From Synergistaceae bacterium (GTDB lineage: Bacteria > Synergistota > Synergistia > Synergistales > Aminobacteriaceae), in assembly GCA_017405525.1 (NCBI GenBank), contig JAFRAH010000006.1, forward strand, positions 1-64,000: a stretch of DNA of 64,000 nt. The letters are read 5' to 3'. Numbering within the stretch: the stretch's first letter is position 1; every line of letters begins with the position of its first letter. This document shows, one piece after another, positions 1-64,000 of the stretch. The notes under the pieces are model-generated. The model was given only the letters and a program-made list of their open reading frames with translations. It had not been told where the DNA came from and searched no databases. Made by a program: the position numbers and the translations under genes.

Positions 1-915
1 CACAACACAACACAACTAAGCCTTGAAGGTGTCATTACCGGGGGCTTGTGCTGGGAGGAACTGACACGGAGACGCTGGGAGGATGCCAAGTGCCTCGAAC
101 GTTACGGCTACAAGGTCTACTCACAGAATGACGAGGACGGTATAATACAGGAGATATTCCGGCGAATAGGGACAACAGACAAACGCTTCATTGAGTTCGG
201 AGTGCAGAACGGGCTCGAAAGCAACTGCCACTATCTTCTTCACAAGGGCTGGTCTGGATTATGGATTGAGGGCTCAGAAAGGTACGTCCGTGAAATTCGG
301 GACAGGTTCAGGCCGGTCATCAAAGCCAAGCGGCTCAAGGCAAGAAATGCATTCATCACAAGGGACAACATCAACGAATTATTCACAGGTGAAGGATTTT
401 CAGGGGAAATAGATTTGCTCTCAATCGATATTGACGGTAATGATTATTACGTTTGGCAGGCAGTCAAGGCTGTGAATCCCCGCGTGGTTGTGATTGAGTA
501 CAACGGGAAATTTCCGCCTGACCTTGACTGGAAGCAAGCCTATAATTCCGGGCATGTCTGGGACGGTTCGGATTGGCAGGGAGCATCATTGAAGGCACTT
601 GAGCTTTTGGGCAGAGAGCTGGGCTATCAGCTTGCCGGGACTAACCTTAACGGGGTAAATGCGTTCTTTATCCGCGGGGATTTGGCGGGCGACAAGTTCA
701 TCACTCCTGCGACTGCTGAGGGGCTCTATAATCCCCTAAGAATGGAGCTGAGTTTTGCCTCATATCATCCTGCGAGGTACTGCCTTGTTCTTCAGGAGGA
801 GGAGCTGGGAATCAGGAACTACTACGAGGACGGGAAAGTACCTGAGCCTCCCAAGTGGAAGAGATTTTTGCGGCGGCCAATCTTCAAGATTGGTAATGCG
901 TGGAGGAACGGTTAA
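1..915 (+). CDS. FkbM-like methyltransferase-family protein, 5' end at window edge
   Basis: The N-terminal half reads like the Rossmann-type core of FkbM-family SAM-dependent methyltransferases. It has a 'SQNDEDGI' start, 'FIEFGVQNG' in the position of the glycine-rich SAM loop, 'GWSGLWIEG' with an acidic residue ending the second strand, and 'DLLSIDIDGNDY' as the acidic motif. Such proteins often sit in glycan or cell-surface gene clusters, but no cluster is visible here because the window begins inside the locus. The frame stays open to base 1. A TTG at 46 could be a start but has no convincing ribosome binding site, so the true start probably lies upstream of the window. It is followed by a terminator hairpin. 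The substrate is unknown, and the methyltransferase call rests on motif resemblance only. Confidence 0.55.
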   Translation, partial: HNTTQLSLEGVITGGLCWEELTRRRWEDAKCLERYGYKVYSQNDEDGIIQEIFRRIGTTDKRFIEFGVQNGLESNCHYLLHKGWSGLWIEGSERYVREIRDRFRPVIKAKRLKARNAFITRDNINELFTGEGFSGEIDLLSIDIDGNDYYVWQAVKAVNPRVVVIEYNGKFPPDLDWKQAYNSGHVWDGSDWQGASLKALELLGRELGYQLAGTNLNGVNAFFIRGDLAGDKFITPATAEGLYNPLRMELSFASYHPARYCLVLQEEELGIRNYYEDGKVPEPPKWKRFLRRPIFKIGNAWRNG

Positions 916-928
916 AGGCACAAAAAAA

Positions 929-963
929 CTCCCCCGCTGTAATTTCCAGTGAGGGAGCTTTAT
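929..963. terminator. Bidirectional intrinsic terminator
   Basis: Arms 929-939 (CTCCCCCGCTG) and 947-957 (CAGTGAGGGAG) pair over a short loop. An A-run lies on the left and CTTTATT on the right, so the hairpin can end both the plus-strand gene and the minus-strand toxin gene that meet here. It overlaps the last codons of the toxin gene. Confidence 0.7.
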
Positions 964-1370
964 TCTTCCGTCCAGTCATCAGTCATGAGACCGTCTATCC
1001 TGCTGAACTCCTTGACGTTGTTGGTTACGAGCACTCCGTTACGTGCCAAGACTGTAGCGGCTATGATTGTGTCATTGTAGCCTATCTTCTGTCCACGTAG
1101 CTCAAGGGCTGCCCTCATTCTGGCATAAGTCAGCAGCATGGAATCCTCAAACGGGACAATCTCATAAGGCTCACAGAAAGCCAGGGTCTCTGCAAGCGTC
1201 TCATCGTGCCTTTTGCTCTTTTCAGCTCCTACTAAGAGTTCAGCCTTCACAACCGCGGGAATCTTTATGCGGTCAGTATCTATTGCGTCAATTTTCTTGC
1301 GTAGCTCTACCTTCTTGCCTCTCATGTAGAAGATGCAGATGTTCGCATCAAGGTAGTATGTTTTATTCAC
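960..1370 (-). CDS. PIN-domain ribonuclease toxin (VapC family)
   Basis: This 136-residue single-domain PIN protein is the usual VapC length. The expected metal-binding acidic residues are present: D8 in 'YLDAN', E44 in 'KAELLVG', and D100 in 'GYNDTIIAA', followed by 'LVTNNVKEF' (T116-N118) at the fourth active-site position. VapC toxins are Mg-dependent RNases that cut tRNA or rRNA when the antitoxin is lost; the target here cannot be read from sequence. The start is GTG at 1370, which overlaps the end of the upstream 58-codon gene by 8 nt. That translational coupling is typical of an antitoxin-toxin pair. Confidence 0.85.
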   Translation of the reverse strand: MNKTYYLDANICIFYMRGKKVELRKKIDAIDTDRIKIPAVVKAELLVGAEKSKRHDETLAETLAFCEPYEIVPFEDSMLLTYARMRAALELRGQKIGYNDTIIAATVLARNGVLVTNNVKEFSRIDGLMTDDWTEE

Positions 1371-1539
1371 GGCTTAAGTCCTCATCACGGGCATAACCAT
1401 CGGGGGGTCTCACGAATGTTTCATCATCCACAGAACCGTATGTGTTCATCACGTATTCATGCCAGCCTTCGGGCGTATGGTAGTCGAACACCTTGTACCT
1501 TATCTTGCGTCCATTGTAATCAATTTCCTTGTAGCGCAT
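1363..1539 (-). CDS. 58-residue partner of the PIN toxin, putative antitoxin
   Basis: An ATG at 1539 is preceded by a strong AAAGGAGG site and opens a 58-codon frame beginning MRYKEIDYNGRKIRYKVFDY. It ends in TAA at 1363, inside the start of the PIN toxin gene. The protein is basic and aromatic at its N terminus and acidic at its C terminus (residues 37-58, with 'DDE' and 'RDEDLSRE'). This fits a DNA-binding head and a toxin-neutralising tail, but I do not recognise a known antitoxin family such as AbrB, RHH or Phd. The role is inferred from position, coupling and size. Confidence 0.7.
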   Translation of the reverse strand: MRYKEIDYNGRKIRYKVFDYHTPEGWHEYVMNTYGSVDDETFVRPPDGYARDEDLSRE

Positions 1540-1559
1540 AACTCATTCCTCCTTTGGGA

Positions 1560-1575
1560 TATTAGGATTATACCA
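1560..1575 (-). promoter_or_regulatory. Extended -10 promoter of the toxin-antitoxin pair
   Basis: On the minus strand, TATAAT lies at 1572-1567, preceded by TG one base away (TGGTATAAT), an extended -10. It sits directly in the T-tract of the hairpin at 1577-1608, so transcription of the pair would start next to the terminator of the citrate lyase operon. No good -35 is visible. Predicted transcription start is near 1560. Confidence 0.5.
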
Positions 1576-1576
1576 C

Positions 1577-1608
1577 AAAAAAAACTCCCCCCATGTTTCA
1601 GGAGGGAG
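1577..1608 (-). terminator. Terminator of the citDEF operon
   Basis: On the minus strand, CTCCCTCC pairs with the GGGGGGAG arm and is followed by eight T residues, 22 bases beyond the citF stop. It is a classical intrinsic terminator. Confidence 0.85.
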
Positions 1609-1629
1609 CTAGTGATTGCTATGTGATGC

Positions 1630-3201
1630 TTACACTTCGTAGGGCTTAATCTCCCTCACAACGTCAAGGATAGTTCCATCGCGTGCCTCAAGAATCGCTA
1701 CTACCCTGTCCTTCCACTGGAGGTCGTCCGGCTTCCCGACGAGTGAGTAGGCCTTCTCCTGGAGCTGCTTTATGGGTACGTGCTTGATGCCTGCCTTGTC
1801 GAGTGCCTCGATTATGTCTTTGCGTGCAGGGTTCACAGCAGTGCCGTAGTCCGTAACCACAACGTCAACGCAGTCGCCCGGTGTCGTAACAGTAACGACA
1901 TGCTCGCAGATTGTGGCCATGCGTCCCCTCGTCAGGGGGGTAACGATAACGCAGCACTTCGCGCCCTCGGCAGTGTCAGGATGTCCGCCCGGTGCACCCC
2001 TCAATACTCCGTCAGAGCCGGTGATTACGTTCACGTTGAAGTCGATGTCAACCTCAAGTGCCGCAAGAACGACAAAGTCCAGCTTGTTGACGAACGCGCC
2101 CTTGTTGGCAGGGTTGGCGTATTCTGATGCTGTCATCTCGAAGTGGTTGGGGTTAGTCCTGATGTCCTCGATTGCCCCCGTGTCGAAATCCTGAACGTCA
2201 ATAATCTTGCCTACTTTGCCCTTGCGCTGAAGGTCGCAGATTGCCGCAGTGATTCCGCCGATTGCCCACGCCATTTTGATTCCGCGCTCATCCATGAAGG
2301 GCTCAAGGAACCTGTTCACCGCCAATGAAGGCCCGCCTGCCCCCGTCTGGAAGCTGAAGCCCTCCTTGAACCACGGACATGCGGCGATAACCTTTGCTGT
2401 GTTCTCGGCCATCATGAGATCCCTGGGGTTCTGGGTCATACGCGCTGCAGCACTGGCTATCTTCTTGGGGTTGCCGATCTCGTCGACCTTCACCACGTAG
2501 TCAACATTAACGCCGTGAATGCTGGGCGGGAAGTTCGGGTAAGGCACGAGCGTATCAGTGATGACTACAACCTTGTCGGCATATTCCGAGTCAGGGACTG
2601 CATAGCTGAGGACTCCGCAATCACCTTTTCCGCCAAGAGCGCGAGCATTGCCGTATTCGTCTGACGTTGGAGCACCGATAAACGCAACGTCAATGTGAAC
2701 GTCGCCTTCCTCGATTGCCCTGACACGTCCGCCATGTGAACGGAGAATTGCCGGGGTCTTCAGCTTGCCATGTGATACGACATCGCCCATCTTGCCACGA
2801 ATGCCGGAGGTCTGGATGCCCGTAACTATTCCCTGCTCGATATATGCCGCTATGGGGTCGTGAGCATCTCCCAGGCTTGAGGCCGCAATCGTTATGTCCT
2901 TTATGCCGAGGTCTACGATTTCCTTCATGACCATGTTGACGATATAGTCGCCGTTCCTGAAGTGATGGTGGAATGAGACTGTCATACCGTCCTTAATGCC
3001 GCAAGCTATAACTGCATCACGGATTGAGGGAAGTAACTTGCTCTCCTGCGGGTTCTCGTAGATCTTTGACGTTGGGCCGGCCTTCTTGATGTATTTTCCG
3101 TCCCTGTAGCCCTTGCCCTGGTAGGGTTCGTACTTCCTGCCGTTCTTGAGCTGTACTGCCAATGCTTCTTCGGGTATCTCTCTTCCTACTGCGTTCTTCA
3201 T
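1630..3201 (-). CDS. citF: Citrate lyase alpha subunit (citrate CoA-transferase)
   Basis: CitF, 523 residues, is the usual family length and shows end-to-end resemblance ('GRKYEPYQGKGYRDGKYIKKAGP' region, 'SFHHHFRNGD', 'GGHPDTAEGAKC', 'VVTDYGTAVNPAR'). The alpha subunit moves the acyl-carrier thioester from acetyl-CitD to citrate, giving citryl-CitD and free acetate. CitE then cleaves citryl-CitD, so the complex splits citrate to acetate and oxaloacetate in the cytoplasm. It is the last gene of a citD-citE-citF unit: 3 nt separate it from citE, and a terminator follows the stop. The genes that activate the complex (citC ligase, citX, citG) are not in this window and must be elsewhere if the enzyme is active. 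Confidence 0.95.
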   Translation of the reverse strand: MKNAVGREIPEEALAVQLKNGRKYEPYQGKGYRDGKYIKKAGPTSKIYENPQESKLLPSIRDAVIACGIKDGMTVSFHHHFRNGDYIVNMVMKEIVDLGIKDITIAASSLGDAHDPIAAYIEQGIVTGIQTSGIRGKMGDVVSHGKLKTPAILRSHGGRVRAIEEGDVHIDVAFIGAPTSDEYGNARALGGKGDCGVLSYAVPDSEYADKVVVITDTLVPYPNFPPSIHGVNVDYVVKVDEIGNPKKIASAAARMTQNPRDLMMAENTAKVIAACPWFKEGFSFQTGAGGPSLAVNRFLEPFMDERGIKMAWAIGGITAAICDLQRKGKVGKIIDVQDFDTGAIEDIRTNPNHFEMTASEYANPANKGAFVNKLDFVVLAALEVDIDFNVNVITGSDGVLRGAPGGHPDTAEGAKCCVIVTPLTRGRMATICEHVVTVTTPGDCVDVVVTDYGTAVNPARKDIIEALDKAGIKHVPIKQLQEKAYSLVGKPDDLQWKDRVVAILEARDGTILDVVREIKPYEV

Positions 3202-3204
3202 GAC

Positions 3205-4122
3205 TTAAAGATCCCCCTCGTAAATTCCGCTGGCTTTTGCGAGCCTGATTACCCTTTCAGCACCAGGAACAAAAGCAATGTCTATCATTTTCCCGTTGTC
3301 GAGCGTGAAGACCCCGACTCCCTTGTCTGCCTGCTCACGGAACGCACGGACTATCTTTTCTGCCTCGGCGATTTCCTTCTGTGTCGGCGCAAGCATCTCA
3401 TGGACGATAGGAATCTGCTTCGGGTTGATGAGTGATTTACCGTCAAATCCCATCTCGACGTTCTGCTTGACTTCAGCCCTGAATCCCTCATCGTCGTTGA
3501 GGTTCGTGAACACCGTATCGAAGCACTGAATCCCTGCAGCCCTTGCCGCGTTGAGCATGAAGCCGCGCGCAAAAAGCATCTCGATACCGCCGGGAATGAC
3601 CTTGACCTGCATACACTTGCGGTAGTCGCCTCCTGAGAGTGCAACCCCGAAGAGCCTCGGTGATGCCGCGCAGATCTCTACAGCATTGAGCACACCTTTG
3701 GGGCTCTCAAGTGCGGCCATGAGGAGCGTCCTGCCTACTTCAACGCCGAACTCCTTTTCCGCCTCAGTTACTGCCTCGTCGACAATCTGAACGTCCTTCG
3801 CGCTCTCAGTCTTTGCGATTCTGATACCGTCAGCACCGCCAGCAACACAAACCCTGATGTCTTCCTTCCAGTGGGGGGTGTCAAGGCCATTGATGCGCAC
3901 GATTACTTCTGTGTCGCCGTAGTCGATCTCCTTCAACGCATGGTAGAGCGAGAAACGGGCTGAATCCTTCTGGTTCTCTGCCACAGCGTCCTCAAGGTCA
4001 AGCATTATCGAGTCAGCACCGTAAATGTATGCGTCCTTGATGAGCCCGGGCTTCTGTGCGTTCATGAACATCATTGTCCTGCGGAGGCGGAACCTCTCCG
4101 GCTTCGGTCTCGGTATACTCAT
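3205..4122 (-). CDS. citE: Citrate lyase beta subunit (citryl-ACP lyase)
   Basis: CitE is a 305-residue HpcH/HpaI-type TIM barrel. The N-terminal 'RRTMMFMNAQKPGLIKDA' segment, 'DSIMLDLEDAV' with its metal-binding acidic residues, 'VIVRINGLDT' and 'FDGKSLINPKQI' are all diagnostic. The enzyme cleaves citryl-CitD to oxaloacetate and acetyl-CitD using Mg. The ATG at 4122 overlaps the TAA of citD (TAATG), and citF follows 3 nt after its stop, so the three subunits are translated as a coupled set. Nothing in the sequence looks damaged. Confidence 0.95.
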   Translation of the reverse strand: MSIPRPKPERFRLRRTMMFMNAQKPGLIKDAYIYGADSIMLDLEDAVAENQKDSARFSLYHALKEIDYGDTEVIVRINGLDTPHWKEDIRVCVAGGADGIRIAKTESAKDVQIVDEAVTEAEKEFGVEVGRTLLMAALESPKGVLNAVEICAASPRLFGVALSGGDYRKCMQVKVIPGGIEMLFARGFMLNAARAAGIQCFDTVFTNLNDDEGFRAEVKQNVEMGFDGKSLINPKQIPIVHEMLAPTQKEIAEAEKIVRAFREQADKGVGVFTLDNGKMIDIAFVPGAERVIRLAKASGIYEGDL

Positions 4123-4430
4123 TAGCGAATCACTCCTCCCCAGTCAAACTTGCCGTCCATGTCGATGCCGCACCCTCTGTAGAATGCGCACTCAACGCGA
4201 GCCTTAATCGTGCAGTCAAGAGCACCGTGATCGTTGACGATTACCTTAGCGTTCTTCACGCCAAGCCTCTCCAGTGATGCCAAGACTTCAGCCTTAATCT
4301 GCCTGCCGTACTGGTTGAGCACAGAGCTTTCAAGGGTCAAGTCTATACCGCCGCTGTCTTTGGGTTCGAGCGTTATCATTATGTCGCTTGACTCAAGAGT
4401 CCCGGCAGTTCCAACCGCTTTTAACTCCAT
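4122..4430 (-). CDS. citD: Citrate lyase gamma subunit (acyl carrier protein)
   Basis: CitD carries the phosphoribosyl-dephospho-CoA arm on which citrate is activated and cleaved. The motif 'AGTLESSD' holds the attachment serine. Starting at ATG 4430 gives MELKAVGTAGTLESSD, which puts that serine at residue 14, as in the characterised Klebsiella protein. An upstream in-frame GTG at 4442 overlaps the AGGAGGT ribosome binding site, so I reject it. The product is 102 residues, normal for the family. It is the first gene of citD-citE-citF, with its own spacing from the transporter operon upstream. Confidence 0.93.
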   Translation of the reverse strand: MELKAVGTAGTLESSDIMITLEPKDSGGIDLTLESSVLNQYGRQIKAEVLASLERLGVKNAKVIVNDHGALDCTIKARVECAFYRGCGIDMDGKFDWGGVIR

Positions 4431-4574
4431 CTGAACAAACACCTCCTGAATAAGATAAAGAGCATTTGCATAGAATAAACTTTTTGGGATTGTTTAGGGA
4501 TAATTTTATCATGCAGTTACATTTCGGGGTTAAGAATTTTAGCGCATTATCTTCAAGCCTGAATCATGATGGAC

Positions 4575-4610
4575 AAAAAAATTCCCCTCCAGCCGTTGAA
4601 CTGAAGGGGA
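4575..4610 (-). terminator. Terminator of the tctCBA operon
   Basis: On the minus strand the arm at 4610-4601 (TCCCCTTCAG) pairs with the arm at 4592-4583 over an 8-nt loop and is followed by a T-rich run. It lies 12 nt after the tctA stop and separates transporter from lyase transcription. Confidence 0.8.
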
Positions 4611-4621
4611 GAATTATTGCT

Positions 4622-6118
4622 TTAGGCTTCCTTCTTCCTGAAGAGCTGAGACACAACAGGCCAGAGCAACAGAACAATGCTAACGACCATTAGAGTCCCT
4701 GCGACAGGACGCGCAAACATGTTCATGAGGTTAGCCCGTGAGATCGTGTAGGCACGGCTGAAATTGCCCTCGCAGATTACGCCCAAGACCAGGCCCAGAA
4801 TCAACGCCGCACTGTTGAAGTGGCACGCAGAAATCACGAGGCCGATAACCCCCGCAATGGCCATGATCTTAACGTCAGCTATGCTCATGTTCGTAGCGTA
4901 TGAGCCGATTATCGCCAGCATTATGATTATTGGCCCAAGGTACGAGTAGGGCACTGCAAGAATCTGCGCAAAGACCTTCGCGATACCTATAGCCACAAAG
5001 ACCATCAGGATATTCGTTACTACCATTGATGCGAACGTCGCACTGAGATACTGAGGCTGATTGACCAGTAAGAGCGGCCCTAACTGCACGCCCTTAAGGA
5101 CAAGCGCACTCATCATTACTGCGGCGGCATTACCCCCAGGGATACCCAGAGAGAGGAGCGGCACCATTGCCCCGCCAGTTGCGGCATTGTTGGCGGTCTC
5201 TGAGGCAGCTACTCCGTCAATAATCCCCGTCCCGAACTTCTCCGGGTGCTTCGAGAGCTTCGTCTCAGTCGAGTAGCAGAGGAATGATGCTATCGTTGCG
5301 CCAGCTCCCGGTAATATCCCTATGATTGTCCCGATTACCGAGCAACGTGCAAGCAGCCACTTAATCCCCCACCATTCTCGCCACGTAGGCATCTTCGTAT
5401 TGACGCTCGCATTGGTATCATCACTCTGGAGAGCCTCACGCTTCTTTGCCGTCTGCTTGAGGACCTCAGTAACGGCGAATATCCCGATTAAGACGGGTAT
5501 CATCTCAAGCCCCGCAATGAGCTCGCCGCTCCCGAACGTGAGACGCTGTACGGCATACATAGGGTCTTGTCCCACGCAAGCCAGCAATAACCCCAGCAAC
5601 CCGGATATTAGAGTGCGGAGTATGTTCTTGCTGTCGAGGCAGGTCAGTATCGACAGACCCATGAACGTAATCGCGAAAATGTCCGACGGGCTGAACGACA
5701 AAGCCGCCTGTGTGAGCTGAGGTGAGAGTGTGAGCATGGCCAGAGCCGAGACCAGTCCGCCGATTGCCGACGAGCCCAGGGCAATGCCGAGTGCCTTTCC
5801 TGCTTCCCCGCGCTGAGCCATTGGATAGCCGTCAAACGTTGTAGGTGCTGACGAGGGAACACCTGGAATCTTGAAGAGTATTGCCGTGATGCTGCCTCCT
5901 GTGATGGACGAGCAATAGACAGCAACGAGGAAGACTATTGCCGGGATTGGCTGCATCGAGTACGTGAACGGAAGACCCAGAGCTACGGCCATTGTCGCGC
6001 TCACTCCGGGAAGTGCCCCGAATATCGTGCCAACTACTATGGCGAATACGACCATCAGGAACGTGTAGGGGTCAAGAAGTACGCTGAAACCGTTAGTGAA
6101 TAATTCCCATGTTGTCAT
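4622..6118 (-). CDS. tctA: Tripartite tricarboxylate transporter, large membrane subunit
   Basis: This 498-residue TctA-family integral membrane protein has about 11-12 hydrophobic segments. The family's 'GALPGVSATMAVALGLPFT' loop lies near residue 35 and 'GILPGAGATIASFLCY' near residue 265, with 'SETANNAATGGAMVPLLSLGIPG' after it. In tripartite tricarboxylate transporters TctA and TctB form the membrane permease, fed by the soluble binding protein TctC and driven by an ion gradient. It is the last gene of tctC-tctB-tctA and a terminator follows. The next genes downstream encode citrate lyase, so citrate is the likely substrate. That is contextual inference, because TctC proteins bind varied carboxylates. 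Confidence 0.93.
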   Translation of the reverse strand: MTTWELFTNGFSVLLDPYTFLMVVFAIVVGTIFGALPGVSATMAVALGLPFTYSMQPIPAIVFLVAVYCSSITGGSITAILFKIPGVPSSAPTTFDGYPMAQRGEAGKALGIALGSSAIGGLVSALAMLTLSPQLTQAALSFSPSDIFAITFMGLSILTCLDSKNILRTLISGLLGLLLACVGQDPMYAVQRLTFGSGELIAGLEMIPVLIGIFAVTEVLKQTAKKREALQSDDTNASVNTKMPTWREWWGIKWLLARCSVIGTIIGILPGAGATIASFLCYSTETKLSKHPEKFGTGIIDGVAASETANNAATGGAMVPLLSLGIPGGNAAAVMMSALVLKGVQLGPLLLVNQPQYLSATFASMVVTNILMVFVAIGIAKVFAQILAVPYSYLGPIIIMLAIIGSYATNMSIADVKIMAIAGVIGLVISACHFNSAALILGLVLGVICEGNFSRAYTISRANLMNMFARPVAGTLMVVSIVLLLWPVVSQLFRKKEA

Positions 6119-6133
6119 GATTAGATGGCCTCC

Positions 6134-6664
6134 CTACATTATGGCAGACTTCACTGACGCAACGAGACCTTCAACCCAAAGCGAGAAGTTGCGGAGTTCG
6201 GGTATTGTCCCGCGCGGCAAGTTCACAGACAAGAGCACGCTGAACACGACATACAGCAGGAACGTTACGATTACCGCGAAGATGAAGAGCCTCACTACAT
6301 GTGTCTGGCCGAGCAATAACCCGTAAAGGAACAGCACGAGGAAGCACGTAGCCATGTAGCCGAGGGGTTCGAGTACGAAACTTGCGGCAACAACGAGGGC
6401 AATACCGAGCCACATTCTGACCTTAATGCTGAACATTGAGCTGAACGTGAAATCCGGGTTGTTCCTGTTCTTGCGGATTATGTTGATGATGTTGACCGCT
6501 ATGCAGACCAGAAGGAGGATGATTATCGCTTTCGGCCATACGTCGGGCTTGAGGGTGTAGGGGTTCCTTGCTGTCCTGTCGGGAATGGGAGCCTCTAAGA
6601 CGTTGAAGAAGTAGGCATATAGCAGCCCAAGCCATAAGAGAATGTTGCAGATTAGTTCAAACAC
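6134..6664 (-). CDS. tctB: Tripartite tricarboxylate transporter, small membrane subunit
   Basis: TctB-family protein of 176 residues with four predicted membrane helices: residues 4-20, one near 45-63, then 'MWLGIALVVAASFVLEPLGYM' and the 'LFIFAVIVTFLLYVVFSVLL' stretch. TctB proteins are poorly conserved, so identification rests on this topology, size and position between tctC and tctA. It starts about 15 nt upstream of tctA. A hairpin lies between tctC and tctB, so it probably depends on readthrough from the tctC promoter. Confidence 0.88.
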   Translation of the reverse strand: MFELICNILLWLGLLYAYFFNVLEAPIPDRTARNPYTLKPDVWPKAIIILLLVCIAVNIINIIRKNRNNPDFTFSSMFSIKVRMWLGIALVVAASFVLEPLGYMATCFLVLFLYGLLLGQTHVVRLFIFAVIVTFLLYVVFSVLLSVNLPRGTIPELRNFSLWVEGLVASVKSAIM

Positions 6665-6690
6665 TGATGATTTCCCCTTTGTGAACGAAA

Positions 6691-6726
6691 TAAAAACGGG
6701 GCAGAGAATATTTCACTCTTACCCCG
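6691..6726 (-). terminator. Intra-operon hairpin between tctC and tctB
   Basis: On the minus strand CGGGG (6726-6722) pairs with CCCCG (6701-6697), with inner AGAG/CTCT pairing, followed by TTTTTATTT. It has intrinsic-terminator form but lies inside the operon. A partial terminator here would make far more binding protein than permease, a common arrangement for binding-protein-dependent systems. Confidence 0.7.
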
Positions 6727-6742
6727 CAAATTCTTCATGATG

Positions 6743-7735
6743 CTAGTTTCCGCTGTAGTAATCTTTCTTCATGACACCCTCAGCCTTTAGGTAGTCGCTG
6801 AGGAGCTTGTAGTCATTCTCGCAGTCCGCCGCATACTCAGCAGGCCCGGCAAATCCCGGCCTCTCGTCATAGCACCCCTGAACGAGGAACGCCTGCCATG
6901 AAGGATCCTGTGATGCCTTCTCGACTGCCGCAACAAGTACATCGATTGCCTCTTGAGGAGTTCCCTTCTTGGCGAATATCCCTCTTGCAGGCCCAAGAAC
7001 TGAGTTAATCCCAAGCTCAACGGAGCACTCAACATCAGGATAACGCTTCATTCTCTTTTCGCAGAGAGCAAGCAACGGGACAATATCCCCTGCCGCAATG
7101 AGCCCCTCTATCTCGTCCGTACCTGTAACCATAATGTCGATATGTCCGCCGACAAGTGCCGAGTTCATCTCTGAGCCCGAAGGATAGGAGACATCCAGAA
7201 TGTCGAGACCCTCAAGAGCCTGCTTCAGTGATGCGCCGTCAAGCCCCGTGCTCGTGAGCATCCCTACGCTGACCTCAAAGGGGTTCTTGGTTACGTACTC
7301 CCTCATCTCGGAGAATGTCTTGTAGCCCTTCCGCTCCATGGCCTTCTTTGAGGCTGTGATTACGTTGATTGCGTGGACAAGACGCGCTACAGGTATGAAC
7401 TCGTCCTTGAAGTTCATTGACGTTGTGCCCTGTATGTCCTGCATGAAGAGGCTCTGAGTCCCAAGCATGAACGTGTAGCCGTCAGCTGGCTGCTTGTAGA
7501 CGTACTCGACCGCAGTAACGCCGTTGCCTCCCGTAACGTTGACGACCTCGACTTCCTGACCGAGAAGGGGCTTGAGGAGGGTAGCCATTGGCCGGAGGGT
7601 TGAGTCAGCACCGCCGCCTACTCCCCAGGGGCACACGATGGTAACCTTGCGCTCGAACTTCCATTCAGCCGACGCGAATGATGCAAAGCTCACGACGAGA
7701 CAGACAGCGAGCAATGCGCAGAGAAATTTTTTCAT
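6743..7735 (-). CDS. tctC: Tripartite tricarboxylate transporter, periplasmic binding protein
   Basis: This is a 330-residue TctC/Bug-family solute receptor. The signal peptide spans residues 1-23, with cleavage after 'SFASA'. The mature start 'WKFERKVTIVCPWGVGGGADSTLRP' carries the family ligand loop. Later 'GTDEIEGLIAAGDIVPLLALCEKR' and 'GPARGIFAKKGTPQEAI' are typical. It captures a carboxylate in the periplasm and delivers it to TctAB. It is first in the operon with a strong AGGAGG site 9 bases before ATG. The following hairpin should favour its overproduction. It stops with TAG, 8 codons before a TAA. Citrate is the most likely ligand, judged from neighbouring citDEF. Confidence 0.93.
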   Translation of the reverse strand: MKKFLCALLAVCLVVSFASFASAEWKFERKVTIVCPWGVGGGADSTLRPMATLLKPLLGQEVEVVNVTGGNGVTAVEYVYKQPADGYTFMLGTQSLFMQDIQGTTSMNFKDEFIPVARLVHAINVITASKKAMERKGYKTFSEMREYVTKNPFEVSVGMLTSTGLDGASLKQALEGLDILDVSYPSGSEMNSALVGGHIDIMVTGTDEIEGLIAAGDIVPLLALCEKRMKRYPDVECSVELGINSVLGPARGIFAKKGTPQEAIDVLVAAVEKASQDPSWQAFLVQGCYDERPGFAGPAEYAADCENDYKLLSDYLKAEGVMKKDYYSGN

Positions 7736-7838
7736 GAGAGATTACCTCCTGAAAGAATATAGATTGTGATGGAAATTTGGTAGTTGAGATTTTATCACAT
7801 GGCCGCTCAATGAGAATACAGCTATTGCACGGGCAAGC

Positions 7839-7847
7839 TGATATAAT
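7839..7847 (+). promoter_or_regulatory. Extended -10 promoter of the DUF533 gene
   Basis: TGATATAAT at 7839-7847 is a perfect extended -10. No consensus -35 occurs 17 bases upstream, as is usual for this promoter type. A GGGAG ribosome binding site follows before the ATG at 7886. Confidence 0.5.
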
Positions 7848-7885
7848 CATGGCCGATATTTTTTCATGAAGGGAGTAATTTTCTT

Positions 7886-8623
7886 ATGGACTTTATGAGT
7901 TTGCTCGGCTCTATGATTCAGGGCTCGACTGCTTCATCACCGGCGGCATCACAGAGAATGTCCAACGCAAGCGGAGGCATTCAGGACATTCTAGGCTCAC
8001 TACTAGGTGCAGGCCAGACCGTCAAGAACAAGGTAGGAGGCGACAACCTTGCGGCAGGAGGAATAGGCGCGCTTCTCGGTGCATTACTCGGCGGCTCGAA
8101 CAGCACAACGGCAAATTCACTTGGCGGCGGAATGATGGGACTTCTTGGGATGATGGCCTATAAGGCACTCAAGAACTCAATGGGAGGCAGCACAGCGTCA
8201 GGTGCAGTCTCACAGCCTGAGACACAGTACGTACCAGCAACGCCTCAGCAGCAGGCCAGTGATGCGGAGATAATCCTTCTTGCGATGATTGACGCGGCAA
8301 AAGCTGACGGGCAGGTTGACGCTGACGAGTTCAACAGGATCATGAACAGCGTTAAGTCATCAGGTGCAGGACAGGACGCAATGAACTACATCATCAAGAA
8401 ATTGCAGGGCCCTATGGAGACAGCAAAGATAGTAGCAGCCGTGAAAGGAAGGCCAGAACTTGCGGCACAGGTATATTCTGCATCACTGATGGCGATTGAC
8501 GTTGACACCGACGCAGAGAGGAACTACCTCAACAAGCTCGCCAAGGCAATGGGACTGAATGCCGCCGTAGTCGCGAACATCGAGCAGCTTACTTCTCAGG
8601 GCGGGCAGGATCTCCAGTGCTAG
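7886..8623 (+). CDS. DUF533 (YebE-like) protein with TerB-like C-terminal domain
   Basis: The 245-residue protein has a low-complexity Gly/Ala/Ser N-terminal half with hydrophobic glycine-rich stretches ('GGIGALLGALLGG', 'GGGMMGLLGMMAYKAL') that may associate with membranes. A linker follows, then an acidic all-helical C-terminal half from about residue 125 ('AEIILLAMIDAAKADGQVDADEF'). That half resembles TerB/DUF533, a fold with possible metal binding. The biochemical role of the family is not established. It has its own promoter. The 3' end overlaps the convergent XRE regulator gene by 35 bases, and it stops with TAG followed a few codons later by TGA. Confidence 0.75.
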   Translation: MDFMSLLGSMIQGSTASSPAASQRMSNASGGIQDILGSLLGAGQTVKNKVGGDNLAAGGIGALLGALLGGSNSTTANSLGGGMMGLLGMMAYKALKNSMGGSTASGAVSQPETQYVPATPQQQASDAEIILLAMIDAAKADGQVDADEFNRIMNSVKSSGAGQDAMNYIIKKLQGPMETAKIVAAVKGRPELAAQVYSASLMAIDVDTDAERNYLNKLAKAMGLNAAVVANIEQLTSQGGQDLQC

Positions 8624-8987
8624 CCTTGTGCTGGTTTATGAGATTCTCTACAAGTTTCCTGAACAATTCGTAGCCTTTATCTGTAGGGGGGAGCTCTATT
8701 CTTGTGCCTTCCCCCTCAAACACAAGCATTCCGTTTGAACGCTCATCAGCAGGAAGGGTGATTAGTGCTCTTCCGGGCTGAACTGCCGGTTCAGTCTCCG
8801 AGACAATATCATCCGGCGATATTCCCAGAAGGTTAGCTAGCTCGATTATTCTCGTACCGTTTGGGGCAGTCTCCCCGGCTTCCCAGCGTCTCAATGTGGC
8901 GATAGATATTCCGAGTTTTTCAGCAAGCTCAATTTGAGTCAGCTTTGCTCTTTTCCTGAGTATCCTAATGTTCGTGGATATTCCCAT
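8589..8987 (-). CDS. XRE-family helix-turn-helix transcriptional regulator
   Basis: A 132-residue protein whose first 60 residues form a classical Cro/CI-type helix-turn-helix: 'KLTQIELAEKLGISIATLRRWEAGE', then 'NLLGISPDDI'. The remaining 70 residues have no recognisable effector domain; 'GMLVFEGEGTRIELPPTDKGYELF' could form a small beta/helix dimerisation module. It reads toward the DUF533 gene and overlaps its last 35 bases in antisense. The two could therefore influence each other by transcriptional interference. It lies about 150 bases from birA on the opposite strand, so birA control is possible, but the BirA operator there gives a simpler explanation. Targets are unknown. Confidence 0.85.
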   Translation of the reverse strand: MGISTNIRILRKRAKLTQIELAEKLGISIATLRRWEAGETAPNGTRIIELANLLGISPDDIVSETEPAVQPGRALITLPADERSNGMLVFEGEGTRIELPPTDKGYELFRKLVENLINQHKASTGDPARPEK

Positions 8988-9072
8988 ATTTCTGAACCCA
9001 GCCTTTTCATAAAAGATTGAACGATCAGATTATACCCGCAAAAATATCTTTCCCGCAAATTTTCAGGCAATC

Positions 9073-9102
9073 GTAAACCGTCATTCATTCGTGAAAGTTT
9101 AC
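9073..9102 (+). promoter_or_regulatory. BirA operator upstream of birA-bioY
   Basis: GTAAAC (9073-9078) and GTTTAC (9097-9102) form an inverted repeat separated by exactly 18 bases. This matches the arm sequence and spacing of the bio operator bound by biotinyl-AMP-BirA in Escherichia coli. The right arm overlaps the -35 element of the birA promoter, so binding would block RNA polymerase. Confidence 0.85.
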
Positions 9103-9126
9103 AGCCCGTTAATTCTGTGGTATATA
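9098..9126 (+). promoter_or_regulatory. Sigma-70 promoter of birA-bioY, leaderless geometry
   Basis: TTTACA (9098-9103) and TATATA (9121-9126) are separated by 17 bases. Transcription should begin near 9133, at most a few bases before the birA ATG at 9136. No Shine-Dalgarno sequence precedes that ATG. Confidence 0.7.
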
Positions 9127-9135
9127 TAGCGCATC

Positions 9136-10125
9136 ATGAAGACAAAAATTTTGAACATGCTCGAATCACAGCGCGGTAAATTCATATCAGGCGAGGAGAT
9201 AGCTGACACATTCGGTGTCTCACGTGCTGCTGTCTGGAAGGCTGTATCATCTCTCAGGAAAGAAGGCCACATCATCAACGCCATCACGAATAAGGGATAT
9301 TGCCTCGACGAGTTCAGCGACGTTCTCACCGAGCAGGGCATAACTTCCCACCTCTCACCCCTCACGAAAATATCACGGGTAATCTGCCTGCCTGAAGTCG
9401 ACTCGACCAACAACTACGCCAAGAAGCTCGCCATGAACGGAACACCTCACGGGACGTTAATCGCCGCAAACCATCAGACTGCCGGGCGCGGAAGACGTGG
9501 CCACAGTTTCGAGTCTCCGCCGGGAACAGGGCTCTATATGTCGCTGGTCTTGAGGCCAGACGTTGAGGCTGAAGAGTTCCAGATGATTACGGTCGCTGAT
9601 GCTGTGGCTGTGTGTTTGGCGGTTGAGGAGCTATATCCTGAGTCGCGTGGCAGCCTTGGCATAAAGTGGGTCAATGACGTTTTCATGAACGGCCGGAAAA
9701 TTACCGGGATACTCACTGAGGCAGTAACAGGCTTCGAGAGCGGCGAGATTGAGAGCGTCGTTACTGGCATCGGAATAAACGTATCAACCCGGAAATTCAG
9801 CGGTGATGTCTCAGACGTGGCGGGGGCAATTTTCACGGACGGGGCTGTGCGTTTCGGGAGGGATGAGCTTTGCGCGAGGGTTGCCGAAAATGTCATGACG
9901 TTTGCCGGAAATCTCAATGACCCGGCAATAATTCAGGCTTACCGTGAACGCTCAATCCTAACTGGACGGGAAATATCCTACATGAAGGGAGACACTAGGC
10001 ATTGCGGCCATGTTGAGGGGATTGACGATGCCGGGGGGCTTGTGATTCTGAATGACGAGGGAATGAATGAGACGCTGAGATCCGGCGAGGTCTTCATGGT
10101 GAGAACGGAGGAAAAAACTTCATGA
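9136..10125 (+). CDS. birA: Bifunctional biotin-protein ligase and biotin repressor
   Basis: A 329-residue BirA of the long, DNA-binding class. Residues 1-65 form a winged helix ('GEEIADTFGVSRAAVWKAVSSLR'). The catalytic domain has the biotinyl-AMP loop 'GRGRRGHSF' (about residues 117-125), 'GTGLYMSLVLRP', and the catalytic lysine K177 in 'IKWVNDV'. A small SH3-like domain ends it. The enzyme attaches biotin to carboxylases and decarboxylases. The biotinyl-AMP form represses biotin genes. An operator of the expected sequence lies just upstream, indicating autoregulation together with bioY, whose ATG overlaps the birA stop. The start at 9136 has no ribosome binding site and appears leaderless. 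Confidence 0.95.
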   Translation: MKTKILNMLESQRGKFISGEEIADTFGVSRAAVWKAVSSLRKEGHIINAITNKGYCLDEFSDVLTEQGITSHLSPLTKISRVICLPEVDSTNNYAKKLAMNGTPHGTLIAANHQTAGRGRRGHSFESPPGTGLYMSLVLRPDVEAEEFQMITVADAVAVCLAVEELYPESRGSLGIKWVNDVFMNGRKITGILTEAVTGFESGEIESVVTGIGINVSTRKFSGDVSDVAGAIFTDGAVRFGRDELCARVAENVMTFAGNLNDPAIIQAYRERSILTGREISYMKGDTRHCGHVEGIDDAGGLVILNDEGMNETLRSGEVFMVRTEEKTS

Positions 10126-10661
10126 CTGCAACAAAGCATCTCACACTCTGTGCACTTTTTGCGGCACTAATCGCAATCGGAACTCACATAAAGATACCGA
10201 CACCCTTGCTTCCATTGACGCTTCAGACATTGTTCGTAGTACTTTCGGGTTTGGTACTCGGCAGGAAGTACGGGGCAGCCAGTGTTTGCGTTTATGTCCT
10301 TGCCGGGCTGATAGGTCTTCCTGTCTTCACGGGCTCGGCACTGAATCCGACGTTCGGCTACATTCTGGGGTTCATTCCGGGTGCGTGGCTTGCCGGGTAC
10401 ATTGCGGAGAAGTACAGGCCGTGCTTCATGACGTGGACGGCCGGGGGACTTGCTGGTATTGCCGTGATTTATGCGCTGGGGATACCGTACTACTACCTGA
10501 TGTCGAGATACTATCTCGGCAATGAGCTGGGAGCTCGAACGCTGGTGCTCTACTTCGTGCTGATGCCAATGCCTGGAGACATAGTGAAGAGTATAGCTGC
10601 CGGGCTGATAGTTCAGAGGCTTTCGGTGTTCTTCCCTGAGAGCTTCACGTGGAAGAGATAA
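10122..10661 (+). CDS. bioY: Biotin transporter, ECF S component
   Basis: BioY family, 179 residues, with about six membrane helices. The N-terminal 'LCALFAALIAIGTHIKIP' and 'PLTLQTLFVVLSGLVLGRKYGAASVCVYVLAGLIGLPVF' are strong family signatures, the latter including the conserved 'PLTLQT' loop. BioY binds biotin in the membrane and works with an ECF ATPase/T module or alone; no ecfA or ecfT is nearby. It overlaps birA by 4 nt (ATGA) and shares its BirA-controlled promoter, so uptake should rise when biotin is scarce. No biotin biosynthesis genes occur in the window, consistent with scavenging. Confidence 0.93.
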   Translation: MTATKHLTLCALFAALIAIGTHIKIPTPLLPLTLQTLFVVLSGLVLGRKYGAASVCVYVLAGLIGLPVFTGSALNPTFGYILGFIPGAWLAGYIAEKYRPCFMTWTAGGLAGIAVIYALGIPYYYLMSRYYLGNELGARTLVLYFVLMPMPGDIVKSIAAGLIVQRLSVFFPESFTWKR

Positions 10662-10669
10662 AGACTTCT

Positions 10670-10703
10670 GCCCCTTCTGGATATTTCGGGAGGGGCTTTA
10701 TTG
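10670..10703. terminator. Terminator after bioY
   Basis: GCCCCTTC (10670-10677) pairs with GGAGGGGC (10689-10696) and is followed by TTTATTGT on the plus strand. It also lies just past the end of the minus-strand parA pseudogene. Confidence 0.75.
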
Positions 10704-10707
10704 TGCG

Positions 10708-11648
10708 CTAAATCCCTAATCTCTTCATGAACTCTTCACCAAGTTCCTGGAGCTCCCTGACTATTTTCCGGGCTGTCTGGTTGTAGAACTTCGGGTGTGT
10801 CAGGACTACCGGGATTCCATCAGCCGGGGCAGCCCCGAACACTGTGCTGTTGTTCCTCACGGGGGAAAAGACATAGCAGCCCTTCTCCTTCAGGCCGTCC
10901 ATGAACTCCTGCTGTGATGAGATTATTTCGCGGCCCTTGCTTCCGTCCTTGAGGATGCTCACCATCATGGGCACTATTCCGAGACTGCTCAGGCTTGAAG
11001 TCTCACAGTCCGAATCACTGCGTTGTTCAGCAAACTCGTTGTACTCCTTGAGGTGATCCTTGATGCTCTCCTCAAGCTGAGTTACTCCCAAAGTCGAAAG
11101 GTAGTCCATTTTTGCCGGGACTATGTAGCAATCGCTGGCAACAAGTGCATTCCTCACGACAATATTGTGTTCGGCGGGCAGTCAATCAGGACGAGGTCAT
11201 AGTCATCCTGTATCTCTGAGAGCGATTTTCGGAGGTAGCTGCAGACTTTCAGGGTTGTGGACGCAAGGAGGTCTATATCATGCGCGAAGATGTGGCTCGC
11301 AAGTTTTATGTCAGTCCCTACGAGCCCCAAGTGTGAGCATATCAGGTCAAATTTCCTGTCTTCAAGGTTGAGAGCGTCCCCCATGTCGAGCTTTACGGCC
11401 AAAGACGAGAGGGAAGGTATTTTCATGTCCCTAGCCGCTGCGTCAAAGTAATTCTTCATGGTCATGTTGTCGGCGTAAAAGTTTCGCCATTCTTCCGGCA
11501 TCATGAAGCTGAACGTAAGGCTTGCCTGCGGGTCAAGGTCTATCATGAGCACGCGCCTTCCCTGGGATGCGGCATAAGCTCCCAAGTTGGCCGCAAGTGT
11601 TGTCTTTCCTACACCGCCCTTAATGTTTATCACTGATACTGTCTTCAT
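10708..11648 (-). pseudogene. ParA-type ATPase, frameshifted into two halves
   Basis: From ATG 11648 (behind AAGGAG) the first half has a deviant Walker A 'KGGVGKTT', 'DLDPQAS', and Walker B 'LVLIDCPPNT', then stops with TGA at about 11155. The second half, in another frame from about 11157, continues exactly where a ParA should: 'VVRNALVASDCYIVPAKMDYLSTLG', then the C-terminal helices. Joining them needs loss of two bases or gain of one near 11157-11165 (an ATAT run sits there). The stop and a GTG in the new frame overlap as GTGA, so reinitiation could produce two fragments. It follows a larger intact ParA gene and is separated from it by a hairpin. It could be a real pseudogene or a sequencing error. 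Confidence 0.8.
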
Positions 11649-11676
11649 TTCACGTTCTCCTTCCGGCAAAAATATA

Positions 11677-11702
11677 CCCCCCTGCCTTTCATGACAGAGG
11701 GG
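11677..11702 (-). terminator. Hairpin between the two parA genes
   Basis: On the minus strand CCCCTCTG (11702 side) pairs with CAGGGGGG (11684-11677), followed by TATATTTTTG. It is intrinsic-terminator-like and ends the TPR-ParA transcript or attenuates it before the second parA. Confidence 0.65.
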
Positions 11703-11716
11703 CAAAATTCCAAGCC

Positions 11717-14862
<3,146 letters not shown>

Positions 14863-14997
14863 GAAATAGTGTTCCTCCTTATGTGAAATTAAAGCGTGTG
14901 AAAAATTATGTATATATCGTGATTGTAATTATACATTGAAACGAGGGGAAAAAGTTTTGTTCATGGCCGGACGAAATTTATTGCGGAATATCACAAA

Positions 14998-15026
14998 TTG
15001 AATTAAGAGCGATAATCACATAAAAT
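14998..15026 (+). promoter_or_regulatory. Promoter of glgB
   Basis: TTGAAT (14998-15003) and TAAAAT (15021-15026) with a 17-base spacer, in an AT-rich intergenic region of 220 bases shared with the divergent TPR gene. An AGGAGGT site precedes the glgB ATG. I see no riboswitch-like structure in the gap. Confidence 0.6.
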
Positions 15027-15082
15027 TTATACACATTCACCAAAGCATACAAAACAATACAGAACAAGGAGGTAGTTTCTTA

Positions 15083-17026
15083 ATGGCAGGCAATATACGC
15101 CACGGGGTATCACCGATTACGGACTATGACATTTTCCTGTTCAAGCAGGGAACGCATTACCATCTTTACGAGAAGATGGGTGCGCAGAAATTCACCGATG
15201 CAGACGGCACAGAAGGCGTTGCATTTTCGGTGTGGGCACCAAACGCTCAGTCAGTCAGCGTTGTGGGGAACTTCAACGGCTGGAACACCGAATCACATCC
15301 CTTAGCGGCACGCTGGGACGGCTCAGGAATATGGGAGGGCTTTGTTCCCGGCCTCGACAAGTGGGAGCTCTACAAGTTCTGCATCAGGAACTCACACGGC
15401 GAGCTCAAGGAGAAGATGGATCCATTCTCCCGTGCGTTTGAGCTTCCCCCAAGAACGTCATCAATCACTCACTGGCCCGAATACCAGTGGGGCGACTCCG
15501 AATGGCTTGCGCACCGCGGCGAAAGAATGAACTTGTCGGCTCCCCTCAGCGTCTACGAGGTGCACATGGGCTCATGGCGGAGGCATTGGGACGATGGGCT
15601 GTCTCTGTCCTACCGTGAGATGGCCGAGGAACTGCCGGGCTACTGCGAGGATATGGGGTTCAACGCGGTAGAGTTCCTGCCATTGATGGAGCACCCGTTC
15701 TATGGCTCATGGGGCTATCAGACGTTGGGATACTTTGCGCCGACAGCACGCTACGGAACGCCCGAAGACCTCATGTACTTAATCGACTCCCTCCACAAGA
15801 AGGGTATTGCGGTAATTCTGGACTTTGTTCCGAGCCACTTCCCTACCGACGACTTTGGGCTTGCACGCTATGACGGCACTGCACTCTATGAGCATGAAGA
15901 CCCGCGCAAGGGCTATCATCCTGACTGGGGCAGCTACATCTTCAACTACGGGCGCAACGAGGTACGGAGCTACCTGATTTCCAGTGCTGCCTTCTGGATT
16001 GACCAGTACCACGCGGACGGCTTGAGGATTGACGCGGTGGCCTCGATGCTCTATCTCGACTACTCCCGGAAAAATGGCGAATGGATACCGAATATTTACG
16101 GCGGACGTGAAAACCTTGAGGCTATCTCGTTGCTCAGGGACATGAACAGCGAACTATTCGGACGTTTCGGGACTATCCAGACAGTCGCGGAAGAAAGCAC
16201 TGATTGGCCTATGGTAACGCGCCCGGTGTTCCTGGGAGGCTTGGGCTTCGGCATGAAGTGGAACATGGGCTGGATGCATGACACGCTGGCCTATATGAGC
16301 CTTGAGCCGATATACAGGAGCTGGCACCAGAATCAGCTGACGTTCTCGATATGGTATGCGTTCAGTGAGAACTTCATGTTGCCGCTCTCACATGATGAGG
16401 TAGTTCACGGGAAGGGCTCGCTCATCAACAAAATGTCCGGCGACTGGTGGCAGAAGCGCGCGAACTTGAGGCTGCTTTACGGCTACATGTGGGCTCATCC
16501 GGGGAAGAAGCTGCTCTTCATGGGCGGTGAATTTGCGCAGGGCCTCGAATGGAACCATGACTCGGCTCTTGAGTGGCACCTTCTCCAGAAGGACGACTTC
16601 AGGGGGATTCAGGACTGGGTGCGCGACCTCAACCGTGCCTACAAGGAATACCCGCCGCTGTACGAACTAGACTTCAGCTCTGAGGGTTTCAGGTGGGTTG
16701 ACTGTTCAGACTGGCACGAGAGCATCATAGTGTGGCTGAGGAAGGGGAAGAGCAACGACGAGTACATACTATGCGCCGCAAACTTCACGCCTGTTCCGCG
16801 CTATGGCTACCGTGTGGGAGTGCCTCGCTCCGGGTTCTGGAAGGAGATACTGAACAGCGATGCCACGAAGTACGGCGGAGGAGGTATCGGGAACTGCGGA
16901 GGAATGGAGGCCGAGATGGTGGAGTGCCACAACATGCCCTACTCGTTGCAGCTCTCATTGCCGCCGCTGGGTATAGTGATGTTCCACTTCAGCATGAAGA
17001 CAGGGACGGACAACCCGCAGGAATAA
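15083..17026 (+). CDS. glgB: 1,4-alpha-glucan branching enzyme (GH13)
   Basis: A 647-residue GlgB. A CBM48-type beta domain (about residues 40-130, 'FSVWAPNAQSVSVVGNFNGWN') precedes the GH13 barrel. The nucleophile is D317 in 'GLRIDAVASMLYLDYS', the acid/base E370 in 'VAEEST', and 'LPLSHDEVVHGKGSL' carries the conserved HD pair. A C-terminal beta domain ends the protein. It moves alpha-1,4 glucan segments to alpha-1,6 branch points in glycogen. The N-terminal extension seen in longer GlgB proteins is short here. The gene stands alone, with its own promoter and terminator; no other glg gene is present in the window. Confidence 0.95.
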   Translation: MAGNIRHGVSPITDYDIFLFKQGTHYHLYEKMGAQKFTDADGTEGVAFSVWAPNAQSVSVVGNFNGWNTESHPLAARWDGSGIWEGFVPGLDKWELYKFCIRNSHGELKEKMDPFSRAFELPPRTSSITHWPEYQWGDSEWLAHRGERMNLSAPLSVYEVHMGSWRRHWDDGLSLSYREMAEELPGYCEDMGFNAVEFLPLMEHPFYGSWGYQTLGYFAPTARYGTPEDLMYLIDSLHKKGIAVILDFVPSHFPTDDFGLARYDGTALYEHEDPRKGYHPDWGSYIFNYGRNEVRSYLISSAAFWIDQYHADGLRIDAVASMLYLDYSRKNGEWIPNIYGGRENLEAISLLRDMNSELFGRFGTIQTVAEESTDWPMVTRPVFLGGLGFGMKWNMGWMHDTLAYMSLEPIYRSWHQNQLTFSIWYAFSENFMLPLSHDEVVHGKGSLINKMSGDWWQKRANLRLLYGYMWAHPGKKLLFMGGEFAQGLEWNHDSALEWHLLQKDDFRGIQDWVRDLNRAYKEYPPLYELDFSSEGFRWVDCSDWHESIIVWLRKGKSNDEYILCAANFTPVPRYGYRVGVPRSGFWKEILNSDATKYGGGGIGNCGGMEAEMVECHNMPYSLQLSLPPLGIVMFHFSMKTGTDNPQE

Positions 17027-17049
17027 TTCACGGCAGGAAAAATATTCAG

Positions 17050-17083
17050 CCCCCCTTTGAGTTTTCGAGGGGGGTAATTTTTT
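17050..17083 (+). terminator. Terminator after glgB
   Basis: CCCCCC (17050-17055) pairs with GGGGGG (17069-17074), extended by flanking bases of the loop, followed by TAATTTTTT. Confidence 0.85.
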
Positions 17084-17126
17084 ACGAGGCCACGAAACCC
17101 GCACAAAAACAACCGCCCCACAGCAC

Positions 17127-17155
17127 AAGACAAACCCGTCCCTCAAAACTATAAT
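17127..17155 (+). promoter_or_regulatory. Probable promoter of the RND operon
   Basis: TATAAT at 17150-17155 is perfect. AAGACA at 17127-17132 matches four of six -35 bases at a 17-base spacing. An AAGGAG site follows 30 bases later. Confidence 0.45.
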
Positions 17156-17191
17156 AACCCGCAAAATTTCCCACACTAAGGAGCTGACTTC

Positions 17192-18340
17192 ATGAAGCAC
17201 ATCATCAAGATACTTCTCGGTATTGCGTTAATCGCCGGGATAATTTACGGCCTCAACATCCTCCGGCAGGAAAAACAGGCCGAACCCGAACAGGAAATAG
17301 TCCGACCAGTCCGAACCATCAAGTTACAGGGCGGAAAGGACTCATTCACCCGCAGGTACTTCGGGACAGTTCAGGGAGGGAAGCGCGCGGATCTCTCGTT
17401 CAGGGTATCGGGAACTCTCAGGAGGATTAACGTGGACAAAGGCGCATCAGTCAGGAAGGGCACACTCCTAGCCACACTTGACCCCAGAGACTTCAACACG
17501 AGAATCTCACAGGCCCAGAGCGCACTATCACAGGCTCAGGCTCAGCACAACAACGCTCAGGCAGACTTCAAGCGTTACGAGAACCTCTACAAGCAGAAAG
17601 TCATTGCCCGCGCACAATACGACACCTACAAGACACAGGTAGACGTAACGAGGTCGGCAGTAAACTCGGCACAGGCAAACCTCAAATCCGCACGTGATGC
17701 CCTCCGTGATACTGAGCTCAGAGCACCGTTTGACGGCGTTATTGCTGACAGGAAGGCCGAGAACTTCCAGGACATTACCGCAAAGCAGACCATCTTCAGC
17801 CTTCAGGACTTGAGCACCCTCGAAATCGTCTTCAACATTCCCGATAATGATGTTCTTGTTGCCCCAGTCCAGAACGTCAGGAACCTTCAGGACCTCAAGA
17901 GCCATGCTGAAATGTTCGGCATTACCGCAAAGTTTGACGCACTGCCCGGAAAATCATTCCCTCTTGCCATAAAGGAGGTAGCAACCCAAGCCACAGCCTC
18001 GAACACTTACCCGGTAACAGCAACGATGTCCCCGCAAAAGGATTTCCGCATTCTTCCGGGAATGTCTGTTACTGTCGAGGTCAATTTTTCCGGGACAGAC
18101 TCAGGGGAGGACGTGGGATATTCAGTGCCTTCAACCGCAATCCTGAACGAGGCAGGGAGTAATTATGTCTGGCGTTACGCTGTCGGTCAGGTCTCAAGGG
18201 TCCCGGTAACTGTCGGTCAGATGCATGAAGGCGGCTATGTCGACATTGAGGGCAGGACGCTTGGCGGCGGTGATGTCATTGTTACGGCGGGGGTCTACTT
18301 CCTTCATGAGGGGCAGCGTGTGAGACTTCTGGAGGACTGA
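17192..18340 (+). CDS. RND efflux periplasmic adaptor (membrane fusion protein)
   Basis: 382 residues. An N-terminal membrane anchor spans residues 4-21 with no lipobox cysteine. A barrel-sandwich/lipoyl half follows ('DLSFRVSGTLRRINVDKGASVRKGTLLATLD'), then an alpha hairpin of about 90 residues rich in Gln and Ala ('AQSALSQAQAQHNNAQADF', 'YKTQVDVTRSAVNSAQANL'), the second lipoyl half 'LRAPFDGVIADR', and a beta barrel. This is the AcrA/HlyD adaptor plan. It would bridge the RND pump encoded 4 nt downstream to an outer-membrane channel. No TolC-type channel gene is adjacent, so one must be recruited from elsewhere. Substrate is unknown. Confidence 0.9.
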   Translation: MKHIIKILLGIALIAGIIYGLNILRQEKQAEPEQEIVRPVRTIKLQGGKDSFTRRYFGTVQGGKRADLSFRVSGTLRRINVDKGASVRKGTLLATLDPRDFNTRISQAQSALSQAQAQHNNAQADFKRYENLYKQKVIARAQYDTYKTQVDVTRSAVNSAQANLKSARDALRDTELRAPFDGVIADRKAENFQDITAKQTIFSLQDLSTLEIVFNIPDNDVLVAPVQNVRNLQDLKSHAEMFGITAKFDALPGKSFPLAIKEVATQATASNTYPVTATMSPQKDFRILPGMSVTVEVNFSGTDSGEDVGYSVPSTAILNEAGSNYVWRYAVGQVSRVPVTVGQMHEGGYVDIEGRTLGGGDVIVTAGVYFLHEGQRVRLLED

Positions 18341-18344
18341 GCAC

Positions 18345-21300
18345 ATGGACATAGCAAGGGTAAGCATACAGCGTTACAGGGTAGTGATATTCATCTGCCT
18401 CTTGACGTTAATCGGCGGGGTCATGGCCTATTTCGAGATCGGGAAGCTCGAAGACCCTTCATTCACCATCAAGACCGCAGTAGTCTCGGCAGTATATCCC
18501 GGAGCAAGCGCGTATGAAGTTGAGCAGGAAGTTACGACCCGGCTTGAGGACGCAATACAGGCAATGGGTGAGATCAAGCATATACGTTCGCGTTCAACGC
18601 CGGGGCTGGCAATAATCTACGTGGACATTAAGGACGAGTACACCAGCAAGGAGCTCCCTCAAATCTGGGACAAGCTCAGGCAGAAGGTCAATGACGAGCA
18701 GGTCTACATGCCTTCAGGAGTTACCACGCTCATCAATAATGACTTCGGCGAGGTCTACGGGCAGTATTATGCTCTCGTAGGTGATGGCTACACCATGAAG
18801 GAGCTCTACGATTATGCGGACTTCTTGAAGAAAAACTTGGTGCTTGTTGATGAGGTTGCGAGCGTCAAAATTTTGGGTGAACAGACTGAAGCAGTGTACA
18901 TTGAGTTTTCGGCATCGAGGATGTCATCCCTCGGACTTTCTCCCCTGATGGTACTTGCGGCACTCACCCAGCAGAACACGATAACCTCTGCGGGCAACGT
19001 AACACTAGGCGACAGGTATATACGCATCTCACCAACGGGAGCAATCTTGTCGGTTGAGGACATAGGCGACCTCGTCATTGGGAGTTCGGGAGGAACCTTG
19101 ACGCGTCTCAGTGAAATCGCAACAGTCAGGAGGGCATATGCTGAGCCACAGAGCTTCATGATGAAGTTCAATAACAGGCCAGCACTCGCAATAGGCATCT
19201 CGACGGTTGAAGGCGGTAATGTCGTGAACATGGGGCGCAGGGTATCGGCAAGGCTGAAGGAGCTTGAGGCATTCCGTCCTGTAGGCATTGAGCTCAACGA
19301 AATATATATGCAGTCCGACCAGGTCATAAAGTCCACAAATGACTTCATCATCAACCTGATAGAGAGCCTTGCTATAGTCGTGGGAGTCCTCCTGATATTC
19401 ATGGGCTTGCGTTCAGGTCTGATTATAGGGCTTGTGCTTCTGATTACTGTTGCCGGGACATTCATCATAATGAACGGGACGGGAATAACCCTGCAGATTG
19501 TCTCACTTGCCGCGCTGATTATTGCTCTGGGCTCACTCGTCGACAACGGAATAGTAGTAGCTGAGGGTATGCTTGTCGAGACTGAGCGGGGAATGTCAAT
19601 CGAGGATGCCGCTTCAGACTCAGTTGAGGGCTCAAAGTGGGCAATGCTCGGCGGAACGTTCATTGCTGTTATGGCGTTTGCACCTATTGGGCTCTCGAAG
19701 GCTCAGGCTGGCGAGTTCCTCAGCTCAATGTTCCAGGTTGTCGCTATCTCCATGATGCTGAGCTGGTTTGCCGCACTCATTGCCGCCCCTGCTCTGGGTG
19801 AAGTAATGCTCAAGCCCTCAAAGCAGGAAGGAGACCCCTACGACAGCTTCCTGTTCAGGATGTACCGGGCAATTCTTGAAGGCTGCCTTCATCACAGGAC
19901 ACTCACCATCATAATCACCGTAGGAATGTTCGCGGCCTCAATGGTCATATTCTCACAGATGGCAACGTCATTCTTCCCTGATGCCGAGACGGTGTACTAC
20001 AGCGTTGACTTGTGGAGCCCTGAAGGAACATCGCTTGAAGGCCATGAACGGGCAACTCAAGAACTCGCCGACTATATCAGCTCACAGCCTGAAGTGAAGA
20101 ACGTTACGCAGTTCATTGGCGGGGGAGGGTTGAGGTTCATGCTGACGTATTCGCCGCCTGAGAGCAACACGGCATTTTCACAGCTCATGATAGAGATGAA
20201 GGACGCGAAAGACTCACGGGCTATGATACTGAAGACGCAGAAATACATCGAGGAGAGAATGCCCAATGCTGACGGACAATGCAGGCTCTTCGCACGTGGC
20301 AGCGGTATGAGCGAGAAGATAGGGGTCAGGTTCTATGGCAATGATCCCGACACATTGAGGCGTTTAGCGTCTCAGGCACTCGGCATAATGGAGCGTGATC
20401 CTTCCTCGCAGTTCCTCCGCACTGACTGGAGGGAGCGCGTTGAAGTCATACGTCCGGTAATCCTGAAAGACCAGATGCAGAGCTTGGGGCTTGGCCGTCC
20501 TCTCATCAACTACTCGATACAGGCCGCAACAACCGGGGCAGCTATAGGCTCATTCCGTGATGGCGATAAATCCCTGCCAATATATGCCGCGTTCACCCCC
20601 GAAGAACGTAACAGGATAGCTCTTCTCTCATCACTTCCTGTGTGGTCTCCTATACTGAATAAGTCTGTGCCTTTGGGTACTGTCTTTCAGAACATGGAGA
20701 CAGCCTTTGAGGACAACATAATAATTCACCGCGACAGGAGCAGGCTCATTACGGCCATGAGTGAGGTAAAGCTAGGACACAACGCCGATGCAATGCTGGA
20801 GAGGATAAAGCCAAAGATTGAGGCAATAAGGCTTCCACTGGGCTATAGTGTCGAGTTCGGGGGGCAGATGGAGCTTTCTGATGAGAGCATGGCAGGAATG
20901 GCTGTAGCTTTTCCTCCGGCAATACTAATCATGTTCCTGATAATGATATTCCTCTTCAACGGCTTCCGTCAGACGGTAATAATCTTTATATCACTGCCGC
21001 TTATACTGATAGGGGTTGTTCTTGGTCTTTGGGTTATGCGTATGGACGTGAGCTTCCTGGCAATCGTCGGCCTTCTCTCACTCGTGGGGATGCTGGCGAA
21101 GAACTCTATAGTGTTGCTCGACCAGGTGAGCGCGGATTTTGCGGCAGGACGGGACAAGTACGAGGCCATAGTTGAGGACGGCATATCGAGGCTAAGGCCG
21201 GTAGCTATGTCGGCACTTACGACCGTTCTGGGTATGGTCCCGTTGGTCTGGGATGTAATGTTCGGACCGATGGCTGTTACGATCATGGCCGGGCTTACTG

Positions 21301-21401
21301 TGAGCACGGTGCTGACGTTGCTGGTTATCCCGGTGCTTACGGCGGTTGCGTATAACGTCCCGTGTCCTGAAGATGACGGGGACAACGAGGAGGAAGAATA
21401 G
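18345..21401 (+). CDS. RND-family efflux transporter
   Basis: 1018 residues with the 12-helix duplicated RND plan: N-terminal helix at about 11-30, large periplasmic domain, helices from about 335, second periplasmic domain 550-845, and C-terminal helices. Periplasmic motifs such as 'YPGASAYEVEQEVTTRLEDAI' and 'GIKHIRSRS'-like strands fit the hydrophobe/amphiphile efflux class. Proton-relay residues: helix 4 reads V399-D400-N401 ('LVDNGIVVAEG') where AcrB has two adjacent aspartates; K919 in helix 10 is kept ('GMLAKNSIVLLDQ'). One of the two relay aspartates is thus Asn. Together with the adaptor it forms a two-gene operon ending at a strong hairpin. It stops with TAG. Confidence 0.93.
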   Translation: MDIARVSIQRYRVVIFICLLTLIGGVMAYFEIGKLEDPSFTIKTAVVSAVYPGASAYEVEQEVTTRLEDAIQAMGEIKHIRSRSTPGLAIIYVDIKDEYTSKELPQIWDKLRQKVNDEQVYMPSGVTTLINNDFGEVYGQYYALVGDGYTMKELYDYADFLKKNLVLVDEVASVKILGEQTEAVYIEFSASRMSSLGLSPLMVLAALTQQNTITSAGNVTLGDRYIRISPTGAILSVEDIGDLVIGSSGGTLTRLSEIATVRRAYAEPQSFMMKFNNRPALAIGISTVEGGNVVNMGRRVSARLKELEAFRPVGIELNEIYMQSDQVIKSTNDFIINLIESLAIVVGVLLIFMGLRSGLIIGLVLLITVAGTFIIMNGTGITLQIVSLAALIIALGSLVDNGIVVAEGMLVETERGMSIEDAASDSVEGSKWAMLGGTFIAVMAFAPIGLSKAQAGEFLSSMFQVVAISMMLSWFAALIAAPALGEVMLKPSKQEGDPYDSFLFRMYRAILEGCLHHRTLTIIITVGMFAASMVIFSQMATSFFPDAETVYYSVDLWSPEGTSLEGHERATQELADYISSQPEVKNVTQFIGGGGLRFMLTYSPPESNTAFSQLMIEMKDAKDSRAMILKTQKYIEERMPNADGQCRLFARGSGMSEKIGVRFYGNDPDTLRRLASQALGIMERDPSSQFLRTDWRERVEVIRPVILKDQMQSLGLGRPLINYSIQAATTGAAIGSFRDGDKSLPIYAAFTPEERNRIALLSSLPVWSPILNKSVPLGTVFQNMETAFEDNIIIHRDRSRLITAMSEVKLGHNADAMLERIKPKIEAIRLPLGYSVEFGGQMELSDESMAGMAVAFPPAILIMFLIMIFLFNGFRQTVIIFISLPLILIGVVLGLWVMRMDVSFLAIVGLLSLVGMLAKNSIVLLDQVSADFAAGRDKYEAIVEDGISRLRPVAMSALTTVLGMVPLVWDVMFGPMAVTIMAGLTVSTVLTLLVIPVLTAVAYNVPCPEDDGDNEEEE

Positions 21402-21408
21402 CCAACAA

Positions 21409-21450
21409 AAAAGGGAGACTCCCCGAAAAAGGAAGCTCCCTTTATTTTTT
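21409..21450. terminator. Bidirectional terminator
   Basis: AAAGGGAG (21410-21417) pairs with GCTCCCTTT (21435-21443), followed by TATTTTTTT on the plus strand and an A-rich flank on the other side. It serves the RND operon and the convergent ankyrin gene. Confidence 0.8.
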
Positions 21451-21460
21451 TGCTGACCAG

Positions 21461-21994
21461 CTAACTTTTGCTGCCTATTCCTATTATCATCAGAAACAAC
21501 ACAACAAAGCCCCCGATAAACCACCACTTGTTGTCCTTAATTCTTCCGCAACATGTCCGTGCACCATTAAGGGCAGATATTATCTTCTCGTCATCCGTGT
21601 AATCACGAGCCCGTTTCCCTTCTTTGTCCTCAATGCGTACATCAGCCCCTGCATCTATGAGCACCTGAACTGTTGCGAGACTACCAGAGGCAGCGGCATA
21701 AAATATTGGCGTTCGTCCGTCCCTGTCCAGCAAGTTCGCATCAAGCCCCTTGCCGAGATAGTACCTCACATTTTGGGCATCTCCATATGCGGCATAAGTG
21801 AACAGCCATTGCTCATCGGTGCGGGTAAAGTAATTCCATGTTGCCTTCAGTATTTCCTCACCGGCTTTTTTGGCCAGACTCTTGGCGGCCTGCTTGGCTA
21901 ATCCTTTGATGAGACCTTCACCAAATGCTGACGACGCGAAAAGAAAAATAATACAAAGCAACAAAGAGACACGAAATTTTACGGCTCTGTTCAT
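21461..21994 (-). CDS. Exported ankyrin-repeat protein with C-terminal membrane anchor
   Basis: 177 residues. A signal peptide spans residues 1-26 ('LLLCIIFLFASSAFG'). A lysine-rich amphipathic helix follows ('LIKGLAKQAAKSLAKKAGEEILK'). Two or three ankyrin units come next: 'WLFTYAAYGDAQNVRYYLGKGLDANLLD', 'DGRTPIFYAAASGSLATVQVLIDAGADVRIED', and a half unit. A hydrophobic segment near the end ('WWFIGGFVVLFLMIIGIG') would anchor it in a membrane. Ankyrin repeats bind proteins; the partner is unknown. It is monocistronic with a terminator on each side. An ankyrin domain placed outside the cytoplasm is uncommon but known. Confidence 0.8.
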   Translation of the reverse strand: MNRAVKFRVSLLLCIIFLFASSAFGEGLIKGLAKQAAKSLAKKAGEEILKATWNYFTRTDEQWLFTYAAYGDAQNVRYYLGKGLDANLLDRDGRTPIFYAAASGSLATVQVLIDAGADVRIEDKEGKRARDYTDDEKIISALNGARTCCGRIKDNKWWFIGGFVVLFLMIIGIGSKS

Positions 21995-22083
21995 AATTTC
22001 CTCCTAGATAATTTTGTGTGAGTTCAGAAAATCTAGCGGATAAATATTTTTCCATCAAGTGCATCAGATTTTGTTTCACCGCA

Positions 22084-22117
22084 TAAAAAAAGGAGACCCC
22101 CCAAAAAAGGAATCTCC
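22084..22117 (-). terminator. Terminator of the OmpH-like/binding-protein operon
   Basis: On the minus strand GGAGA (22117-22113) pairs with TCTCC (22096-22092) around a long loop, followed by seven T residues. It lies 23 bases beyond the stop of the 403-residue protein. Confidence 0.7.
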
Positions 22118-22139
22118 CTCAAATTCGTACGTTTAGAGT

Positions 22140-23351
22140 TCAATATGATGGGACATAAGCTAGTGCCTGAGTGTTCACCGTGTCGAGGGGTGAATATTCC
22201 CTGTCGCGTATCTCTACAATGAATACGTTCCTTGCCGCTGGCCTGTGAAGCATCGGCGAAATGTTGAGCACCTGATTCCCGAACGGTATAGCCTGTACAC
22301 GTTCGAGGTTTCGGAGGAGCTGAGTTCTCGGCATCGCGTCAATAGGTTGTGGCATGTTCTCGACTGCCCGCTTGAACCACTCGTAGAGAGCTATTGCCCT
22401 CCCTGCGGCGACTGTGTCTGTTACCTGCATTGCCCGCGTCCTCCAGAGAAGCCTTCGTGTCTCGATGAAGCCTCCCATTGACGGAAGCATTATGTTCTGG
22501 TCGGCAAAGATCATTCCGCGGCACGACAAGTACATATCGTCAGGCTCTGAGACGTTCCACAACCTCCAGCTCGTGCGAAGCCTCATGAAGTTCCGCCATA
22601 TCTCGCGCGCTCCCATGCTCCCCATGAATGAGATAACTACTCCGGCCTGTTCCCCCTCGTAGCTCTCGATCTCTTCGGACATCATATAGTAGCTGTCCCT
22701 TGCTGATGCGTCAGTCCAGTATGGCATAGGCATGAACCCTTCACTGTCGAGCATGGCATAGCAGATTTTGGCCTCGCGTTCTTGGTTGACGGTGAAGCGG
22801 CTTGCGGCAAGTGCTATTCTCTTTTCGCGGCTGTAAATTCTCTTTGCGTACTGTGCGAATGCAGAACACCTGTAATCCCTGAACATGTCCAGAGCAAATA
22901 TGTTGCTGATTGGACGGCCTCCCATGTCGATTAGGACGCTCTCACCACCTGCAAGCATCAAGGGTATATTCCTCCCTGCAAGCCGGGCTACAAGTATCCT
23001 GTCTTCCTCTGGGGAATGCGTGAAGCTCATCACTGCCGCAGTGTATGGCCCGAACTCGAACACTATATCACTTGCGGGGCTGTCGCTGCTTTCCGGGACA
23101 GGAAGAAGGACGAACTTCACATCATGGCCGCCGATTCCGTTACTGCTCTCGGAGATTTCGCGCTCGCACCAAGTCAGGGCGGTCTTTATGGATTTTCCGG
23201 GCTCAGTGTCCCAGCCGCCTCTAGGTGGTACGGCAAGGACGTTCCACACCCAGTCATGAACCTTCTCGCTCGGAGACTGGAGAGGGAACGCCCCTTTTGC
23301 TGTTATGTTCAGGCATAAAGCTATTGCGGCCAGCGCAAAGATTTTACGCAT
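22140..23351 (-). CDS. Periplasmic binding-protein-like protein (type 1 fold)
   Basis: 403 residues with a signal peptide (residues 1-20, 'IFALAAIALCLNITAKG'). The mature protein resembles the LivJ-type periplasmic binding fold. It begins with a helix region including 'IKTALTWCEREISESSNGIGGHDVKFVLLP', as in 'ELAVEEINAAGGINGRKIELV' of that family. It continues with 'VFEFGPYTAAVMSFTHSPEEDRILVARLAGRNIPLML', which matches the strand where the ligand gap is sensed. No ABC permease or ATPase genes are near, so it may be a sensor or orphan receptor. It lies 25 bases after an OmpH-like gene and ahead of a terminator, so the pair is an operon. No Shine-Dalgarno is obvious before its ATG. Family assignment is moderate. 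Confidence 0.55.
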   Translation of the reverse strand: MRKIFALAAIALCLNITAKGAFPLQSPSEKVHDWVWNVLAVPPRGGWDTEPGKSIKTALTWCEREISESSNGIGGHDVKFVLLPVPESSDSPASDIVFEFGPYTAAVMSFTHSPEEDRILVARLAGRNIPLMLAGGESVLIDMGGRPISNIFALDMFRDYRCSAFAQYAKRIYSREKRIALAASRFTVNQEREAKICYAMLDSEGFMPMPYWTDASARDSYYMMSEEIESYEGEQAGVVISFMGSMGAREIWRNFMRLRTSWRLWNVSEPDDMYLSCRGMIFADQNIMLPSMGGFIETRRLLWRTRAMQVTDTVAAGRAIALYEWFKRAVENMPQPIDAMPRTQLLRNLERVQAIPFGNQVLNISPMLHRPAARNVFIVEIRDREYSPLDTVNTQALAYVPSY

Positions 23352-23376
23352 GAAGGGTTATTTGATTGGTGGTTGT

Positions 23377-23853
23377 TTATCTCTTTCTTGAGAGCTGCTG
23401 TATTACGTCCTGCGTTATGTCTACTCCGCCTATGAGTACTACGAACTTGTCGAGGACAAGCGTAAGTTTCCTCTTCACTGCAACTTCACGAACAGCCTGC
23501 TCGCAGTCCCTGTATATCGGTGCCATCAGCTTCTGCTCTTCCTGCGCAAGCTCCATTCTCTTGGCCTGTACTGCCTGAGCCTTCTTTGCAGTATCGGTCT
23601 CTTTGTCGGCGGCTGCTTTTGCCTCGTTCTCTTTCTGGCGGGCAATGTTCGCTAACTGCTGGCGTGCTTGGGCAAGTCCGGGGTGGTTGTTGAGGATTTC
23701 CCCGCGGTCTACGATACCCACGAAGTCGGCTCCTGCGGGTGCGGCGGCAGGTGCTGATGCGGCTCTCTTTGCGGCGGCTGAGGCTGATACTGTGAAGCTC
23801 ATTACGAGAAGTGAAACTGTGAGTGCGAGTAAGACTGCTTTCTTTGCTGACAT
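23377..23853 (-). CDS. OmpH/Skp-family periplasmic protein
   Basis: 158 residues. Signal peptide 1-27 ('LLVMSFTVSASAAA'), a short Ala/Pro linker, then the Skp pattern: a small beta strand 'FVGIVDRGEILNNHPGLAQARQQLA', a long charged coiled-coil arm (about residues 68-112, Lys/Glu/Ala/Gln rich), and a returning 'VAVKRKLTLVLDKFVVLIGGVDITQDVI' beta segment. Skp is a trimeric periplasmic chaperone that holds unfolded outer-membrane proteins; many diderm anaerobes carry several such paralogues. It is first in a two-gene unit with the binding-protein-like gene. Here it lacks the usual neighbours bamA and lpxD, so it may be an accessory paralogue. An AGGAGG site precedes the ATG. Confidence 0.85.
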   Translation of the reverse strand: MSAKKAVLLALTVSLLVMSFTVSASAAAKRAASAPAAAPAGADFVGIVDRGEILNNHPGLAQARQQLANIARQKENEAKAAADKETDTAKKAQAVQAKRMELAQEEQKLMAPIYRDCEQAVREVAVKRKLTLVLDKFVVLIGGVDITQDVIQQLSRKR

Positions 23854-23951
23854 TATTACTATATTCCTCCTGTTTCTGTTAAACGCCTAGAAATTTTTTG
23901 CGTTGCATTCTAGCATTCAAACTTTGAGCGCAATAACGTTAAAATTACTCA

Positions 23952-24426
23952 TTAACCCCGTAAGATTATATTCCTCCGTTCAAGTATCTTCATCAAGGGA
24001 ACGCCAACTACATAGCAGGCTCCAGCCTCACCAAGCCCAACGTAAAGGCACGTCGCCAACAACGGGACATCAAGAAGAACATGCAGCATTGCCCCGATGA
24101 TTATTGCGTTCGAGATTACCGGCCATGATGCAGCAATGTAGATGCTCCGGGATTTTCGGGTCAGTATTGCGGCTATCAGCGTGGCCAATGACCCGAAGAC
24201 CATATCAGTGAGTCCGTAGCCCCCGTAGAAATTCGCGAAGACACAGCCCGCAAACAAGCCCGGTATTGCTTCAGGCATGTAGAACGGAAGAAGTGTCAGA
24301 GCTTCCGAGACCCTGAACTGAACAGGCCCGTATGAGATTGGCGCAAGTGCTATCGTGAGGACTGCATAGAGTGCGGCAATTAACGCTCCCTTTGATGCTT
24401 TCTTTGTGGCGGTGTTGATTGGTCAT
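23952..24426 (-). pseudogene. queT: QueT-family queuosine precursor transporter, start region disrupted
   Basis: The frame ending at 23952 encodes a QueT membrane protein. 'APISYGPVQFRVSEALTLLPFYMPEAIPGLFAGC' is diagnostic, and about five hydrophobic helices follow. QueT imports a precursor of queuosine, used for tRNA wobble modification; tgt is also in this window. The conserved N terminus ('KASKGALIAALYAVLTIALAP') is in a frame that has no ATG, GTG or TTG after the priA stop at 24423. A well-placed start with AAGGAG and ATG at 24426 exists, overlapping the priA TGA, but it lies one frame away. One base must be lost near 24405-24420, or an ATC start be used. Either a frameshift, a non-standard start, or a sequence error. 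Confidence 0.7.
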
Positions 24427-26165
24427 TCGCTCCTTACTGTGATTTTTATCGAGTTCCTGAGTGATAGTTTAGGCTCAAGAATTTTTCGGACGGCATCAAG
24501 CGACTCGGTGTTCACGTAAATGGGCAGCTTGTCATCTCCCGGATCCATCACGAAAATTCCTGCGGCCATGAATGAATCTATCATCTCCTCACGGGCTATT
24601 TTACTCCCAAATTCAAGCTCGGTGATATATCCATAGGGTGGCAGTATAAATTCCCGTCTTGATTTCAGCTCGTCAGGTATGAACTTCCCCCAGCCCTGAG
24701 ACAGAAAAACCGCAAGCCTCATTCCCGACATTCTGGACTGGACGAGAACCTTGCGCCCTGAATTGCTATCACGCCCCCGCCAGTAAGATTCCCAGAGCAT
24801 CATGAAGACGTTATAGCGTGTTGTGTGAGCCTGTCCCCGTAGTTCAGCGTCAAGGTCAAGCCACGCAATAAGACCCGGCTTAACCCTCCCGCAAAGTTCG
24901 AGCCCCCTTCGTGTCGAGAGTATGAGCCCGTGAAGTCCTGAACTTTTGCCCCCGTCGTAAACGTGGACATCATTGCAGTAACGCCCCGCAATCTCAGCAA
25001 GTGCATCAAGCCCCGGCCTCCTGCCACTGAGCAAGCCATAGCCGCAAGACTCGCACTTGTCGGGCATCACCCGGACAGCCCCGCACTTCCTGCAACGCAA
25101 GATACTTCCCTCACTGACTGCCTGCATTGCCGCCCCGCACTTGAGGCACTTCACCGTTCCGCCGCAATTCCCGCAGAAGACCTCTGACGCTCCGCCTGTC
25201 CTGTCGAGTATCCAGATGACGCTATGACTTTGTGCCAGCTCCCTGTAGGTGTGCTTGATGAGTGAGAACGTAAGGGGGATATGTCCTTCCGTGCCGTGAA
25301 CCTGCTCTTTGTGGGAGGCGTGAATGTCAGCAAGTATGATGTTCTTTCGGTCGGGCTTGAGGTGTTCAGTTGGTGATGTCCTGACGTAGGTCTTGAGTGA
25401 TGGGATTCTTCCGGCGGTAATGAACTCGGCCTGAAGGTATGAGGCTCTTTGTCCTGCGAGGCTACGGGCTGAAATGTTTAGGGTGTAGGGCAGAACGTAG
25501 GCAGGGCTTGCTTCGTCCTCGATGATTATGCGCTGTGGACTGAGGGGTGCTGCTATTCCTCCGGGAGGTGCTACTACTATCCTGAATTTCCCGGCGTGAA
25601 CTTCCCTCCATGCCTGCCAGAGTTTAGGGCTGCTGCTTGACGGCCAGAGTAGGGCATCAGCTTTCAGGGTATCAGGGAGCGACATGAAGAACTCTTTAGC
25701 GGCTTCCTTCTGGGGGAACAATATTAGAGTTCGTCCGGGCTTGTTGAGTTCATCGAGAAAAAAATTAACCCGCTCATTGTCCAACGGGTTAAAGAATGTC
25801 CTTGATGTGAATTTTCCCGGTGTCTCTTCACGTTCTGGAGGGGGATTGACCTTTTCGCCCATGTATACAGGACGGGGGATAAGTGCCTTCATTGCCGCAC
25901 CATTCCCGCACATGCACACCCTTCCAGCCCACAAAGAGAGCTCCCATATGTCCGGGGGGATTACTGGAACGTCATCTATTACGCCCTCGACTGCCTTGAC
26001 CTTAACGCTTGGGGGTAAATCCTTCTCCGATTGTCCGAGTACAAACCCTGCATGAAGACTCCTTCCAACCTCAACGATGACACGAACGCCCGGCCTTATG
26101 TTTACGGGGCAGTCATAGGTCAGAGAGTTCAGCGACATTTCAGGGACTGCTACATCAACCAGCAA
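24423..26165 (-). CDS. priA: PriA-like primosomal protein lacking helicase ATP-binding motifs
   Basis: 580 residues, about 150 shorter than typical PriA. The N-terminal 3'-end-binding domain is clear ('LVDVAVPEMSLNSLTYDCPV', 'PGVRVIVEVGR'). All eight zinc cysteines are kept (C331, C334, C340, C343, C358, C361, C371, C374). The C-terminal 'PPYGYITELEFGS' element is normal. Walker A is missing: residues 127-150 pass straight from 'PLDNERVNFF' to 'GRTLILFPQ' with no GxTGSGKT. The DEEH box is replaced by 'IIEDEASPAY' (216-219). Such a protein could bind forks and load replication proteins but not unwind DNA. TTG at 26165 overlaps coaBC by 11 nt; its order after rpoZ-coaBC is conserved in many bacteria. 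Confidence 0.85.
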   Translation of the reverse strand: MLVDVAVPEMSLNSLTYDCPVNIRPGVRVIVEVGRSLHAGFVLGQSEKDLPPSVKVKAVEGVIDDVPVIPPDIWELSLWAGRVCMCGNGAAMKALIPRPVYMGEKVNPPPEREETPGKFTSRTFFNPLDNERVNFFLDELNKPGRTLILFPQKEAAKEFFMSLPDTLKADALLWPSSSSPKLWQAWREVHAGKFRIVVAPPGGIAAPLSPQRIIIEDEASPAYVLPYTLNISARSLAGQRASYLQAEFITAGRIPSLKTYVRTSPTEHLKPDRKNIILADIHASHKEQVHGTEGHIPLTFSLIKHTYRELAQSHSVIWILDRTGGASEVFCGNCGGTVKCLKCGAAMQAVSEGSILRCRKCGAVRVMPDKCESCGYGLLSGRRPGLDALAEIAGRYCNDVHVYDGGKSSGLHGLILSTRRGLELCGRVKPGLIAWLDLDAELRGQAHTTRYNVFMMLWESYWRGRDSNSGRKVLVQSRMSGMRLAVFLSQGWGKFIPDELKSRREFILPPYGYITELEFGSKIAREEMIDSFMAAGIFVMDPGDDKLPIYVNTESLDAVRKILEPKLSLRNSIKITVRSE

Positions 26166-27351
26166 TCAGCCTGCTCCATATCTCGAACGCTATATCTTCC
26201 TTGAGGCCGGAAAATATCTGTTCGGGTTCGTCAGGATTTCGGGGGATGAGCCGTAACGTGTTGGTGTCTGATGCAAAGCCCGTGTTCTTTCCCGTAACGT
26301 CATTGGCGAGTATGTAGTCGAGGTTCTTGCGTTTGAGCTTAGCCCGTGCATTCTCGTTGACGTTGTCGGTCTCTGCCGCAAAACCCACGAGCACCTGCCC
26401 CTCACGTTTGAGCCTCCCGACTTCAGCCGCAATGTCCGGGTTCTGGACGAGCTCAAGGGTGATAACGTCCCTTCCTTCACGCTTGATTTTGCGGGGGGTG
26501 AAGTCCTTTGCCCTGAAGTCCCCTACTGCCGCCGCCTTCACGACATAGTCAGCCCACGAGAGATTTTCCCGGACAGCCGAGAACATCTCCTCAGCCGACT
26601 TAACCCGGACGACATCGAGACCGTAACTGTCAACTTCAACAGGCCCGGCAATGAGCTTCACTTCCGCGCCCCTGTACCATGCTGAACGTGCCATAGAAAC
26701 GCCCATCTTCCCGGTTGAAGGGTTCGAGATATAGCGCACTGGGTCAATGTATTCATGTGTCGGCCCGGCAGTAACCAGCACCCTCCTTCCGGCCATGTCG
26801 TGAACGCACAACGCCCTGAATACCTCGTGAAGTATCTCGTGGGGTTCAGGCATCCTTCCGCGTCCTGAGACACCGCAGGCAAGTGCACCCTCTGACGGCT
26901 GGACTACCCTAACGCCACGTGATGCAAGCGTCTTCATGTTGTCCTGAGTTGCGGGGTTGTCATACATGTCCTCATTCATGGCCGGGAATATCAATACCGG
27001 GCATTTTTGGGGGGCGGCTATGACTGCGGAGGTCAGGAGGTTGTCGGCTATACCGTGTGCAATCTTGGCGAGGGTGTTTGCGGTGCAGGGGGCAATCACG
27101 AGAACATCAGCCCAGTGTGAGAGCTTTATGTGTGGTATCGTACCGTCAAACGAGTCATCATCCCGGACTTTGTGGCCTGAAAGTGTCTCAAGCGTCATGG
27201 GGGCAACGAAATTCTTTGCGCTCCCGGTCATGATGATTTCGCATTCACATTCTGACTTCCCGATGAGACGGACTAATGAGGGAATCTTGTAGGCCGCTAT
27301 TCCCCCGGTGATGCCCAAGAGAATTTTGCGGCCATTCTTCCAGCTATTCAT
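26155..27351 (-). CDS. coaBC: Bifunctional phosphopantothenoylcysteine synthetase/decarboxylase
   Basis: 398 residues from ATG 27351. The CoaC flavoprotein half comes first ('ILLGITGGIAAYKIPSLVRLI', 'SHWADVLVIAPCTANTLAKIAHGIADNLL', 'FPAMNEDMYDNPATQ', active-site Cys in 'GALACGVSGRGRMPEP'). The CoaB synthetase half follows ('VLVTAGPTHEYIDPVRYISNPSTGKMG', 'VKAAAVGDFRA', 'LVGFAAET', 'ILANDV'). It makes 4'-phosphopantetheine from phosphopantothenate and cysteine, for coenzyme A. A longer frame upstream of 27351 is the rpoZ gene read out of frame, so I start at the ATG that overlaps the rpoZ stop by 8 nt. Operon order is rpoZ-coaBC-priA-queT. Confidence 0.95.
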   Translation of the reverse strand: MNSWKNGRKILLGITGGIAAYKIPSLVRLIGKSECECEIIMTGSAKNFVAPMTLETLSGHKVRDDDSFDGTIPHIKLSHWADVLVIAPCTANTLAKIAHGIADNLLTSAVIAAPQKCPVLIFPAMNEDMYDNPATQDNMKTLASRGVRVVQPSEGALACGVSGRGRMPEPHEILHEVFRALCVHDMAGRRVLVTAGPTHEYIDPVRYISNPSTGKMGVSMARSAWYRGAEVKLIAGPVEVDSYGLDVVRVKSAEEMFSAVRENLSWADYVVKAAAVGDFRAKDFTPRKIKREGRDVITLELVQNPDIAAEVGRLKREGQVLVGFAAETDNVNENARAKLKRKNLDYILANDVTGKNTGFASDTNTLRLIPRNPDEPEQIFSGLKEDIAFEIWSRLIAG

Positions 27352-27577
27352 CTGAGAGGCTGAGGGCTTCCTGCTGGTGTTCCTTGTTGATGGGGCTCTT
27401 CCCCTCCTCAATCTCAAGGAGTACGTTCGAGATAAAGCGTTCATTTGCGGGGGAAGTCCTTTCGTTTGCGGCCTCCTCACTCTCACGCCTAGCCTCTGCT
27501 GCAACTTTGGCGGTAATCTCGTATTTGTTGTCAGTCCCGCACTTCTCAGCGAGCCACTCCAAATCATAGAACTTCAT
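27344..27577 (-). CDS. rpoZ: RNA polymerase omega subunit
   Basis: A 77-residue omega protein: 'MKFYDLEWLAEKCGTDNKYEITAKVAAEARR' contains the conserved N-terminal motif, in which a helix and 'NKYEL' contact beta-prime. Omega helps beta-prime folding and polymerase assembly. The gene has an AAGGAGG site, ends in TAG, and is directly followed by coaBC with an 8-nt overlap. gmk, the usual upstream gene, is absent; a TerD gene sits there instead, which suggests a local rearrangement. Confidence 0.85.
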   Translation of the reverse strand: MKFYDLEWLAEKCGTDNKYEITAKVAAEARRESEEAANERTSPANERFISNVLLEIEEGKSPINKEHQQEALSLSDE

Positions 27578-27626
27578 GGTGATTATTCCTCCTTCAAGTT
27601 TGGCGGGTATATTTTACAGCAACACG

Positions 27627-28241
27627 CTACATGAACCGCCGGGCAAGCTCCGAAATGTTGTTGTCCTTTGTGGCCTGTCCTGTTGCGTTGAACCTCCACT
27701 GACCGTTTCGCAGGTATATCTCCCCGAATATCATTGCGGTCATTCCGTCATAGTTCTCCGAGAGATTGTAGCGGCATAATTCTTGATGTGTATCGTTGTC
27801 GCATATCCTGATGAAGGCGTTGCGTATCATCCCGAAGTGCTGGCCTCGTTCTTTGGCCTTGTAGATGTTCACGGTGAATATTACCCTGTCATAGCCCGCT
27901 GGCAAGTCCTCAAGGTCAACGTATATCTGTTCGTCGTCGCCTTCACCCTCGCCCGTAAGGTTATCGCCCATGTGCCTGACAGCCCCGGAGGAATGCTCAA
28001 GGTTGCCGAAATATATTATGTCGTCATTGCCGGTGATTTTTCCGTTCATGCATAGGAACGCCGAAGCATCACAGTCAATGTTATGTGTCTTCTTGCCGCC
28101 GAAAATTGCTCCGAGTATTCCGCCATTGTTCCCGGATTTTTCCGCCTCGTCCCAGCCAAGCCCTACCATGACGTGCCTTAGTGCTGAACCGTCAGCCTTT
28201 CGGAGGTCAACTTTCTGCCCCTTCTGTAGATTTACTGCCAT
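27627..28241 (-). CDS. TerD-family calcium-binding stress protein
   Basis: 204 residues of TerD/TerE type. 'LQKGQKVDLRK' starts the domain, 'VMVGLGWDEA' follows, then an insertion of about 15 residues ('GNNGGILGAIFGGKKTH'). The conserved core is 'DCDASAFLC', '[30 protein letters not shown]' and 'RNAFIRICD'. Its acidic loop binds calcium in characterised TerD proteins. TerD proteins are linked to tellurite, phage and envelope stress responses, but their mechanism is unclear. Last gene of a TerD-AIM24-TerD set on the minus strand. The insertion with glycine-rich sequence distinguishes it from its paralogue two genes upstream. Confidence 0.9.
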   Translation of the reverse strand: MAVNLQKGQKVDLRKADGSALRHVMVGLGWDEAEKSGNNGGILGAIFGGKKTHNIDCDASAFLCMNGKITGNDDIIYFGNLEHSSGAVRHMGDNLTGEGEGDDEQIYVDLEDLPAGYDRVIFTVNIYKAKERGQHFGMIRNAFIRICDNDTHQELCRYNLSENYDGMTAMIFGEIYLRNGQWRFNATGQATKDNNISELARRFM

Positions 28242-28256
28242 TGTGATTAACCCTCC

Positions 28257-28943
28257 CTATTTGATCGCAGTCTTGAGGAGTCCCTTCATCCATACGGAGA
28301 ATGATTCGGGTTTCCTCGTCTGTATCAGCACAGTACCGGGCCCCCTGAACCTGCACACAAGACCCTCACCGCTGGCAAAACTCGAAAGCCACCCGGAAGA
28401 TGCCTTCTCGATCGTGTAGTCCATGTAGTCCGGCCATGCCACAAGATGACCGTTGTCTATGATGACCTCTTCGCCCTCGTCAATCTTGAGCTCATGTATT
28501 GCCCCAAAGCTGGAGATGAATACTATTCCTTTGCCCTGAAGTTTAAGGAGGAAGAAGCCCTTTCGTGAGAATAGACCCTGCGACAAATTCTGCATGGACG
28601 CGTCAATCTCTATGGTCTCCTCAGCCGCAAGGAAGCCGTTTTTCTGCACGACAAGACCGCATGAGCCGTCAAGGGCAACATCACTTATCCCGCCCAATGC
28701 AGAATGAGCAAGAAGTACACTCCCTGCCCCACGTGCCGCAGTTATACGCTGTAGGAAGAAGCTCTCACCTGCAAGGCTGCGTTTCAGCCCTCCCCAGATT
28801 CCGCCGTCATCCATCGAGGCCGAAACGTCAAGCGTCCCTGACATTGCGACCATAGCGTCAGACTCGGCCTTCAGTGATTCGCCGGGCATCATGTCGCACT
28901 TGACGATGGAGAACGCATCCTGGTGCATGATCTCGTACTTCAT
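28257..28943 (-). CDS. AIM24/TIGR00266-family protein
   Basis: 228 residues forming the beta-rich AIM24 fold. 'FSIVKCDMMPGESLKAESDAMVAMSGTLDVSAS', 'GGLKRSLAGESFFLQRITA', 'GLVVQKNGFLAAEETIEID', 'GEEVIIDNGHLVAWPDYMDYTIEKAS' and 'FRGPGTVLIQTRKP' are all family hallmarks. The protein is a pseudo-symmetric beta barrel of unknown biochemical role. In bacteria it is very often encoded beside TerD, as here, where it lies between two TerD genes with gaps of 15 and 34 bases. A shared stress-associated complex is the usual suggestion. Confidence 0.9.
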   Translation of the reverse strand: MKYEIMHQDAFSIVKCDMMPGESLKAESDAMVAMSGTLDVSASMDDGGIWGGLKRSLAGESFFLQRITAARGAGSVLLAHSALGGISDVALDGSCGLVVQKNGFLAAEETIEIDASMQNLSQGLFSRKGFFLLKLQGKGIVFISSFGAIHELKIDEGEEVIIDNGHLVAWPDYMDYTIEKASSGWLSSFASGEGLVCRFRGPGTVLIQTRKPESFSVWMKGLLKTAIK

Positions 28944-28977
28944 GGCATTTCAGCAGGAGAAGTAATACCTGAAAGCC

Positions 28978-29553
28978 TCAGACATTCACGCCGAAGTTCT
29001 GGCACAACGCACGAAGTCCCCCCTTGAAGCCTGAGCCCACAGCGTTGAACTTCCACTCTGAACCGCTCCTGTAGAGTTCCCCGGCAATTACGGCCGTCTC
29101 AACGGAGAAGTCCTCGCCCAAGTCGTAGCGTATAAGCTCTTTGCCGTTCGACTCGTCCATGATTCGGATGTAGGCATTCGAGACCTGCCCGAAATTCTGG
29201 CGGCGTTCTTCAGCCTCGTGTATCGTTACGGTGAAGGCTATCTTGTCGACACTCGAGGGAACCTTGCTCAGGTCAACGCGTATCTGCTCGTCATCCCCCT
29301 CACCGATTCCTGTCCTGTTGTCGCCCATGTGCTGGATTGCTCCTGATGAGTGCTTGAGGTTGTTGTAGAACAAAAAATCAGAGTCGCTTGATACTTTTCC
29401 GTTAGGGGCAAGAACGAAAGCGGCAGTATCGAGGTCAAATGCTGCTTGGCCGTCATACTTATTCACGTCCCAGCCAAGTCCTACTAGTACCTTTGAGAGG
29501 CCGGGATTGTTCTTAGTGAGGTCTACCTTCTGGCCTTTGAACAAACTTATCAT
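28978..29553 (-). CDS. TerD-family calcium-binding stress protein
   Basis: 191 residues, first gene of the TerD-AIM24-TerD set. It has the canonical TerD core without the insertion of its paralogue: '[45 protein letters not shown]', '[34 protein letters not shown]', '[21 protein letters not shown]', '[19 protein letters not shown]'. The aspartates in 'DLDTAAF' and 'GEGDDEQI' are the calcium sites known in the family. The two TerD copies share the core pattern, so they arose by duplication but diverged well. Confidence 0.92.
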
Positions 29554-29594
29554 GTATTAACACACTTCTTTCTTTGGGATTGGGCTATTATAGC

Positions 29595-29623
29595 AAAACC
29601 CCCCAGCCTTTAAGCCGGAGGGT
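29595..29623 (-). terminator. Terminator of the gltS-RraA operon
   Basis: On the minus strand ACCCTCCGGC (29623-29614) pairs with GGCTGGGGGGT (29608-29598), followed by TTTTGC. It lies 18 bases beyond the last RraA-family stop. Confidence 0.75.
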
Positions 29624-29640
29624 CTGTAATTCTTGAGGGG

Positions 29641-30291
29641 CTATAAATTTTTGAGCTTGCCTATGAGTTCATTGAAGCCGTAAACGTCGAGGGTAGTCAT
29701 TCCTGCCTTGAGCTGCTCTACAATGTGCTGTTCCTTCTCGAACTTAGCGAGTGCCTTCGCGAAAACTTCATCCTCATGTTCACGTGGGACAACAACAACC
29801 CCATCACAATCCCCCGCAACAATATCGCCCGGCCTCACCTCAACGCCCCCGCAAATCACCGGGACGTTCACCTCACCTAGAGACTTCTTCACCGTCCCTG
29901 AAGGGTTTAACGCCTTGACGAACATAGGGAAGCCCATTGCCTTTATGTCCTGTGAGTCCCTGCATGAGCCGTCGAGTATCACCCCTGCTATTCCCCTGAC
30001 CTTGCAGGCAAGAGCCATGATGTCCCCGAAGTGTCCTGCCTCAGTATAGCCGTGGCAGTCGAGAACCAGGACATCTCCGGGATTTGCGGCGTATATGGCC
30101 TGATGAAGTGCCAGGTTGTCGCCGGGATAGCACCTTGCTGTTGTTGCGCGGCCTAAGACGTGGCTTGCGGGGTCTATGGGCTTTATGGATGAGTTCATCA
30201 CTCCCTGACGCGGAGCATCGTTGTTGTTGTCGGCTATGTTGCCCGTGGGAAGCTGTGATAGTTCCCTGAGTTTCTCTGCTGTGAGTTCCAT
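29641..30291 (-). CDS. RraA-family aldolase-like protein
   Basis: 216 residues of the RraA/HMG-CHA aldolase family (beta-alpha-beta swivelling fold). 'LPTGNIADNNN' replaces the usual N-terminal 'ST..LSDA'. Core motifs are 'GRATTARCYPGDNLALHQAIYAANPGDVLVLD', 'FGDIMALACKVRGIAGVILDGSCRD' with the catalytic Arg-Asp pair, and 'PGDIVAGDCDGVVVVP'. Relatives cleave 4-hydroxy-4-methyl-2-oxoglutarate or decarboxylate oxaloacetate; others only inhibit RNase E. A catabolic role is more likely here because a carrier and a second copy lie in the same operon. It follows the second paralogue by 4 bases and precedes a terminator. Confidence 0.85.
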   Translation of the reverse strand: MELTAEKLRELSQLPTGNIADNNNDAPRQGVMNSSIKPIDPASHVLGRATTARCYPGDNLALHQAIYAANPGDVLVLDCHGYTEAGHFGDIMALACKVRGIAGVILDGSCRDSQDIKAMGFPMFVKALNPSGTVKKSLGEVNVPVICGGVEVRPGDIVAGDCDGVVVVPREHEDEVFAKALAKFEKEQHIVEQLKAGMTTLDVYGFNELIGKLKNL

Positions 30292-30295
30292 CGTC

Positions 30296-30967
30296 CTACT
30301 TCTCCGGGGTTTGAAGGGTATGGTAGCCTGTGAGCCTTCTTGCTTCCTTGAGGGGCATTCCTGACCTCACGTGAGCAAGTATCTTCTGTTCAACCCTCTC
30401 AATGTTCTTTGCAGTCTCCAGAACTTCATTCACCCGCTCAAACGGAACGACAATAACCCCCGTGTTGTCCCCGCACACCAAATCTCCGGGGTTGACCTGA
30501 ATACCTGCAATGCTTACGGGGCAGTTAGTGCGGTCGACAAAGACGCGGTCTTTTCCCGTTACCATATATGTGCCCTTCGTGAAGATGGGATACTTGAGCT
30601 CACGTATTACGTTGATGTCCCGGCAGACACCGTCAATCACTGTCCCGGCTATCCCGTGCTGTGATGCGTATATGGACATTATGTCGCCCCACACCGTGCA
30701 GTCATCGCGCCCGTTGTTGTCGAGCACCGCAACTTCTCCGGGCAGAATGTCGTCAATGAAGTCGCCTACTGTTCCCTTAGTCGTCCCGTTGGGCATGTAG
30801 TGGACGGTGAAGGCCTGGCCGCAAAGGTACGTGTCAGGAACTACTGCCTTGATGTGGTAGAGTGCTCCGAATATCCTCAGCTTGTCCATCGCATCAGAGA
30901 CTGAAGGGACATCGAGCTTCTTGTACTCCGCAATAATCTCAGGGTCTAACGTTCTTTCGGGTAACAT
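30296..30967 (-). CDS. RraA-family aldolase-like protein (second paralogue)
   Basis: 223 residues in the same family as the neighbouring gene but clearly diverged. The N-terminal helix 'LDVPSVSDAMDKLRIFG' is of the normal 'vs.SDAld' form. The active site 'WGDIMSIYASQHGIAGTVIDGVCRD' keeps the Asp and Arg-Asp residues, and 'NPGDLVCGDNTGVIVVP' completes the metal/substrate pocket. It starts at ATG 30967, 18 bases after the gltS-like stop. A hetero-oligomer with the downstream paralogue, or two sequential lyase/decarboxylase steps, would explain the pair. This is inference; substrates are unknown. Confidence 0.85.
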   Translation of the reverse strand: MLPERTLDPEIIAEYKKLDVPSVSDAMDKLRIFGALYHIKAVVPDTYLCGQAFTVHYMPNGTTKGTVGDFIDDILPGEVAVLDNNGRDDCTVWGDIMSIYASQHGIAGTVIDGVCRDINVIRELKYPIFTKGTYMVTGKDRVFVDRTNCPVSIAGIQVNPGDLVCGDNTGVIVVPFERVNEVLETAKNIERVEQKILAHVRSGMPLKEARRLTGYHTLQTPEK

Positions 30968-30985
30968 GTCAATCTTCCTCCTGTA

Positions 30986-32305
30986 CTATATTTTTCTGTG
31001 AGTGTTCATGAAGAGCAGGCCAATACCGTAGCATACAACCATCAATCCCGCACCGAAACCCAGAAGCATCATCGTACCGTTCTCCAGAACAGCAAGCTCC
31101 GGGCCGACAGCAATCATCCCTACCCAGATGGGCATGAAGAGGAACAGCCCCATTCCTCCGGCATCACCTGCGCAGCTCTCGTTCTTGGGGTCAATGCAGC
31201 GAAGGAGTGTGAGGCCTGTTGCCGCGTTCCCTATGCACTGCCCGAAGACTACTACCATCTTCTCGAACCATTGCTCCTTGCAGATTTTCGCGCTCATCCA
31301 GACGTAAAGGAACGTGAGGACTAAGAGCATGAGGACGCAGTAAATTGTGATGGGGATGATGAAGGAGACCATTGCACTGACGCTTATTGTCCCTACTGCC
31401 GAGACTATAAGGTACTCAAGGCAGAACCCGCTGATGTTGGAGCAGGTCTTCTTGTCGACGTAAACATCTGCGCCGGTCTTGCACATTATCGGCCAGATTA
31501 TTATTGCCCCGATTATGCCAAGCACGAGGTCATTCACGTTCTTGAAGTAGGGTGATATGTAGGTTACTCCCGCAGTCCTGAGAAGGTAGCCGAGCATCAT
31601 GCACATCGAGATGAAGAACATCTGAAGGGCTATAGCGTTGATGCCTGCCGTTGAGGTCTTGATGGTGCCGATGGGGGTCTGCTTCTCCGGGGGCATTGGG
31701 CCTCCGTAGTAGTCGGGCGGGAGCTTTTCGGGTTTGTCCACGAACTCACAGAATCCCTTGCGTATTCCCCAGTTGAGGAGGGGCATTCCTATTGTGAGGG
31801 CAGCTACAAGTCCTACGGTAGCCACGACCATTGAGATGCCCATGAAGTCAGGGTAGCCTTTCTCCGTGAAGATTGCCGCCGCGCTACCTGCCGCACCATG
31901 ACCGGCAAAGAACGAGTATATAGCCGTTATCCCCCAGTTGGGTGGCATTGATGTCCAGACCTTCGAGAGCAATGCACCGATGCCAACGCCAAAGAAGAGC
32001 TGTGCCCCGTATGTCCCTGCCGCAACAAGGGTGTAGTCCATGTATGAGCGAGCCCTCTTGCGGTCAAAGCGAGTTCCGAAGACGAGACAGGTCAGTATTA
32101 TGTTGATGAGGAAGCCGGGATACTTGCCTATCATTGGGGAGATTGGGACGATGCCGAGAACCTAGGGGCCGCAGATGAGGAGCAATATACCGCCGACTAC
32201 TGACGAGGGCATGAATATTCTCTGAAGAACGGGGAACTTTTCGCGCACGAACCAGCCAAGTCCGAGAAAAATATTGAGTATCATGAAGTCCATAAGCAGA
32301 TTCAT
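30986..32305 (-). pseudogene. GltS-type sodium/carboxylate carrier with in-frame TAG at codon 48
   Basis: From ATG 32305 (GGAGG at 9 bases) the frame encodes a 439-codon protein resembling the sodium:glutamate symporter (GltS/ESS) family, with about 11 membrane helices. Codon 48 (32164-32162) is TAG inside the motif region 'GGILLLICGP-TAG-VLGIVPIS'. Nothing else in the frame is broken, and the rest (for example 'FAGHGAAGSAAAIFTEKGYPD') is conserved in form. The TAG falls where related carriers usually have a polar residue such as Gln after GP, a CAG-to-TAG change. An ATG at 32134 could restart translation but would lose the first two helices. Probably a nonsense mutant, sequence error or readthrough. 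It is first in the operon with two RraA genes. Confidence 0.75.
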
Positions 32306-32388
32306 TTTTCACTGCCTCCGATACCATATAAATTTTCCTTCGCGCGTTGGAATGATGGAATATTAACAACGAACAAGTAATTAGTAAA

Positions 32389-32415
32389 ACGAATATATCA
32401 GATATATAATTTCGT
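32389..32415. promoter_or_regulatory. Candidate LysR operator in the divergent gap
   Basis: An imperfect dyad, ACGAA-tATAT ... ATATaa-TTTCGT, lies in the 134-base gap between the carrier gene and the lysR gene. TATAAT at 32405-32410 sits inside it and would be the -10 of lysR. Binding here could repress lysR and regulate the divergent carrier, the usual LysR arrangement. Confidence 0.4.
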
Positions 32416-32439
32416 CCATCCCAATATTTCCGGAAGTGA

Positions 32440-33390
32440 ATGACAATGACATATGAGCAGATTGAAACCTTCATGGCCGTAATGACCTACGGAAGCATCA
32501 CAGGGGCATCAAGTTTCCTCCACGTCTCACAGTCAACCGTAAGCACAAGAATACAGCAGCTTGAGGACGAACTCGGCACTCCCCTACTCGTCCGCCACAA
32601 AGGACACCGTAACGTCTCACTCACACCCTACGGAAGCGCATTCATCGCCGTATCCAGTCAGTGGGCCTCAATCTGGCAGGACCTCCAGAGGATACAGACC
32701 CTCGCCAACATAAACACCCTCACTGTAGCTAGCGTTGACGCAGTGAACAACTGCACGTTTGTCCCGCTCTTCAGCAGGCACATCGAGAAGTTCCCGAACA
32801 TAAGGCTGACGATAAGGACGCATCATTCAGACGAGATACACGGGCTCATCGCTAACAGGTCGGCAGATGTCGGGTTCGTGTTCTCGCGCTCACCTTACCC
32901 TGACATAATCTCGAAGCCTGTCTACCGTGAATTGATGTACCTGATCTGCCACAAGGAGAGTGATTACCATGACGGCATGAAGTGTTCAGAGCTTGAGCCG
33001 GAGAACGAGATATTCCTGCGCTGGGGGATAGACTACCAGCAATGGCACGACAGGTATTTTCCCCCCGAACGTTACCCCCTCGTCAGCGTCAACACTGGCT
33101 CAATGTTGCAGCACTACCTCAACGTTCCGGGACGCTGGGCAGTAGCTCCGATGTCGGTCGTCCGGGCAATCTCCCACCGTACTAGCCTGACCTTCTACAC
33201 ACTCGCAGAACCTCCCGCACCGAGAATATGCTACATGCTCACGAACAGATACCCCACCCAAAGGAGCATGGAGGCAATGAAGGTATTTGAGGCTGAGCTT
33301 GAGGAGTTCATAGCGGGCAATGAAGACATATGCACGTTCGAGGCATGGATGCTTGAGCAGCAGAAGGAGTACAGGAAAAACTTTGTGTGA
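32440..33390 (+). CDS. LysR-family transcriptional regulator
   Basis: 316 residues. The winged helix-turn-helix occupies residues 3-62 ('YEQIETFMAVMTYGSITGASSFLHVSQSTVSTRIQQLEDELGTPLLVRHKGHRNVSLTPYG' region). A linker helix leads to a two-lobed substrate-binding domain from about residue 95 ('NTLTVASVDAVNNCTFVPLFSRHIEKFPNIRLTIR', 'ANRSADVGFVFS'). It is divergent from the carrier/RraA operon and probably controls it. The BASS transporter gene 41 bases downstream may be under the same control. The ATG at 32446 is an equally good start as 32440; no strong ribosome binding site discriminates. The effector is unknown. Confidence 0.92.
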   Translation: MTMTYEQIETFMAVMTYGSITGASSFLHVSQSTVSTRIQQLEDELGTPLLVRHKGHRNVSLTPYGSAFIAVSSQWASIWQDLQRIQTLANINTLTVASVDAVNNCTFVPLFSRHIEKFPNIRLTIRTHHSDEIHGLIANRSADVGFVFSRSPYPDIISKPVYRELMYLICHKESDYHDGMKCSELEPENEIFLRWGIDYQQWHDRYFPPERYPLVSVNTGSMLQHYLNVPGRWAVAPMSVVRAISHRTSLTFYTLAEPPAPRICYMLTNRYPTQRSMEAMKVFEAELEEFIAGNEDICTFEAWMLEQQKEYRKNFV

Positions 33391-33431
33391 TAATATCCCC
33401 TCATAACAACGAAAGGAGATATTAGCTCATC

Positions 33432-34364
33432 ATGGATTTTCTTCGCAGGGTCAGTGATGCCTTCGGGCGTTACATGGCCGCAATCGTCGTAGTAATTACT
33501 GCGCTTGCCTTGTTCGTCCCTGAGTCGTCATTGTGGATTCAGACAGGCTGGATTAACCCGCTCCTTATGGTCGTAATGTTCGGTATGGGATTAACCCTCG
33601 ACTTCAACGATTTCAGGTTAGTCTTCACTCAGCCCAAGTATATATTGCTGGGATGCCTCGCACAGTTCCTCATAATGCCCGCGCTTGCCTGGGGGTTAAG
33701 CCTCGCCTTCAGTCTTGACGTTGCATTGATGGCCGGAGTGGTCTTAGTGGGTACATGTCCCGGCGGAACTTCAAGCAACGTAATCACCTACCTATCACGC
33801 GGTGATGTTGCCCTTTCTGTCGGAATGACGAGCGTCAATACATTACTTGCCCCCTTCCTCACACCGGCAATAACCTACATGATACTGAACGCAAGAATCA
33901 GCGTTGACGTTATGGCAATGTTCATGTCAATCGTCCAGGTGGTGATAGTCCCGATAGTCTTGGGGTTCGTCATCAACAAGCTCTTTTCCCGCCTCACCAA
34001 GAGCCTCGTTGATGTCCTTCCTGCCGTGAGCGTTACTGCAATCTGCCTAATTGTCGCCTGTGTTGTCTCGCACAATGCCTCCCGTATCCTCTCGACTGGA
34101 TGGCTCGTGTTCGTTGTCGTGATACTGCACAATGTTCTGGGCTATCTCTGCGGTTTCGTACTGGGCAAGGTGCTGGGTCTCAATGTGGCGCGGACAAAGG
34201 CAATCTCGATTGAGGTCGGTATGCAGAACTCCGGGCTGGCTACGAGCCTTGCGGGGTCAACGTTCCCTGATCTGGCGATGGCTACGGTTCCGGGGGCACT
34301 GTTCAGCGTGTGGCACAATATTTCCGGGGCATTGCTTGCGAGCGTCTACAGGAGGTGGGAGTGA
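33432..34364 (+). CDS. BASS-family sodium-dependent transporter
   Basis: 310 residues with nine to ten helices, of the bile acid:sodium symporter superfamily in its bacterial YocS/PanS-like branch. 'INPLLMVVMFGMGLTLDFNDFRLVFTQPKYILLGCLAQFLIMPALAWGLS', the cross-over 'LVGTCPGGTSSNVITYLSRGDVALSVGMTSVNTLLAP' (sodium site) and 'ISIEVGMQNSGLATSLA' are diagnostic. Bacterial members move organic acids or pantothenate precursors; bile acids are not implied. An AAAGGAG site precedes ATG and the gene follows lysR by 41 bases, so co-transcription is likely. Confidence 0.9.
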   Translation: MDFLRRVSDAFGRYMAAIVVVITALALFVPESSLWIQTGWINPLLMVVMFGMGLTLDFNDFRLVFTQPKYILLGCLAQFLIMPALAWGLSLAFSLDVALMAGVVLVGTCPGGTSSNVITYLSRGDVALSVGMTSVNTLLAPFLTPAITYMILNARISVDVMAMFMSIVQVVIVPIVLGFVINKLFSRLTKSLVDVLPAVSVTAICLIVACVVSHNASRILSTGWLVFVVVILHNVLGYLCGFVLGKVLGLNVARTKAISIEVGMQNSGLATSLAGSTFPDLAMATVPGALFSVWHNISGALLASVYRRWE

Positions 34365-34371
34365 AAGGGCA

Positions 34372-34421
34372 GCCCTTCCGTTTGGGTCAATGTGATTTTC
34401 CGGGAAGGCAGGAAAATTTTT
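34372..34421 (+). terminator. Possible terminator after the BASS gene
   Basis: GCCCTTCCG (34372-34380) and CGGGAAGGC (34401-34409) can pair with one bulge around a 20-base loop, followed by AGGAAAATTTTTG. The imperfect arms and long loop make it only moderate. Confidence 0.4.
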
Positions 34422-34462
34422 GAGACTGGCTTCACAATATACACAGCCATGAAGTAAGACAC

Positions 34463-34490
34463 TTGCCACAGAATTTTTTTGCGGTATAAT
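34463..34490 (+). promoter_or_regulatory. Promoter of the rimP-nusA-infB operon
   Basis: TTGCCA (34463-34468) and TATAAT (34485-34490) with a 16-base spacer. The predicted start near 34497 leaves an 88-base leader before rimP, holding a hairpin and T-run. Confidence 0.75.
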
Positions 34491-34518
34491 CCGCCTAATT
34501 TCATGAGAATTTAACGTG

Positions 34519-34549
34519 AAAGGAGTGGGAACAAAGCCTGCTCCTTTTT
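34519..34549 (+). terminator. Leader attenuator upstream of rimP-nusA
   Basis: AAAGGAGTGGG (34519-34529) pairs with CCTGCTCCTTT (34537-34547), forming a compact stem followed by TTTTTC. It lies between the promoter and the rimP start, so it must be bypassed for the whole translation operon to be made. Premature terminators before rimP are known in other bacteria; the anti-termination trigger is not visible here. Confidence 0.65.
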
Positions 34550-34584
34550 CGTTATGAGAGATTTATACACGAGAGAAAAAGACA

Positions 34585-35097
34585 ATGACAGAAAATTTTT
34601 TGCGGCACATTGAGGACATAGTAACAGGTCTCGGATATGAGTGTGTTCACGCCGGAATACGTACCGACTTCGGGAGGCTCAAGGTTCAGATCCTCATTGA
34701 CACATTAGGAGGCATCAACGCAGGAGACTGTGAGCTTGTTTCCGGCCATGTCAACAAGTATCTTGACGAGAACGTGGACATTCCCGAACTCGACAAGGGA
34801 CGCTATTACCTTGAAGTGAGCTCTCCCGGAATTGAGCGGCCACTGTACAGGCTTGAAGACTACGAGAGATTTCAGGGCAAGGAGGCAAGAATACGTCTCG
34901 GAAAACTCATTGAGGGACGAAAAACTTTCACAGGGATAATTCAGGGCGTGAGTGATGGCAATGTTATCATTCTCTGTGAGGGTGAGGAGAAGACTATTCC
35001 ACTTGATGCAATAAGAGGAGGAAACTTGGTATACAGGTTCGATGATGAAGGCAAGAAGAAACCCAAAGGCAGCAAGAAAAGGAGGGAGACGAGATAA
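34585..35097 (+). CDS. rimP: Ribosome maturation factor RimP
   Basis: 170 residues. The N-terminal domain has 'LGYECVHAGIRTDFGRLKVQILIDTLGGINAGDCELVSGHVNKYLDE', and 'YYLEVSSPGIERPLYRLEDYERFQGKEARIRL' is the RimP signature. A C-terminal SH3-like domain and a lysine-rich tail ('KKKPKGSKKRRETR') complete it. RimP assists 30S assembly. First gene of the canonical rimP-nusA-ylxR-ylxQ-infB cluster. Its TAA overlaps the ATG of nusA. Confidence 0.94.
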   Translation: MTENFLRHIEDIVTGLGYECVHAGIRTDFGRLKVQILIDTLGGINAGDCELVSGHVNKYLDENVDIPELDKGRYYLEVSSPGIERPLYRLEDYERFQGKEARIRLGKLIEGRKTFTGIIQGVSDGNVIILCEGEEKTIPLDAIRGGNLVYRFDDEGKKKPKGSKKRRETR

Positions 35098-36224
35098 TGC
35101 GCCTCGGACGTGAATTTATTGAGGCACTTGACACACTCGCCGAAGAACGCGGGCTTGATGTGAACGTCATAATCTCAACACTCGAAGCGGCGTTGCTCTC
35201 GGCCTACAACAGGAAGTACCACCCCAACAGCTCATCAGGAAGTTCCGGGGAAAAGGCCACTACAGAGATACGCATTGACCACGACACCGGCGACATAATC
35301 GTGAACGAGCTCCGAAAAGTGGTTGAAGAGCTCCAAGACCCAGAGAAAGAGATTACCCTTGATGACGCACTGGCCATAGACAGGACTGCAGAACTTGGGA
35401 GCACGCTAAGGATTGAGAGAGACCCAACGGATTTCGGGAGGATTGCGGCACAGACAGCCCGGCAGGTCATAACCCAGCGTCTCAGGGACGAAGAACGCAG
35501 GGTAATGTACAGCTCATTTGCGGACAAGGTCGGGGACATGGTCAGCGGTACGGTCTTCAAGATGGACGGCGACCAGATCATAATACACTTGAGCGACAAG
35601 ACAGATGCGACACTCCCCAGACGTGAGAGGATTCAGGGGGAGAAGTACCTTCCCGGTACAGTGATGAAGTTCTACGTCCTCGAAGTCAAGAACAACGTAA
35701 GAGGCCCAAGAATCACAGTATCACGGACACACCCCGGCCTCCTCAAGAAGCTGATGGAGCTTGAGATACCAGAGATACAGCAGGGCACGATTGAGATCAA
35801 GAACGTAGTCCGGGACGGGGGAATGCGCGCAAAGGTATCACTCGTAACGCTTGACCCTGAAGTTGACCCTGTGGGTGCATGTGTTGGGAACGGTGGAGCA
35901 AGGATTAAGGCAGTGAGTGCGGCACTCAGGAACGAGAAAATTGATGTCATCGTCTACAGTAATGATCCCCTAGTGTACATTAGGAACGCTTTATCACCCG
36001 CACAGATTGCACGGGTTGAGCCGGTACTTGACCACGAGAAGGAAGCTGTAGCTTACGTCTACCCCGACCAGCTCTCACTTGCCATCGGGAAGGCCGGGCA
36101 GAACGTCAGGCTTGCAGCAAAACTCACGGGGTGGAAGGTCAACATTACCACTCTTGAGCCTGAGAGGATGCCGACACTGAAGGACATATTCCATGACGTT
36201 TTCAGCGAAGACGAAAAGCACTAA
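35097..36224 (+). CDS. nusA: Transcription termination/antitermination factor NusA
   Basis: 375 residues: an N-terminal polymerase-binding domain (1-125, 'FIEALDTLAEERGLDVNVIISTLEAALLSAYNRKY'), an S1 domain ('VGDMVSGTVFKMDGDQIIIHL'), KH1 ('PGLLKKLMELEIPEIQQGTIEIKNVVRDGGMRAKV', 'DPVGACVGNGGARIKAVSAAL') and KH2 ('AYVYPDQLSLAIGKAGQNVRLAAKLTGWKVNI'). The C-terminal acidic repeats of proteobacterial NusA are absent, as in most phyla. It modulates pausing and termination and may feed back on the leader hairpin upstream of rimP. It overlaps the next gene by 32 bases. Confidence 0.95.
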   Translation: MRLGREFIEALDTLAEERGLDVNVIISTLEAALLSAYNRKYHPNSSSGSSGEKATTEIRIDHDTGDIIVNELRKVVEELQDPEKEITLDDALAIDRTAELGSTLRIERDPTDFGRIAAQTARQVITQRLRDEERRVMYSSFADKVGDMVSGTVFKMDGDQIIIHLSDKTDATLPRRERIQGEKYLPGTVMKFYVLEVKNNVRGPRITVSRTHPGLLKKLMELEIPEIQQGTIEIKNVVRDGGMRAKVSLVTLDPEVDPVGACVGNGGARIKAVSAALRNEKIDVIVYSNDPLVYIRNALSPAQIARVEPVLDHEKEAVAYVYPDQLSLAIGKAGQNVRLAAKLTGWKVNITTLEPERMPTLKDIFHDVFSEDEKH

Positions 36225-36789
36225 GCACATTCCCCAGAGATCCTGCACGTCATGCCGGGTAAAATCCGACAAGCAGGATCTAGTGAGGATAGTACGCAGT
36301 CCCGAAGGCCAAGCGGTGATAGACATTGCCGGGAAACTTCCGGGAAGAGGTACGTACATTTGCCCGGACAACGACTGCATAGACCGTGCCGAGAAGTCAG
36401 GGAGCCTCAGCCACGCTCTGGGAATAACGGTACAGCCGGAGTTCTGGACTGAGCTCAGGAACTACGTGAAGAGCCATGACGTGAATACAGACCTTAAGGT
36501 GCGTTCAGTTCTTGGGCTTGCGAGGAAATCAGGGACTCTTCTTGTCGGCACAGACAACATTGACAGCGCAAAACGCAAAGTATTGGTTATGACAGCCTCG
36601 GACTGTTCGGAGGGCGTGAAGAGGTTTGCATCATCCCGCGAAAATATCACGCTCAACATGAACACTGAAGAACTGTCGGAAGTTATCGGAGCAAGGGGCG
36701 GAGTCCAGATTGTCGGCCTGCCTCAAAGTTCCGGGTTCGCAAAAAAGATTATGAGCCTGAACATAGAAAGGGGCAGCGCGTTTGAATAA
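36193..36789 (+). CDS. YlxR (RnpM) and L7Ae-like YlxQ fused protein
   Basis: 198 residues in two domains usually made by separate genes. Residues 10-90 are YlxR/DUF448 ('IPQRSCTSCRVKSDKQDLVRIVRSPEGQAVIDIAGKLPGRGTYICPDNDCIDRAEKSGSLSHALG'). Residues 95-190 are an L7Ae/L30e RNA-binding domain ('VNTDLKVRSVLGLARKSGTLLVGTDNIDSAKRKVLVMTASDCSEGVKRFA'). YlxR has been reported to bind RNase P RNA. L7Ae-type proteins bind kink-turns. Both occur as neighbours in this position in many bacteria, which supports a natural fusion. The ATG at 36193 has an AAGGA site and overlaps nusA by 32 bases. Confidence 0.88.
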   Translation: MTFSAKTKSTKHIPQRSCTSCRVKSDKQDLVRIVRSPEGQAVIDIAGKLPGRGTYICPDNDCIDRAEKSGSLSHALGITVQPEFWTELRNYVKSHDVNTDLKVRSVLGLARKSGTLLVGTDNIDSAKRKVLVMTASDCSEGVKRFASSRENITLNMNTEELSEVIGARGGVQIVGLPQSSGFAKKIMSLNIERGSAFE

Positions 36790-38746
36790 CAAGATAAGAA
36801 TCTACGACCTAGCCAGAAAGTTAAACAAGAGCAACAAGGAATTATTAGCCGTATTGCAGCAGCTTGATATACCTGTGAAGTCTCATTCAAGCTCAATAGA
36901 TGAGGAGACGGCGCAGATAGTGGAGAACATACTGAACGAGGCCAGCGAGGCAAAATCTCAGGAGAAGAAGCAGCACGGAAGCGAGCCCTCAAAGTCAAAG
37001 CCTGAGAAGCCCGCAAAGTCCCAGCCCTCAGATGAGGAACGTTCCGTGAAGAATCCGCCTGAAAGGGAGTTCACGCCCAAGCCCTCACGTCAGCCTGAAG
37101 GACAGGACAGGCACCATCAAGAGCACCGCAGCAATCAGCCTCAGAAGCCTTCAGCCCCCACAGTCCCGCCCAAGAACTCACAGCCTCAGAACCCCCCGAA
37201 GCCCGCTAAAACTCCCGAAGCCCCGAAACAGCCCAAGCTCTCGGAACGCCCCCCAATCATCACTGTAATGGGACATGTTGACCACGGAAAGACCACACTC
37301 CTCGACAACATCAGGCACTCAAGCATTGCCGCACATGAAGCCGGAGGGATTACCCAGCATATTGGCGCGTATGTAGTGATGCAGGACGGGAAGCCCATAG
37401 TGTTCCTCGACACGCCCGGACATGAAGCGTTCACGGCCATGCGTGCACGTGGCGCGGGGGTTACGGACATAGTCATTCTCGTGATCGGAGCTGATGACGG
37501 GGTAATGCCGCAGACGAGGGAGGCTATATCGCACATTCAGGCCGCAGGAGTGCCTCTTGTCGTTGCCATCAACAAGATCGACAAGCAGGGTGCAAAACCT
37601 GACAGGGTACGCCAGCAGTTGAGCGAGCTCGGAATTTTCGTTGAAGGATGGGGCGGTGATGTCGGTGCTGTGGAGATTTCGGCCAAGCAGGGAATAGGCG
37701 TGTCAGACTTGCTTGAACGTGTCCTACTTGAGGCTGAGATGCAGGAACTCAAGGCAGACCCTAACGCTGACCCTGAAGGTGTCGTGATTGAGGCACGTCT
37801 CGACAAAGGCAAGGGCCCGGTCGCAACCGTAATCGTGAAGAACGGAACGCTCAAGGCCGGGGATATAGTCCTCTTCAGCTCAACATGGGGAAAGACCCGC
37901 GCATTATTCGACTGGGCAGGAAAACCACTCAAGAAGGCAGGCCCAAGCACACCGGTTGAGATTTTAGGGCTTGACGGAGTGCCCAACCCCGGAGAGTCAT
38001 TCAGGGTGGTGAAGAGCGAACGTGAGGCAAGGGACGCAATAGCTGAGGCAAAGATTAACGAACGTGATGCTGTTGCTGACGTGAAGAAGGCATCCTTTGA
38101 GGATCTCTACTCCAACCTTGCGGAAGGCCAGATGCCCCACCTTAACCTTGTGGTGAAGTGCGATGTCCAGGGTTCGCTTGAGGCGTTATGTGCAGTGCTG
38201 GAGAAACTCGCCACCAATGAAGTTGGAGTGTCCATAGTTCACAGGGGCGTAGGGAGGATTGCAGAAAGTGATGTGATGCTTGCCTCAGCCTCGAACGCCG
38301 TAATAGTTGGCTTCAACGTAAGGCCCGACGGTAACGCAAAACGTATAGCTGACCTCAACGGTGTAGAGATACGAATATACAACGTCATCTATGATGTGAT
38401 TGACGATGTGAAGGCGGCAATGGCAGGACTCCTCAAGCCCGTACTGCGTGAGGACACTCTAGGGGAAGTCGAGGTGCGCAAGCTCTTCCGTGTTCCGAAG
38501 GTTGGGACTATCGCAGGCTCACACGTAACGCGGGGATTAGTGAGACGCACGGCAAAGGTCAGGGTCATTCGCGACGGCATAGTGATATGGGACGGGAAAA
38601 TCGCCTCACTCCGCCACGAGAAGGACGAGGCTCGCGAACTCAAGGCCGGAATGGACTGCGGAATATCCCTCGAAGGCTTCCAAGATTACCAGCCCGGAGA
38701 TGTCCTCGAAGTCTACGATGTCATAGAGGAGAAACGGACGCTCTGA
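36782..38746 (+). CDS. infB: Translation initiation factor IF-2
   Basis: 654 residues, short for IF-2. A minimal N-terminal IF2N domain (residues 1-50, '[26 protein letters not shown]') is followed by a Pro/Lys/Gln-rich disordered linker (about 60-150). The GTPase domain has 'GHVDHGKT' from residue 164, 'DTPGHEAF', 'NKID' and 'SAKQGIG'. Domains II, III and IV follow with '[13 protein letters not shown]' and the fMet-tRNA-binding end. The start is TTG at 36782, overlapping the upstream gene by 8 nt. IF-2 positions initiator tRNA on the ribosome. Its stop overlaps the start of the next gene. Confidence 0.95.
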
Positions 38747-39075
38747 TGCTGATTGACTTCAACGCGATGGAGGCAAGGACTTTCACGGGAATGAACGGCG
38801 GGCATGGTGAAATCTCCGCAAAGATGTTCATGAACGGGTCGGGGAAAGTCATAGTGAGCAGGCTTAAACCGGGAGCATCAATAGGGCTTCACACGCAGGC
38901 AACAGGCAATGACATTAACTTTGTCGTCAGCGGAAGAGGCAGGGCACTATGTGATGGAGCGGAGGAGACATTAACGCCCGGAGTCTGCCACTATTGCCCG
39001 AAAGGTTCACAGCACATGATAGAGAACACAGGCAGTGATGACCTGCTGATTTACACGGTGGTGCAGGAAATATGA
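38746..39075 (+). CDS. Small cupin-domain protein
   Basis: 109 residues forming a single cupin. 'GSGKVIVSRLKPGASIGLHTQATGNDINFVVSGRGRALCDG' is motif 1 with a His and polar residues at metal positions; 'EETLTPGVCHYCPKGSQHMIENTGSDDLLIYTVV' is motif 2 with His. It is probably a metal-binding small-molecule sensor or isomerase. The ATG overlaps the infB stop (TGATG) and the end overlaps rbfA (ATGA). A longer reading of the frame from 38587 lies over infB in another frame and is not supported. A cupin between infB and rbfA is not part of the usual cluster. The ligand is unknown. Confidence 0.8.
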   Translation: MLIDFNAMEARTFTGMNGGHGEISAKMFMNGSGKVIVSRLKPGASIGLHTQATGNDINFVVSGRGRALCDGAEETLTPGVCHYCPKGSQHMIENTGSDDLLIYTVVQEI

Positions 39076-39479
39076 GCAGCAATCTCAGAATGTCGCGAAT
39101 AAACAAGCAGCTTCAGAGGGAATTAGCGTTAATCTTCGAGAGCCAGATAAAGAAGGAAAGCGTGAAGAGCATCATCATCACTGGTGTCGAATGCTCAAAG
39201 GACTTGGAGAGGGCAAAGGTATTCTTCACGGCACTTGAGGCGCGTAAATGTCCCGGAATCTTGAAGGACTTGAACGAGATTAAGGGAGCTGTGAGGGGGC
39301 TACTGGGTCAGACGATAAAGTTACGGCGTGTTCCTTCGCTTGAGTTCGTGATAGACACAAGCAGTGCCTACGGGGCTAAGATTGATGCCATCCTCGACAG
39401 TCTGGGCTTCTCCAGCAACTACAGGCAGGGCAATGACACGGAAGGTGAAGGCTATGATGACGATGAACAGCAGCTTTGA
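39072..39479 (+). CDS. rbfA: Ribosome-binding factor A
   Basis: 135 residues of the RbfA KH-like fold. 'SRINKQLQRELALIFESQIK', 'SIIITGVECSKDLERAKVFFTAL' and 'LRRVPSLEFVIDTSSAYGAKIDAIL' are the conserved segments. RbfA matures the 5' end of 16S rRNA in 30S subunits and aids cold adaptation. An acidic tail ('DTEGEGYDDDEQQL') extends past the family core. It overlaps the cupin gene by 4 nt and the nrnA gene at its 3' end. Confidence 0.93.
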   Translation: MSSNLRMSRINKQLQRELALIFESQIKKESVKSIIITGVECSKDLERAKVFFTALEARKCPGILKDLNEIKGAVRGLLGQTIKLRRVPSLEFVIDTSSAYGAKIDAILDSLGFSSNYRQGNDTEGEGYDDDEQQL

Positions 39480-40482
39480 TGATGCTGACCTTCTCAGGGC
39501 TTCGGAGACACTGAAGGCTCATGACGTGTGGCGTATCTTCACTCACAGGAAATCAGACGGTGATGCTATGGGTTCGGCCTCAGCACTCTTTGAGGCGGGC
39601 GTGAACTTGGGCAAGCGCGTAACTTGGTGCAGTCCTGACGTTAAGCTCCCTGAAGGCTACAAGTACCTTGCTCACTTCGGGGACTTCGAGACCGTCGAGG
39701 ATTTTGCGTTTGAGGATGACGGCACTCTTTACGTCTTCCTTGACTGTGCTACGGAGATACGGAGCGTCTCAGGCTATGATGTCAGCAGGGGCATCAACTC
39801 CCTCAACATTGACCATCACGAGGACAACTCACATTATGCCCGCGTGAACTGTGCAGACGGCAGGGCTTCCTCAACCTGTGAGATGCTCTACCGTATGTTC
39901 ATGGCCGGGAACTGGGAGATTACCCCCCGGATTGCCGAGAGCCTGTATACCGGGCTGTTCACCGACACAGGAGGCTTCACGTTCTCGAACACAACGCCGC
40001 TAGCCCACGACATGGCCGGAAGGTTGATCGCTCTGGGGGGGGTAAAACCAGACAAAATGAGCGACCTCATCAGCCAGAACAAGAACCCCGCTGACTTCAA
40101 GGTCTGGGCAAAAGCATTCTCACGGGTCAAAGTCTTCGGGCCGGGAAATATTTTTGCGGTTACGGTGCTTTACCGTGATGATTTCGTCGAGGCAGGCGCG
40201 GACATGACAGGAACGGAAGGGCTCTCCAGCATGTTCATGAGCATACGGGGGATAAAGTTCATTGCCGTGATAACTGAGTACCCCGACGGAAATATACGCC
40301 TCAGCATAAGATCCCGTGAAGGCAGCCCGTTCGGTGCGGGGGAATTTGCGCGCATGTTCGGGGGCGGAGGACATGAGAGAGCTGCAGGGTGTACGCTCAA
40401 TGTCCCGATAAGTGAGGCCATGAATGAGCTTGAACGCCAAATCATGAAGAAATACCATGAATGCGGTTGTACTAATCAATAA
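39454..40482 (+). CDS. nrnA: DHH-family oligoribonuclease/PAP phosphatase
   Basis: 342 residues from ATG 39454. The N-terminal DHH domain has 'THRKSDGDAMGSASALFEAG' and 'INSLNIDHHEDNSHYARVN'. The DHHA1 domain ends in 'GAGEFARMFGGGGHERAAGCTL'. NrnA degrades 2-5-nt RNAs and dephosphorylates pAp. Its site between rbfA and truB is conserved in Gram-positive and related genomes. An upstream extension of the frame lies within rbfA out of frame and is not used; GAAGG precedes ATG 39454. It overlaps truB by 26 bases. Confidence 0.92.
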   Translation: MMTMNSSFDDADLLRASETLKAHDVWRIFTHRKSDGDAMGSASALFEAGVNLGKRVTWCSPDVKLPEGYKYLAHFGDFETVEDFAFEDDGTLYVFLDCATEIRSVSGYDVSRGINSLNIDHHEDNSHYARVNCADGRASSTCEMLYRMFMAGNWEITPRIAESLYTGLFTDTGGFTFSNTTPLAHDMAGRLIALGGVKPDKMSDLISQNKNPADFKVWAKAFSRVKVFGPGNIFAVTVLYRDDFVEAGADMTGTEGLSSMFMSIRGIKFIAVITEYPDGNIRLSIRSREGSPFGAGEFARMFGGGGHERAAGCTLNVPISEAMNELERQIMKKYHECGCTNQ

Positions 40483-41347
40483 GCCGGTTGACTTCAGGAG
40501 CACTAAATGTGTAGCCATTGCCCGCAAGAAACTCGGAGGGGTTAAGGTCGGTCATGCCGGGACGCTGGACTCCACAGCTTCAGGTCTCCTAGTCCTACTC
40601 ACCGGGAGCGCGTCAAGGTTCTGTGAATACGTCATGTCCCTGCCGAAGGTCTACCGTGCAGTGATACAGTTCGGGGCAGAAACCAACACCTACGACTATT
40701 CAGGCGATGTAGTCTCAGAGCTAGGACATGATGACGTTGACGGGAGGATGCTTGAGGATTCGCTGTTCAGGTTTTCGGGGTATCGTCTTCAGGCTCCTCC
40801 TGCTGTCTCCGCAATCAAGATTGACGGCCAGCCAGCCTACAAGCTCGCACGTTCGGGAGCTGAGGTAGAGATGAAGGCACGCCCCGTATTCTTCCGGCGG
40901 ATTAGTGTACTCTCGCCCTACAATCCAGAAGACGGAACTATGACCCTCGAAGTCTCCTGCGGACGTGGAACGTATATTCGCAGTCTCGCCCATGACTTGG
41001 GGAAAATCGCAGGCTGTGGTGCGTTCGTCAAGTCCCTCGTTAGGACATCAACAGGCATCTTCACCCTCGACAATGCCAACTCACCCGATGATGAGGACTT
41101 TACCCCCCTGCCACTGAGTGAACTGGCCCGGAACTTCACACGTATCTATGTCGGCAGCAAGGACGCAAGGAGTTTCACCAACGGACTGAGCATATTACTG
41201 CGTCATTCCGTGAAGGTCTCGCGGGGTATCGCAGGGCTTGGCGGTGCGTTGTGCGTTGAGGGTGATGACTTCCTGGGGTTCGGGCAGTATGCAGGGTATG
41301 ACTATGTCCGTCCTGTCGTGGTTGTCCCGAAGGATTCATTATGTTGA
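40457..41347 (+). CDS. truB: tRNA pseudouridine(55) synthase
   Basis: 296 residues. The catalytic Asp is in 'GHAGTLDSTASGLLVLLTG' (D38). 'KVYRAVIQFGAETNTYDYSGDV', 'QAPPAVSAIKIDGQPAYKLARSG' and 'GTYIRSLAHDLG' are family signatures. TruB makes pseudouridine 55 in tRNA T-loops. The C-terminal PUA-like extension is short. The ATG overlaps the nrnA end by 26 bases; the stop overlaps ribF by 7 bases. Confidence 0.95.
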   Translation: MNAVVLINKPVDFRSTKCVAIARKKLGGVKVGHAGTLDSTASGLLVLLTGSASRFCEYVMSLPKVYRAVIQFGAETNTYDYSGDVVSELGHDDVDGRMLEDSLFRFSGYRLQAPPAVSAIKIDGQPAYKLARSGAEVEMKARPVFFRRISVLSPYNPEDGTMTLEVSCGRGTYIRSLAHDLGKIAGCGAFVKSLVRTSTGIFTLDNANSPDDEDFTPLPLSELARNFTRIYVGSKDARSFTNGLSILLRHSVKVSRGIAGLGGALCVEGDDFLGFGQYAGYDYVRPVVVVPKDSLC

Positions 41348-42300
41348 TCACTATCGGGGCATTCGACGGCTTCCACAAAGGGCACGCTGAACTCCTCAGA
41401 ATATGCCGCGAAAACTCAGACGGCAAAAACTGGGGAGCTGTTACGTTCCACCCCCACCCCTCCGAATACATGCACAGGCTCAATCACTCACTCTTCACGC
41501 TCAGGGAAAAGGAGTTTATCCGCCTCGTTCTCGGAATCCCCAACATGTACGTCCTGAAGTTCGATGACGGGTTAATGAACTTGTCGCCCTCTGAGTTCTG
41601 GGCATTGTTGCGCGGGAGGCTTCACGTTGACGGCTTGGTGATGGGAAGTGATTTCAGGTTCGGCAGGGGAGCTTCAGGGAATGCTGAGTGCCTGAAGGGT
41701 CTTGCTGAGGCTGACGGCCTGCGAAAAATCTTCATTGCTGACGTGATCGACAAGGTGAGGTATTCGAGCTCCCAAGTCAGGGAATGCGTCAGGTCTGGCA
41801 GTGTCGACATGGCCGCAGAAATTCTCGGTTATCCGTTCTTCATGATGGGCAGGGTACTTCATGGCAACGAACGCGGAAGGACTCTCGGCTATCCGACGGC
41901 GAATATTGACGTTTCGGGCGGAAGGATTACCCCGGCTTATGGCGTGTATTCCTGCTCTGTACTTGCGGGCGGCGAATGGCATTGCGGGGCTCTCTCGGTA
42001 GGGATTAACCCGACGTTCCGGGACGTTCACGAGACGAGGGCAGAGGTTCACATTCTCGGCTTCAGCGGGGACATTTACGGTGAGGTTCTCCCTGTGTTCC
42101 TTCTAGGACGAGTGAGAGACATCAAGGCGTTCAATGGGAAGGACGAACTTACGCGGCAGATAGCACGGGACGTTGAGGCTTGCAGTAAAATCTACAAGGA
42201 GGTGATGGACAGGGACGACACAAAGAAATTCATGGAACGCGCAAAAGAAATATACAGCTCACACGAAAAATTTACACCAGAGATAATAACGCTAATATAG
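41341..42300 (+). CDS. ribF: Bifunctional riboflavin kinase/FAD synthetase
   Basis: 319 residues. The N-terminal FMN adenylyltransferase has 'ITIGAFDGFHKGHAELLR' and 'FGRGASGNAECL'. The kinase domain has 'GYPFFMMGRVLHGNERGRTLGYPTANID' and 'AYGVYSC'. It converts riboflavin to FMN and FAD. About 25 residues beyond the kinase ('RDDTKKFMERAKEIYSSHEKFTP') are unusual. It ends in TAG, and the next gene starts 12 bases later in the same frame, so readthrough of that TAG would join RibF to TatD. It is truB-coupled by overlap. The N-terminal Met sits directly before the beta strand, shorter than in many RibF. Confidence 0.93.
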   Translation: MLITIGAFDGFHKGHAELLRICRENSDGKNWGAVTFHPHPSEYMHRLNHSLFTLREKEFIRLVLGIPNMYVLKFDDGLMNLSPSEFWALLRGRLHVDGLVMGSDFRFGRGASGNAECLKGLAEADGLRKIFIADVIDKVRYSSSQVRECVRSGSVDMAAEILGYPFFMMGRVLHGNERGRTLGYPTANIDVSGGRITPAYGVYSCSVLAGGEWHCGALSVGINPTFRDVHETRAEVHILGFSGDIYGEVLPVFLLGRVRDIKAFNGKDELTRQIARDVEACSKIYKEVMDRDDTKKFMERAKEIYSSHEKFTPEIITLI

Positions 42301-42312
42301 AGACAAACTAAC

Positions 42313-43083
42313 ATGCTGATAGATTCACATTGTCATATTAACTCAGACGAATTACGCCCAGACGCAAGGGCAGTAATCATGCGTGCAATGGATGCAGATG
42401 TTCGCAGGATGGTCATTGTGGGATGCGATTACGAGGACTCCTGTGAGGCCGCCGCAATGGCCGGAGACTTCCCGCAATACGGGCTCTATGCTTCAGTAGG
42501 CATTCACCCCCACGAGGCGAGACGTTACCCGGACATTCCCCCGGAGTTCTCACGGATCATCCAGAACAAGAGAGTGGTTGCCATAGGTGAGACAGGACTA
42601 GACTATCACTATGACCATTCCCCGCGCGACGTGCAAAAGAGAATGTTCGAGCTCCACCTGAAATTTGCTGAGGATAACAACATGCCCGTAATCCTTCACA
42701 TTCGGGACGCAATGAATGACGCTATGGAGATACTGACTGTTCACAGAGGGGTGAAGATGCTCTTTCACTGCTACAGCGGAGGGCTTGAGTACTTGAACGA
42801 GGTTATAGGCATGGGCGGAATGTGTGCATTCGGCGGGGCGATAACTTGGGACGGGAAAAATTCAGAGGAACTCAGGGAAGTCGTCAGGAGGATACCCGCA
42901 GGCAATATACTCTGTGAGACTGACTCGCCATACATGACACCGTCGCCATTCAGGGGAAAACGCAACGAGCCTTCATATGTCCGCTATGTCTACGAGGCAA
43001 TAGCTCACGAACGGAGTATCAGCCTTCAGGAACTTGCAGGCATCGTTGAGGGGAACGCAAGACGCTTCTTCGGGTGGGAGTAA
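42313..43083 (+). CDS. TatD-family metal-dependent DNase
   Basis: 256 residues, TatD type. The metal-binding 'DSHCHIN' starts the TIM barrel. 'VGIHPHEARRYPD', 'AIGETGLDYHYDHSP', 'VILHIRDAMNDAMEIL', 'LFHCYSGGLEYLNE', and 'ETDSPYMTP' provide the other His, Glu and Asp ligands. TatD enzymes are 3'-5' exonucleases on DNA and RNA. It lies 12 bases after ribF and 3 bases before tgt. Confidence 0.93.
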   Translation: MLIDSHCHINSDELRPDARAVIMRAMDADVRRMVIVGCDYEDSCEAAAMAGDFPQYGLYASVGIHPHEARRYPDIPPEFSRIIQNKRVVAIGETGLDYHYDHSPRDVQKRMFELHLKFAEDNNMPVILHIRDAMNDAMEILTVHRGVKMLFHCYSGGLEYLNEVIGMGGMCAFGGAITWDGKNSEELREVVRRIPAGNILCETDSPYMTPSPFRGKRNEPSYVRYVYEAIAHERSISLQELAGIVEGNARRFFGWE

Positions 43084-45181
<2,098 letters not shown>

Positions 45182-45182
45182 G

Positions 45183-45211
45183 TTGACGTTTTGCCTGAAT
45201 GTGCATATATA
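45183..45211 (+). promoter_or_regulatory. Strong promoter of the zinc-ribbon/SH3 protein gene
   Basis: TTGACG (45183-45188) and TATATA (45206-45211) with a 17-base spacer. It begins directly after the upstream stop codon. Confidence 0.75.
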
Positions 45212-45257
45212 ATAATATCGTTCAGAATAATAACAAGAAGGAGTGAATGCAGGAGAA

Positions 45258-47081
45258 ATGAGCTGGATAATTTTGGCGTTGACTTTGGGAGCGTCCATAA
45301 CGTCAATAATACATGGAGTGTTTATGCTTTTCGGGTCATTGTCAGTGAACGGCGGGGCTTTATTCGGAATACCCTCGACGATGCTGGCGAGCCTCCCGGT
45401 AATCTCGGCGGTCTTTGCGCTCATAGGGGGGATAATAGCCTTCAACCAGAGCAAATGGGGGGCATTGTTCTTCTTTATTGCGATGGGCTTGTGCGTTCCT
45501 ACACGTGATACGTGGCTCTATGGAGGGCTGTATTTCTTTGCGGGCTTGTTCTGTTTCTTCCTGAAGCCCAAACAGGCAGAACAGGAGGTTATTTACAGCG
45601 ACTATGACAGCGAGGACTACCCGGAAGATCAGGACTTCTACTATGAGGAGGCACCCCGTACAATCCCTGCACCTGACGGGAGCACGATACAGATCAGCAG
45701 CATAGACATATCCCACGGGTCTCTTGACGGTGATGTTACGGTGAATGATACCCTCAAGATCAACAGTGAGCCCCTGAAGATGCGCCGCCGTAGAATGTCA
45801 AAGTCCTGCCCTGAATGCGGGGCTATAGTGTCGTGGGAAAACAGGTTCTGCCCAACATGCGGAGCCCGGCTCTCAGTTCCGGCAGATGAAGGCGGGGTTA
45901 TGCTGACGGGGAATGATGACGTTGACATTCAGAGCGTCAACGAACAGCTATTGATGCCCGCAGGCTCTGACATTGAGGAAGAAGAGTTCAACGCGGCGGT
46001 GCAGGGTGAGGAGATCACGGCACTGCAGGAAGAACAGCAGGCAGTAAATCTTAATGCTAGTGATGGTGATGATATGAGTACGCAGACAACACAGAACTAT
46101 CGGGTTCTTGTGAAGCCCAGGAGAGAGGGGCAGGAATTTTCCCAGCGCAGCAGTTCAGGCCGGACTGCAAGGAATAATCCAGTTGACGAGGAAGCCGCAT
46201 CGTCCTATCAGGAGTTCTCGAAGTATACCCGCCGTGCAAAGAAGCGCAAACGTTCGACAGGCCGTAAAGTCTTGAGCATGATGCTGCTGGTTGCCGCAGT
46301 CGGTGGAGCGTTGTACTTCCTTCTTGGTCTGAGGAAGCTCCCGCCCGGAGACCTCCCGCCGATTGCCCGCAATGAAGTAGCCCCGGTGAATGACCCTCTT
46401 CCTGTGAGCCCCAACCTTCCGCCCGTTCCAGTGAATGAGGAGGTGGCCGAGCCTGTGAGTGTTGCGGTTGCCGAGAACGTCCTTCCTGACTTCAGGCCAG
46501 AGACAATGCCAACAAATGGGATAATCACCGGCAGCAGCGTAAACGTCCGGGCCGACCACAATACGAGCTCAGCGCGAATAACGAGGCTAAGCGTGAGGTC
46601 AAAGGTCGACATAATCGGGACGTTCAACGTTCCATCAGGGCAGTATTCGGGCATCTGGTACAACATCAGGACAGGAGGCCGTGAAGGATGGGTTTACGGC
46701 AAGTACGTTCAGCCTGTAGGGTCAGGTCTTCCTTCCGGGTACTCGAATGCGTTGCTGAAGACGTTCGGGAGCAGCAAGAGCCAGCTTGTCGAGGCATTGG
46801 GCAACCCAACGAGGAGCACGGGTTCAAGCGCGGAATGGCCGGGGCTCACTGCCACGCTCAGGGGTGAAGACATCACGAGGATACGTCTTTCGTCGGCGAA
46901 CAGGGAACTTCAGAACGGCCTTAAGGTAGGGATGAGCCAGACGGCATTGACGCAGATTATGGGCTACCCTTCGAGTCAGAACGGCAGGACGCTGAACTAC
47001 AATGAGGGCGGAAAAACAGGAATGACCGTGCAGCTTGACAGGAACAACGCAATATCATCAATAACGGTGAACGAAATCTAG
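45258..47081 (+). CDS. Membrane zinc-ribbon protein with SH3 and SmpA-like repeats
   Basis: 607 residues from ATG 45258. About four N-terminal helices (residues 2-103) are followed by an acidic cytoplasmic segment. A zinc ribbon comes next, 'SCPECGAIVSWENRFCPTCGARL' (about 184-205), then a long polar linker and one helix near residues 335-355 ('SMMLLVAAVGGALYFLLG'). The exported part has a Pro-rich stretch, a bacterial SH3 domain ('IITGSSVNVRADHNTSSARITRL' to 'GREGWVYGKYVQ') and two SmpA/OmlA-like helical repeats ('SKSQLVEALGNPTRS', 'MSQTALTQIMGYPSS'). It could sense peptidoglycan through SH3 and signal inward through the ribbon; that is speculation. An in-frame GTG at 45243 is too close to its AAGGAG site. 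It ends in TAG. Confidence 0.75.
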   Translation: MSWIILALTLGASITSIIHGVFMLFGSLSVNGGALFGIPSTMLASLPVISAVFALIGGIIAFNQSKWGALFFFIAMGLCVPTRDTWLYGGLYFFAGLFCFFLKPKQAEQEVIYSDYDSEDYPEDQDFYYEEAPRTIPAPDGSTIQISSIDISHGSLDGDVTVNDTLKINSEPLKMRRRRMSKSCPECGAIVSWENRFCPTCGARLSVPADEGGVMLTGNDDVDIQSVNEQLLMPAGSDIEEEEFNAAVQGEEITALQEEQQAVNLNASDGDDMSTQTTQNYRVLVKPRREGQEFSQRSSSGRTARNNPVDEEAASSYQEFSKYTRRAKKRKRSTGRKVLSMMLLVAAVGGALYFLLGLRKLPPGDLPPIARNEVAPVNDPLPVSPNLPPVPVNEEVAEPVSVAVAENVLPDFRPETMPTNGIITGSSVNVRADHNTSSARITRLSVRSKVDIIGTFNVPSGQYSGIWYNIRTGGREGWVYGKYVQPVGSGLPSGYSNALLKTFGSSKSQLVEALGNPTRSTGSSAEWPGLTATLRGEDITRIRLSSANRELQNGLKVGMSQTALTQIMGYPSSQNGRTLNYNEGGKTGMTVQLDRNNAISSITVNEI

Positions 47082-47101
47082 GATATTCCCCACAAAGAAA
47101 A

Positions 47102-47133
47102 GCCCCCGGTTTTGAGGCCGGGGGTTATTTTTT
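47102..47133. terminator. Bidirectional terminator
   Basis: CCCCCGG (47103-47109) pairs with CCGGGGG (47118-47124) over a short loop, followed by TTATTTTTT on the plus strand. It also lies beyond the end of the convergent first subtilase gene. Confidence 0.85.
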
Positions 47134-47142
47134 GCCTTGATG

Positions 47143-50100
47143 CTATTCTGAGATGATGTAGAGGGTATCGGATTCGAGCTCTGAGCCTTCATGTAGTGCC
47201 TTCACGTACACCTTGAAGTCTCCTGATACTCTTTCAGCCGGAAGAATGAACTTGCCTTCCTCCGAAACCGTAATGCCCTCAGCCGGTTTGTCGTCAATGA
47301 AGACTGTAACGCCTGAGACCTTAACACCCCAATCACCAATGATGAACGTTAGGGCTTTTCCTGCCTTGACGGTAATCAGGTCGCTGTCCCGTCCTTCACC
47401 AGCCTGCAGAATGTCATCACTCTCAACGCTAAGGGTTGCATGGAGTGTGAGAGTTCCTGCCGTGCCTTCAGGAAGACCCGCAACAATTCCGGGCATCTCA
47501 GGAGCTGACGGGAGGCTTTGAGTGTTCTCTGCTGGTGTGCCGGATTGAGTACCTTCCGTGTTTCCGGGCAATGCCTCATTCGCTGACGTTGCCGCCGTAA
47601 CCTTGAGGGTGTATTTCTTCGTCCCTGCAGCACCATTCTTGTCTTTGGCCTTAACGGTGAACGTGTAGGTGCCTGCCTTTGTGGGAATGCCAGAGATTTT
47701 CCCGGTTGAGGCTTTGAGTTTCAGCCCTGTGGGTAATTTCCCGGATGATACCGACCACTTATAGGGTGCAGCTCCGCCGGATGCCTTCGGTGTGAACATG
47801 AAGGTGCTTCCTGTTGTTGCTGTTGCCGGGATTTTGCCGGTTACTTTGGTCTCAGTTACCTTAACGGTGAATGACTTAGTTGATGCCGCACCGTTCTTGT
47901 CCTTTGCTTTGATGGTAAACGTGAAAGTCCCTGCCTTTGTCAGCGTCCCGGTGATTTTCCCGGTTGAGGCTTTGAGCTTCAGGCCGTCCGGGAGTTTTCC
48001 ACTACTCACACTCCAAGTATAGGGTGCTGTTCCGCCCGATGCCGTTAGCGTCTTTGTGTAGGTTGCCTTTCTCGTTAGGGTTGATGCAATCGTCCCTGTG
48101 GCTTTGGTCTCAGTTACCTTGACGGTGAATGACTTAGTAGAGGCCGCGCCGTTCTTGTCCTTCGCTTTGATGGTGAACGTGAAAGTCCCTGCTTTCGTGA
48201 GCGTCCCGGTGATTTTCCCGGTTGAGGCTTTGAGCTTGAGACCGTCCGGGAGCTTTCCACTGCTCACGCTCCAAGTGTAGGGTGCAGTTCCGCCCGATGC
48301 CTTGAGTGTCTTCGTGTAGGTTGCCTTTCTCGTGAGGGTTGAGGCAATCGTACCGCTGGTAGTAGTCTGGGTTACCTTCACCGTTATGCGCTTGTCGTCA
48401 GAAATCCCGTTCTTGTCGTCCGCCTGAATGGTGAATGTATACGTTCCTGCCTTCGTCAGGGTCCCGGAAATTTCGCCGGTGCTCTTGTTGAGTTTCAGAC
48501 CGTCAGGAAGTTTCCCGGTGCTGACCTTCCACTTGTACGGTGATTTTCCGCCGGAGACGTTGTACCGCAGACTGAATGATGCTTTCCTTGCAGCAGTGAT
48601 TGACTGGACAGGTGAGGCATTCTTGGGTGCCGCAACAGAAGATGACGATGATGCACTGCCTATAGTGGTTCTTGTCGCCGTCAACGTGAACTGCCTGGGA
48701 TTTTCCGGGCGTGCCCCGTACTTGTCGGTCGCTGTAACTGCGAACGTATAGATGCCTTCCCTTCTTGGTGTCCCCATAAGAGTGAACTTTGCCCCGCTTG
48801 CGGTGTAGCTCAGTCCTTCAGGAAGTTCCCCGGAAGTTATGGACCACTTGTAGCTTGCTTTACCTCCTGTTGCTGTGAGTATGCCCTCGTAGTAGTCGCC
48901 CACTATCGGCCCTGAAGGAAGACTGCCGCCAAGTGATGGCCTCGACACCGTTACCGTCTGTGTGTCGTCAGCGTATACCCCGTTCTTGTCCGTTACTCTG
49001 ACCGTGAAGGTGTACGTTCCGGGAACTGCGGGCGGTGCAATGCTGACCCTGACCCTCTCGCCGGGTGTGGTGTAGCTCAAGCTCCAAGCCTTCGGAATGT
49101 TTCCGTTCACGACCTTCCACGTGTAGGGTGCAGTCCCTCCAGCTACGAGGTATTCCGGGAAATCCGCAACGACTGCCATCACGGTGATGCTGAGTGTCTT
49201 TGTCCTGCTTCCTGCTGAGTTGGTGGCCTTGAAGGTTACGCTCTTGGTGATTGCCTCTGTCGGTGTGCCGGTAATAGCTCCCGTTGATGCGTTGAGCGTC
49301 AGGCCTGCAGGAAGTGTCGTACCTCCGGCCATGCTCCAAGTTACCGGGGTCGGGCTCGTTGCTTTGAGCGTGGCACTGTAGGGCTTGCCGACAACACCGC
49401 CGGGAAGTGTATCACTCGTTATTATTGGAGCTGGCGGCTTGGCCTTGAAGGTGAATGCCTTAGTGTCCCTGCCGTCCGATGTCTCAGCCTTAAGCGTGAA
49501 AGTGAATGTTCCTGTTTCTGTCGGTGTACCTGTGAGCTTCCCTGTGGCCTTTCCGAGCGTGAGCCCTGCCGGAAGATTCCCGCCGGTTATGTCCCATGAC
49601 ACTGATTTTGTGCTGTTCGTTGTGGCCTCGAACGTGAACGAGTATTCTATGTTGGCCTCAGCGTCAGGAATGTAGTCCGTAACGATTACTGGTCTTGCCG
49701 GAATCTTGAGGCTGACGGTCATATACCTGTTCGGTGAGTTCGTGCGTCCTGTGTCGAATATGTAGGTTATGAGCTTCGGGAGCTTCGGGAACTTCGCTGT
49801 GCCTTTGGCTGTGTCGTATGATGACAAGGCTATCAGACTTCCGCCGTTCACCTCATCATAGCCCCTGACGTTGCTGACCCTTGAGGCCATGCCCTGAGTG
49901 TAGCCGCTGAAGTCCACGTAGTAGACATCATCGCTCTTCTTTGCGCTCCGAAGGTTCAACGGGTACTGTGTCGAGCAGGTCAGGTTGTTGATGCTTGCGT
50001 TTGCCGTAAGATCGAGGGCTGTCAGCTGGTTGCCTTCACACCGTAACTGAGTGAGTGCCGTATTCTTGCTCACATTAAGGGAGGTCAACTGGTTGTTGTA

Positions 50101-53100
50101 GCATGACAGGACGACCAAGGCTGTATTGTTGCTCACGTCAAGGCTTGTCAGTTTGTTTTCCCAGCAGTAGAGCTCCTTCAAGGCTGTATTCTTGCTGACA
50201 TTGAGGGAGGTTAAGCCTGTCCTGAGACATGATAGCCTAGTCAGAGCCGTGTTCTTGCTCAGGTCAAGAGTGCCTAGATTGTTGTCGTAGCACATAAGCA
50301 CGGTCAAAGCTGTATTCCTGCTCAGGTCAAGTGTGGTCAGCTTGTTGTTGTAGCAGCTCAGATACGACAAGGCCGGGAAATGCTCAATACCCTTCAGTGA
50401 GGTGATGCCCCTGTTCTCAAGGTTGAAGGTTGTTCCCTTTCCTGCCTCTTCACGGTCGAGCCATCCGTCATTGTCGGTGTCGTAACCAGACTGCACGAAC
50501 CCCCTGAACGTTGCATCCGGGAAGTTCTCCGAGTTTATCTCAACGCCCCTGTCAATAATGCTCAAGGTCATGAATTCATTGTCAGTAACGTCCCCGCTGT
50601 TAGCGACCTTGAACGTAACGGTATAAGACCCTGTGCTTGAAGGAGTGCCCGAAAGATGAAGCGTTGCCCCTCCGTTTTTCTCAGTTGCGGTTATCTCTGA
50701 AGGAAGCCCGCCAACCGTCCAGGTTATAGGTGTTGTTCCTTTTGCCGAAACGTCAAAGCTGTAGTTCTTCCCTACCTTGCCATACGGAAGCGCGGTTGTG
50801 GTAATTTCCGGGGGCTCTATCACTGTGAGGGTGAACTGTTTTTGCTGGCCATACCCTCCGCTGTTTCCTGCCTTGACGTAGAAGCTGAATGTCCCGGATA
50901 CTGTGGGGACTCCAGAGAGAAGGCCGGTTGAACTGTTGAGCCTTACCCCTGAAGGCAGACTTCCTCCCGACAGTGCCCACGTTATGGGAGTTGTACCTCT
51001 GGCCTTGAACGTGTAGGAGTAATACATTCCCCTTGTCGCGTAAGGAAGAGGCGGCGTTGTCGTAATTTCAGGAGGAGCGGGCTTTATGGTTATGGTGAAT
51101 GTCCTTGAGGTCTGTCCTGCCGAGTTTATGGCTCTCACTGTTGCGTAGTATGTCCCGGTTGTCGTTGGGGTGAAGAATATTCTTGCTGTCCTAGTGTTGC
51201 CCAAGTACTGCCATGAGATCCCTGATATTCCCGACACTTCCCACGTCATAGGCTCAGGGCCTGTTGCCGAGATGTCCGCGCTGTACATGGCCGAAAGTGT
51301 TCCGGCGGGAATGCCTTGTGTCGTGATTACCGGGGCTGATGAGTTCACTACCCTCATGGTGAAAGTCTTTGCGCTGCTGCCCCACTCGTTCCTAACGTAA
51401 ACCCTGAATGTCCATGTTCCCGTGCTTGTGGGAGTTCCTGCAATCACACCTTCAGAGTTCAGAGCGAGACCGTCAGGCAATGTCCCGGAAACAAGCCCCC
51501 ACCTGTTCGACCCGGCAGAGACTGAGTGTGTCCCTGATGCCGTAAACGCGAAGTAGTAGCCTGATCCCTTGTAGCCTTCCGGGATTCCTGGAGTCGTGAT
51601 TGTTGGTGCTGAGGCTGAGGCAGTTATGTTGAGCGAGAACTCCTGCGAGACTTTCCCGGCATCACCGTTGAACTGGAGGGTGAACGTCCAGCTTCCCGAA
51701 GAGGTCGGCGTTCCCATGAGCTTGGTGCCGTCTTCTATCTTGAGGCCGGGGGGAAGGTTTCTGTTGGTCAGCGTCCATTCTCCGGGTGTCCAGCCTGCGA
51801 GTGCGTCCATGAGGTCATAGAGATATTCCCTGCCATTTGCGCCGTCAGGAAGTGATGAGGCCGTTATGACTGGTATGAAGAATTTGGGGGCATCCTTGAC
51901 CTCAACGGTATAGGTCTTCTCCTCGTATGCTGAGCTCTGGCCATGCTGTGCCCTTATGGTGAAGGTGAATGTCCCTGTCTTTGTCGGAGTTCCTGAGATG
52001 ACCGGGCAATAATCACCGTCTGACATTGTGAGGCCGTCTGGTAATTTTCCGCTGACTATCTCGGCAAGCCCTGTGCTCTTTATGACGCTGCTGTTCCGCC
52101 TGAAGTTCCTGAAAAGAAGTATCTTGTAGCTTTTTCCCTTGATGAGGCCGCCGCGAATGTCGTTGCTCTGGTTTCGTATGTCCTTCTTCCCGATTCGCAT
52201 ATAGGCGTCCCCGAACGTCTCAGGCAAAAGCCCCTCAGAGTTCAGCGTGAATGGTATGTACTTCAGCGTTGAGCCCTTAGAGTTCGCCGCACGTACCATG
52301 ATACCGCCTGATGTGCCGTTCGTGTCCCATGCATCATATTCTGGTATGCCGCTGAGAACCCCGGACTCGCTCAGTGTCAGCCCTGCCATCCATGAAGGAA
52401 GAGACCCGACAATGCTCCATGTTGCCGCACCTGTTGAGGCTTTGAGCTGTGCCTTGTAGGGTATTCCTGTTACTGCAAGAGGGAGCGATGAAGTCAGGAT
52501 TACCGGCGCGGTTGAGGCTGATACTTTCAGCGTGAAGGTTTTTTCGGCCGAACCGTTGGCGTTATATGCCTTCAACGTAATATCGAACGAGCCGCATTCT
52601 TCGGGTTGTCCCGTAATTCTGCCGCCTGAAGAGAGCTCAAGTCCCGCAGGAAGTTTCCCGGAGGTCAGAACCCAGACGAACGGTGATGTGCCTGATGCCT
52701 CAAGCTGTACGTCGCAACTAGCCCCTGCCTCAAGTTCAGGGAGGGTTGCTGTGGTTATTGTGGGCTTGACTGAACCGGCCTGAACGTTGATCGTGAGGTT
52801 CTTTGTGTCAGACCCCGCGGAGTTCGTGGCTGTTACGGCGAATTTGTACGTTCCGGCTGTGGTAGGTGTGCCTGCAATGTAGTAGCTTGGTCCGTTCATG
52901 TCCCATTTGTTATAGGCGAAAGACATGCCGGGGGGCATTGTTCCGCTGTATGACCATGATATGGGACCTGTCCCGGTGAACTTCAGGCCCGTGCGGTAAG
53001 GGATGCCTGTTGTTGCGTCAGGAAGTTCTGCAGCTATTACTGAAGGCTTCTTCTCACTGCTGTATATCGTAACGGTGAAGTCTTTCTTTTCGTAGGTTCC

Positions 53101-55842
53101 CCATTCTTTTATGCCGTACCTCACAGTGAAAGTATACGTGCCTGATTTAATTGGCGTGCCCTCTATGTATCCCTCATCTGTCAGGACGAGTCCGGGAGGA
53201 AGTTCGCCGCCTGATATGTCGAATTTTTGCTCGGAGGTGTAACCAGTCCTCGAAAGGTACTGGTTGTAGCTCTTGCCCGTAACACCGTCAGGTAGGCTCT
53301 CGGTTATGATTCTTGCGTCCTCATAGCCGGGACAGGTATACCAGAAGACAACGTGCTTTGACACAGAGCCCTTGCTGTTTGAGGCCCTCACGTGAAGGTG
53401 CGTGTATGTTCCCATATTTACAGTGTAGAGCCCGCTGATGATGCCGTTCTTGTCGAGGGTTAATCCCTGAATTAGCTCATCGTCTAAAGACTCCCAAGTA
53501 ACAGGCTCAGTTGATGAGGTCTCAAGTTTCGCGAGGTATGGGATGCCGTTATAGCAGTGAGGGAGTTCCTCAGTCAGTATCTCAAATCCCGGCTCTGATG
53601 GCAGGTCGTCAGCATACATGAGGAAACTTTCTGAGTGGCTGCCGTATTCGTTCTCTGCCTTGACGATGAAGACGTAACGGCCGGATTTTGAGGCTGTCCC
53701 GCTGATTACTCCCGAAGAAGTGTCAAGCGTCAATCCTGGAGGAAGTTCCCCGCCGACTACGCTCCATGTGATCGGGCGAGTTCCTACGGTTTCGAGCTGT
53801 TTGCTGTATTTTGTCCCGACCACAGCATTAGTAAACCAGCGAAGGCTCAAGATGGCAGGCGTTACTCCCCGTATCGTCAACGTAAGCTGTCTAGTGCTGC
53901 TCCCTGCACTGTTCTGTGCCTTGACAGTGAAGGAATATTTACCGGCCTTTGACGGTGCACCGCTGATAGTCCCGTTTGAGGAGAGCGTCAGATTTGGCGG
54001 AAGAGTCCCGCTCTGAAGGCTCCATGTGATGGGCTTTAACCCTTTGGCCTCAAGAGTGCCGCTATATATTTCCTGTATATATCCCTCCTTGAGGTTGTCC
54101 AGAATTTCAGGTGTCCCGTTCGCAATGGTTATAGTGATGTCCTTAGTGTCTGACCCGTTGGCGTTCGATGCCTTGACCTTGAACGTGTAGTTCCCCGGAC
54201 TGGTGGGAGTGCCGTAGACCCTTCCCGCGCTGAACGTAAGGCCCGGCGGAACTGTCCCGCTAATTTTCGTCCACGTTATGGGTCTTGCTCCCTTTGCCTG
54301 TATCGTCTCGTCATATGCCTCCTGAAGGTAGCCTTTCGCGAGGGTTGTCGATATTATTTCAGGCGGCACAGTGTTTCCATAAGTCCCGGCCAAAATCTCA
54401 AGGGACTTGCTCACGTCAAGGAAGCCGTTTGCCGTATAGGTCTTTGCGTAGCTGGCATTAGCTCCCCTTAGTATGGCATCTTTCAGTGCGCGGGCATCAG
54501 CGTCAGGATAAGCCGAGGCAAGAAGTGCAACTGCTCCGGCAACGTGAGGTGTAGCCATTGACGTGCCGCTTATGGTCAGGTACTTGTAGCCGTTCTCCGT
54601 CTCGACCCTGCCGGGGTAACTGCTGTTGAGGGTGCTGGACTGGGGGGCTGTGCTCAGTATGTTCGTTCCTGGGGCGGCCACGTCCACATGTGAGGTGCTG
54701 TAGTTACTTGATGAACTTCTAGTGTAGCTGCTGTTATTCTGAGCGTTGGCTACCACTATCATGTTGTCAAGGCCGGTAAACGACGCAGGGTATACATATT
54801 GCCCGTTGCCTATCTCGATGCCTTCATTACCTGCCGCAACACAGAGCACTATCCTGTTGGTATCGCTAAGTGCCTTGTACGCGAGATATTCGGGAGTACT
54901 GGTTAGGGTTTCGGGTCTTTCCGTTGTGGGCTCAGAACTTCCGTACGACATATTCACCGAAGCTATTTTGAGGCTTGGGTGATCGTTCAGGAGTTTCAGC
55001 AGGGCATTAAGGGCGTTAAGTATGTTGCTGGTCGAACAACTCCCGCTAGCGTTGAAGACTCTTAGGGAGATTAGTTTTGTCTTCCAGTTTACCCCGACAA
55101 CACCGAGTCCGTTATTTCCGACAGCCCCGATAGTTCCGGCTACATGTGTTCCGTGTCCGTTCCCGTCCGAGTAATCACCTGCTGTTGTCCCAGATGAGTA
55201 GTTGCCGCTATAGCCCGAAGCCTCGAAGTTGTCCCTGATGTCTGCGTGTGTGTAGTCGATGCCTGAGTCAATCACAGCGACATAGACATTTTCGGAGCCG
55301 GTATTAAGCTCCCAAGCATCAGGTGCCTTAATTGCGGGCATCCCCCAAAGTGAGCTGTATTTCGTGTCTGAAGGAGTTATTGCGCTGATGGTGTACTTAT
55401 AGTTGAGCTGTGCACCTGCGACATCCGGCCGGGCCATGAGCTGAGTTAGTGCCTGAGCCTCTGAGCCTTCCGGGACTTTCAGGCGGGCAAATACTCCGTC
55501 CCCTCCTGCAGATAATTCGCTGTAGGTTTCCGCGACCTGAGCACCCACAGAACCGGCAGCCTCTGAGAGATGCTCAGCATATGCCCCGTAGGTCGACTGC
55601 CCGGATTGGGACTTGAATACGACGATCACATCACCGGGAACATAGTTCTGCCCCGATGATGACGAGACAGGTGATAGTGATGACACTGAACTCCCCTCGG
55701 TGTCAGACCTCACTACTCCGGCCTCCATGCCGCCATTCACTGAGACTTCCTCCCGAACCACAGCATAGACTGGTGGAGACAGGAAGACGCACAAAAGCGT
55801 AGCAATCACGAAGACTGCCCAGTAATTTTTACGTGCAACCAT
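47143..55842 (-). CDS. Giant Ig-repeat subtilisin-like protease with LRR insert
   Basis: 2899 residues. Signal peptide 1-27. An inhibitor-like propeptide ('YVPGDVIVVFKS') leads into a subtilase domain with D192 ('AVIDSGIDYTHAD'), H233 ('GHGTHVAGT') and S428 ('SGTSMATPHVAG'). About 20 Ig-like repeats of about 85 residues follow, each with '[PI]TW[ST]..SG.LP.GL.L....G.[IL].GTP...G.[YF].F.[VL]KA.N..G'. In the middle sits an EF-hand-like loop ('DTDNDGWLDREE') and about six leucine-rich repeats ('LTSLNVSKNTALKELYC'). The C-terminal 100 residues ('VESDDILQAGEGRDSDLI' to 'LYIISE') are shared with two downstream paralogues. AAGGAGG precedes the ATG. It is secreted and probably surface-located. Its substrate is unknown. 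Confidence 0.93.
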   Translation of the reverse strand: MVARKNYWAVFVIATLLCVFLSPPVYAVVREEVSVNGGMEAGVVRSDTEGSSVSSLSPVSSSSGQNYVPGDVIVVFKSQSGQSTYGAYAEHLSEAAGSVGAQVAETYSELSAGGDGVFARLKVPEGSEAQALTQLMARPDVAGAQLNYKYTISAITPSDTKYSSLWGMPAIKAPDAWELNTGSENVYVAVIDSGIDYTHADIRDNFEASGYSGNYSSGTTAGDYSDGNGHGTHVAGTIGAVGNNGLGVVGVNWKTKLISLRVFNASGSCSTSNILNALNALLKLLNDHPSLKIASVNMSYGSSEPTTERPETLTSTPEYLAYKALSDTNRIVLCVAAGNEGIEIGNGQYVYPASFTGLDNMIVVANAQNNSSYTRSSSSNYSTSHVDVAAPGTNILSTAPQSSTLNSSYPGRVETENGYKYLTISGTSMATPHVAGAVALLASAYPDADARALKDAILRGANASYAKTYTANGFLDVSKSLEILAGTYGNTVPPEIISTTLAKGYLQEAYDETIQAKGARPITWTKISGTVPPGLTFSAGRVYGTPTSPGNYTFKVKASNANGSDTKDITITIANGTPEILDNLKEGYIQEIYSGTLEAKGLKPITWSLQSGTLPPNLTLSSNGTISGAPSKAGKYSFTVKAQNSAGSSTRQLTLTIRGVTPAILSLRWFTNAVVGTKYSKQLETVGTRPITWSVVGGELPPGLTLDTSSGVISGTASKSGRYVFIVKAENEYGSHSESFLMYADDLPSEPGFEILTEELPHCYNGIPYLAKLETSSTEPVTWESLDDELIQGLTLDKNGIISGLYTVNMGTYTHLHVRASNSKGSVSKHVVFWYTCPGYEDARIITESLPDGVTGKSYNQYLSRTGYTSEQKFDISGGELPPGLVLTDEGYIEGTPIKSGTYTFTVRYGIKEWGTYEKKDFTVTIYSSEKKPSVIAAELPDATTGIPYRTGLKFTGTGPISWSYSGTMPPGMSFAYNKWDMNGPSYYIAGTPTTAGTYKFAVTATNSAGSDTKNLTINVQAGSVKPTITTATLPELEAGASCDVQLEASGTSPFVWVLTSGKLPAGLELSSGGRITGQPEECGSFDITLKAYNANGSAEKTFTLKVSASTAPVILTSSLPLAVTGIPYKAQLKASTGAATWSIVGSLPSWMAGLTLSESGVLSGIPEYDAWDTNGTSGGIMVRAANSKGSTLKYIPFTLNSEGLLPETFGDAYMRIGKKDIRNQSNDIRGGLIKGKSYKILLFRNFRRNSSVIKSTGLAEIVSGKLPDGLTMSDGDYCPVISGTPTKTGTFTFTIRAQHGQSSAYEEKTYTVEVKDAPKFFIPVITASSLPDGANGREYLYDLMDALAGWTPGEWTLTNRNLPPGLKIEDGTKLMGTPTSSGSWTFTLQFNGDAGKVSQEFSLNITASASAPTITTPGIPEGYKGSGYYFAFTASGTHSVSAGSNRWGLVSGTLPDGLALNSEGVIAGTPTSTGTWTFRVYVRNEWGSSAKTFTMRVVNSSAPVITTQGIPAGTLSAMYSADISATGPEPMTWEVSGISGISWQYLGNTRTARIFFTPTTTGTYYATVRAINSAGQTSRTFTITIKPAPPEITTTPPLPYATRGMYYSYTFKARGTTPITWALSGGSLPSGVRLNSSTGLLSGVPTVSGTFSFYVKAGNSGGYGQQKQFTLTVIEPPEITTTALPYGKVGKNYSFDVSAKGTTPITWTVGGLPSEITATEKNGGATLHLSGTPSSTGSYTVTFKVANSGDVTDNEFMTLSIIDRGVEINSENFPDATFRGFVQSGYDTDNDGWLDREEAGKGTTFNLENRGITSLKGIEHFPALSYLSCYNNKLTTLDLSRNTALTVLMCYDNNLGTLDLSKNTALTRLSCLRTGLTSLNVSKNTALKELYCWENKLTSLDVSNNTALVVLSCYNNQLTSLNVSKNTALTQLRCEGNQLTALDLTANASINNLTCSTQYPLNLRSAKKSDDVYYVDFSGYTQGMASRVSNVRGYDEVNGGSLIALSSYDTAKGTAKFPKLPKLITYIFDTGRTNSPNRYMTVSLKIPARPVIVTDYIPDAEANIEYSFTFEATTNSTKSVSWDITGGNLPAGLTLGKATGKLTGTPTETGTFTFTLKAETSDGRDTKAFTFKAKPPAPIITSDTLPGGVVGKPYSATLKATSPTPVTWSMAGGTTLPAGLTLNASTGAITGTPTEAITKSVTFKATNSAGSRTKTLSITVMAVVADFPEYLVAGGTAPYTWKVVNGNIPKAWSLSYTTPGERVRVSIAPPAVPGTYTFTVRVTDKNGVYADDTQTVTVSRPSLGGSLPSGPIVGDYYEGILTATGGKASYKWSITSGELPEGLSYTASGAKFTLMGTPRREGIYTFAVTATDKYGARPENPRQFTLTATRTTIGSASSSSSVAAPKNASPVQSITAARKASFSLRYNVSGGKSPYKWKVSTGKLPDGLKLNKSTGEISGTLTKAGTYTFTIQADDKNGISDDKRITVKVTQTTTSGTIASTLTRKATYTKTLKASGGTAPYTWSVSSGKLPDGLKLKASTGKITGTLTKAGTFTFTIKAKDKNGAASTKSFTVKVTETKATGTIASTLTRKATYTKTLTASGGTAPYTWSVSSGKLPDGLKLKASTGKITGTLTKAGTFTFTIKAKDKNGAASTKSFTVKVTETKVTGKIPATATTGSTFMFTPKASGGAAPYKWSVSSGKLPTGLKLKASTGKISGIPTKAGTYTFTVKAKDKNGAAGTKKYTLKVTAATSANEALPGNTEGTQSGTPAENTQSLPSAPEMPGIVAGLPEGTAGTLTLHATLSVESDDILQAGEGRDSDLITVKAGKALTFIIGDWGVKVSGVTVFIDDKPAEGITVSEEGKFILPAERVSGDFKVYVKALHEGSELESDTLYIISE
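47851..48366. repeat. Near-identical 258-bp tandem Ig-repeat units in the first subtilase
   Basis: Two 258-bp units (47851-48108 and 48109-48366) encode 86-residue Ig-like repeats that differ at only a few positions. This is much closer than other repeats in the protein and marks a recent in-frame duplication. Confidence 0.85.
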
Positions 55843-55925
55843 GAATAAGACCTCCTTAATTTTTGGGATGAAAATTATTTTATAGCGGCAAGAATTTATT
55901 GTGTACCACTAAACACATGAACACA

Positions 55926-55963
55926 CAAAAAAAATACCCCCCGGCCATGAAAGCCAGAGGGGT
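55926..55963 (-). terminator. Terminator of the second subtilase gene
   Basis: On the minus strand ACCCCTCTGGC (55963-55953) pairs with GCCGGGGGGT (55945-55936), followed by ATTTTTTTT. Confidence 0.85.
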
Positions 55964-55979
55964 GGTGATTATTCGCTTG

Positions 55980-58900
55980 TTACTGGGAGATGATGTAGAG
56001 TGTCTCTGATTCGAGCTCATCACCTTCATGCAGTGCCTTGACGTAAACCTTGAAGTCCCCGTGAACTAACTTCTTCGGGATGGTGAACGTCCCCTCGTCC
56101 GAGACCGTAATACCTTCAGCGGGCTTGTCGTCAATCATGACCGTAACGTCCGAGACGCTGAGAGGTGAGCCGTCAAAGCCGAGCCATTCGCCGAGCACGA
56201 ACCTCAACGGGAGATTGGCCTTGACCTCAACAAGTCCAGTGTCAGCATCTGTTCCCTCACGGACTACATCCCGGCTGTCTACCTTGAGGTCTGCGATCGG
56301 TGTCAGGGTTGTATCTCCGTCATGAAGCATCAAGTTATCCGACTTGCCGTTTGACGATGACGAAGCTATGTAGACCGAGAAGCTCTTTGTGGCTGAATAA
56401 CCGTTCCCGTCCGTAACCTTGAGGGTGAAGTCATAGTATCCGGCCTTTGTCGGTGTACCCTTGAGGTAGAGGTAGCTCCCTGAAGGACTCATAGCCAGAC
56501 CGTTGGGCAGTGATCCGCTCGACACTGTCCATGAATACGGTGCAACCCCGTTACTCACTGAAATGTAGTCAGAATATGACGATCCTTCCGTGCCGTTCCT
56601 GAACGACCAGTTGATGGTCATTGTGGCTATAGTTATCGAGAAGGACTTTGTGGCTGTGCTCCCGTTCTTGTCGGTAACTTTCAGCGTGAAGCTGTAACTC
56701 CCTGCCTTTGTCGGAATCCCCGTGAGGTAGAGGTAATTCCCTGAAGGAGTCATAGACAGCCCCTTAGGCAGTGATCCGCCCGATACCTTCCAAGAGTATG
56801 CAGCAGCCCCGCCGCTGACACTAACATAGCTGGAATAGTACGCTCCTAATACGCCGCTGCTGAACGTCCAGTTGATGGACATAGAACTTATTGACATCGA
56901 GAAGGACTTTGTAGCTGTGCTCCCGTTCTTGTCGGTAACTTTCAGCGTGAAGTTATAGCTCCCTGCCTTTGTCGGAACTCCAGCAAGATAGAGGTAATTT
57001 CCTGAAGGAGTCATAGCCAGACCCTTGGGAAGTGATCCGCTCGTTACCTTCCATGAGTACCCGGCAACACCGCCGCTAACGTAAATGTAGTTGGAATAGT
57101 AAGCTCCGACTGTTCCGCTCCCGAACGTGTAACTTATGGACATGGGGCTTATAGTCAGAGTGAATGACCTTGAGGCTATGCTTCCGTTCTTGTCCTTGAC
57201 TTTAAGGGTAAAGTTGTACGTTCCTGCTTTTGTCGGAACTCCAGAAAGGTACAGGTAGTTTCCTGATGCGAACTTGCTCAACCCTTTGGGCAGTGAGCCG
57301 CTGGTTACTGTCCAAGTGCACGGTGCTGTAGCATTCCCCACGCTGATGTAGTCAGAGTAGTACGTGCCAACTGAGCCGCTCTTGAATGAGTAGCTTATAG
57401 TCAACGGAAGGGCGTTTATCTTGAGCGTGAGGGACTTTGTGGCTGTCTTGGCACGTGGATCCTTGACCTTTACCGTGAAGGAACGTGTCTCTATTTTTGT
57501 TGGTGTGCCTGAGATTACACCGGTTGAGGCGTTCAGTGTGAGGCCGCCCGGAAGTTTGCCGCTGCTGATACTCCACGAGTACGGGTTCACGCCGCCTGTT
57601 GCAGTGAGCTGTGCGTTGTAGGCAGTTCCTATTGTCCCGGACACAAGCGAGGAAGTCGTAATACTCAGCTTTGCGGGGGTGATTACCTTTATCTTGAGCG
57701 TTTTCGTGGCGTTGCCTTTTGTGTTCGTAGCCTTGACCTTGAAGCTGAATGTCCCTGCTTTGGACGGGGTGCCGGTAATCTTGCCGGTGGATTTAGCGAG
57801 CTTGAGGCCATTCGGGAGGCTCCCGCTGGAGACAGTCCATGTTATGGGCGTTTTACCGAGTGCTAGGAGCTGGAAGGAATACGGAGCTCCAACATAGCCG
57901 TCAGAAAGTGAGGAAGTCAGTATTACGGGTTTAGTGTTCTGAGGTATCATCCCACGAAGAACGTCATATGCTTTCTTGGCATCAAGGAATCCGTTGACAG
58001 TGTAGCTCTTAGCGTAGTTCCCGTTTGCTCCACTGTTTATGGCTGTCTTGATCTGGGCTGCTGTTGCTGTCGGGAATGCAGACCTCAACAACGCCGCAAC
58101 ACCTGCGACATGAGGCGTGGCCATTGATGTCCCGCTCTTTGTGCCGTACTGGTTGCCCGGTATAGTGCTGTATATGTTTGCCCCTGGTGCGGCAACGTCA
58201 ACATAGGTCGTGCTGTAGTTACTTGATGAGCTCTTGGAGTATGTGGAGTCATTCTGGGCATTGGCTACTACAATCATGTTGGCGATGTTCCTGTAGGAGG
58301 CCGGATAGACATACCTTCCGCTTACCGGCTTGCCGACCTCGCAGGATTCATTTCCTGCCGCAACGCATATCACGGCCTTGTTCTTGTCGCTCACAGCCTT
58401 GTATGCCAAGTAAGACGGGTCATTGCCTGAGATCATTTCCTCCGGGCTCTTGCTCTGCCATCCACCAAGTGAGAGGTTGACCGATGCAAGGTTCATTTCG
58501 GGGTGTTGGTCAATGAGTGTGCAGAGATAGTTCAAGGCATCCGTGGTCCAAGAGACATAACCGCTTCCGTCATCGCCCAAGACTTTCAGGGTGATGATCT
58601 TAGCCTTCCAGTTTACGCCGACGACTCCGAGTCCGTTGTTTCCGACAGCCGCTATTGTTCCGGCAACATGGCTTCCGTGCCCGCGAACGTCCGAGTATGA
58701 AGACTCATCCGTGAAGTTCCTGCTGTATCCCTTTGTCTCGAAATTAGCCGCGAGGTCTTCATGCGTGTAGGCTAGGCCGGTGTCAAGGACTGCAACATAA
58801 ACCTCACTTCCGCCGGTAATGCCATTATTCCAGAGCTTGTCGGCAGATATAGCGTGCATACCCCAGAGCTGGCTATATTGCGGGTCGTTTGGGGTATCGA

Positions 58901-59276
58901 AGGCTTGTATCCTGTAGTTCAGTGATGCGCCAAGAACCTGCGGATTTTTGCTGAGCTCCTTAAGTAGTGCTGTCTCTGATTTCGTGTTAGAGTGAAGAAG
59001 GGCAAAGCTATAACCTGCTGCCTCAGAGAGTGCGGAATAAGTTTTCAAGACCTCTGCGCCTGAAGATGCAGCGAGCGATTTTATCCTTGCTTTTTCTTCT
59101 TTAGCTGAGATAGTGGAGCTTCCTGATGATTTCGGCCTCTTGAGGACAACAAGGACATCACCGGGAGCAACTGTCGGCTTCTTTGTTGATGCCCAAGAAA
59201 CTCCTGCAACGAACAGCAACATCAATGCAACGAATGCGGTAAAGAATAACGCTTTGTGTTTTCTGAACGTTAACAT
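55980..59276 (-). CDS. Ig-repeat subtilisin-like protease (second paralogue)
   Basis: 1098 residues. Signal peptide 1-29 ('FVALMLLFVAGVSWAST'). A propeptide begins 'PGDVLVVLKRPKSSG'. The catalytic triad is D165 ('AVLDTGLAYTHED'), H203 ('GHGSHVAGT') and S384 ('SGTSMATPHVAG'). Six or seven Ig-like repeats follow; residues 650-1000 are four near-identical 87-residue units of a type not seen in the first paralogue ('SGNYLYL.G.PTKAGSYNFTLKVTDKNG'). The shared C-terminal domain ('IDDKPAEGITVSDEGTF' to 'LYIISQ') closes it. AAGGAGGG precedes the ATG and a terminator follows, so it is its own transcription unit. It is probably secreted and cell-surface associated. Confidence 0.93.
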   Translation of the reverse strand: MLTFRKHKALFFTAFVALMLLFVAGVSWASTKKPTVAPGDVLVVLKRPKSSGSSTISAKEEKARIKSLAASSGAEVLKTYSALSEAAGYSFALLHSNTKSETALLKELSKNPQVLGASLNYRIQAFDTPNDPQYSQLWGMHAISADKLWNNGITGGSEVYVAVLDTGLAYTHEDLAANFETKGYSRNFTDESSYSDVRGHGSHVAGTIAAVGNNGLGVVGVNWKAKIITLKVLGDDGSGYVSWTTDALNYLCTLIDQHPEMNLASVNLSLGGWQSKSPEEMISGNDPSYLAYKAVSDKNKAVICVAAGNESCEVGKPVSGRYVYPASYRNIANMIVVANAQNDSTYSKSSSSNYSTTYVDVAAPGANIYSTIPGNQYGTKSGTSMATPHVAGVAALLRSAFPTATAAQIKTAINSGANGNYAKSYTVNGFLDAKKAYDVLRGMIPQNTKPVILTSSLSDGYVGAPYSFQLLALGKTPITWTVSSGSLPNGLKLAKSTGKITGTPSKAGTFSFKVKATNTKGNATKTLKIKVITPAKLSITTSSLVSGTIGTAYNAQLTATGGVNPYSWSISSGKLPGGLTLNASTGVISGTPTKIETRSFTVKVKDPRAKTATKSLTLKINALPLTISYSFKSGSVGTYYSDYISVGNATAPCTWTVTSGSLPKGLSKFASGNYLYLSGVPTKAGTYNFTLKVKDKNGSIASRSFTLTISPMSISYTFGSGTVGAYYSNYIYVSGGVAGYSWKVTSGSLPKGLAMTPSGNYLYLAGVPTKAGSYNFTLKVTDKNGSTATKSFSMSISSMSINWTFSSGVLGAYYSSYVSVSGGAAAYSWKVSGGSLPKGLSMTPSGNYLYLTGIPTKAGSYSFTLKVTDKNGSTATKSFSITIATMTINWSFRNGTEGSSYSDYISVSNGVAPYSWTVSSGSLPNGLAMSPSGSYLYLKGTPTKAGYYDFTLKVTDGNGYSATKSFSVYIASSSSNGKSDNLMLHDGDTTLTPIADLKVDSRDVVREGTDADTGLVEVKANLPLRFVLGEWLGFDGSPLSVSDVTVMIDDKPAEGITVSDEGTFTIPKKLVHGDFKVYVKALHEGDELESETLYIISQ
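56380..57180. repeat. 261-bp tandem Ig-repeat units in the second subtilase
   Basis: About three units with a period near 261 bases; equivalent sites begin at 56640 and 56901. Each encodes an 87-residue Ig-like repeat containing 'KAGSYNFTLKVTDKNG'. Borders are approximate. Confidence 0.75.
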
Positions 59277-59343
59277 AATAAATCCCTCCTTGAATTTTTG
59301 CTGCTGAAGTTTATTCGAAGTTTATTCATTATACAACAAAGTG

Positions 59344-59377
59344 AAAAAAGCCCCCCTGCCTTTATTGGACAGAGGGG
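59344..59377 (-). terminator. Terminator of the third subtilase gene
   Basis: On the minus strand CCCCTCTG (59377-59370) pairs with CAGGGGGG (59358-59351), followed by a T-rich run. Confidence 0.75.
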
Positions 59378-59399
59378 ATAAAGAAACAAGTTCTATTCG

Positions 59400-62300
59400 T
59401 CAGTTTTGGGAGATTATGTAGAGAGTTTCGGACTCAAGCTCTGAGCCGCCATGTGTCGCTTTGACGCAGACCTTGAAGTCTCCCGCCACCATTTCCGCCG
59501 GAAGTGTGAACGTCCCATCTTCCGAGACAGTTACAGCCCCGGCAGGTTCATCGTCGACATACACTGTTACACCTGAGACCTCAAGCCCCCAATCACCCAG
59601 AATGAAGGTTAATGCCTTTCCAGCTCTTACTGTGATTAGGTCGCTGTCTCTTCCTTCACCGGCTTCAAGAATGTCATCACTGGCCACGTTCAGCGTTGCA
59701 CTGAGGGTGAATGTCCCTGCAGGGTTTCCGGGAACTACTGCGACAGTTCCGGGGCTCTCAGGAGTTGCCGGAAGGTCTGTCGTGTCAGGCTTGCCGGATG
59801 ATGGAGTGCCGTTAGTGCCTTCAGGTTCTACGGACTGCGTTGATGTCGCGGCTGTAACTTTCACCGTGTAGGTTTTCGTCCCGGCGGCACCGTTTGCGTC
59901 TTTGGCCTTGATGGTGAAGGTGAACGTGCCCTTCTTTGTCGGAATGCCTGAGATTTTCCCGGAAGACTTGCCCAGCTTGAGGCCGGTGGGTAATTGCCCG
60001 GATGAGACCGTCCACGTATAGGGGCTCGCACCACCTGTCGCCTTAAGGGTCTTGCTGTAGCTTGTATTCTTTGGGAGGCTCGCGGCAATCTTCCCGGATA
60101 CTGTCGTCTGAGTTACGGTTATGGTGTAGGACTTAGTCCCGGCGGCACCGTTCGCATCCTTGGCCTTGACCGTGAATTTGAACGTCCCGGCCTTAGTGGG
60201 CGCACCCGAAATTTTACCGGATGACTTGCCCAACTTCATACCATCGGGGAGACTTCCCGAACTCACTGACCAAGTATAGGGGCTGAAACCTCCTGTAGCC
60301 TTGAGAACTTTCGAGTAACTGGCCTTCCTCGTCAGGGTTGCGGTAATCTTCCCGGATATTGTGGTCTGAGTTACGGTTATGGTGTAGGCTTTAGTCCCAG
60401 CCGCACCGTTTACGTCTTTTGCTTTCACCGTGAATTTGAACGTCCCGGCTTTTGTAGGAGCACCTGAGATTTTCCCGGATGACTTGCCCAGCTTCATACC
60501 ATCGGGGAGACTTCCCGAACTGACTGACCAAGTATAGGGGCTGAGGCCACCTGTAGCCTTGAGAACTTTCGAGTAGCTAGCCTTCCTCGTCAGCGTCCCG
60601 GCTAAATTCCCGGATATTGTCGTCTGTGTTACCTTCAGCGTGAATGTCTCTGACGTGCTCCCGATAGTATTCGAGGCCCTGACCTTGAACGAGTAATTAC
60701 CCGAAACAGTAGGAGTTCCCGAAATTTTCCCCTTACTGCTCAATGTCAACCCTAGAGGAAGTTCACCGCTAACCTTCTCCCAAGTTATCGGTGCCGTTCC
60801 GTCCGCACTAAGTGTTACGGAATATGCCTGCCTGCGTGATACTGACTGAAGAACCTTGCCCGTTGTTATTCTCGGTGCTGAGCCGTTGCCTATGTTCAGG
60901 GTTAGTTCGCGTGTTGACGTTCCTGCTATGTTCGAGGCCTCAACAGTGAATGTGAAGCTGCCGTTTTCTTCTGGAACTCCTGAGATTTTGCCCGAAGAAC
61001 TGAGCGATAATCCCATAGGAAGACTACCACCCGAAATTCTCCATGTCATGGGTGTAAGTCCTGCTGCTGTGAGCTGTGCAGTGTACGTTATACCTTTTGT
61101 CCCAGCCGGAAGGGTGATTGCGGCAAGTTTTGGTGTTGTGTCGTTGCCTGCCTTGAAGGTGAACGTTTTGGTGTCAGACCCTGCCGAGTTCCTTACTGTT
61201 GCCTTGACTGTGTACGTTCCTGCTTTTTCGGGAGTTCCCTCAATAAGTCCGTATATGCTTGCCTGGAAACCATAAGGCAGAGCCTGACCTTGATTCGGCA
61301 GACCGCTCACAGTCCAATCAACCGATGCCGTGCCTGTGCATGAGAACACAAATCTGCAGGGTATGCCCACTGCAACAACTGGAAGGCTCTTTGTCGTGAT
61401 TACGGGCTTGGCCGGTGTATTACGTACTGTGAGGGTAAACTTCTTCGTCAGGAAAGTATTGCATTCCCCCGTGTCAATCCTTACGGTGAAAGTGTATGTT
61501 CCAGCTGTTGACGGAGTGCCTTTAAGCATACCTCCTACATTGGCCGTTGCAGGATTGTAGAGGACAACACCGGGAGGAAGTGAGCCGGATATTATGTCGA
61601 TGCCGTAGCTGTGCACGGTGCTAATGAATATCGGTTGCTCATAGTATTTCCCAGTCAAAGCATCAAGCAGCGTTTTAGTCATGACTTCATGGATTTTGTC
61701 GTCATTGTTCGTACAACGGAAATCAAAGTACTTCGACACAGAACCTTTCTTGTTTGAGGCAACAATGCGTACCCTGTTTATTTCGCTGTGCCAGAGCTGA
61801 TCAGGACGCACAAATTTCCCGCTTATTGTGCCGTCAGTCTTGAGGGTTATTCCATCAGGTAACGGGAAGCATTCAGGCTCAGTATCGTTGAGGGGCTGCC
61901 CTACTGTCCAGGTTATGGGCGATGTTCCTGATGCCTCAAGTTTCAAGCTGTAAGGAAGGCCCTCAATGCAAAGCGGCAGTTCGTCAGTCAGTATCTTGAT
62001 GTCGGATGAAGTTGAAGGATCATTAACCACCATGACGCAATCAATGAGGCACGATCCTTCACTATTTGCTGCCTTGACCGTGAACGTGCTCATACCCAGC
62101 TTGTAGTAGTCTGAGTTTTTGCCCGGCTTCTTGGGTGTTCCGCTGATTACTCCCGTTGTTGCGTTCAGTGCCAAGCCTGGAGGTAGCGTGCCTTTCGTGA
62201 TGCTCCATGTCAGAGGGGCGGTACCTATGGCTTCGAGCTTCTTCGTGAACGCTTTGCCTGTCGTTGCTGTCAGCCTGTAGTCATCATGCTTTGATGGTGC

Positions 62301-64000
62301 TATGCCCTTGATCTTCACGCTGATGTTCTTTGTGGAGCTTCCGAGCCTGTTCGTGGCCTTGACGCTGAAAGTCCATGTTCCACGCTTCGATGGTGCACCT
62401 TTTAGCGTTCCGTCAGATGCTAGGGTGAACGATGTAGGAAGAGACCCTCCGGCAATGCTCCATGTTATGGGGGAAAGTCCTTTTGCCGTTAGCTTCTGTG
62501 AATAAAGCTGTGTGATTGAGCCGTCGGGAAGGCTTGAACTTGTGGTGATTTCCGGCTTCCCTATAGTTACAGCAATTGTGAATTCCTTTGAGGCATTGCC
62601 CTTTGAGTTCGTTGCTTTGAGCGTGAAGGTGAAGGTTCCTGCCTTTGTTGGTGTGCCGCTAATCCTTCCGTCCTGCGAAAGGGTGAGCCCGTCCGGGAGT
62701 TTGCCGCTGGTGATGCTCTAGGTCATGGGTCTTGCTCCCTTTGCCGAGAGCCTGAGATCATATGCATCATCCGTTAGGCCGCTGGGGAGTGAGGTTGTCA
62801 GTATTTGCGGCGGAAGGTTCGTTGCTACAGTCTCCTGCAAGGTCTGGAGTGCCTTCTTTGCATCAAGCAGCCCTTTGGCAGTGTAATCCTTTGCGTATTT
62901 CCCGTTTGCACCTTTATTTATGGCGGCCTTTATCTGGCTTGCTGTGGCTTCTGGGAATATTGACTTCAGCAATGCCGCAACTCCTGAAACATGGGGGGTT
63001 GCCATTGATGTCCCACTGTATGATAAATACTCGTTGCCCGGCGTAGTACTGAGTATTTCTGTACCCGGCGCGGCAATGTCCACGTACGTTGTGCTGTAGT
63101 TACTTGATGAGCTCTTGGAGTAGGTCGAATCATTCTGTGCATTGGCTACTACGATCATGTTAGCGATGTTCTTGAATGATGCAGGATAGACATACATGCC
63201 GTTTACTGGCTTGCCGACCTCACAGGATTCATTTCCTGCCGCAACGCATATCACTGCTTTGTTTTTGTCGCTAAGGGCCTTGTATGCCAAGTAGGACGGG
63301 TCATTACTTGAGATCATTTCCTCCGGGCTCTTGCTCTGCCATCCACCAAGTGAGAGGTTGACCGCCGCAAGTGTCATTTCTGGGTGCTGGTCAATGAGTG
63401 TGCAAAGGTAGTTCAGTGCGTCAATAGTCCAAGAGATATAGCCGCTCCTGTCGTCATCAAGAACCTTCAGGGCAATGATTTTCGCCGTCCAGTTCACACC
63501 AACAACGCCTTTCCCGTTGTTGCCAACAGCCGCTATAGTTCCTGATACGTGGCTCCCGTGCCCGTCAGCGTCGGCATATGATGCGGCATCCTAGAAGTTC
63601 CTACTGTAGCTATTGGTCTCGAAGTTGGCCGCAAGGTCTTCATGTGTGCTGGCTATTCCCGTGTCGAGAACTGCAACGTAGACATTGCTCCCGCCTGTGA
63701 ACCCCTCATCCCAGAGCTTGTCGGCAGATATAGCGTGCATACCCCAGAGCTGGCTATAGTACGAGTCATTTGGTGTGGCGAAGGCATGTACCTTGTAGTT
63801 CAGCGACACACCCAGAACCTGCGGGTTGTTGCGGAGCTCGTCCATTAGTGCCGTCTCTGTTTTAGCGTCTGAATGGAGAAGTGCAAAGCTGTATCCTCCT
63901 GTCTCGGATAATGAGGAATAAGTTTTTGCCACTCTTGCCTCGTAACTTTCAGCAAGGGAGTTCAGCCTTACTTTTTCCGCAAGCGTCCCTAACTTTGAGC
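59400..64000 (-). pseudogene. Third Ig-repeat subtilase, two in-frame TAG codons, 5' end beyond window
   Basis: A single open frame of over 1500 codons runs from the window edge to 59400, broken only by TAG at 63593-63591 and 62720-62718. The catalytic Asp ('VLDTGIASTHED', codon 63665-63663), His (63551-63549) and Ser (63008-63006) are all intact. The first TAG lies between the catalytic Asp and His in 'YSRNF-TAG-DAASY', where the paralogue has Thr. The second is in 'GARPMT-TAG-SITSGKLP', where every other Ig-like repeat has Trp (TGG to TAG). Downstream are nine or ten Ig-like repeats and the shared C-terminal domain ('LYIISQN'). Without readthrough only an inactive N-terminal fragment is made. 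The catalytic domain closely resembles that of the second paralogue, indicating duplication. The frame is open at base 64000, so the start is outside the window. Confidence 0.85.
60106..60621. repeat. Near-identical 258-bp tandem Ig-repeat units in the third subtilase
   Basis: Units starting at 60106 and 60364 have the same 258-bp period as in the first subtilase and encode repeats differing at few residues ('LTRKASYSKVLKATGG'). Recent internal duplication. Confidence 0.8.

Follow-up and report, generated by a model that had tools for sequence, protein, structure and literature searches.

Known BirA systems and leaderless operons

The biotin protein ligase BirA is a textbook bifunctional repressor: in Escherichia coli, the BirA dimer loaded with biotinyl-AMP binds its operator and excludes RNA polymerase. 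The E. coli operator, bioO, controls bioA and bioBFCD but not birA, and autoregulation of BirA has, to our knowledge, rarely been reported. Control by BirA of bioY in Staphylococcus aureus (PMC6391492) and of biotin synthesis (PMC6391492, PMC4016012) is well established, and a survey of Proteobacteria gives BirA as autoregulated only in the Desulfovibrionales (PMC5343134). Many bacteria have leaderless (TA-led) genes (PMC3160421). In the acuR-acuI-dddL operon of Rhodobacter sphaeroides, a leaderless start has been mapped by 5' RACE and the regulator is translated at a lower level (PMC3017554).

The birA-bioY locus described here lies in a window of 64,000 nucleotides (the whole stretch of DNA that was analysed) from a Synergistaceae bacterium. 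It resembles the E. coli system in its half-sites, in their N18 spacing and in a BirA that possesses both a helix-turn-helix (HTH) and a ligase domain, but its operator precedes birA-bioY and overlaps the -35 element of one promoter, which is apparently leaderless. As in the Desulfovibrionales (PMC5343134) and S. aureus (PMC6391492), a transcript that contains birA or bioY is repressed by BirA, here by prediction; the locus differs from both in its predicted leaderless start, which the accessible parts of those papers do not describe. The acuR operon (PMC3017554) is similar in layout only, having a promoter-proximal autorepressor on a leaderless mRNA that lacks a Shine-Dalgarno (SD) sequence at its start and carries SD sequences on the downstream genes; AcuR is an acrylate-induced repressor of the TetR family, unrelated in protein and ligand to BirA, which is a biotin ligase/repressor and so falls outside that family. 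As in TA-led genes, a -10-like signal is found directly before the birA start codon without an SD sequence, but the text of the TA-led survey (PMC3160421) makes no mention of Synergistetes, and the feature looks gene-specific here in a genome that mostly uses SD sequences. No report of BirA autoregulation combined with a leaderless start was found in the literature searched, subscription papers lying outside its reach.

The birA-bioY operon

The features of the locus are collected in Table 1. The product of birA begins directly with its HTH (HTH_11, PF08279; 6.5e-15, 55.2 bits against a cut-off of 25, residues 3-55), which is followed by a ligase domain (BPL_LplA_LipB, PF03099; 1e-18, 68 bits against a cut-off of 21), and it exceeds the cut-off of TIGR00121 (145.7 against 83.1). 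It remains below that of TIGR00122 (41.1 bits against 70), and the full-length BirA models of NCBIfam score under their curated cut-offs. The C-terminal BPL_C domain (PF02237) reaches 20.6 bits against a cut-off of 21; the alignment to solved BirA spans this region, and the E. coli and S. aureus proteins are among the nearest solved structures.

Table 1. Coordinates in the window of the features at and around the birA-bioY operon
Feature	Position	Strand	Basis or remark
Promoter of the divergent HTH gene (8589-8987): TTGCGG, 18 bases, TATAAT	9029..9058	-	TTGC..-TATAAT recurs in most genus loci
Operator left arm GTAAAC (9073-9078), next base C; feature entered with that base	9073..9079	+	Same in E. 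coli bioO
Operator spacer, 18 bases	9079..9096	.	Sequence mostly unconserved
Operator right arm GTTTAC	9097..9102	+	Direct reading; genus alignment; matches E. coli bioO
-35 element TTTACA, overlapping the operator right arm	9098..9103	+	Direct reading; same overlap in three sister genera
Extended -10 element TGG-TATATA, at 17 bases from the -35	9118..9126	+	Direct reading; columns conserved in the genus
In-frame TAG excluding an upstream birA start	9127..9129	+	Direct reading
Transcription start as predicted, near 9133 (9132-9136), leaving a leader of 0-4 nt	9133..9136	+	Predicted from the -10 position
birA, biotin protein ligase with N-terminal HTH (about 9142-9300)	9136..10125	+	Pfam, TIGR00121, structures
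bioY Shine-Dalgarno sequence GGAGG, within the 3' end of birA	10107..10111	+	Direct reading
bioY, S component of biotin transporter; start codon overlapping the birA stop (ATGA)	10122..10661	+	PF02632 BioY, 3.3e-33

The product of the second gene has the BioY domain (115 bits against a cut-off of 25). In most of the genus birA adjoins bioY, and bioY is preceded by an SD sequence in 20 of the 21 loci of the leaderless type with a readable junction. No bioB gene scored over the cut-off in the source genome, which possesses a single biotin/lipoyl-carrier gene and EcfT-like genes; its owner is probably a biotin scavenger with the birA-bioY operon as the only BirA target. A search for RNA elements, including riboswitches, gave no credible candidate.

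The operator and its probable regulator

A predicted BirA operator, GTAAAC-N18-GTTTAC, can be read directly from the letters of the window at 9073-9102. An earlier note on this DNA had recognized in it the arms and spacing of the bio operator, and the bioO sequence of E. coli MG1655 bears this out, with two identical 6-base arms and an identical N18 spacer length. The pattern GTAAAC-N15..21-GTTTAC matches only once in the whole 2.17-Mb genome, at birA, and its reversed control not at all; the chance expectation for the exact N18 form is about 0.1 per genome and about 8e-6 in the 148-base gap upstream of birA. When a second operator was sought in the source genome with looser patterns, the matches were no better than those of reversed-pattern controls.

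The genus, one of rumen bacteria, comprises 43 species (43 genomes), the named database relatives being Synergistaceae or Synergistales genomes from ruminants, and upstream regions were read for 32 birA genes whose product retains the HTH. In the genus alignment, the columns of the arms reach up to 2 bits and those of the spacer are mostly below 0.6 bits; the left arm is GTAAAC or GTCAAC in 31 of the 32 genus members. Absence of the two arms from close relatives had been named beforehand as one of the observations that would overturn the earlier note, and they are retained in 31 of the 32 species with an HTH-bearing BirA, whereas the operator is found in none of the six species with an HTH-less BirA in the stretches read (Fisher p 2.5e-6, ignoring relatedness, the species being related and the counts not independent). 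A match to a lenient pattern in one HTH-less species (L096) was disregarded, its arms being poor; a stricter scan gave none in such species. In G034, birA is split from bioY and the operator at birA has been lost. Upstream of birA in G026 (L021), only 8 bases separate the arms where 18 are usual, a shortening by 10 bases or one helical turn, and the promoter is intact.

Some species possess a second bioY distant from birA, mostly as bioY-bioB, with a copy of the operator on its 5' side; in six of them (G008, G009, G010, G015, G027 and G039), TTGTAAACY...TTGACAA is found upstream of the second bioY and bioB follows. The site therefore precedes classic biotin genes independently of birA. At the second-bioY loci L083, L084, L085, L086, L089 and L090, the right arm supplies TTGACA as the -35 element, the leaders are ordinary ones with SD sequences, and the start codons are often TTG.

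The bioO-type arms and spacing, the co-occurrence with an HTH-bearing BirA and the position before biotin genes in relatives strongly support the prediction that this is a BirA site. Because a DNA-binding protein of the Xre type is encoded next door (8589-8987, minus strand), the inverted repeat might instead be thought the site of another regulator such as this one, but it is extremely improbable that a foreign site would equal E. coli bioO in arms and spacing, track the HTH of BirA so closely across the species and precede bioY-bioB operons that do not adjoin the Xre gene; Paenibacillus and other genera likewise have similar sites upstream of birA. It is likewise very unlikely that a BirA-bound site mainly serves the divergent HTH gene, with control of birA incidental. 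The operator does fall in the gap that the two genes share, but it exactly overlaps the birA -35 element while lying about 14 bases beyond the divergent one, it is kept at loci that lack the divergent promoter block (L016, L024, L029 and L030), and further copies stand before bioY-bioB elsewhere, in other species.

Promoter and start of birA

The earlier note had also placed the right arm within a TTTACA -35 element with TATATA exactly 17 bases on and had seen no SD sequence before birA, and direct reading agrees on each point. The TATATA hexamer (9121-9126) has TGG (9118-9120) directly 5' of it, and the ATG (9136-9138) follows 9 bases past the -10 element; since the in-frame TAG lies between them, 9136 is the first possible start of birA. 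An ATG start, a -10 element at 9 bases from it and the lack of an SD sequence are all found together, with a hexamer that is not strict consensus. From the position of this hexamer, the transcript is predicted to begin at about 9133.

A strict sigma-70 scan of 8950-9200 called no promoter, because TATATA ends in A where the -10 consensus has its final T, the sixth base. The extended TG and the conservation nevertheless argue that the promoter is functional despite its non-consensus hexamer, and outweigh the strict scan: the hexamer is kept as TATAWW or CATAAT in most relatives, and in 26 of the 32 species a spacing of 17 (once 18) bases separates TTTAC(A/G) from a -10 element, and an ATG without an SD sequence stands 6-11 bases beyond it, giving predicted birA leaders of 0-5 nt. 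It might still be supposed that, operator and autoregulation both being genuine, the main start is further upstream, with an SD-less leader read via S1 or as an A/U-rich leader and the "-10" at 9121 merely AT-rich. The weakness of TATATA in the strict scan and the conserved sequence to the left of the operator speak for this reading, but we consider it unlikely, given the constant placing of the -10 element between TTTACA and ATG in 26 species and the occurrence of this promoter in sister genera together with a true SD leader. The conserved block itself is accounted for, because its minus strand reads as the promoter of the divergent gene (TTGC..-18-TATAAT), and a rightward promoter within it was ruled out on that basis. 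A promoter overlooked further upstream would yield a birA mRNA with a leader but no SD sequence. By its sequence and conservation, the birA message appears to be leaderless.

Among 582 candidate starts (253 genes in 402 kb of the source genome), birA ranks at the top for a promoter directly before the ATG. An SD-like motif precedes a candidate start in 186 of 276 long ORFs, and therefore the source genome mostly uses SD sequences. Hexamers resembling -10 elements are over-represented 1-7 bases before ATG in the genome-wide positional profile; leaderless use throughout the genome was rejected as the cause, the excess being attributed mostly to AT-rich spacers between SD and start and strong candidates being few, in an estimate that is rough because the gene calls are simple long ORFs. 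The leaderless start of birA appears to be gene-specific in this genome.

Proposed regulation

Most likely, birA and bioY form a biotin-autorepressed operon in which birA is on a leaderless, probably weakly translated mRNA and bioY has its own SD sequence. By analogy with E. coli, BirA loaded with biotinyl-AMP would dimerise and bind GTAAAC-N18-GTTTAC, covering the -35 element and excluding RNA polymerase from the only promoter found for birA-bioY. Plentiful biotin would then silence the ligase/repressor and the biotin importer alike, and the promoter would open when biotin is short or when biotinyl-AMP is consumed by the carrier protein. Judging from the promoter position, the transcript would begin at the birA AUG or 0-4 nt upstream, which would lead to leaderless translation of birA, and bioY would be translated from its own GGAGG, coupled to the birA stop. 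The likely effect would be little repressor/ligase relative to transporter from a single mRNA, the low translation of birA being suggested by the example of acuR.

Presence and history of the birA leader

Three sister genera in this family (L097, L098 and L099) possess the same right arm and 17-base gap, with TATATC or TATACC as the -10 element, but have 22-35 bases from there to the ATG, an SD sequence such as GGGGAGGTGA and leaders of about 16-29 nt. Operators of more distant Synergistota (L100, L102, L104, L109 and L112) also have SD leaders. That a leaderless start is uncommon for birA, as the earlier note had supposed, is upheld by several findings: in other Synergistota genera, every birA locus that was read and has an operator is without such a start, an SD sequence precedes birA in most Bacillota relatives, few genes look leaderless in the source genome, and published autoregulation among Proteobacteria is confined to the Desulfovibrionales (PMC5343134). 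Overall, that first interpretation largely holds, with the transcript start as a prediction.

Because the three sister genera share the promoter layout but carry SD leaders, the leader was probably lost in the genus, and the simplest history would be its deletion in the ancestor of the genus. In four species (G011, G004, G005 and G030; L023, L025, L027 and L028), TATAAT lies between the two operator arms and birA has an SD leader, apparently through a shift of the promoter into the operator. They form one clade in the tree (support 98/92), which fits either regain of the leader through the promoter move or loss of the leader more than once. Tentatively, and with some doubt, a fuller history may be sketched in which the genus shed the SD leader of birA and left operator and promoter untouched, the fusion of promoter and start lowering the ligase/repressor relative to the SD-led importer and re-tuning the biotin set point, after which, in one sub-clade, the promoter shifted to within the operator and a leader was restored. 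If true, this would be a naturally occurring series of switches in translation initiation around one fixed regulatory site. Operator and promoter are common to this genus and its sister genera and the presence of a birA leader is not, so that comparing them is a clean approach to the question of how leaderless translation determines the amount of an autorepressor in relation to its target gene.

In G021 (L005), the leaderless promoter is kept and drives a mini-ORF of 29 codons (MKTKILKLITKILSQVRGSQKVLALSSGE) that copies the start of birA; birA itself follows with an SD-like GGAGA. The mini-ORF may be an oddity of assembly or duplication; alternatively, it may encode a leaderless leader peptide.

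Other features of the neighbourhood

Just after the -10 element of the divergent Xre-type gene, the region 8990-9058 contains the sequence CAATCTTTTATG, which is conserved in most genus members and is possibly that gene's own control site. On the minus strand at 11154-13015, two adjoining ORFs encode ParA-like proteins (GKGGVGKTT), the longer of which has a PEPEPV repeat.

Follow-up and report, generated by a model that had tools for sequence, protein, structure and literature searches.

The window analysed here, a 64,000-nucleotide stretch of the genome of a Synergistaceae bacterium (contig JAFRAH010000006.1, assembly GCA_017405525.1), carries a priA gene downstream of coaBC and an rpoZ-like ORF (Table 1). 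The TTG start codon of priA shares 11 bases with the end of coaBC, and a GGAG lies 8 bases upstream of it. The mechanically called coaBC ORF (26155-27567) is 72 codons too long and reaches into the rpoZ-like ORF; the true start is probably the ATG at 27351, which overlaps the end of that ORF. At 27627-29553, two ORFs that we take to encode TerD-family stress protein-like products flank a third ORF (28257-28943).

Table 1. Features of the priA locus, in window coordinates; residue numbers are those of the predicted PriA protein.
Feature	Position	Strand	Remarks
QueT transporter ORF	23952-24278		downstream of priA; PF06177, 97.9 bits
priA, predicted pseudohelicase gene	24423..26165	(-)	TTG start at 26165, stop ending 24423, 580 aa
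C-terminal domain region, ~residues 476-580	24426..24740	(-)	fold match to PriA reaches residue 580
Cysteine-rich region, residues 331-374	25044..25175	(-)	C331 C334 C340 C343 C358 C361 C371 C374
Motif II position, residues 216-219	25509..25520	(-)	EDEA for DEEH, third letter (E218) kept
Motif I remnant, residues 126-132	25770..25790	(-)	NPLDNER; R132 aligns with E. coli K230
3'-binding domain (3'BD), residues 5-97	25875..26153	(-)	PF17764, E 1.1e-13
coaBC, 398 aa	26155..27351	(-)	match to TIGR00521 (425.8 bits) begins at residue 78 of the long ORF
rpoZ-like ORF, 77 aa	27344..27577	(-)	weak Rpb6/omega match, E 0.13, under cut-off

The initial annotation saw in a conserved rpoZ-coaBC-priA context a pointer to replication restart by loading only. 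The coaBC-priA part of this arrangement is real: coaBC lies directly upstream of priA in 115 of the 131 loci whose upstream sequence exceeds 1.3 kb (some genomes being in both locus sets), and rpoZ-like ORFs accompany the two genes in 86 of 143 priA-bearing entries. It adds little to the loading-only reading, however, because Bacillus and Paenibacillus share the coaBC-priA order and have a canonical PriA; rpoZ stands with priA in Pusillibacter. We take the gene context as a mark of orthology, not of novelty. A QueT-like ORF also follows priA in locus L149 (by inspection). In a Fretibacterium sp. MAG (L149:5273-5587; G010:C8:74234-74572), a near-identical tandem copy of the last ~100 priA codons lies directly downstream of the gene, in a frame that differs from that of priA.

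The 580-residue protein scored poorly against family models of PriA. The best NCBIfam PriA model gave 114 bits and all were far below their curated cut-offs; TIGR00595 (cut-off 230.35) reached 88 bits with the protein and 74.5 bits in the genome search. The 3'BD model of Pfam matched at 51.2 bits against a cut-off of 22.7, and the protein matched solved PriA chains by sequence (best E 1e-17). An AlphaFold model, built from an alignment of 45 sequences (the window protein, 42 from Synergistota and 2 from Actinomycetota), had a pLDDT of 89 and a pTM of 0.86. Its five best structural matches were all PriA entries (Z 24.2-27.6 over 489-552 residues). The top match was 6dcr, a construct of E. coli PriA from which the winged helix (WH) has been removed (Z 27.6), followed by 8fak (Z 25.1), 4nl4 (Z 24.6) and others (Z 24.5 and 24.2), and the next non-PriA chain was Mfd (Z 14.9). 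By its 3'BD, its sequence matches and the predicted structure, the ORF is a PriA homologue with the overall PriA fold. This includes the C-terminal domain, rightly listed as kept in the initial annotation, which is seen in the predicted fold even though the Pfam PriA_C model gave no detection in the window protein.

Overall fold, 3'BD and eight zinc cysteines are shared with the PriA of E. coli and Klebsiella; the helicase motifs and the WH, which E. coli PriA has, are not. Compared with E. coli PriA as given in the genome record of that species, window PriA lacks GxTGSGKT, DEEH, GSATP and QVAGRAGR (motifs I, II, III and VI). Around motif I, the model shows a strand (residues 120-125), a three-residue turn (N126-P127-L128) and a helix starting at residue 129. 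The claim that motif I is skipped altogether therefore needs correcting: the glycine-rich loop is reduced to the turn, but the flanking strand and helix remain. As modelled, the phosphate-binding loop itself appears to be gone. The EDEA reading of motif II was borne out, as was the retention of the cysteines (8/8), which are invariant in our alignment A3. The RecA-like lobes are still folded in the model, and the PriA site may bind nucleotide without hydrolysing it.

The N-terminal part, also described at the outset as kept, is kept only as far as the 3'BD; the WH with its linker is gone, with 10 residues in window PriA compared to 94 in E. coli. The stretch from the 3'BD to the helicase lobe has 10-25 residues in 24/24 Synergistota rows, 38-55 in 6/6 Actinomycetota rows and 78-176 in 9/9 canonical rows. 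The Pfam WH model PF21213 finds E. coli PriA and has no match in window PriA, but it also misses the canonical PriA of B. velezensis, so our case for WH loss draws on the length of this stretch and on the structural model. Divergence in the window genus extends outside the helicase core. In a 10-row alignment (A2), window PriA reads VPEMSLN near the N terminus where most others read VPGPWWN, and it lacks a short C-terminal stretch with GFP. Judged from these sequence changes, PriA functions beyond the ATPase may be weakened in this genus.

How widespread is the loss of the motor? Among 61 genomes (the window genome, 36 of its genus and 24 of its order) PriA was found in 59. Leaving out G012 (split over two contigs) and G018 (a 75-residue match in a 93-residue frame) and using one of two PriA pieces for G001 gave 57 sequences, to which we added 20 from a search of 185 genomes of the phylum, among them those of each of the five genomes that lie outside the order. 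Motifs I, II, III and VI were absent from all 77. Arg stood at the Walker Lys position in 76/76 sequences covering it, the third letter of motif II was Glu in 76 and Asp in one, and each of the eight cysteines was conserved in 77/77. The motif loss is thus not a chance local event, because it is common to every Synergistota PriA read. A scan of named genomes gave 73 loci, 66 from Synergistota (Fretibacterium, Acetomicrobium, Pyramidobacter, Synergistes, Thermovirga and unnamed MAGs, overlapping partly with the 77) and 7 from Actinomycetota. The four motifs were again absent from 66/66 Synergistota loci, three of which do not cover motif I and two of which do not cover motif VI; the Lys position was Arg in 62, a gap in three and Gln with an adjoining Arg in one.

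We also looked for an intact motif I in the DNA. A pattern for canonical motif I alone was too loose, matching 173/185 genomes: of 30 matches inspected, 27 were UvrB-like (by eye, against the confirmed UvrB of the window genome) and three belonged to another ATPase (GMTGSGKTGL), and the sole match in the window genome lies in UvrB. A strict pattern, which required the following V/I/M-Y, found 8/9 canonical PriA control loci (Parabacteroides was missed) and 0/185 Synergistota genomes. An intact Walker A is thus absent from relatives both by reading (0/77) and by this pattern (0/185), and the helicase-dead PriA that the initial annotation placed in this lineage is real but wider, occurring throughout the sampled Synergistota.

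The outermost Synergistota (f11 and f12) were considered as possible holders of an intermediate with motif I, but all five genomes lack GxTGSGKT and DEEH. Four of these five are the only ones among the 185 to pass the TIGR00595 cut-off, and the motifs are missing there too. Scores fell from 351 bits in f12 and 228-244 bits in four f11 genomes to 102-185 bits for members of the order (among the matches listed) and 74.5 bits in the window genome, a gradient consistent with an old loss after which the motor decayed. The nearest relative of window PriA is 64% identical. In the closest pairs of relatives dN/dS was 0.07-0.24, with several dS values above 1 and the window gene in no pair.

In an unrooted tree of 39 rows, many of odd composition and one with a long end branch, the Synergistota PriAs form one side of a branch supported at 91/89 and present in 96% of 200 bootstrap trees. 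Actinomycetota PriAs form a separate clade (100/100). The branch joining these two groups against canonical PriA has support of 66/95, at which common ancestry with the actinobacterial pseudohelicases is neither shown nor rejected. Synergistota PriA descends from a PriA helicase whose catalytic motifs were lost; parsimony favours a single loss of the motor at the base of the phylum, on a branch (91/89) that is not fully supported.

Actinomycetota PriAs resemble those of Synergistota in several ways, in a sample that is biased because the scan patterns favour non-DEEH sequences. Motifs I, II, III and VI are absent in the 6/6 read, the WH region is shortened (38-55 residues in each), and DDEAN-PAY at motif II in four Nitriliruptoria PriAs resembles many Synergistota. 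They differ at the K230 position, which is Arg in only one of six (W in two, P in two, G in one). The five Synergistota PriAs scanned also fit general PriA models better than PRK14873, the NCBIfam models that we take to describe the actinobacterial type. UniProt carries caution notes on actinobacterial PriA. That it is "smaller and very divergent" was noted in 2005, in the part of the paper available (PMC1193525).

Pseudohelicase PriA is already known as a kind from Deinococcus-Thermus (PMC4504706, as far as the text is available). The PriA of D. radiodurans, like that of Synergistota, has Arg for the Walker A Lys and a poor motif II. In the accessible part of the same report its ATPase was not measurable and its unwinding activity was negligible, but it binds ssDNA, forks and DnaB (PMC4504706). 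By analogy, fork binding without ATPase would be expected for Synergistota. The available description has Deinococcus-Thermus PriAs matching motifs I and II poorly (PMC4504706); Synergistota go beyond that description, with the P-loop, motif III, motif VI and WH all gone. The matches listed from the plasmid collection included no Deinococcus or Thermus PriA.

Which other restart components are present? In the window genome (2.17 Mb, 99.4% complete) no second canonical PriA was found: the three other TIGR00595 matches are Mfd (806 bits), UvrB (988 bits) and RecG (824 bits), and the canonical motif-I pattern matches nothing. The genome has one DnaB over its cut-off and a weak DciA (25.6 bits, cut-off 24). 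No DnaC/DnaI-type protein exceeded its cut-off, with 13 weak matches to PF01695 (DnaC/IstB). There are three UvrD-family matches and no RecQ over its cut-off. At G000:C40:32259-34136, a 1413-residue frame may be a fusion of RecQ and UvrD: its UvrD-type helicase domain comes after a stretch that resembles RecQ but scores below the RecQ cut-off. Across the phylum, DciA was found in 164/185 genomes (150 over the cut-off) and not found in 21, seven of which are among the 115 of good quality. DciA also matched in 7 of 14 controls: Thermus and Deinobacterium, as in Synergistota, and Corynebacterium, Caulobacter, Synechococcus, Bacteroides and Thermotoga. Shinella, Acaryochloris and Parabacteroides, relatives of three of the DciA-positive controls outside Thermus, Deinobacterium and Corynebacterium, have a canonical PriA, so a genome with DciA need not have a dead PriA.

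The data above lead us to propose, with a probability of about 85%, that Synergistota PriA is a motor-less pseudohelicase that most likely had lost its activity before the sampled Synergistota diverged, has been kept under purifying selection since then and would serve loading at forks without unwinding them. Could the missing motifs be a local deletion, a pseudogene or an assembly error? The window genome is a draft in 43 contigs, but the same state in every relative read refutes this explanation, the frame is open, and dN/dS is well below 1 in relatives (pairs without the window gene); we give it practically no credence. It is also highly improbable that the invariant Arg and E218 stand in for the Walker residues and that ATP is still hydrolysed at such a non-canonical site. 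The conservation of R132 (76/76) and of an acidic third letter in motif II would suit such a site, but the phosphate-binding loop is cut to a three-residue turn, motif VI is lost, and the K230R exchange alone abolishes the ATPase of E. coli PriA (PMC4504706, available part).

A third alternative, which we regard as unlikely, is that PriA has left replication restart for another role, such as that of a structural protein binding forks or ssDNA, with restart carried out by DciA alone or by another helicase. The strong divergence of the protein (TIGR00595 scores from 351 bits in f12 down to 74.5 bits for the window genome) is consistent with this, as is the presence of other helicases (three UvrD-family proteins, RecG and Mfd). 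The protein keeps its 3'BD, all eight cysteines and the fold of PriA, though, the residue pattern is consistent across the phylum, and the Deinococcus pseudohelicase still binds DnaB (PMC4504706, available part). A broader proposal concerns the helicase-dead PriAs of Synergistota, Actinomycetota and perhaps Deinococcota together: a single early loss might lie behind them, or losses that recurred only in lineages with DciA as DnaB loader, where loading by DciA would make unwinding by PriA unnecessary. We hold this tentatively, at rather less than even odds and on the doubtful side. If true, loading-only PriA would be an ancient and stable alternative primosome.

Returning to a motor-less PriA that loads, the likely role of PriA in the restart of these bacteria is that of a loading platform bound to the fork and not that of a DNA-unwinding enzyme. 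PriA would recognise abandoned forks and D-loops through its 3'BD, zinc region and C-terminal domain, the 3'BD reading the nascent leading 3' end. Fork-bound PriA would then recruit DnaB, and DciA would probably act as the loader or as a partner in loading; the authors of one study suggest, in the part available, a possible joint action of DciA and PriA at forks (PMC9825169). PriA itself is predicted neither to hydrolyse ATP nor to strip the lagging strand. The single-stranded lagging template would be exposed by another helicase, or forks that need this would not be used. The known role of the WH is to direct the helicase to the lagging strand, and its deletion loses lagging-strand selectivity (available part of PMC8323898); the WH would be dispensable for this reason. 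That motor and WH were both lost makes sense, because the WH serves the motor. Precedents come from E. coli. According to the available portions of two papers, PriA K230R loses ATPase and helicase activity and ATPase-dead priA strains are viable (PMC4504706), and PriA-PriB restart in vivo does not need PriA's ATPase and helicase (PMC10175261).

Among the matches listed in open-licence PMC (titles and abstract openings), none dealt with PriA in Synergistota, and the available parts of two reviews (PMC3290774, PMC13220808) hold nothing on it. One listed paper, on Lake Erie ice, contains both PriA and Synergistota (PMC11008222). The string "pria" in the available parts of Synergistota genome papers referred only to the PRIAM database.

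Accounts of restart usually include the helicase of PriA, although E. coli mutants without the ATPase are viable. A phylum whose PriA has long lacked both motor and WH would be a natural experiment on this point. It suggests that the 3'BD, the zinc region and the fold are the indispensable parts of PriA, and it predicts a restart route without lagging-strand remodelling through PriA. It also raises the question of whether DciA-type loading makes the PriA motor dispensable. For Synergistota, the annotation "replication restart helicase PriA" would mislead as to activity.
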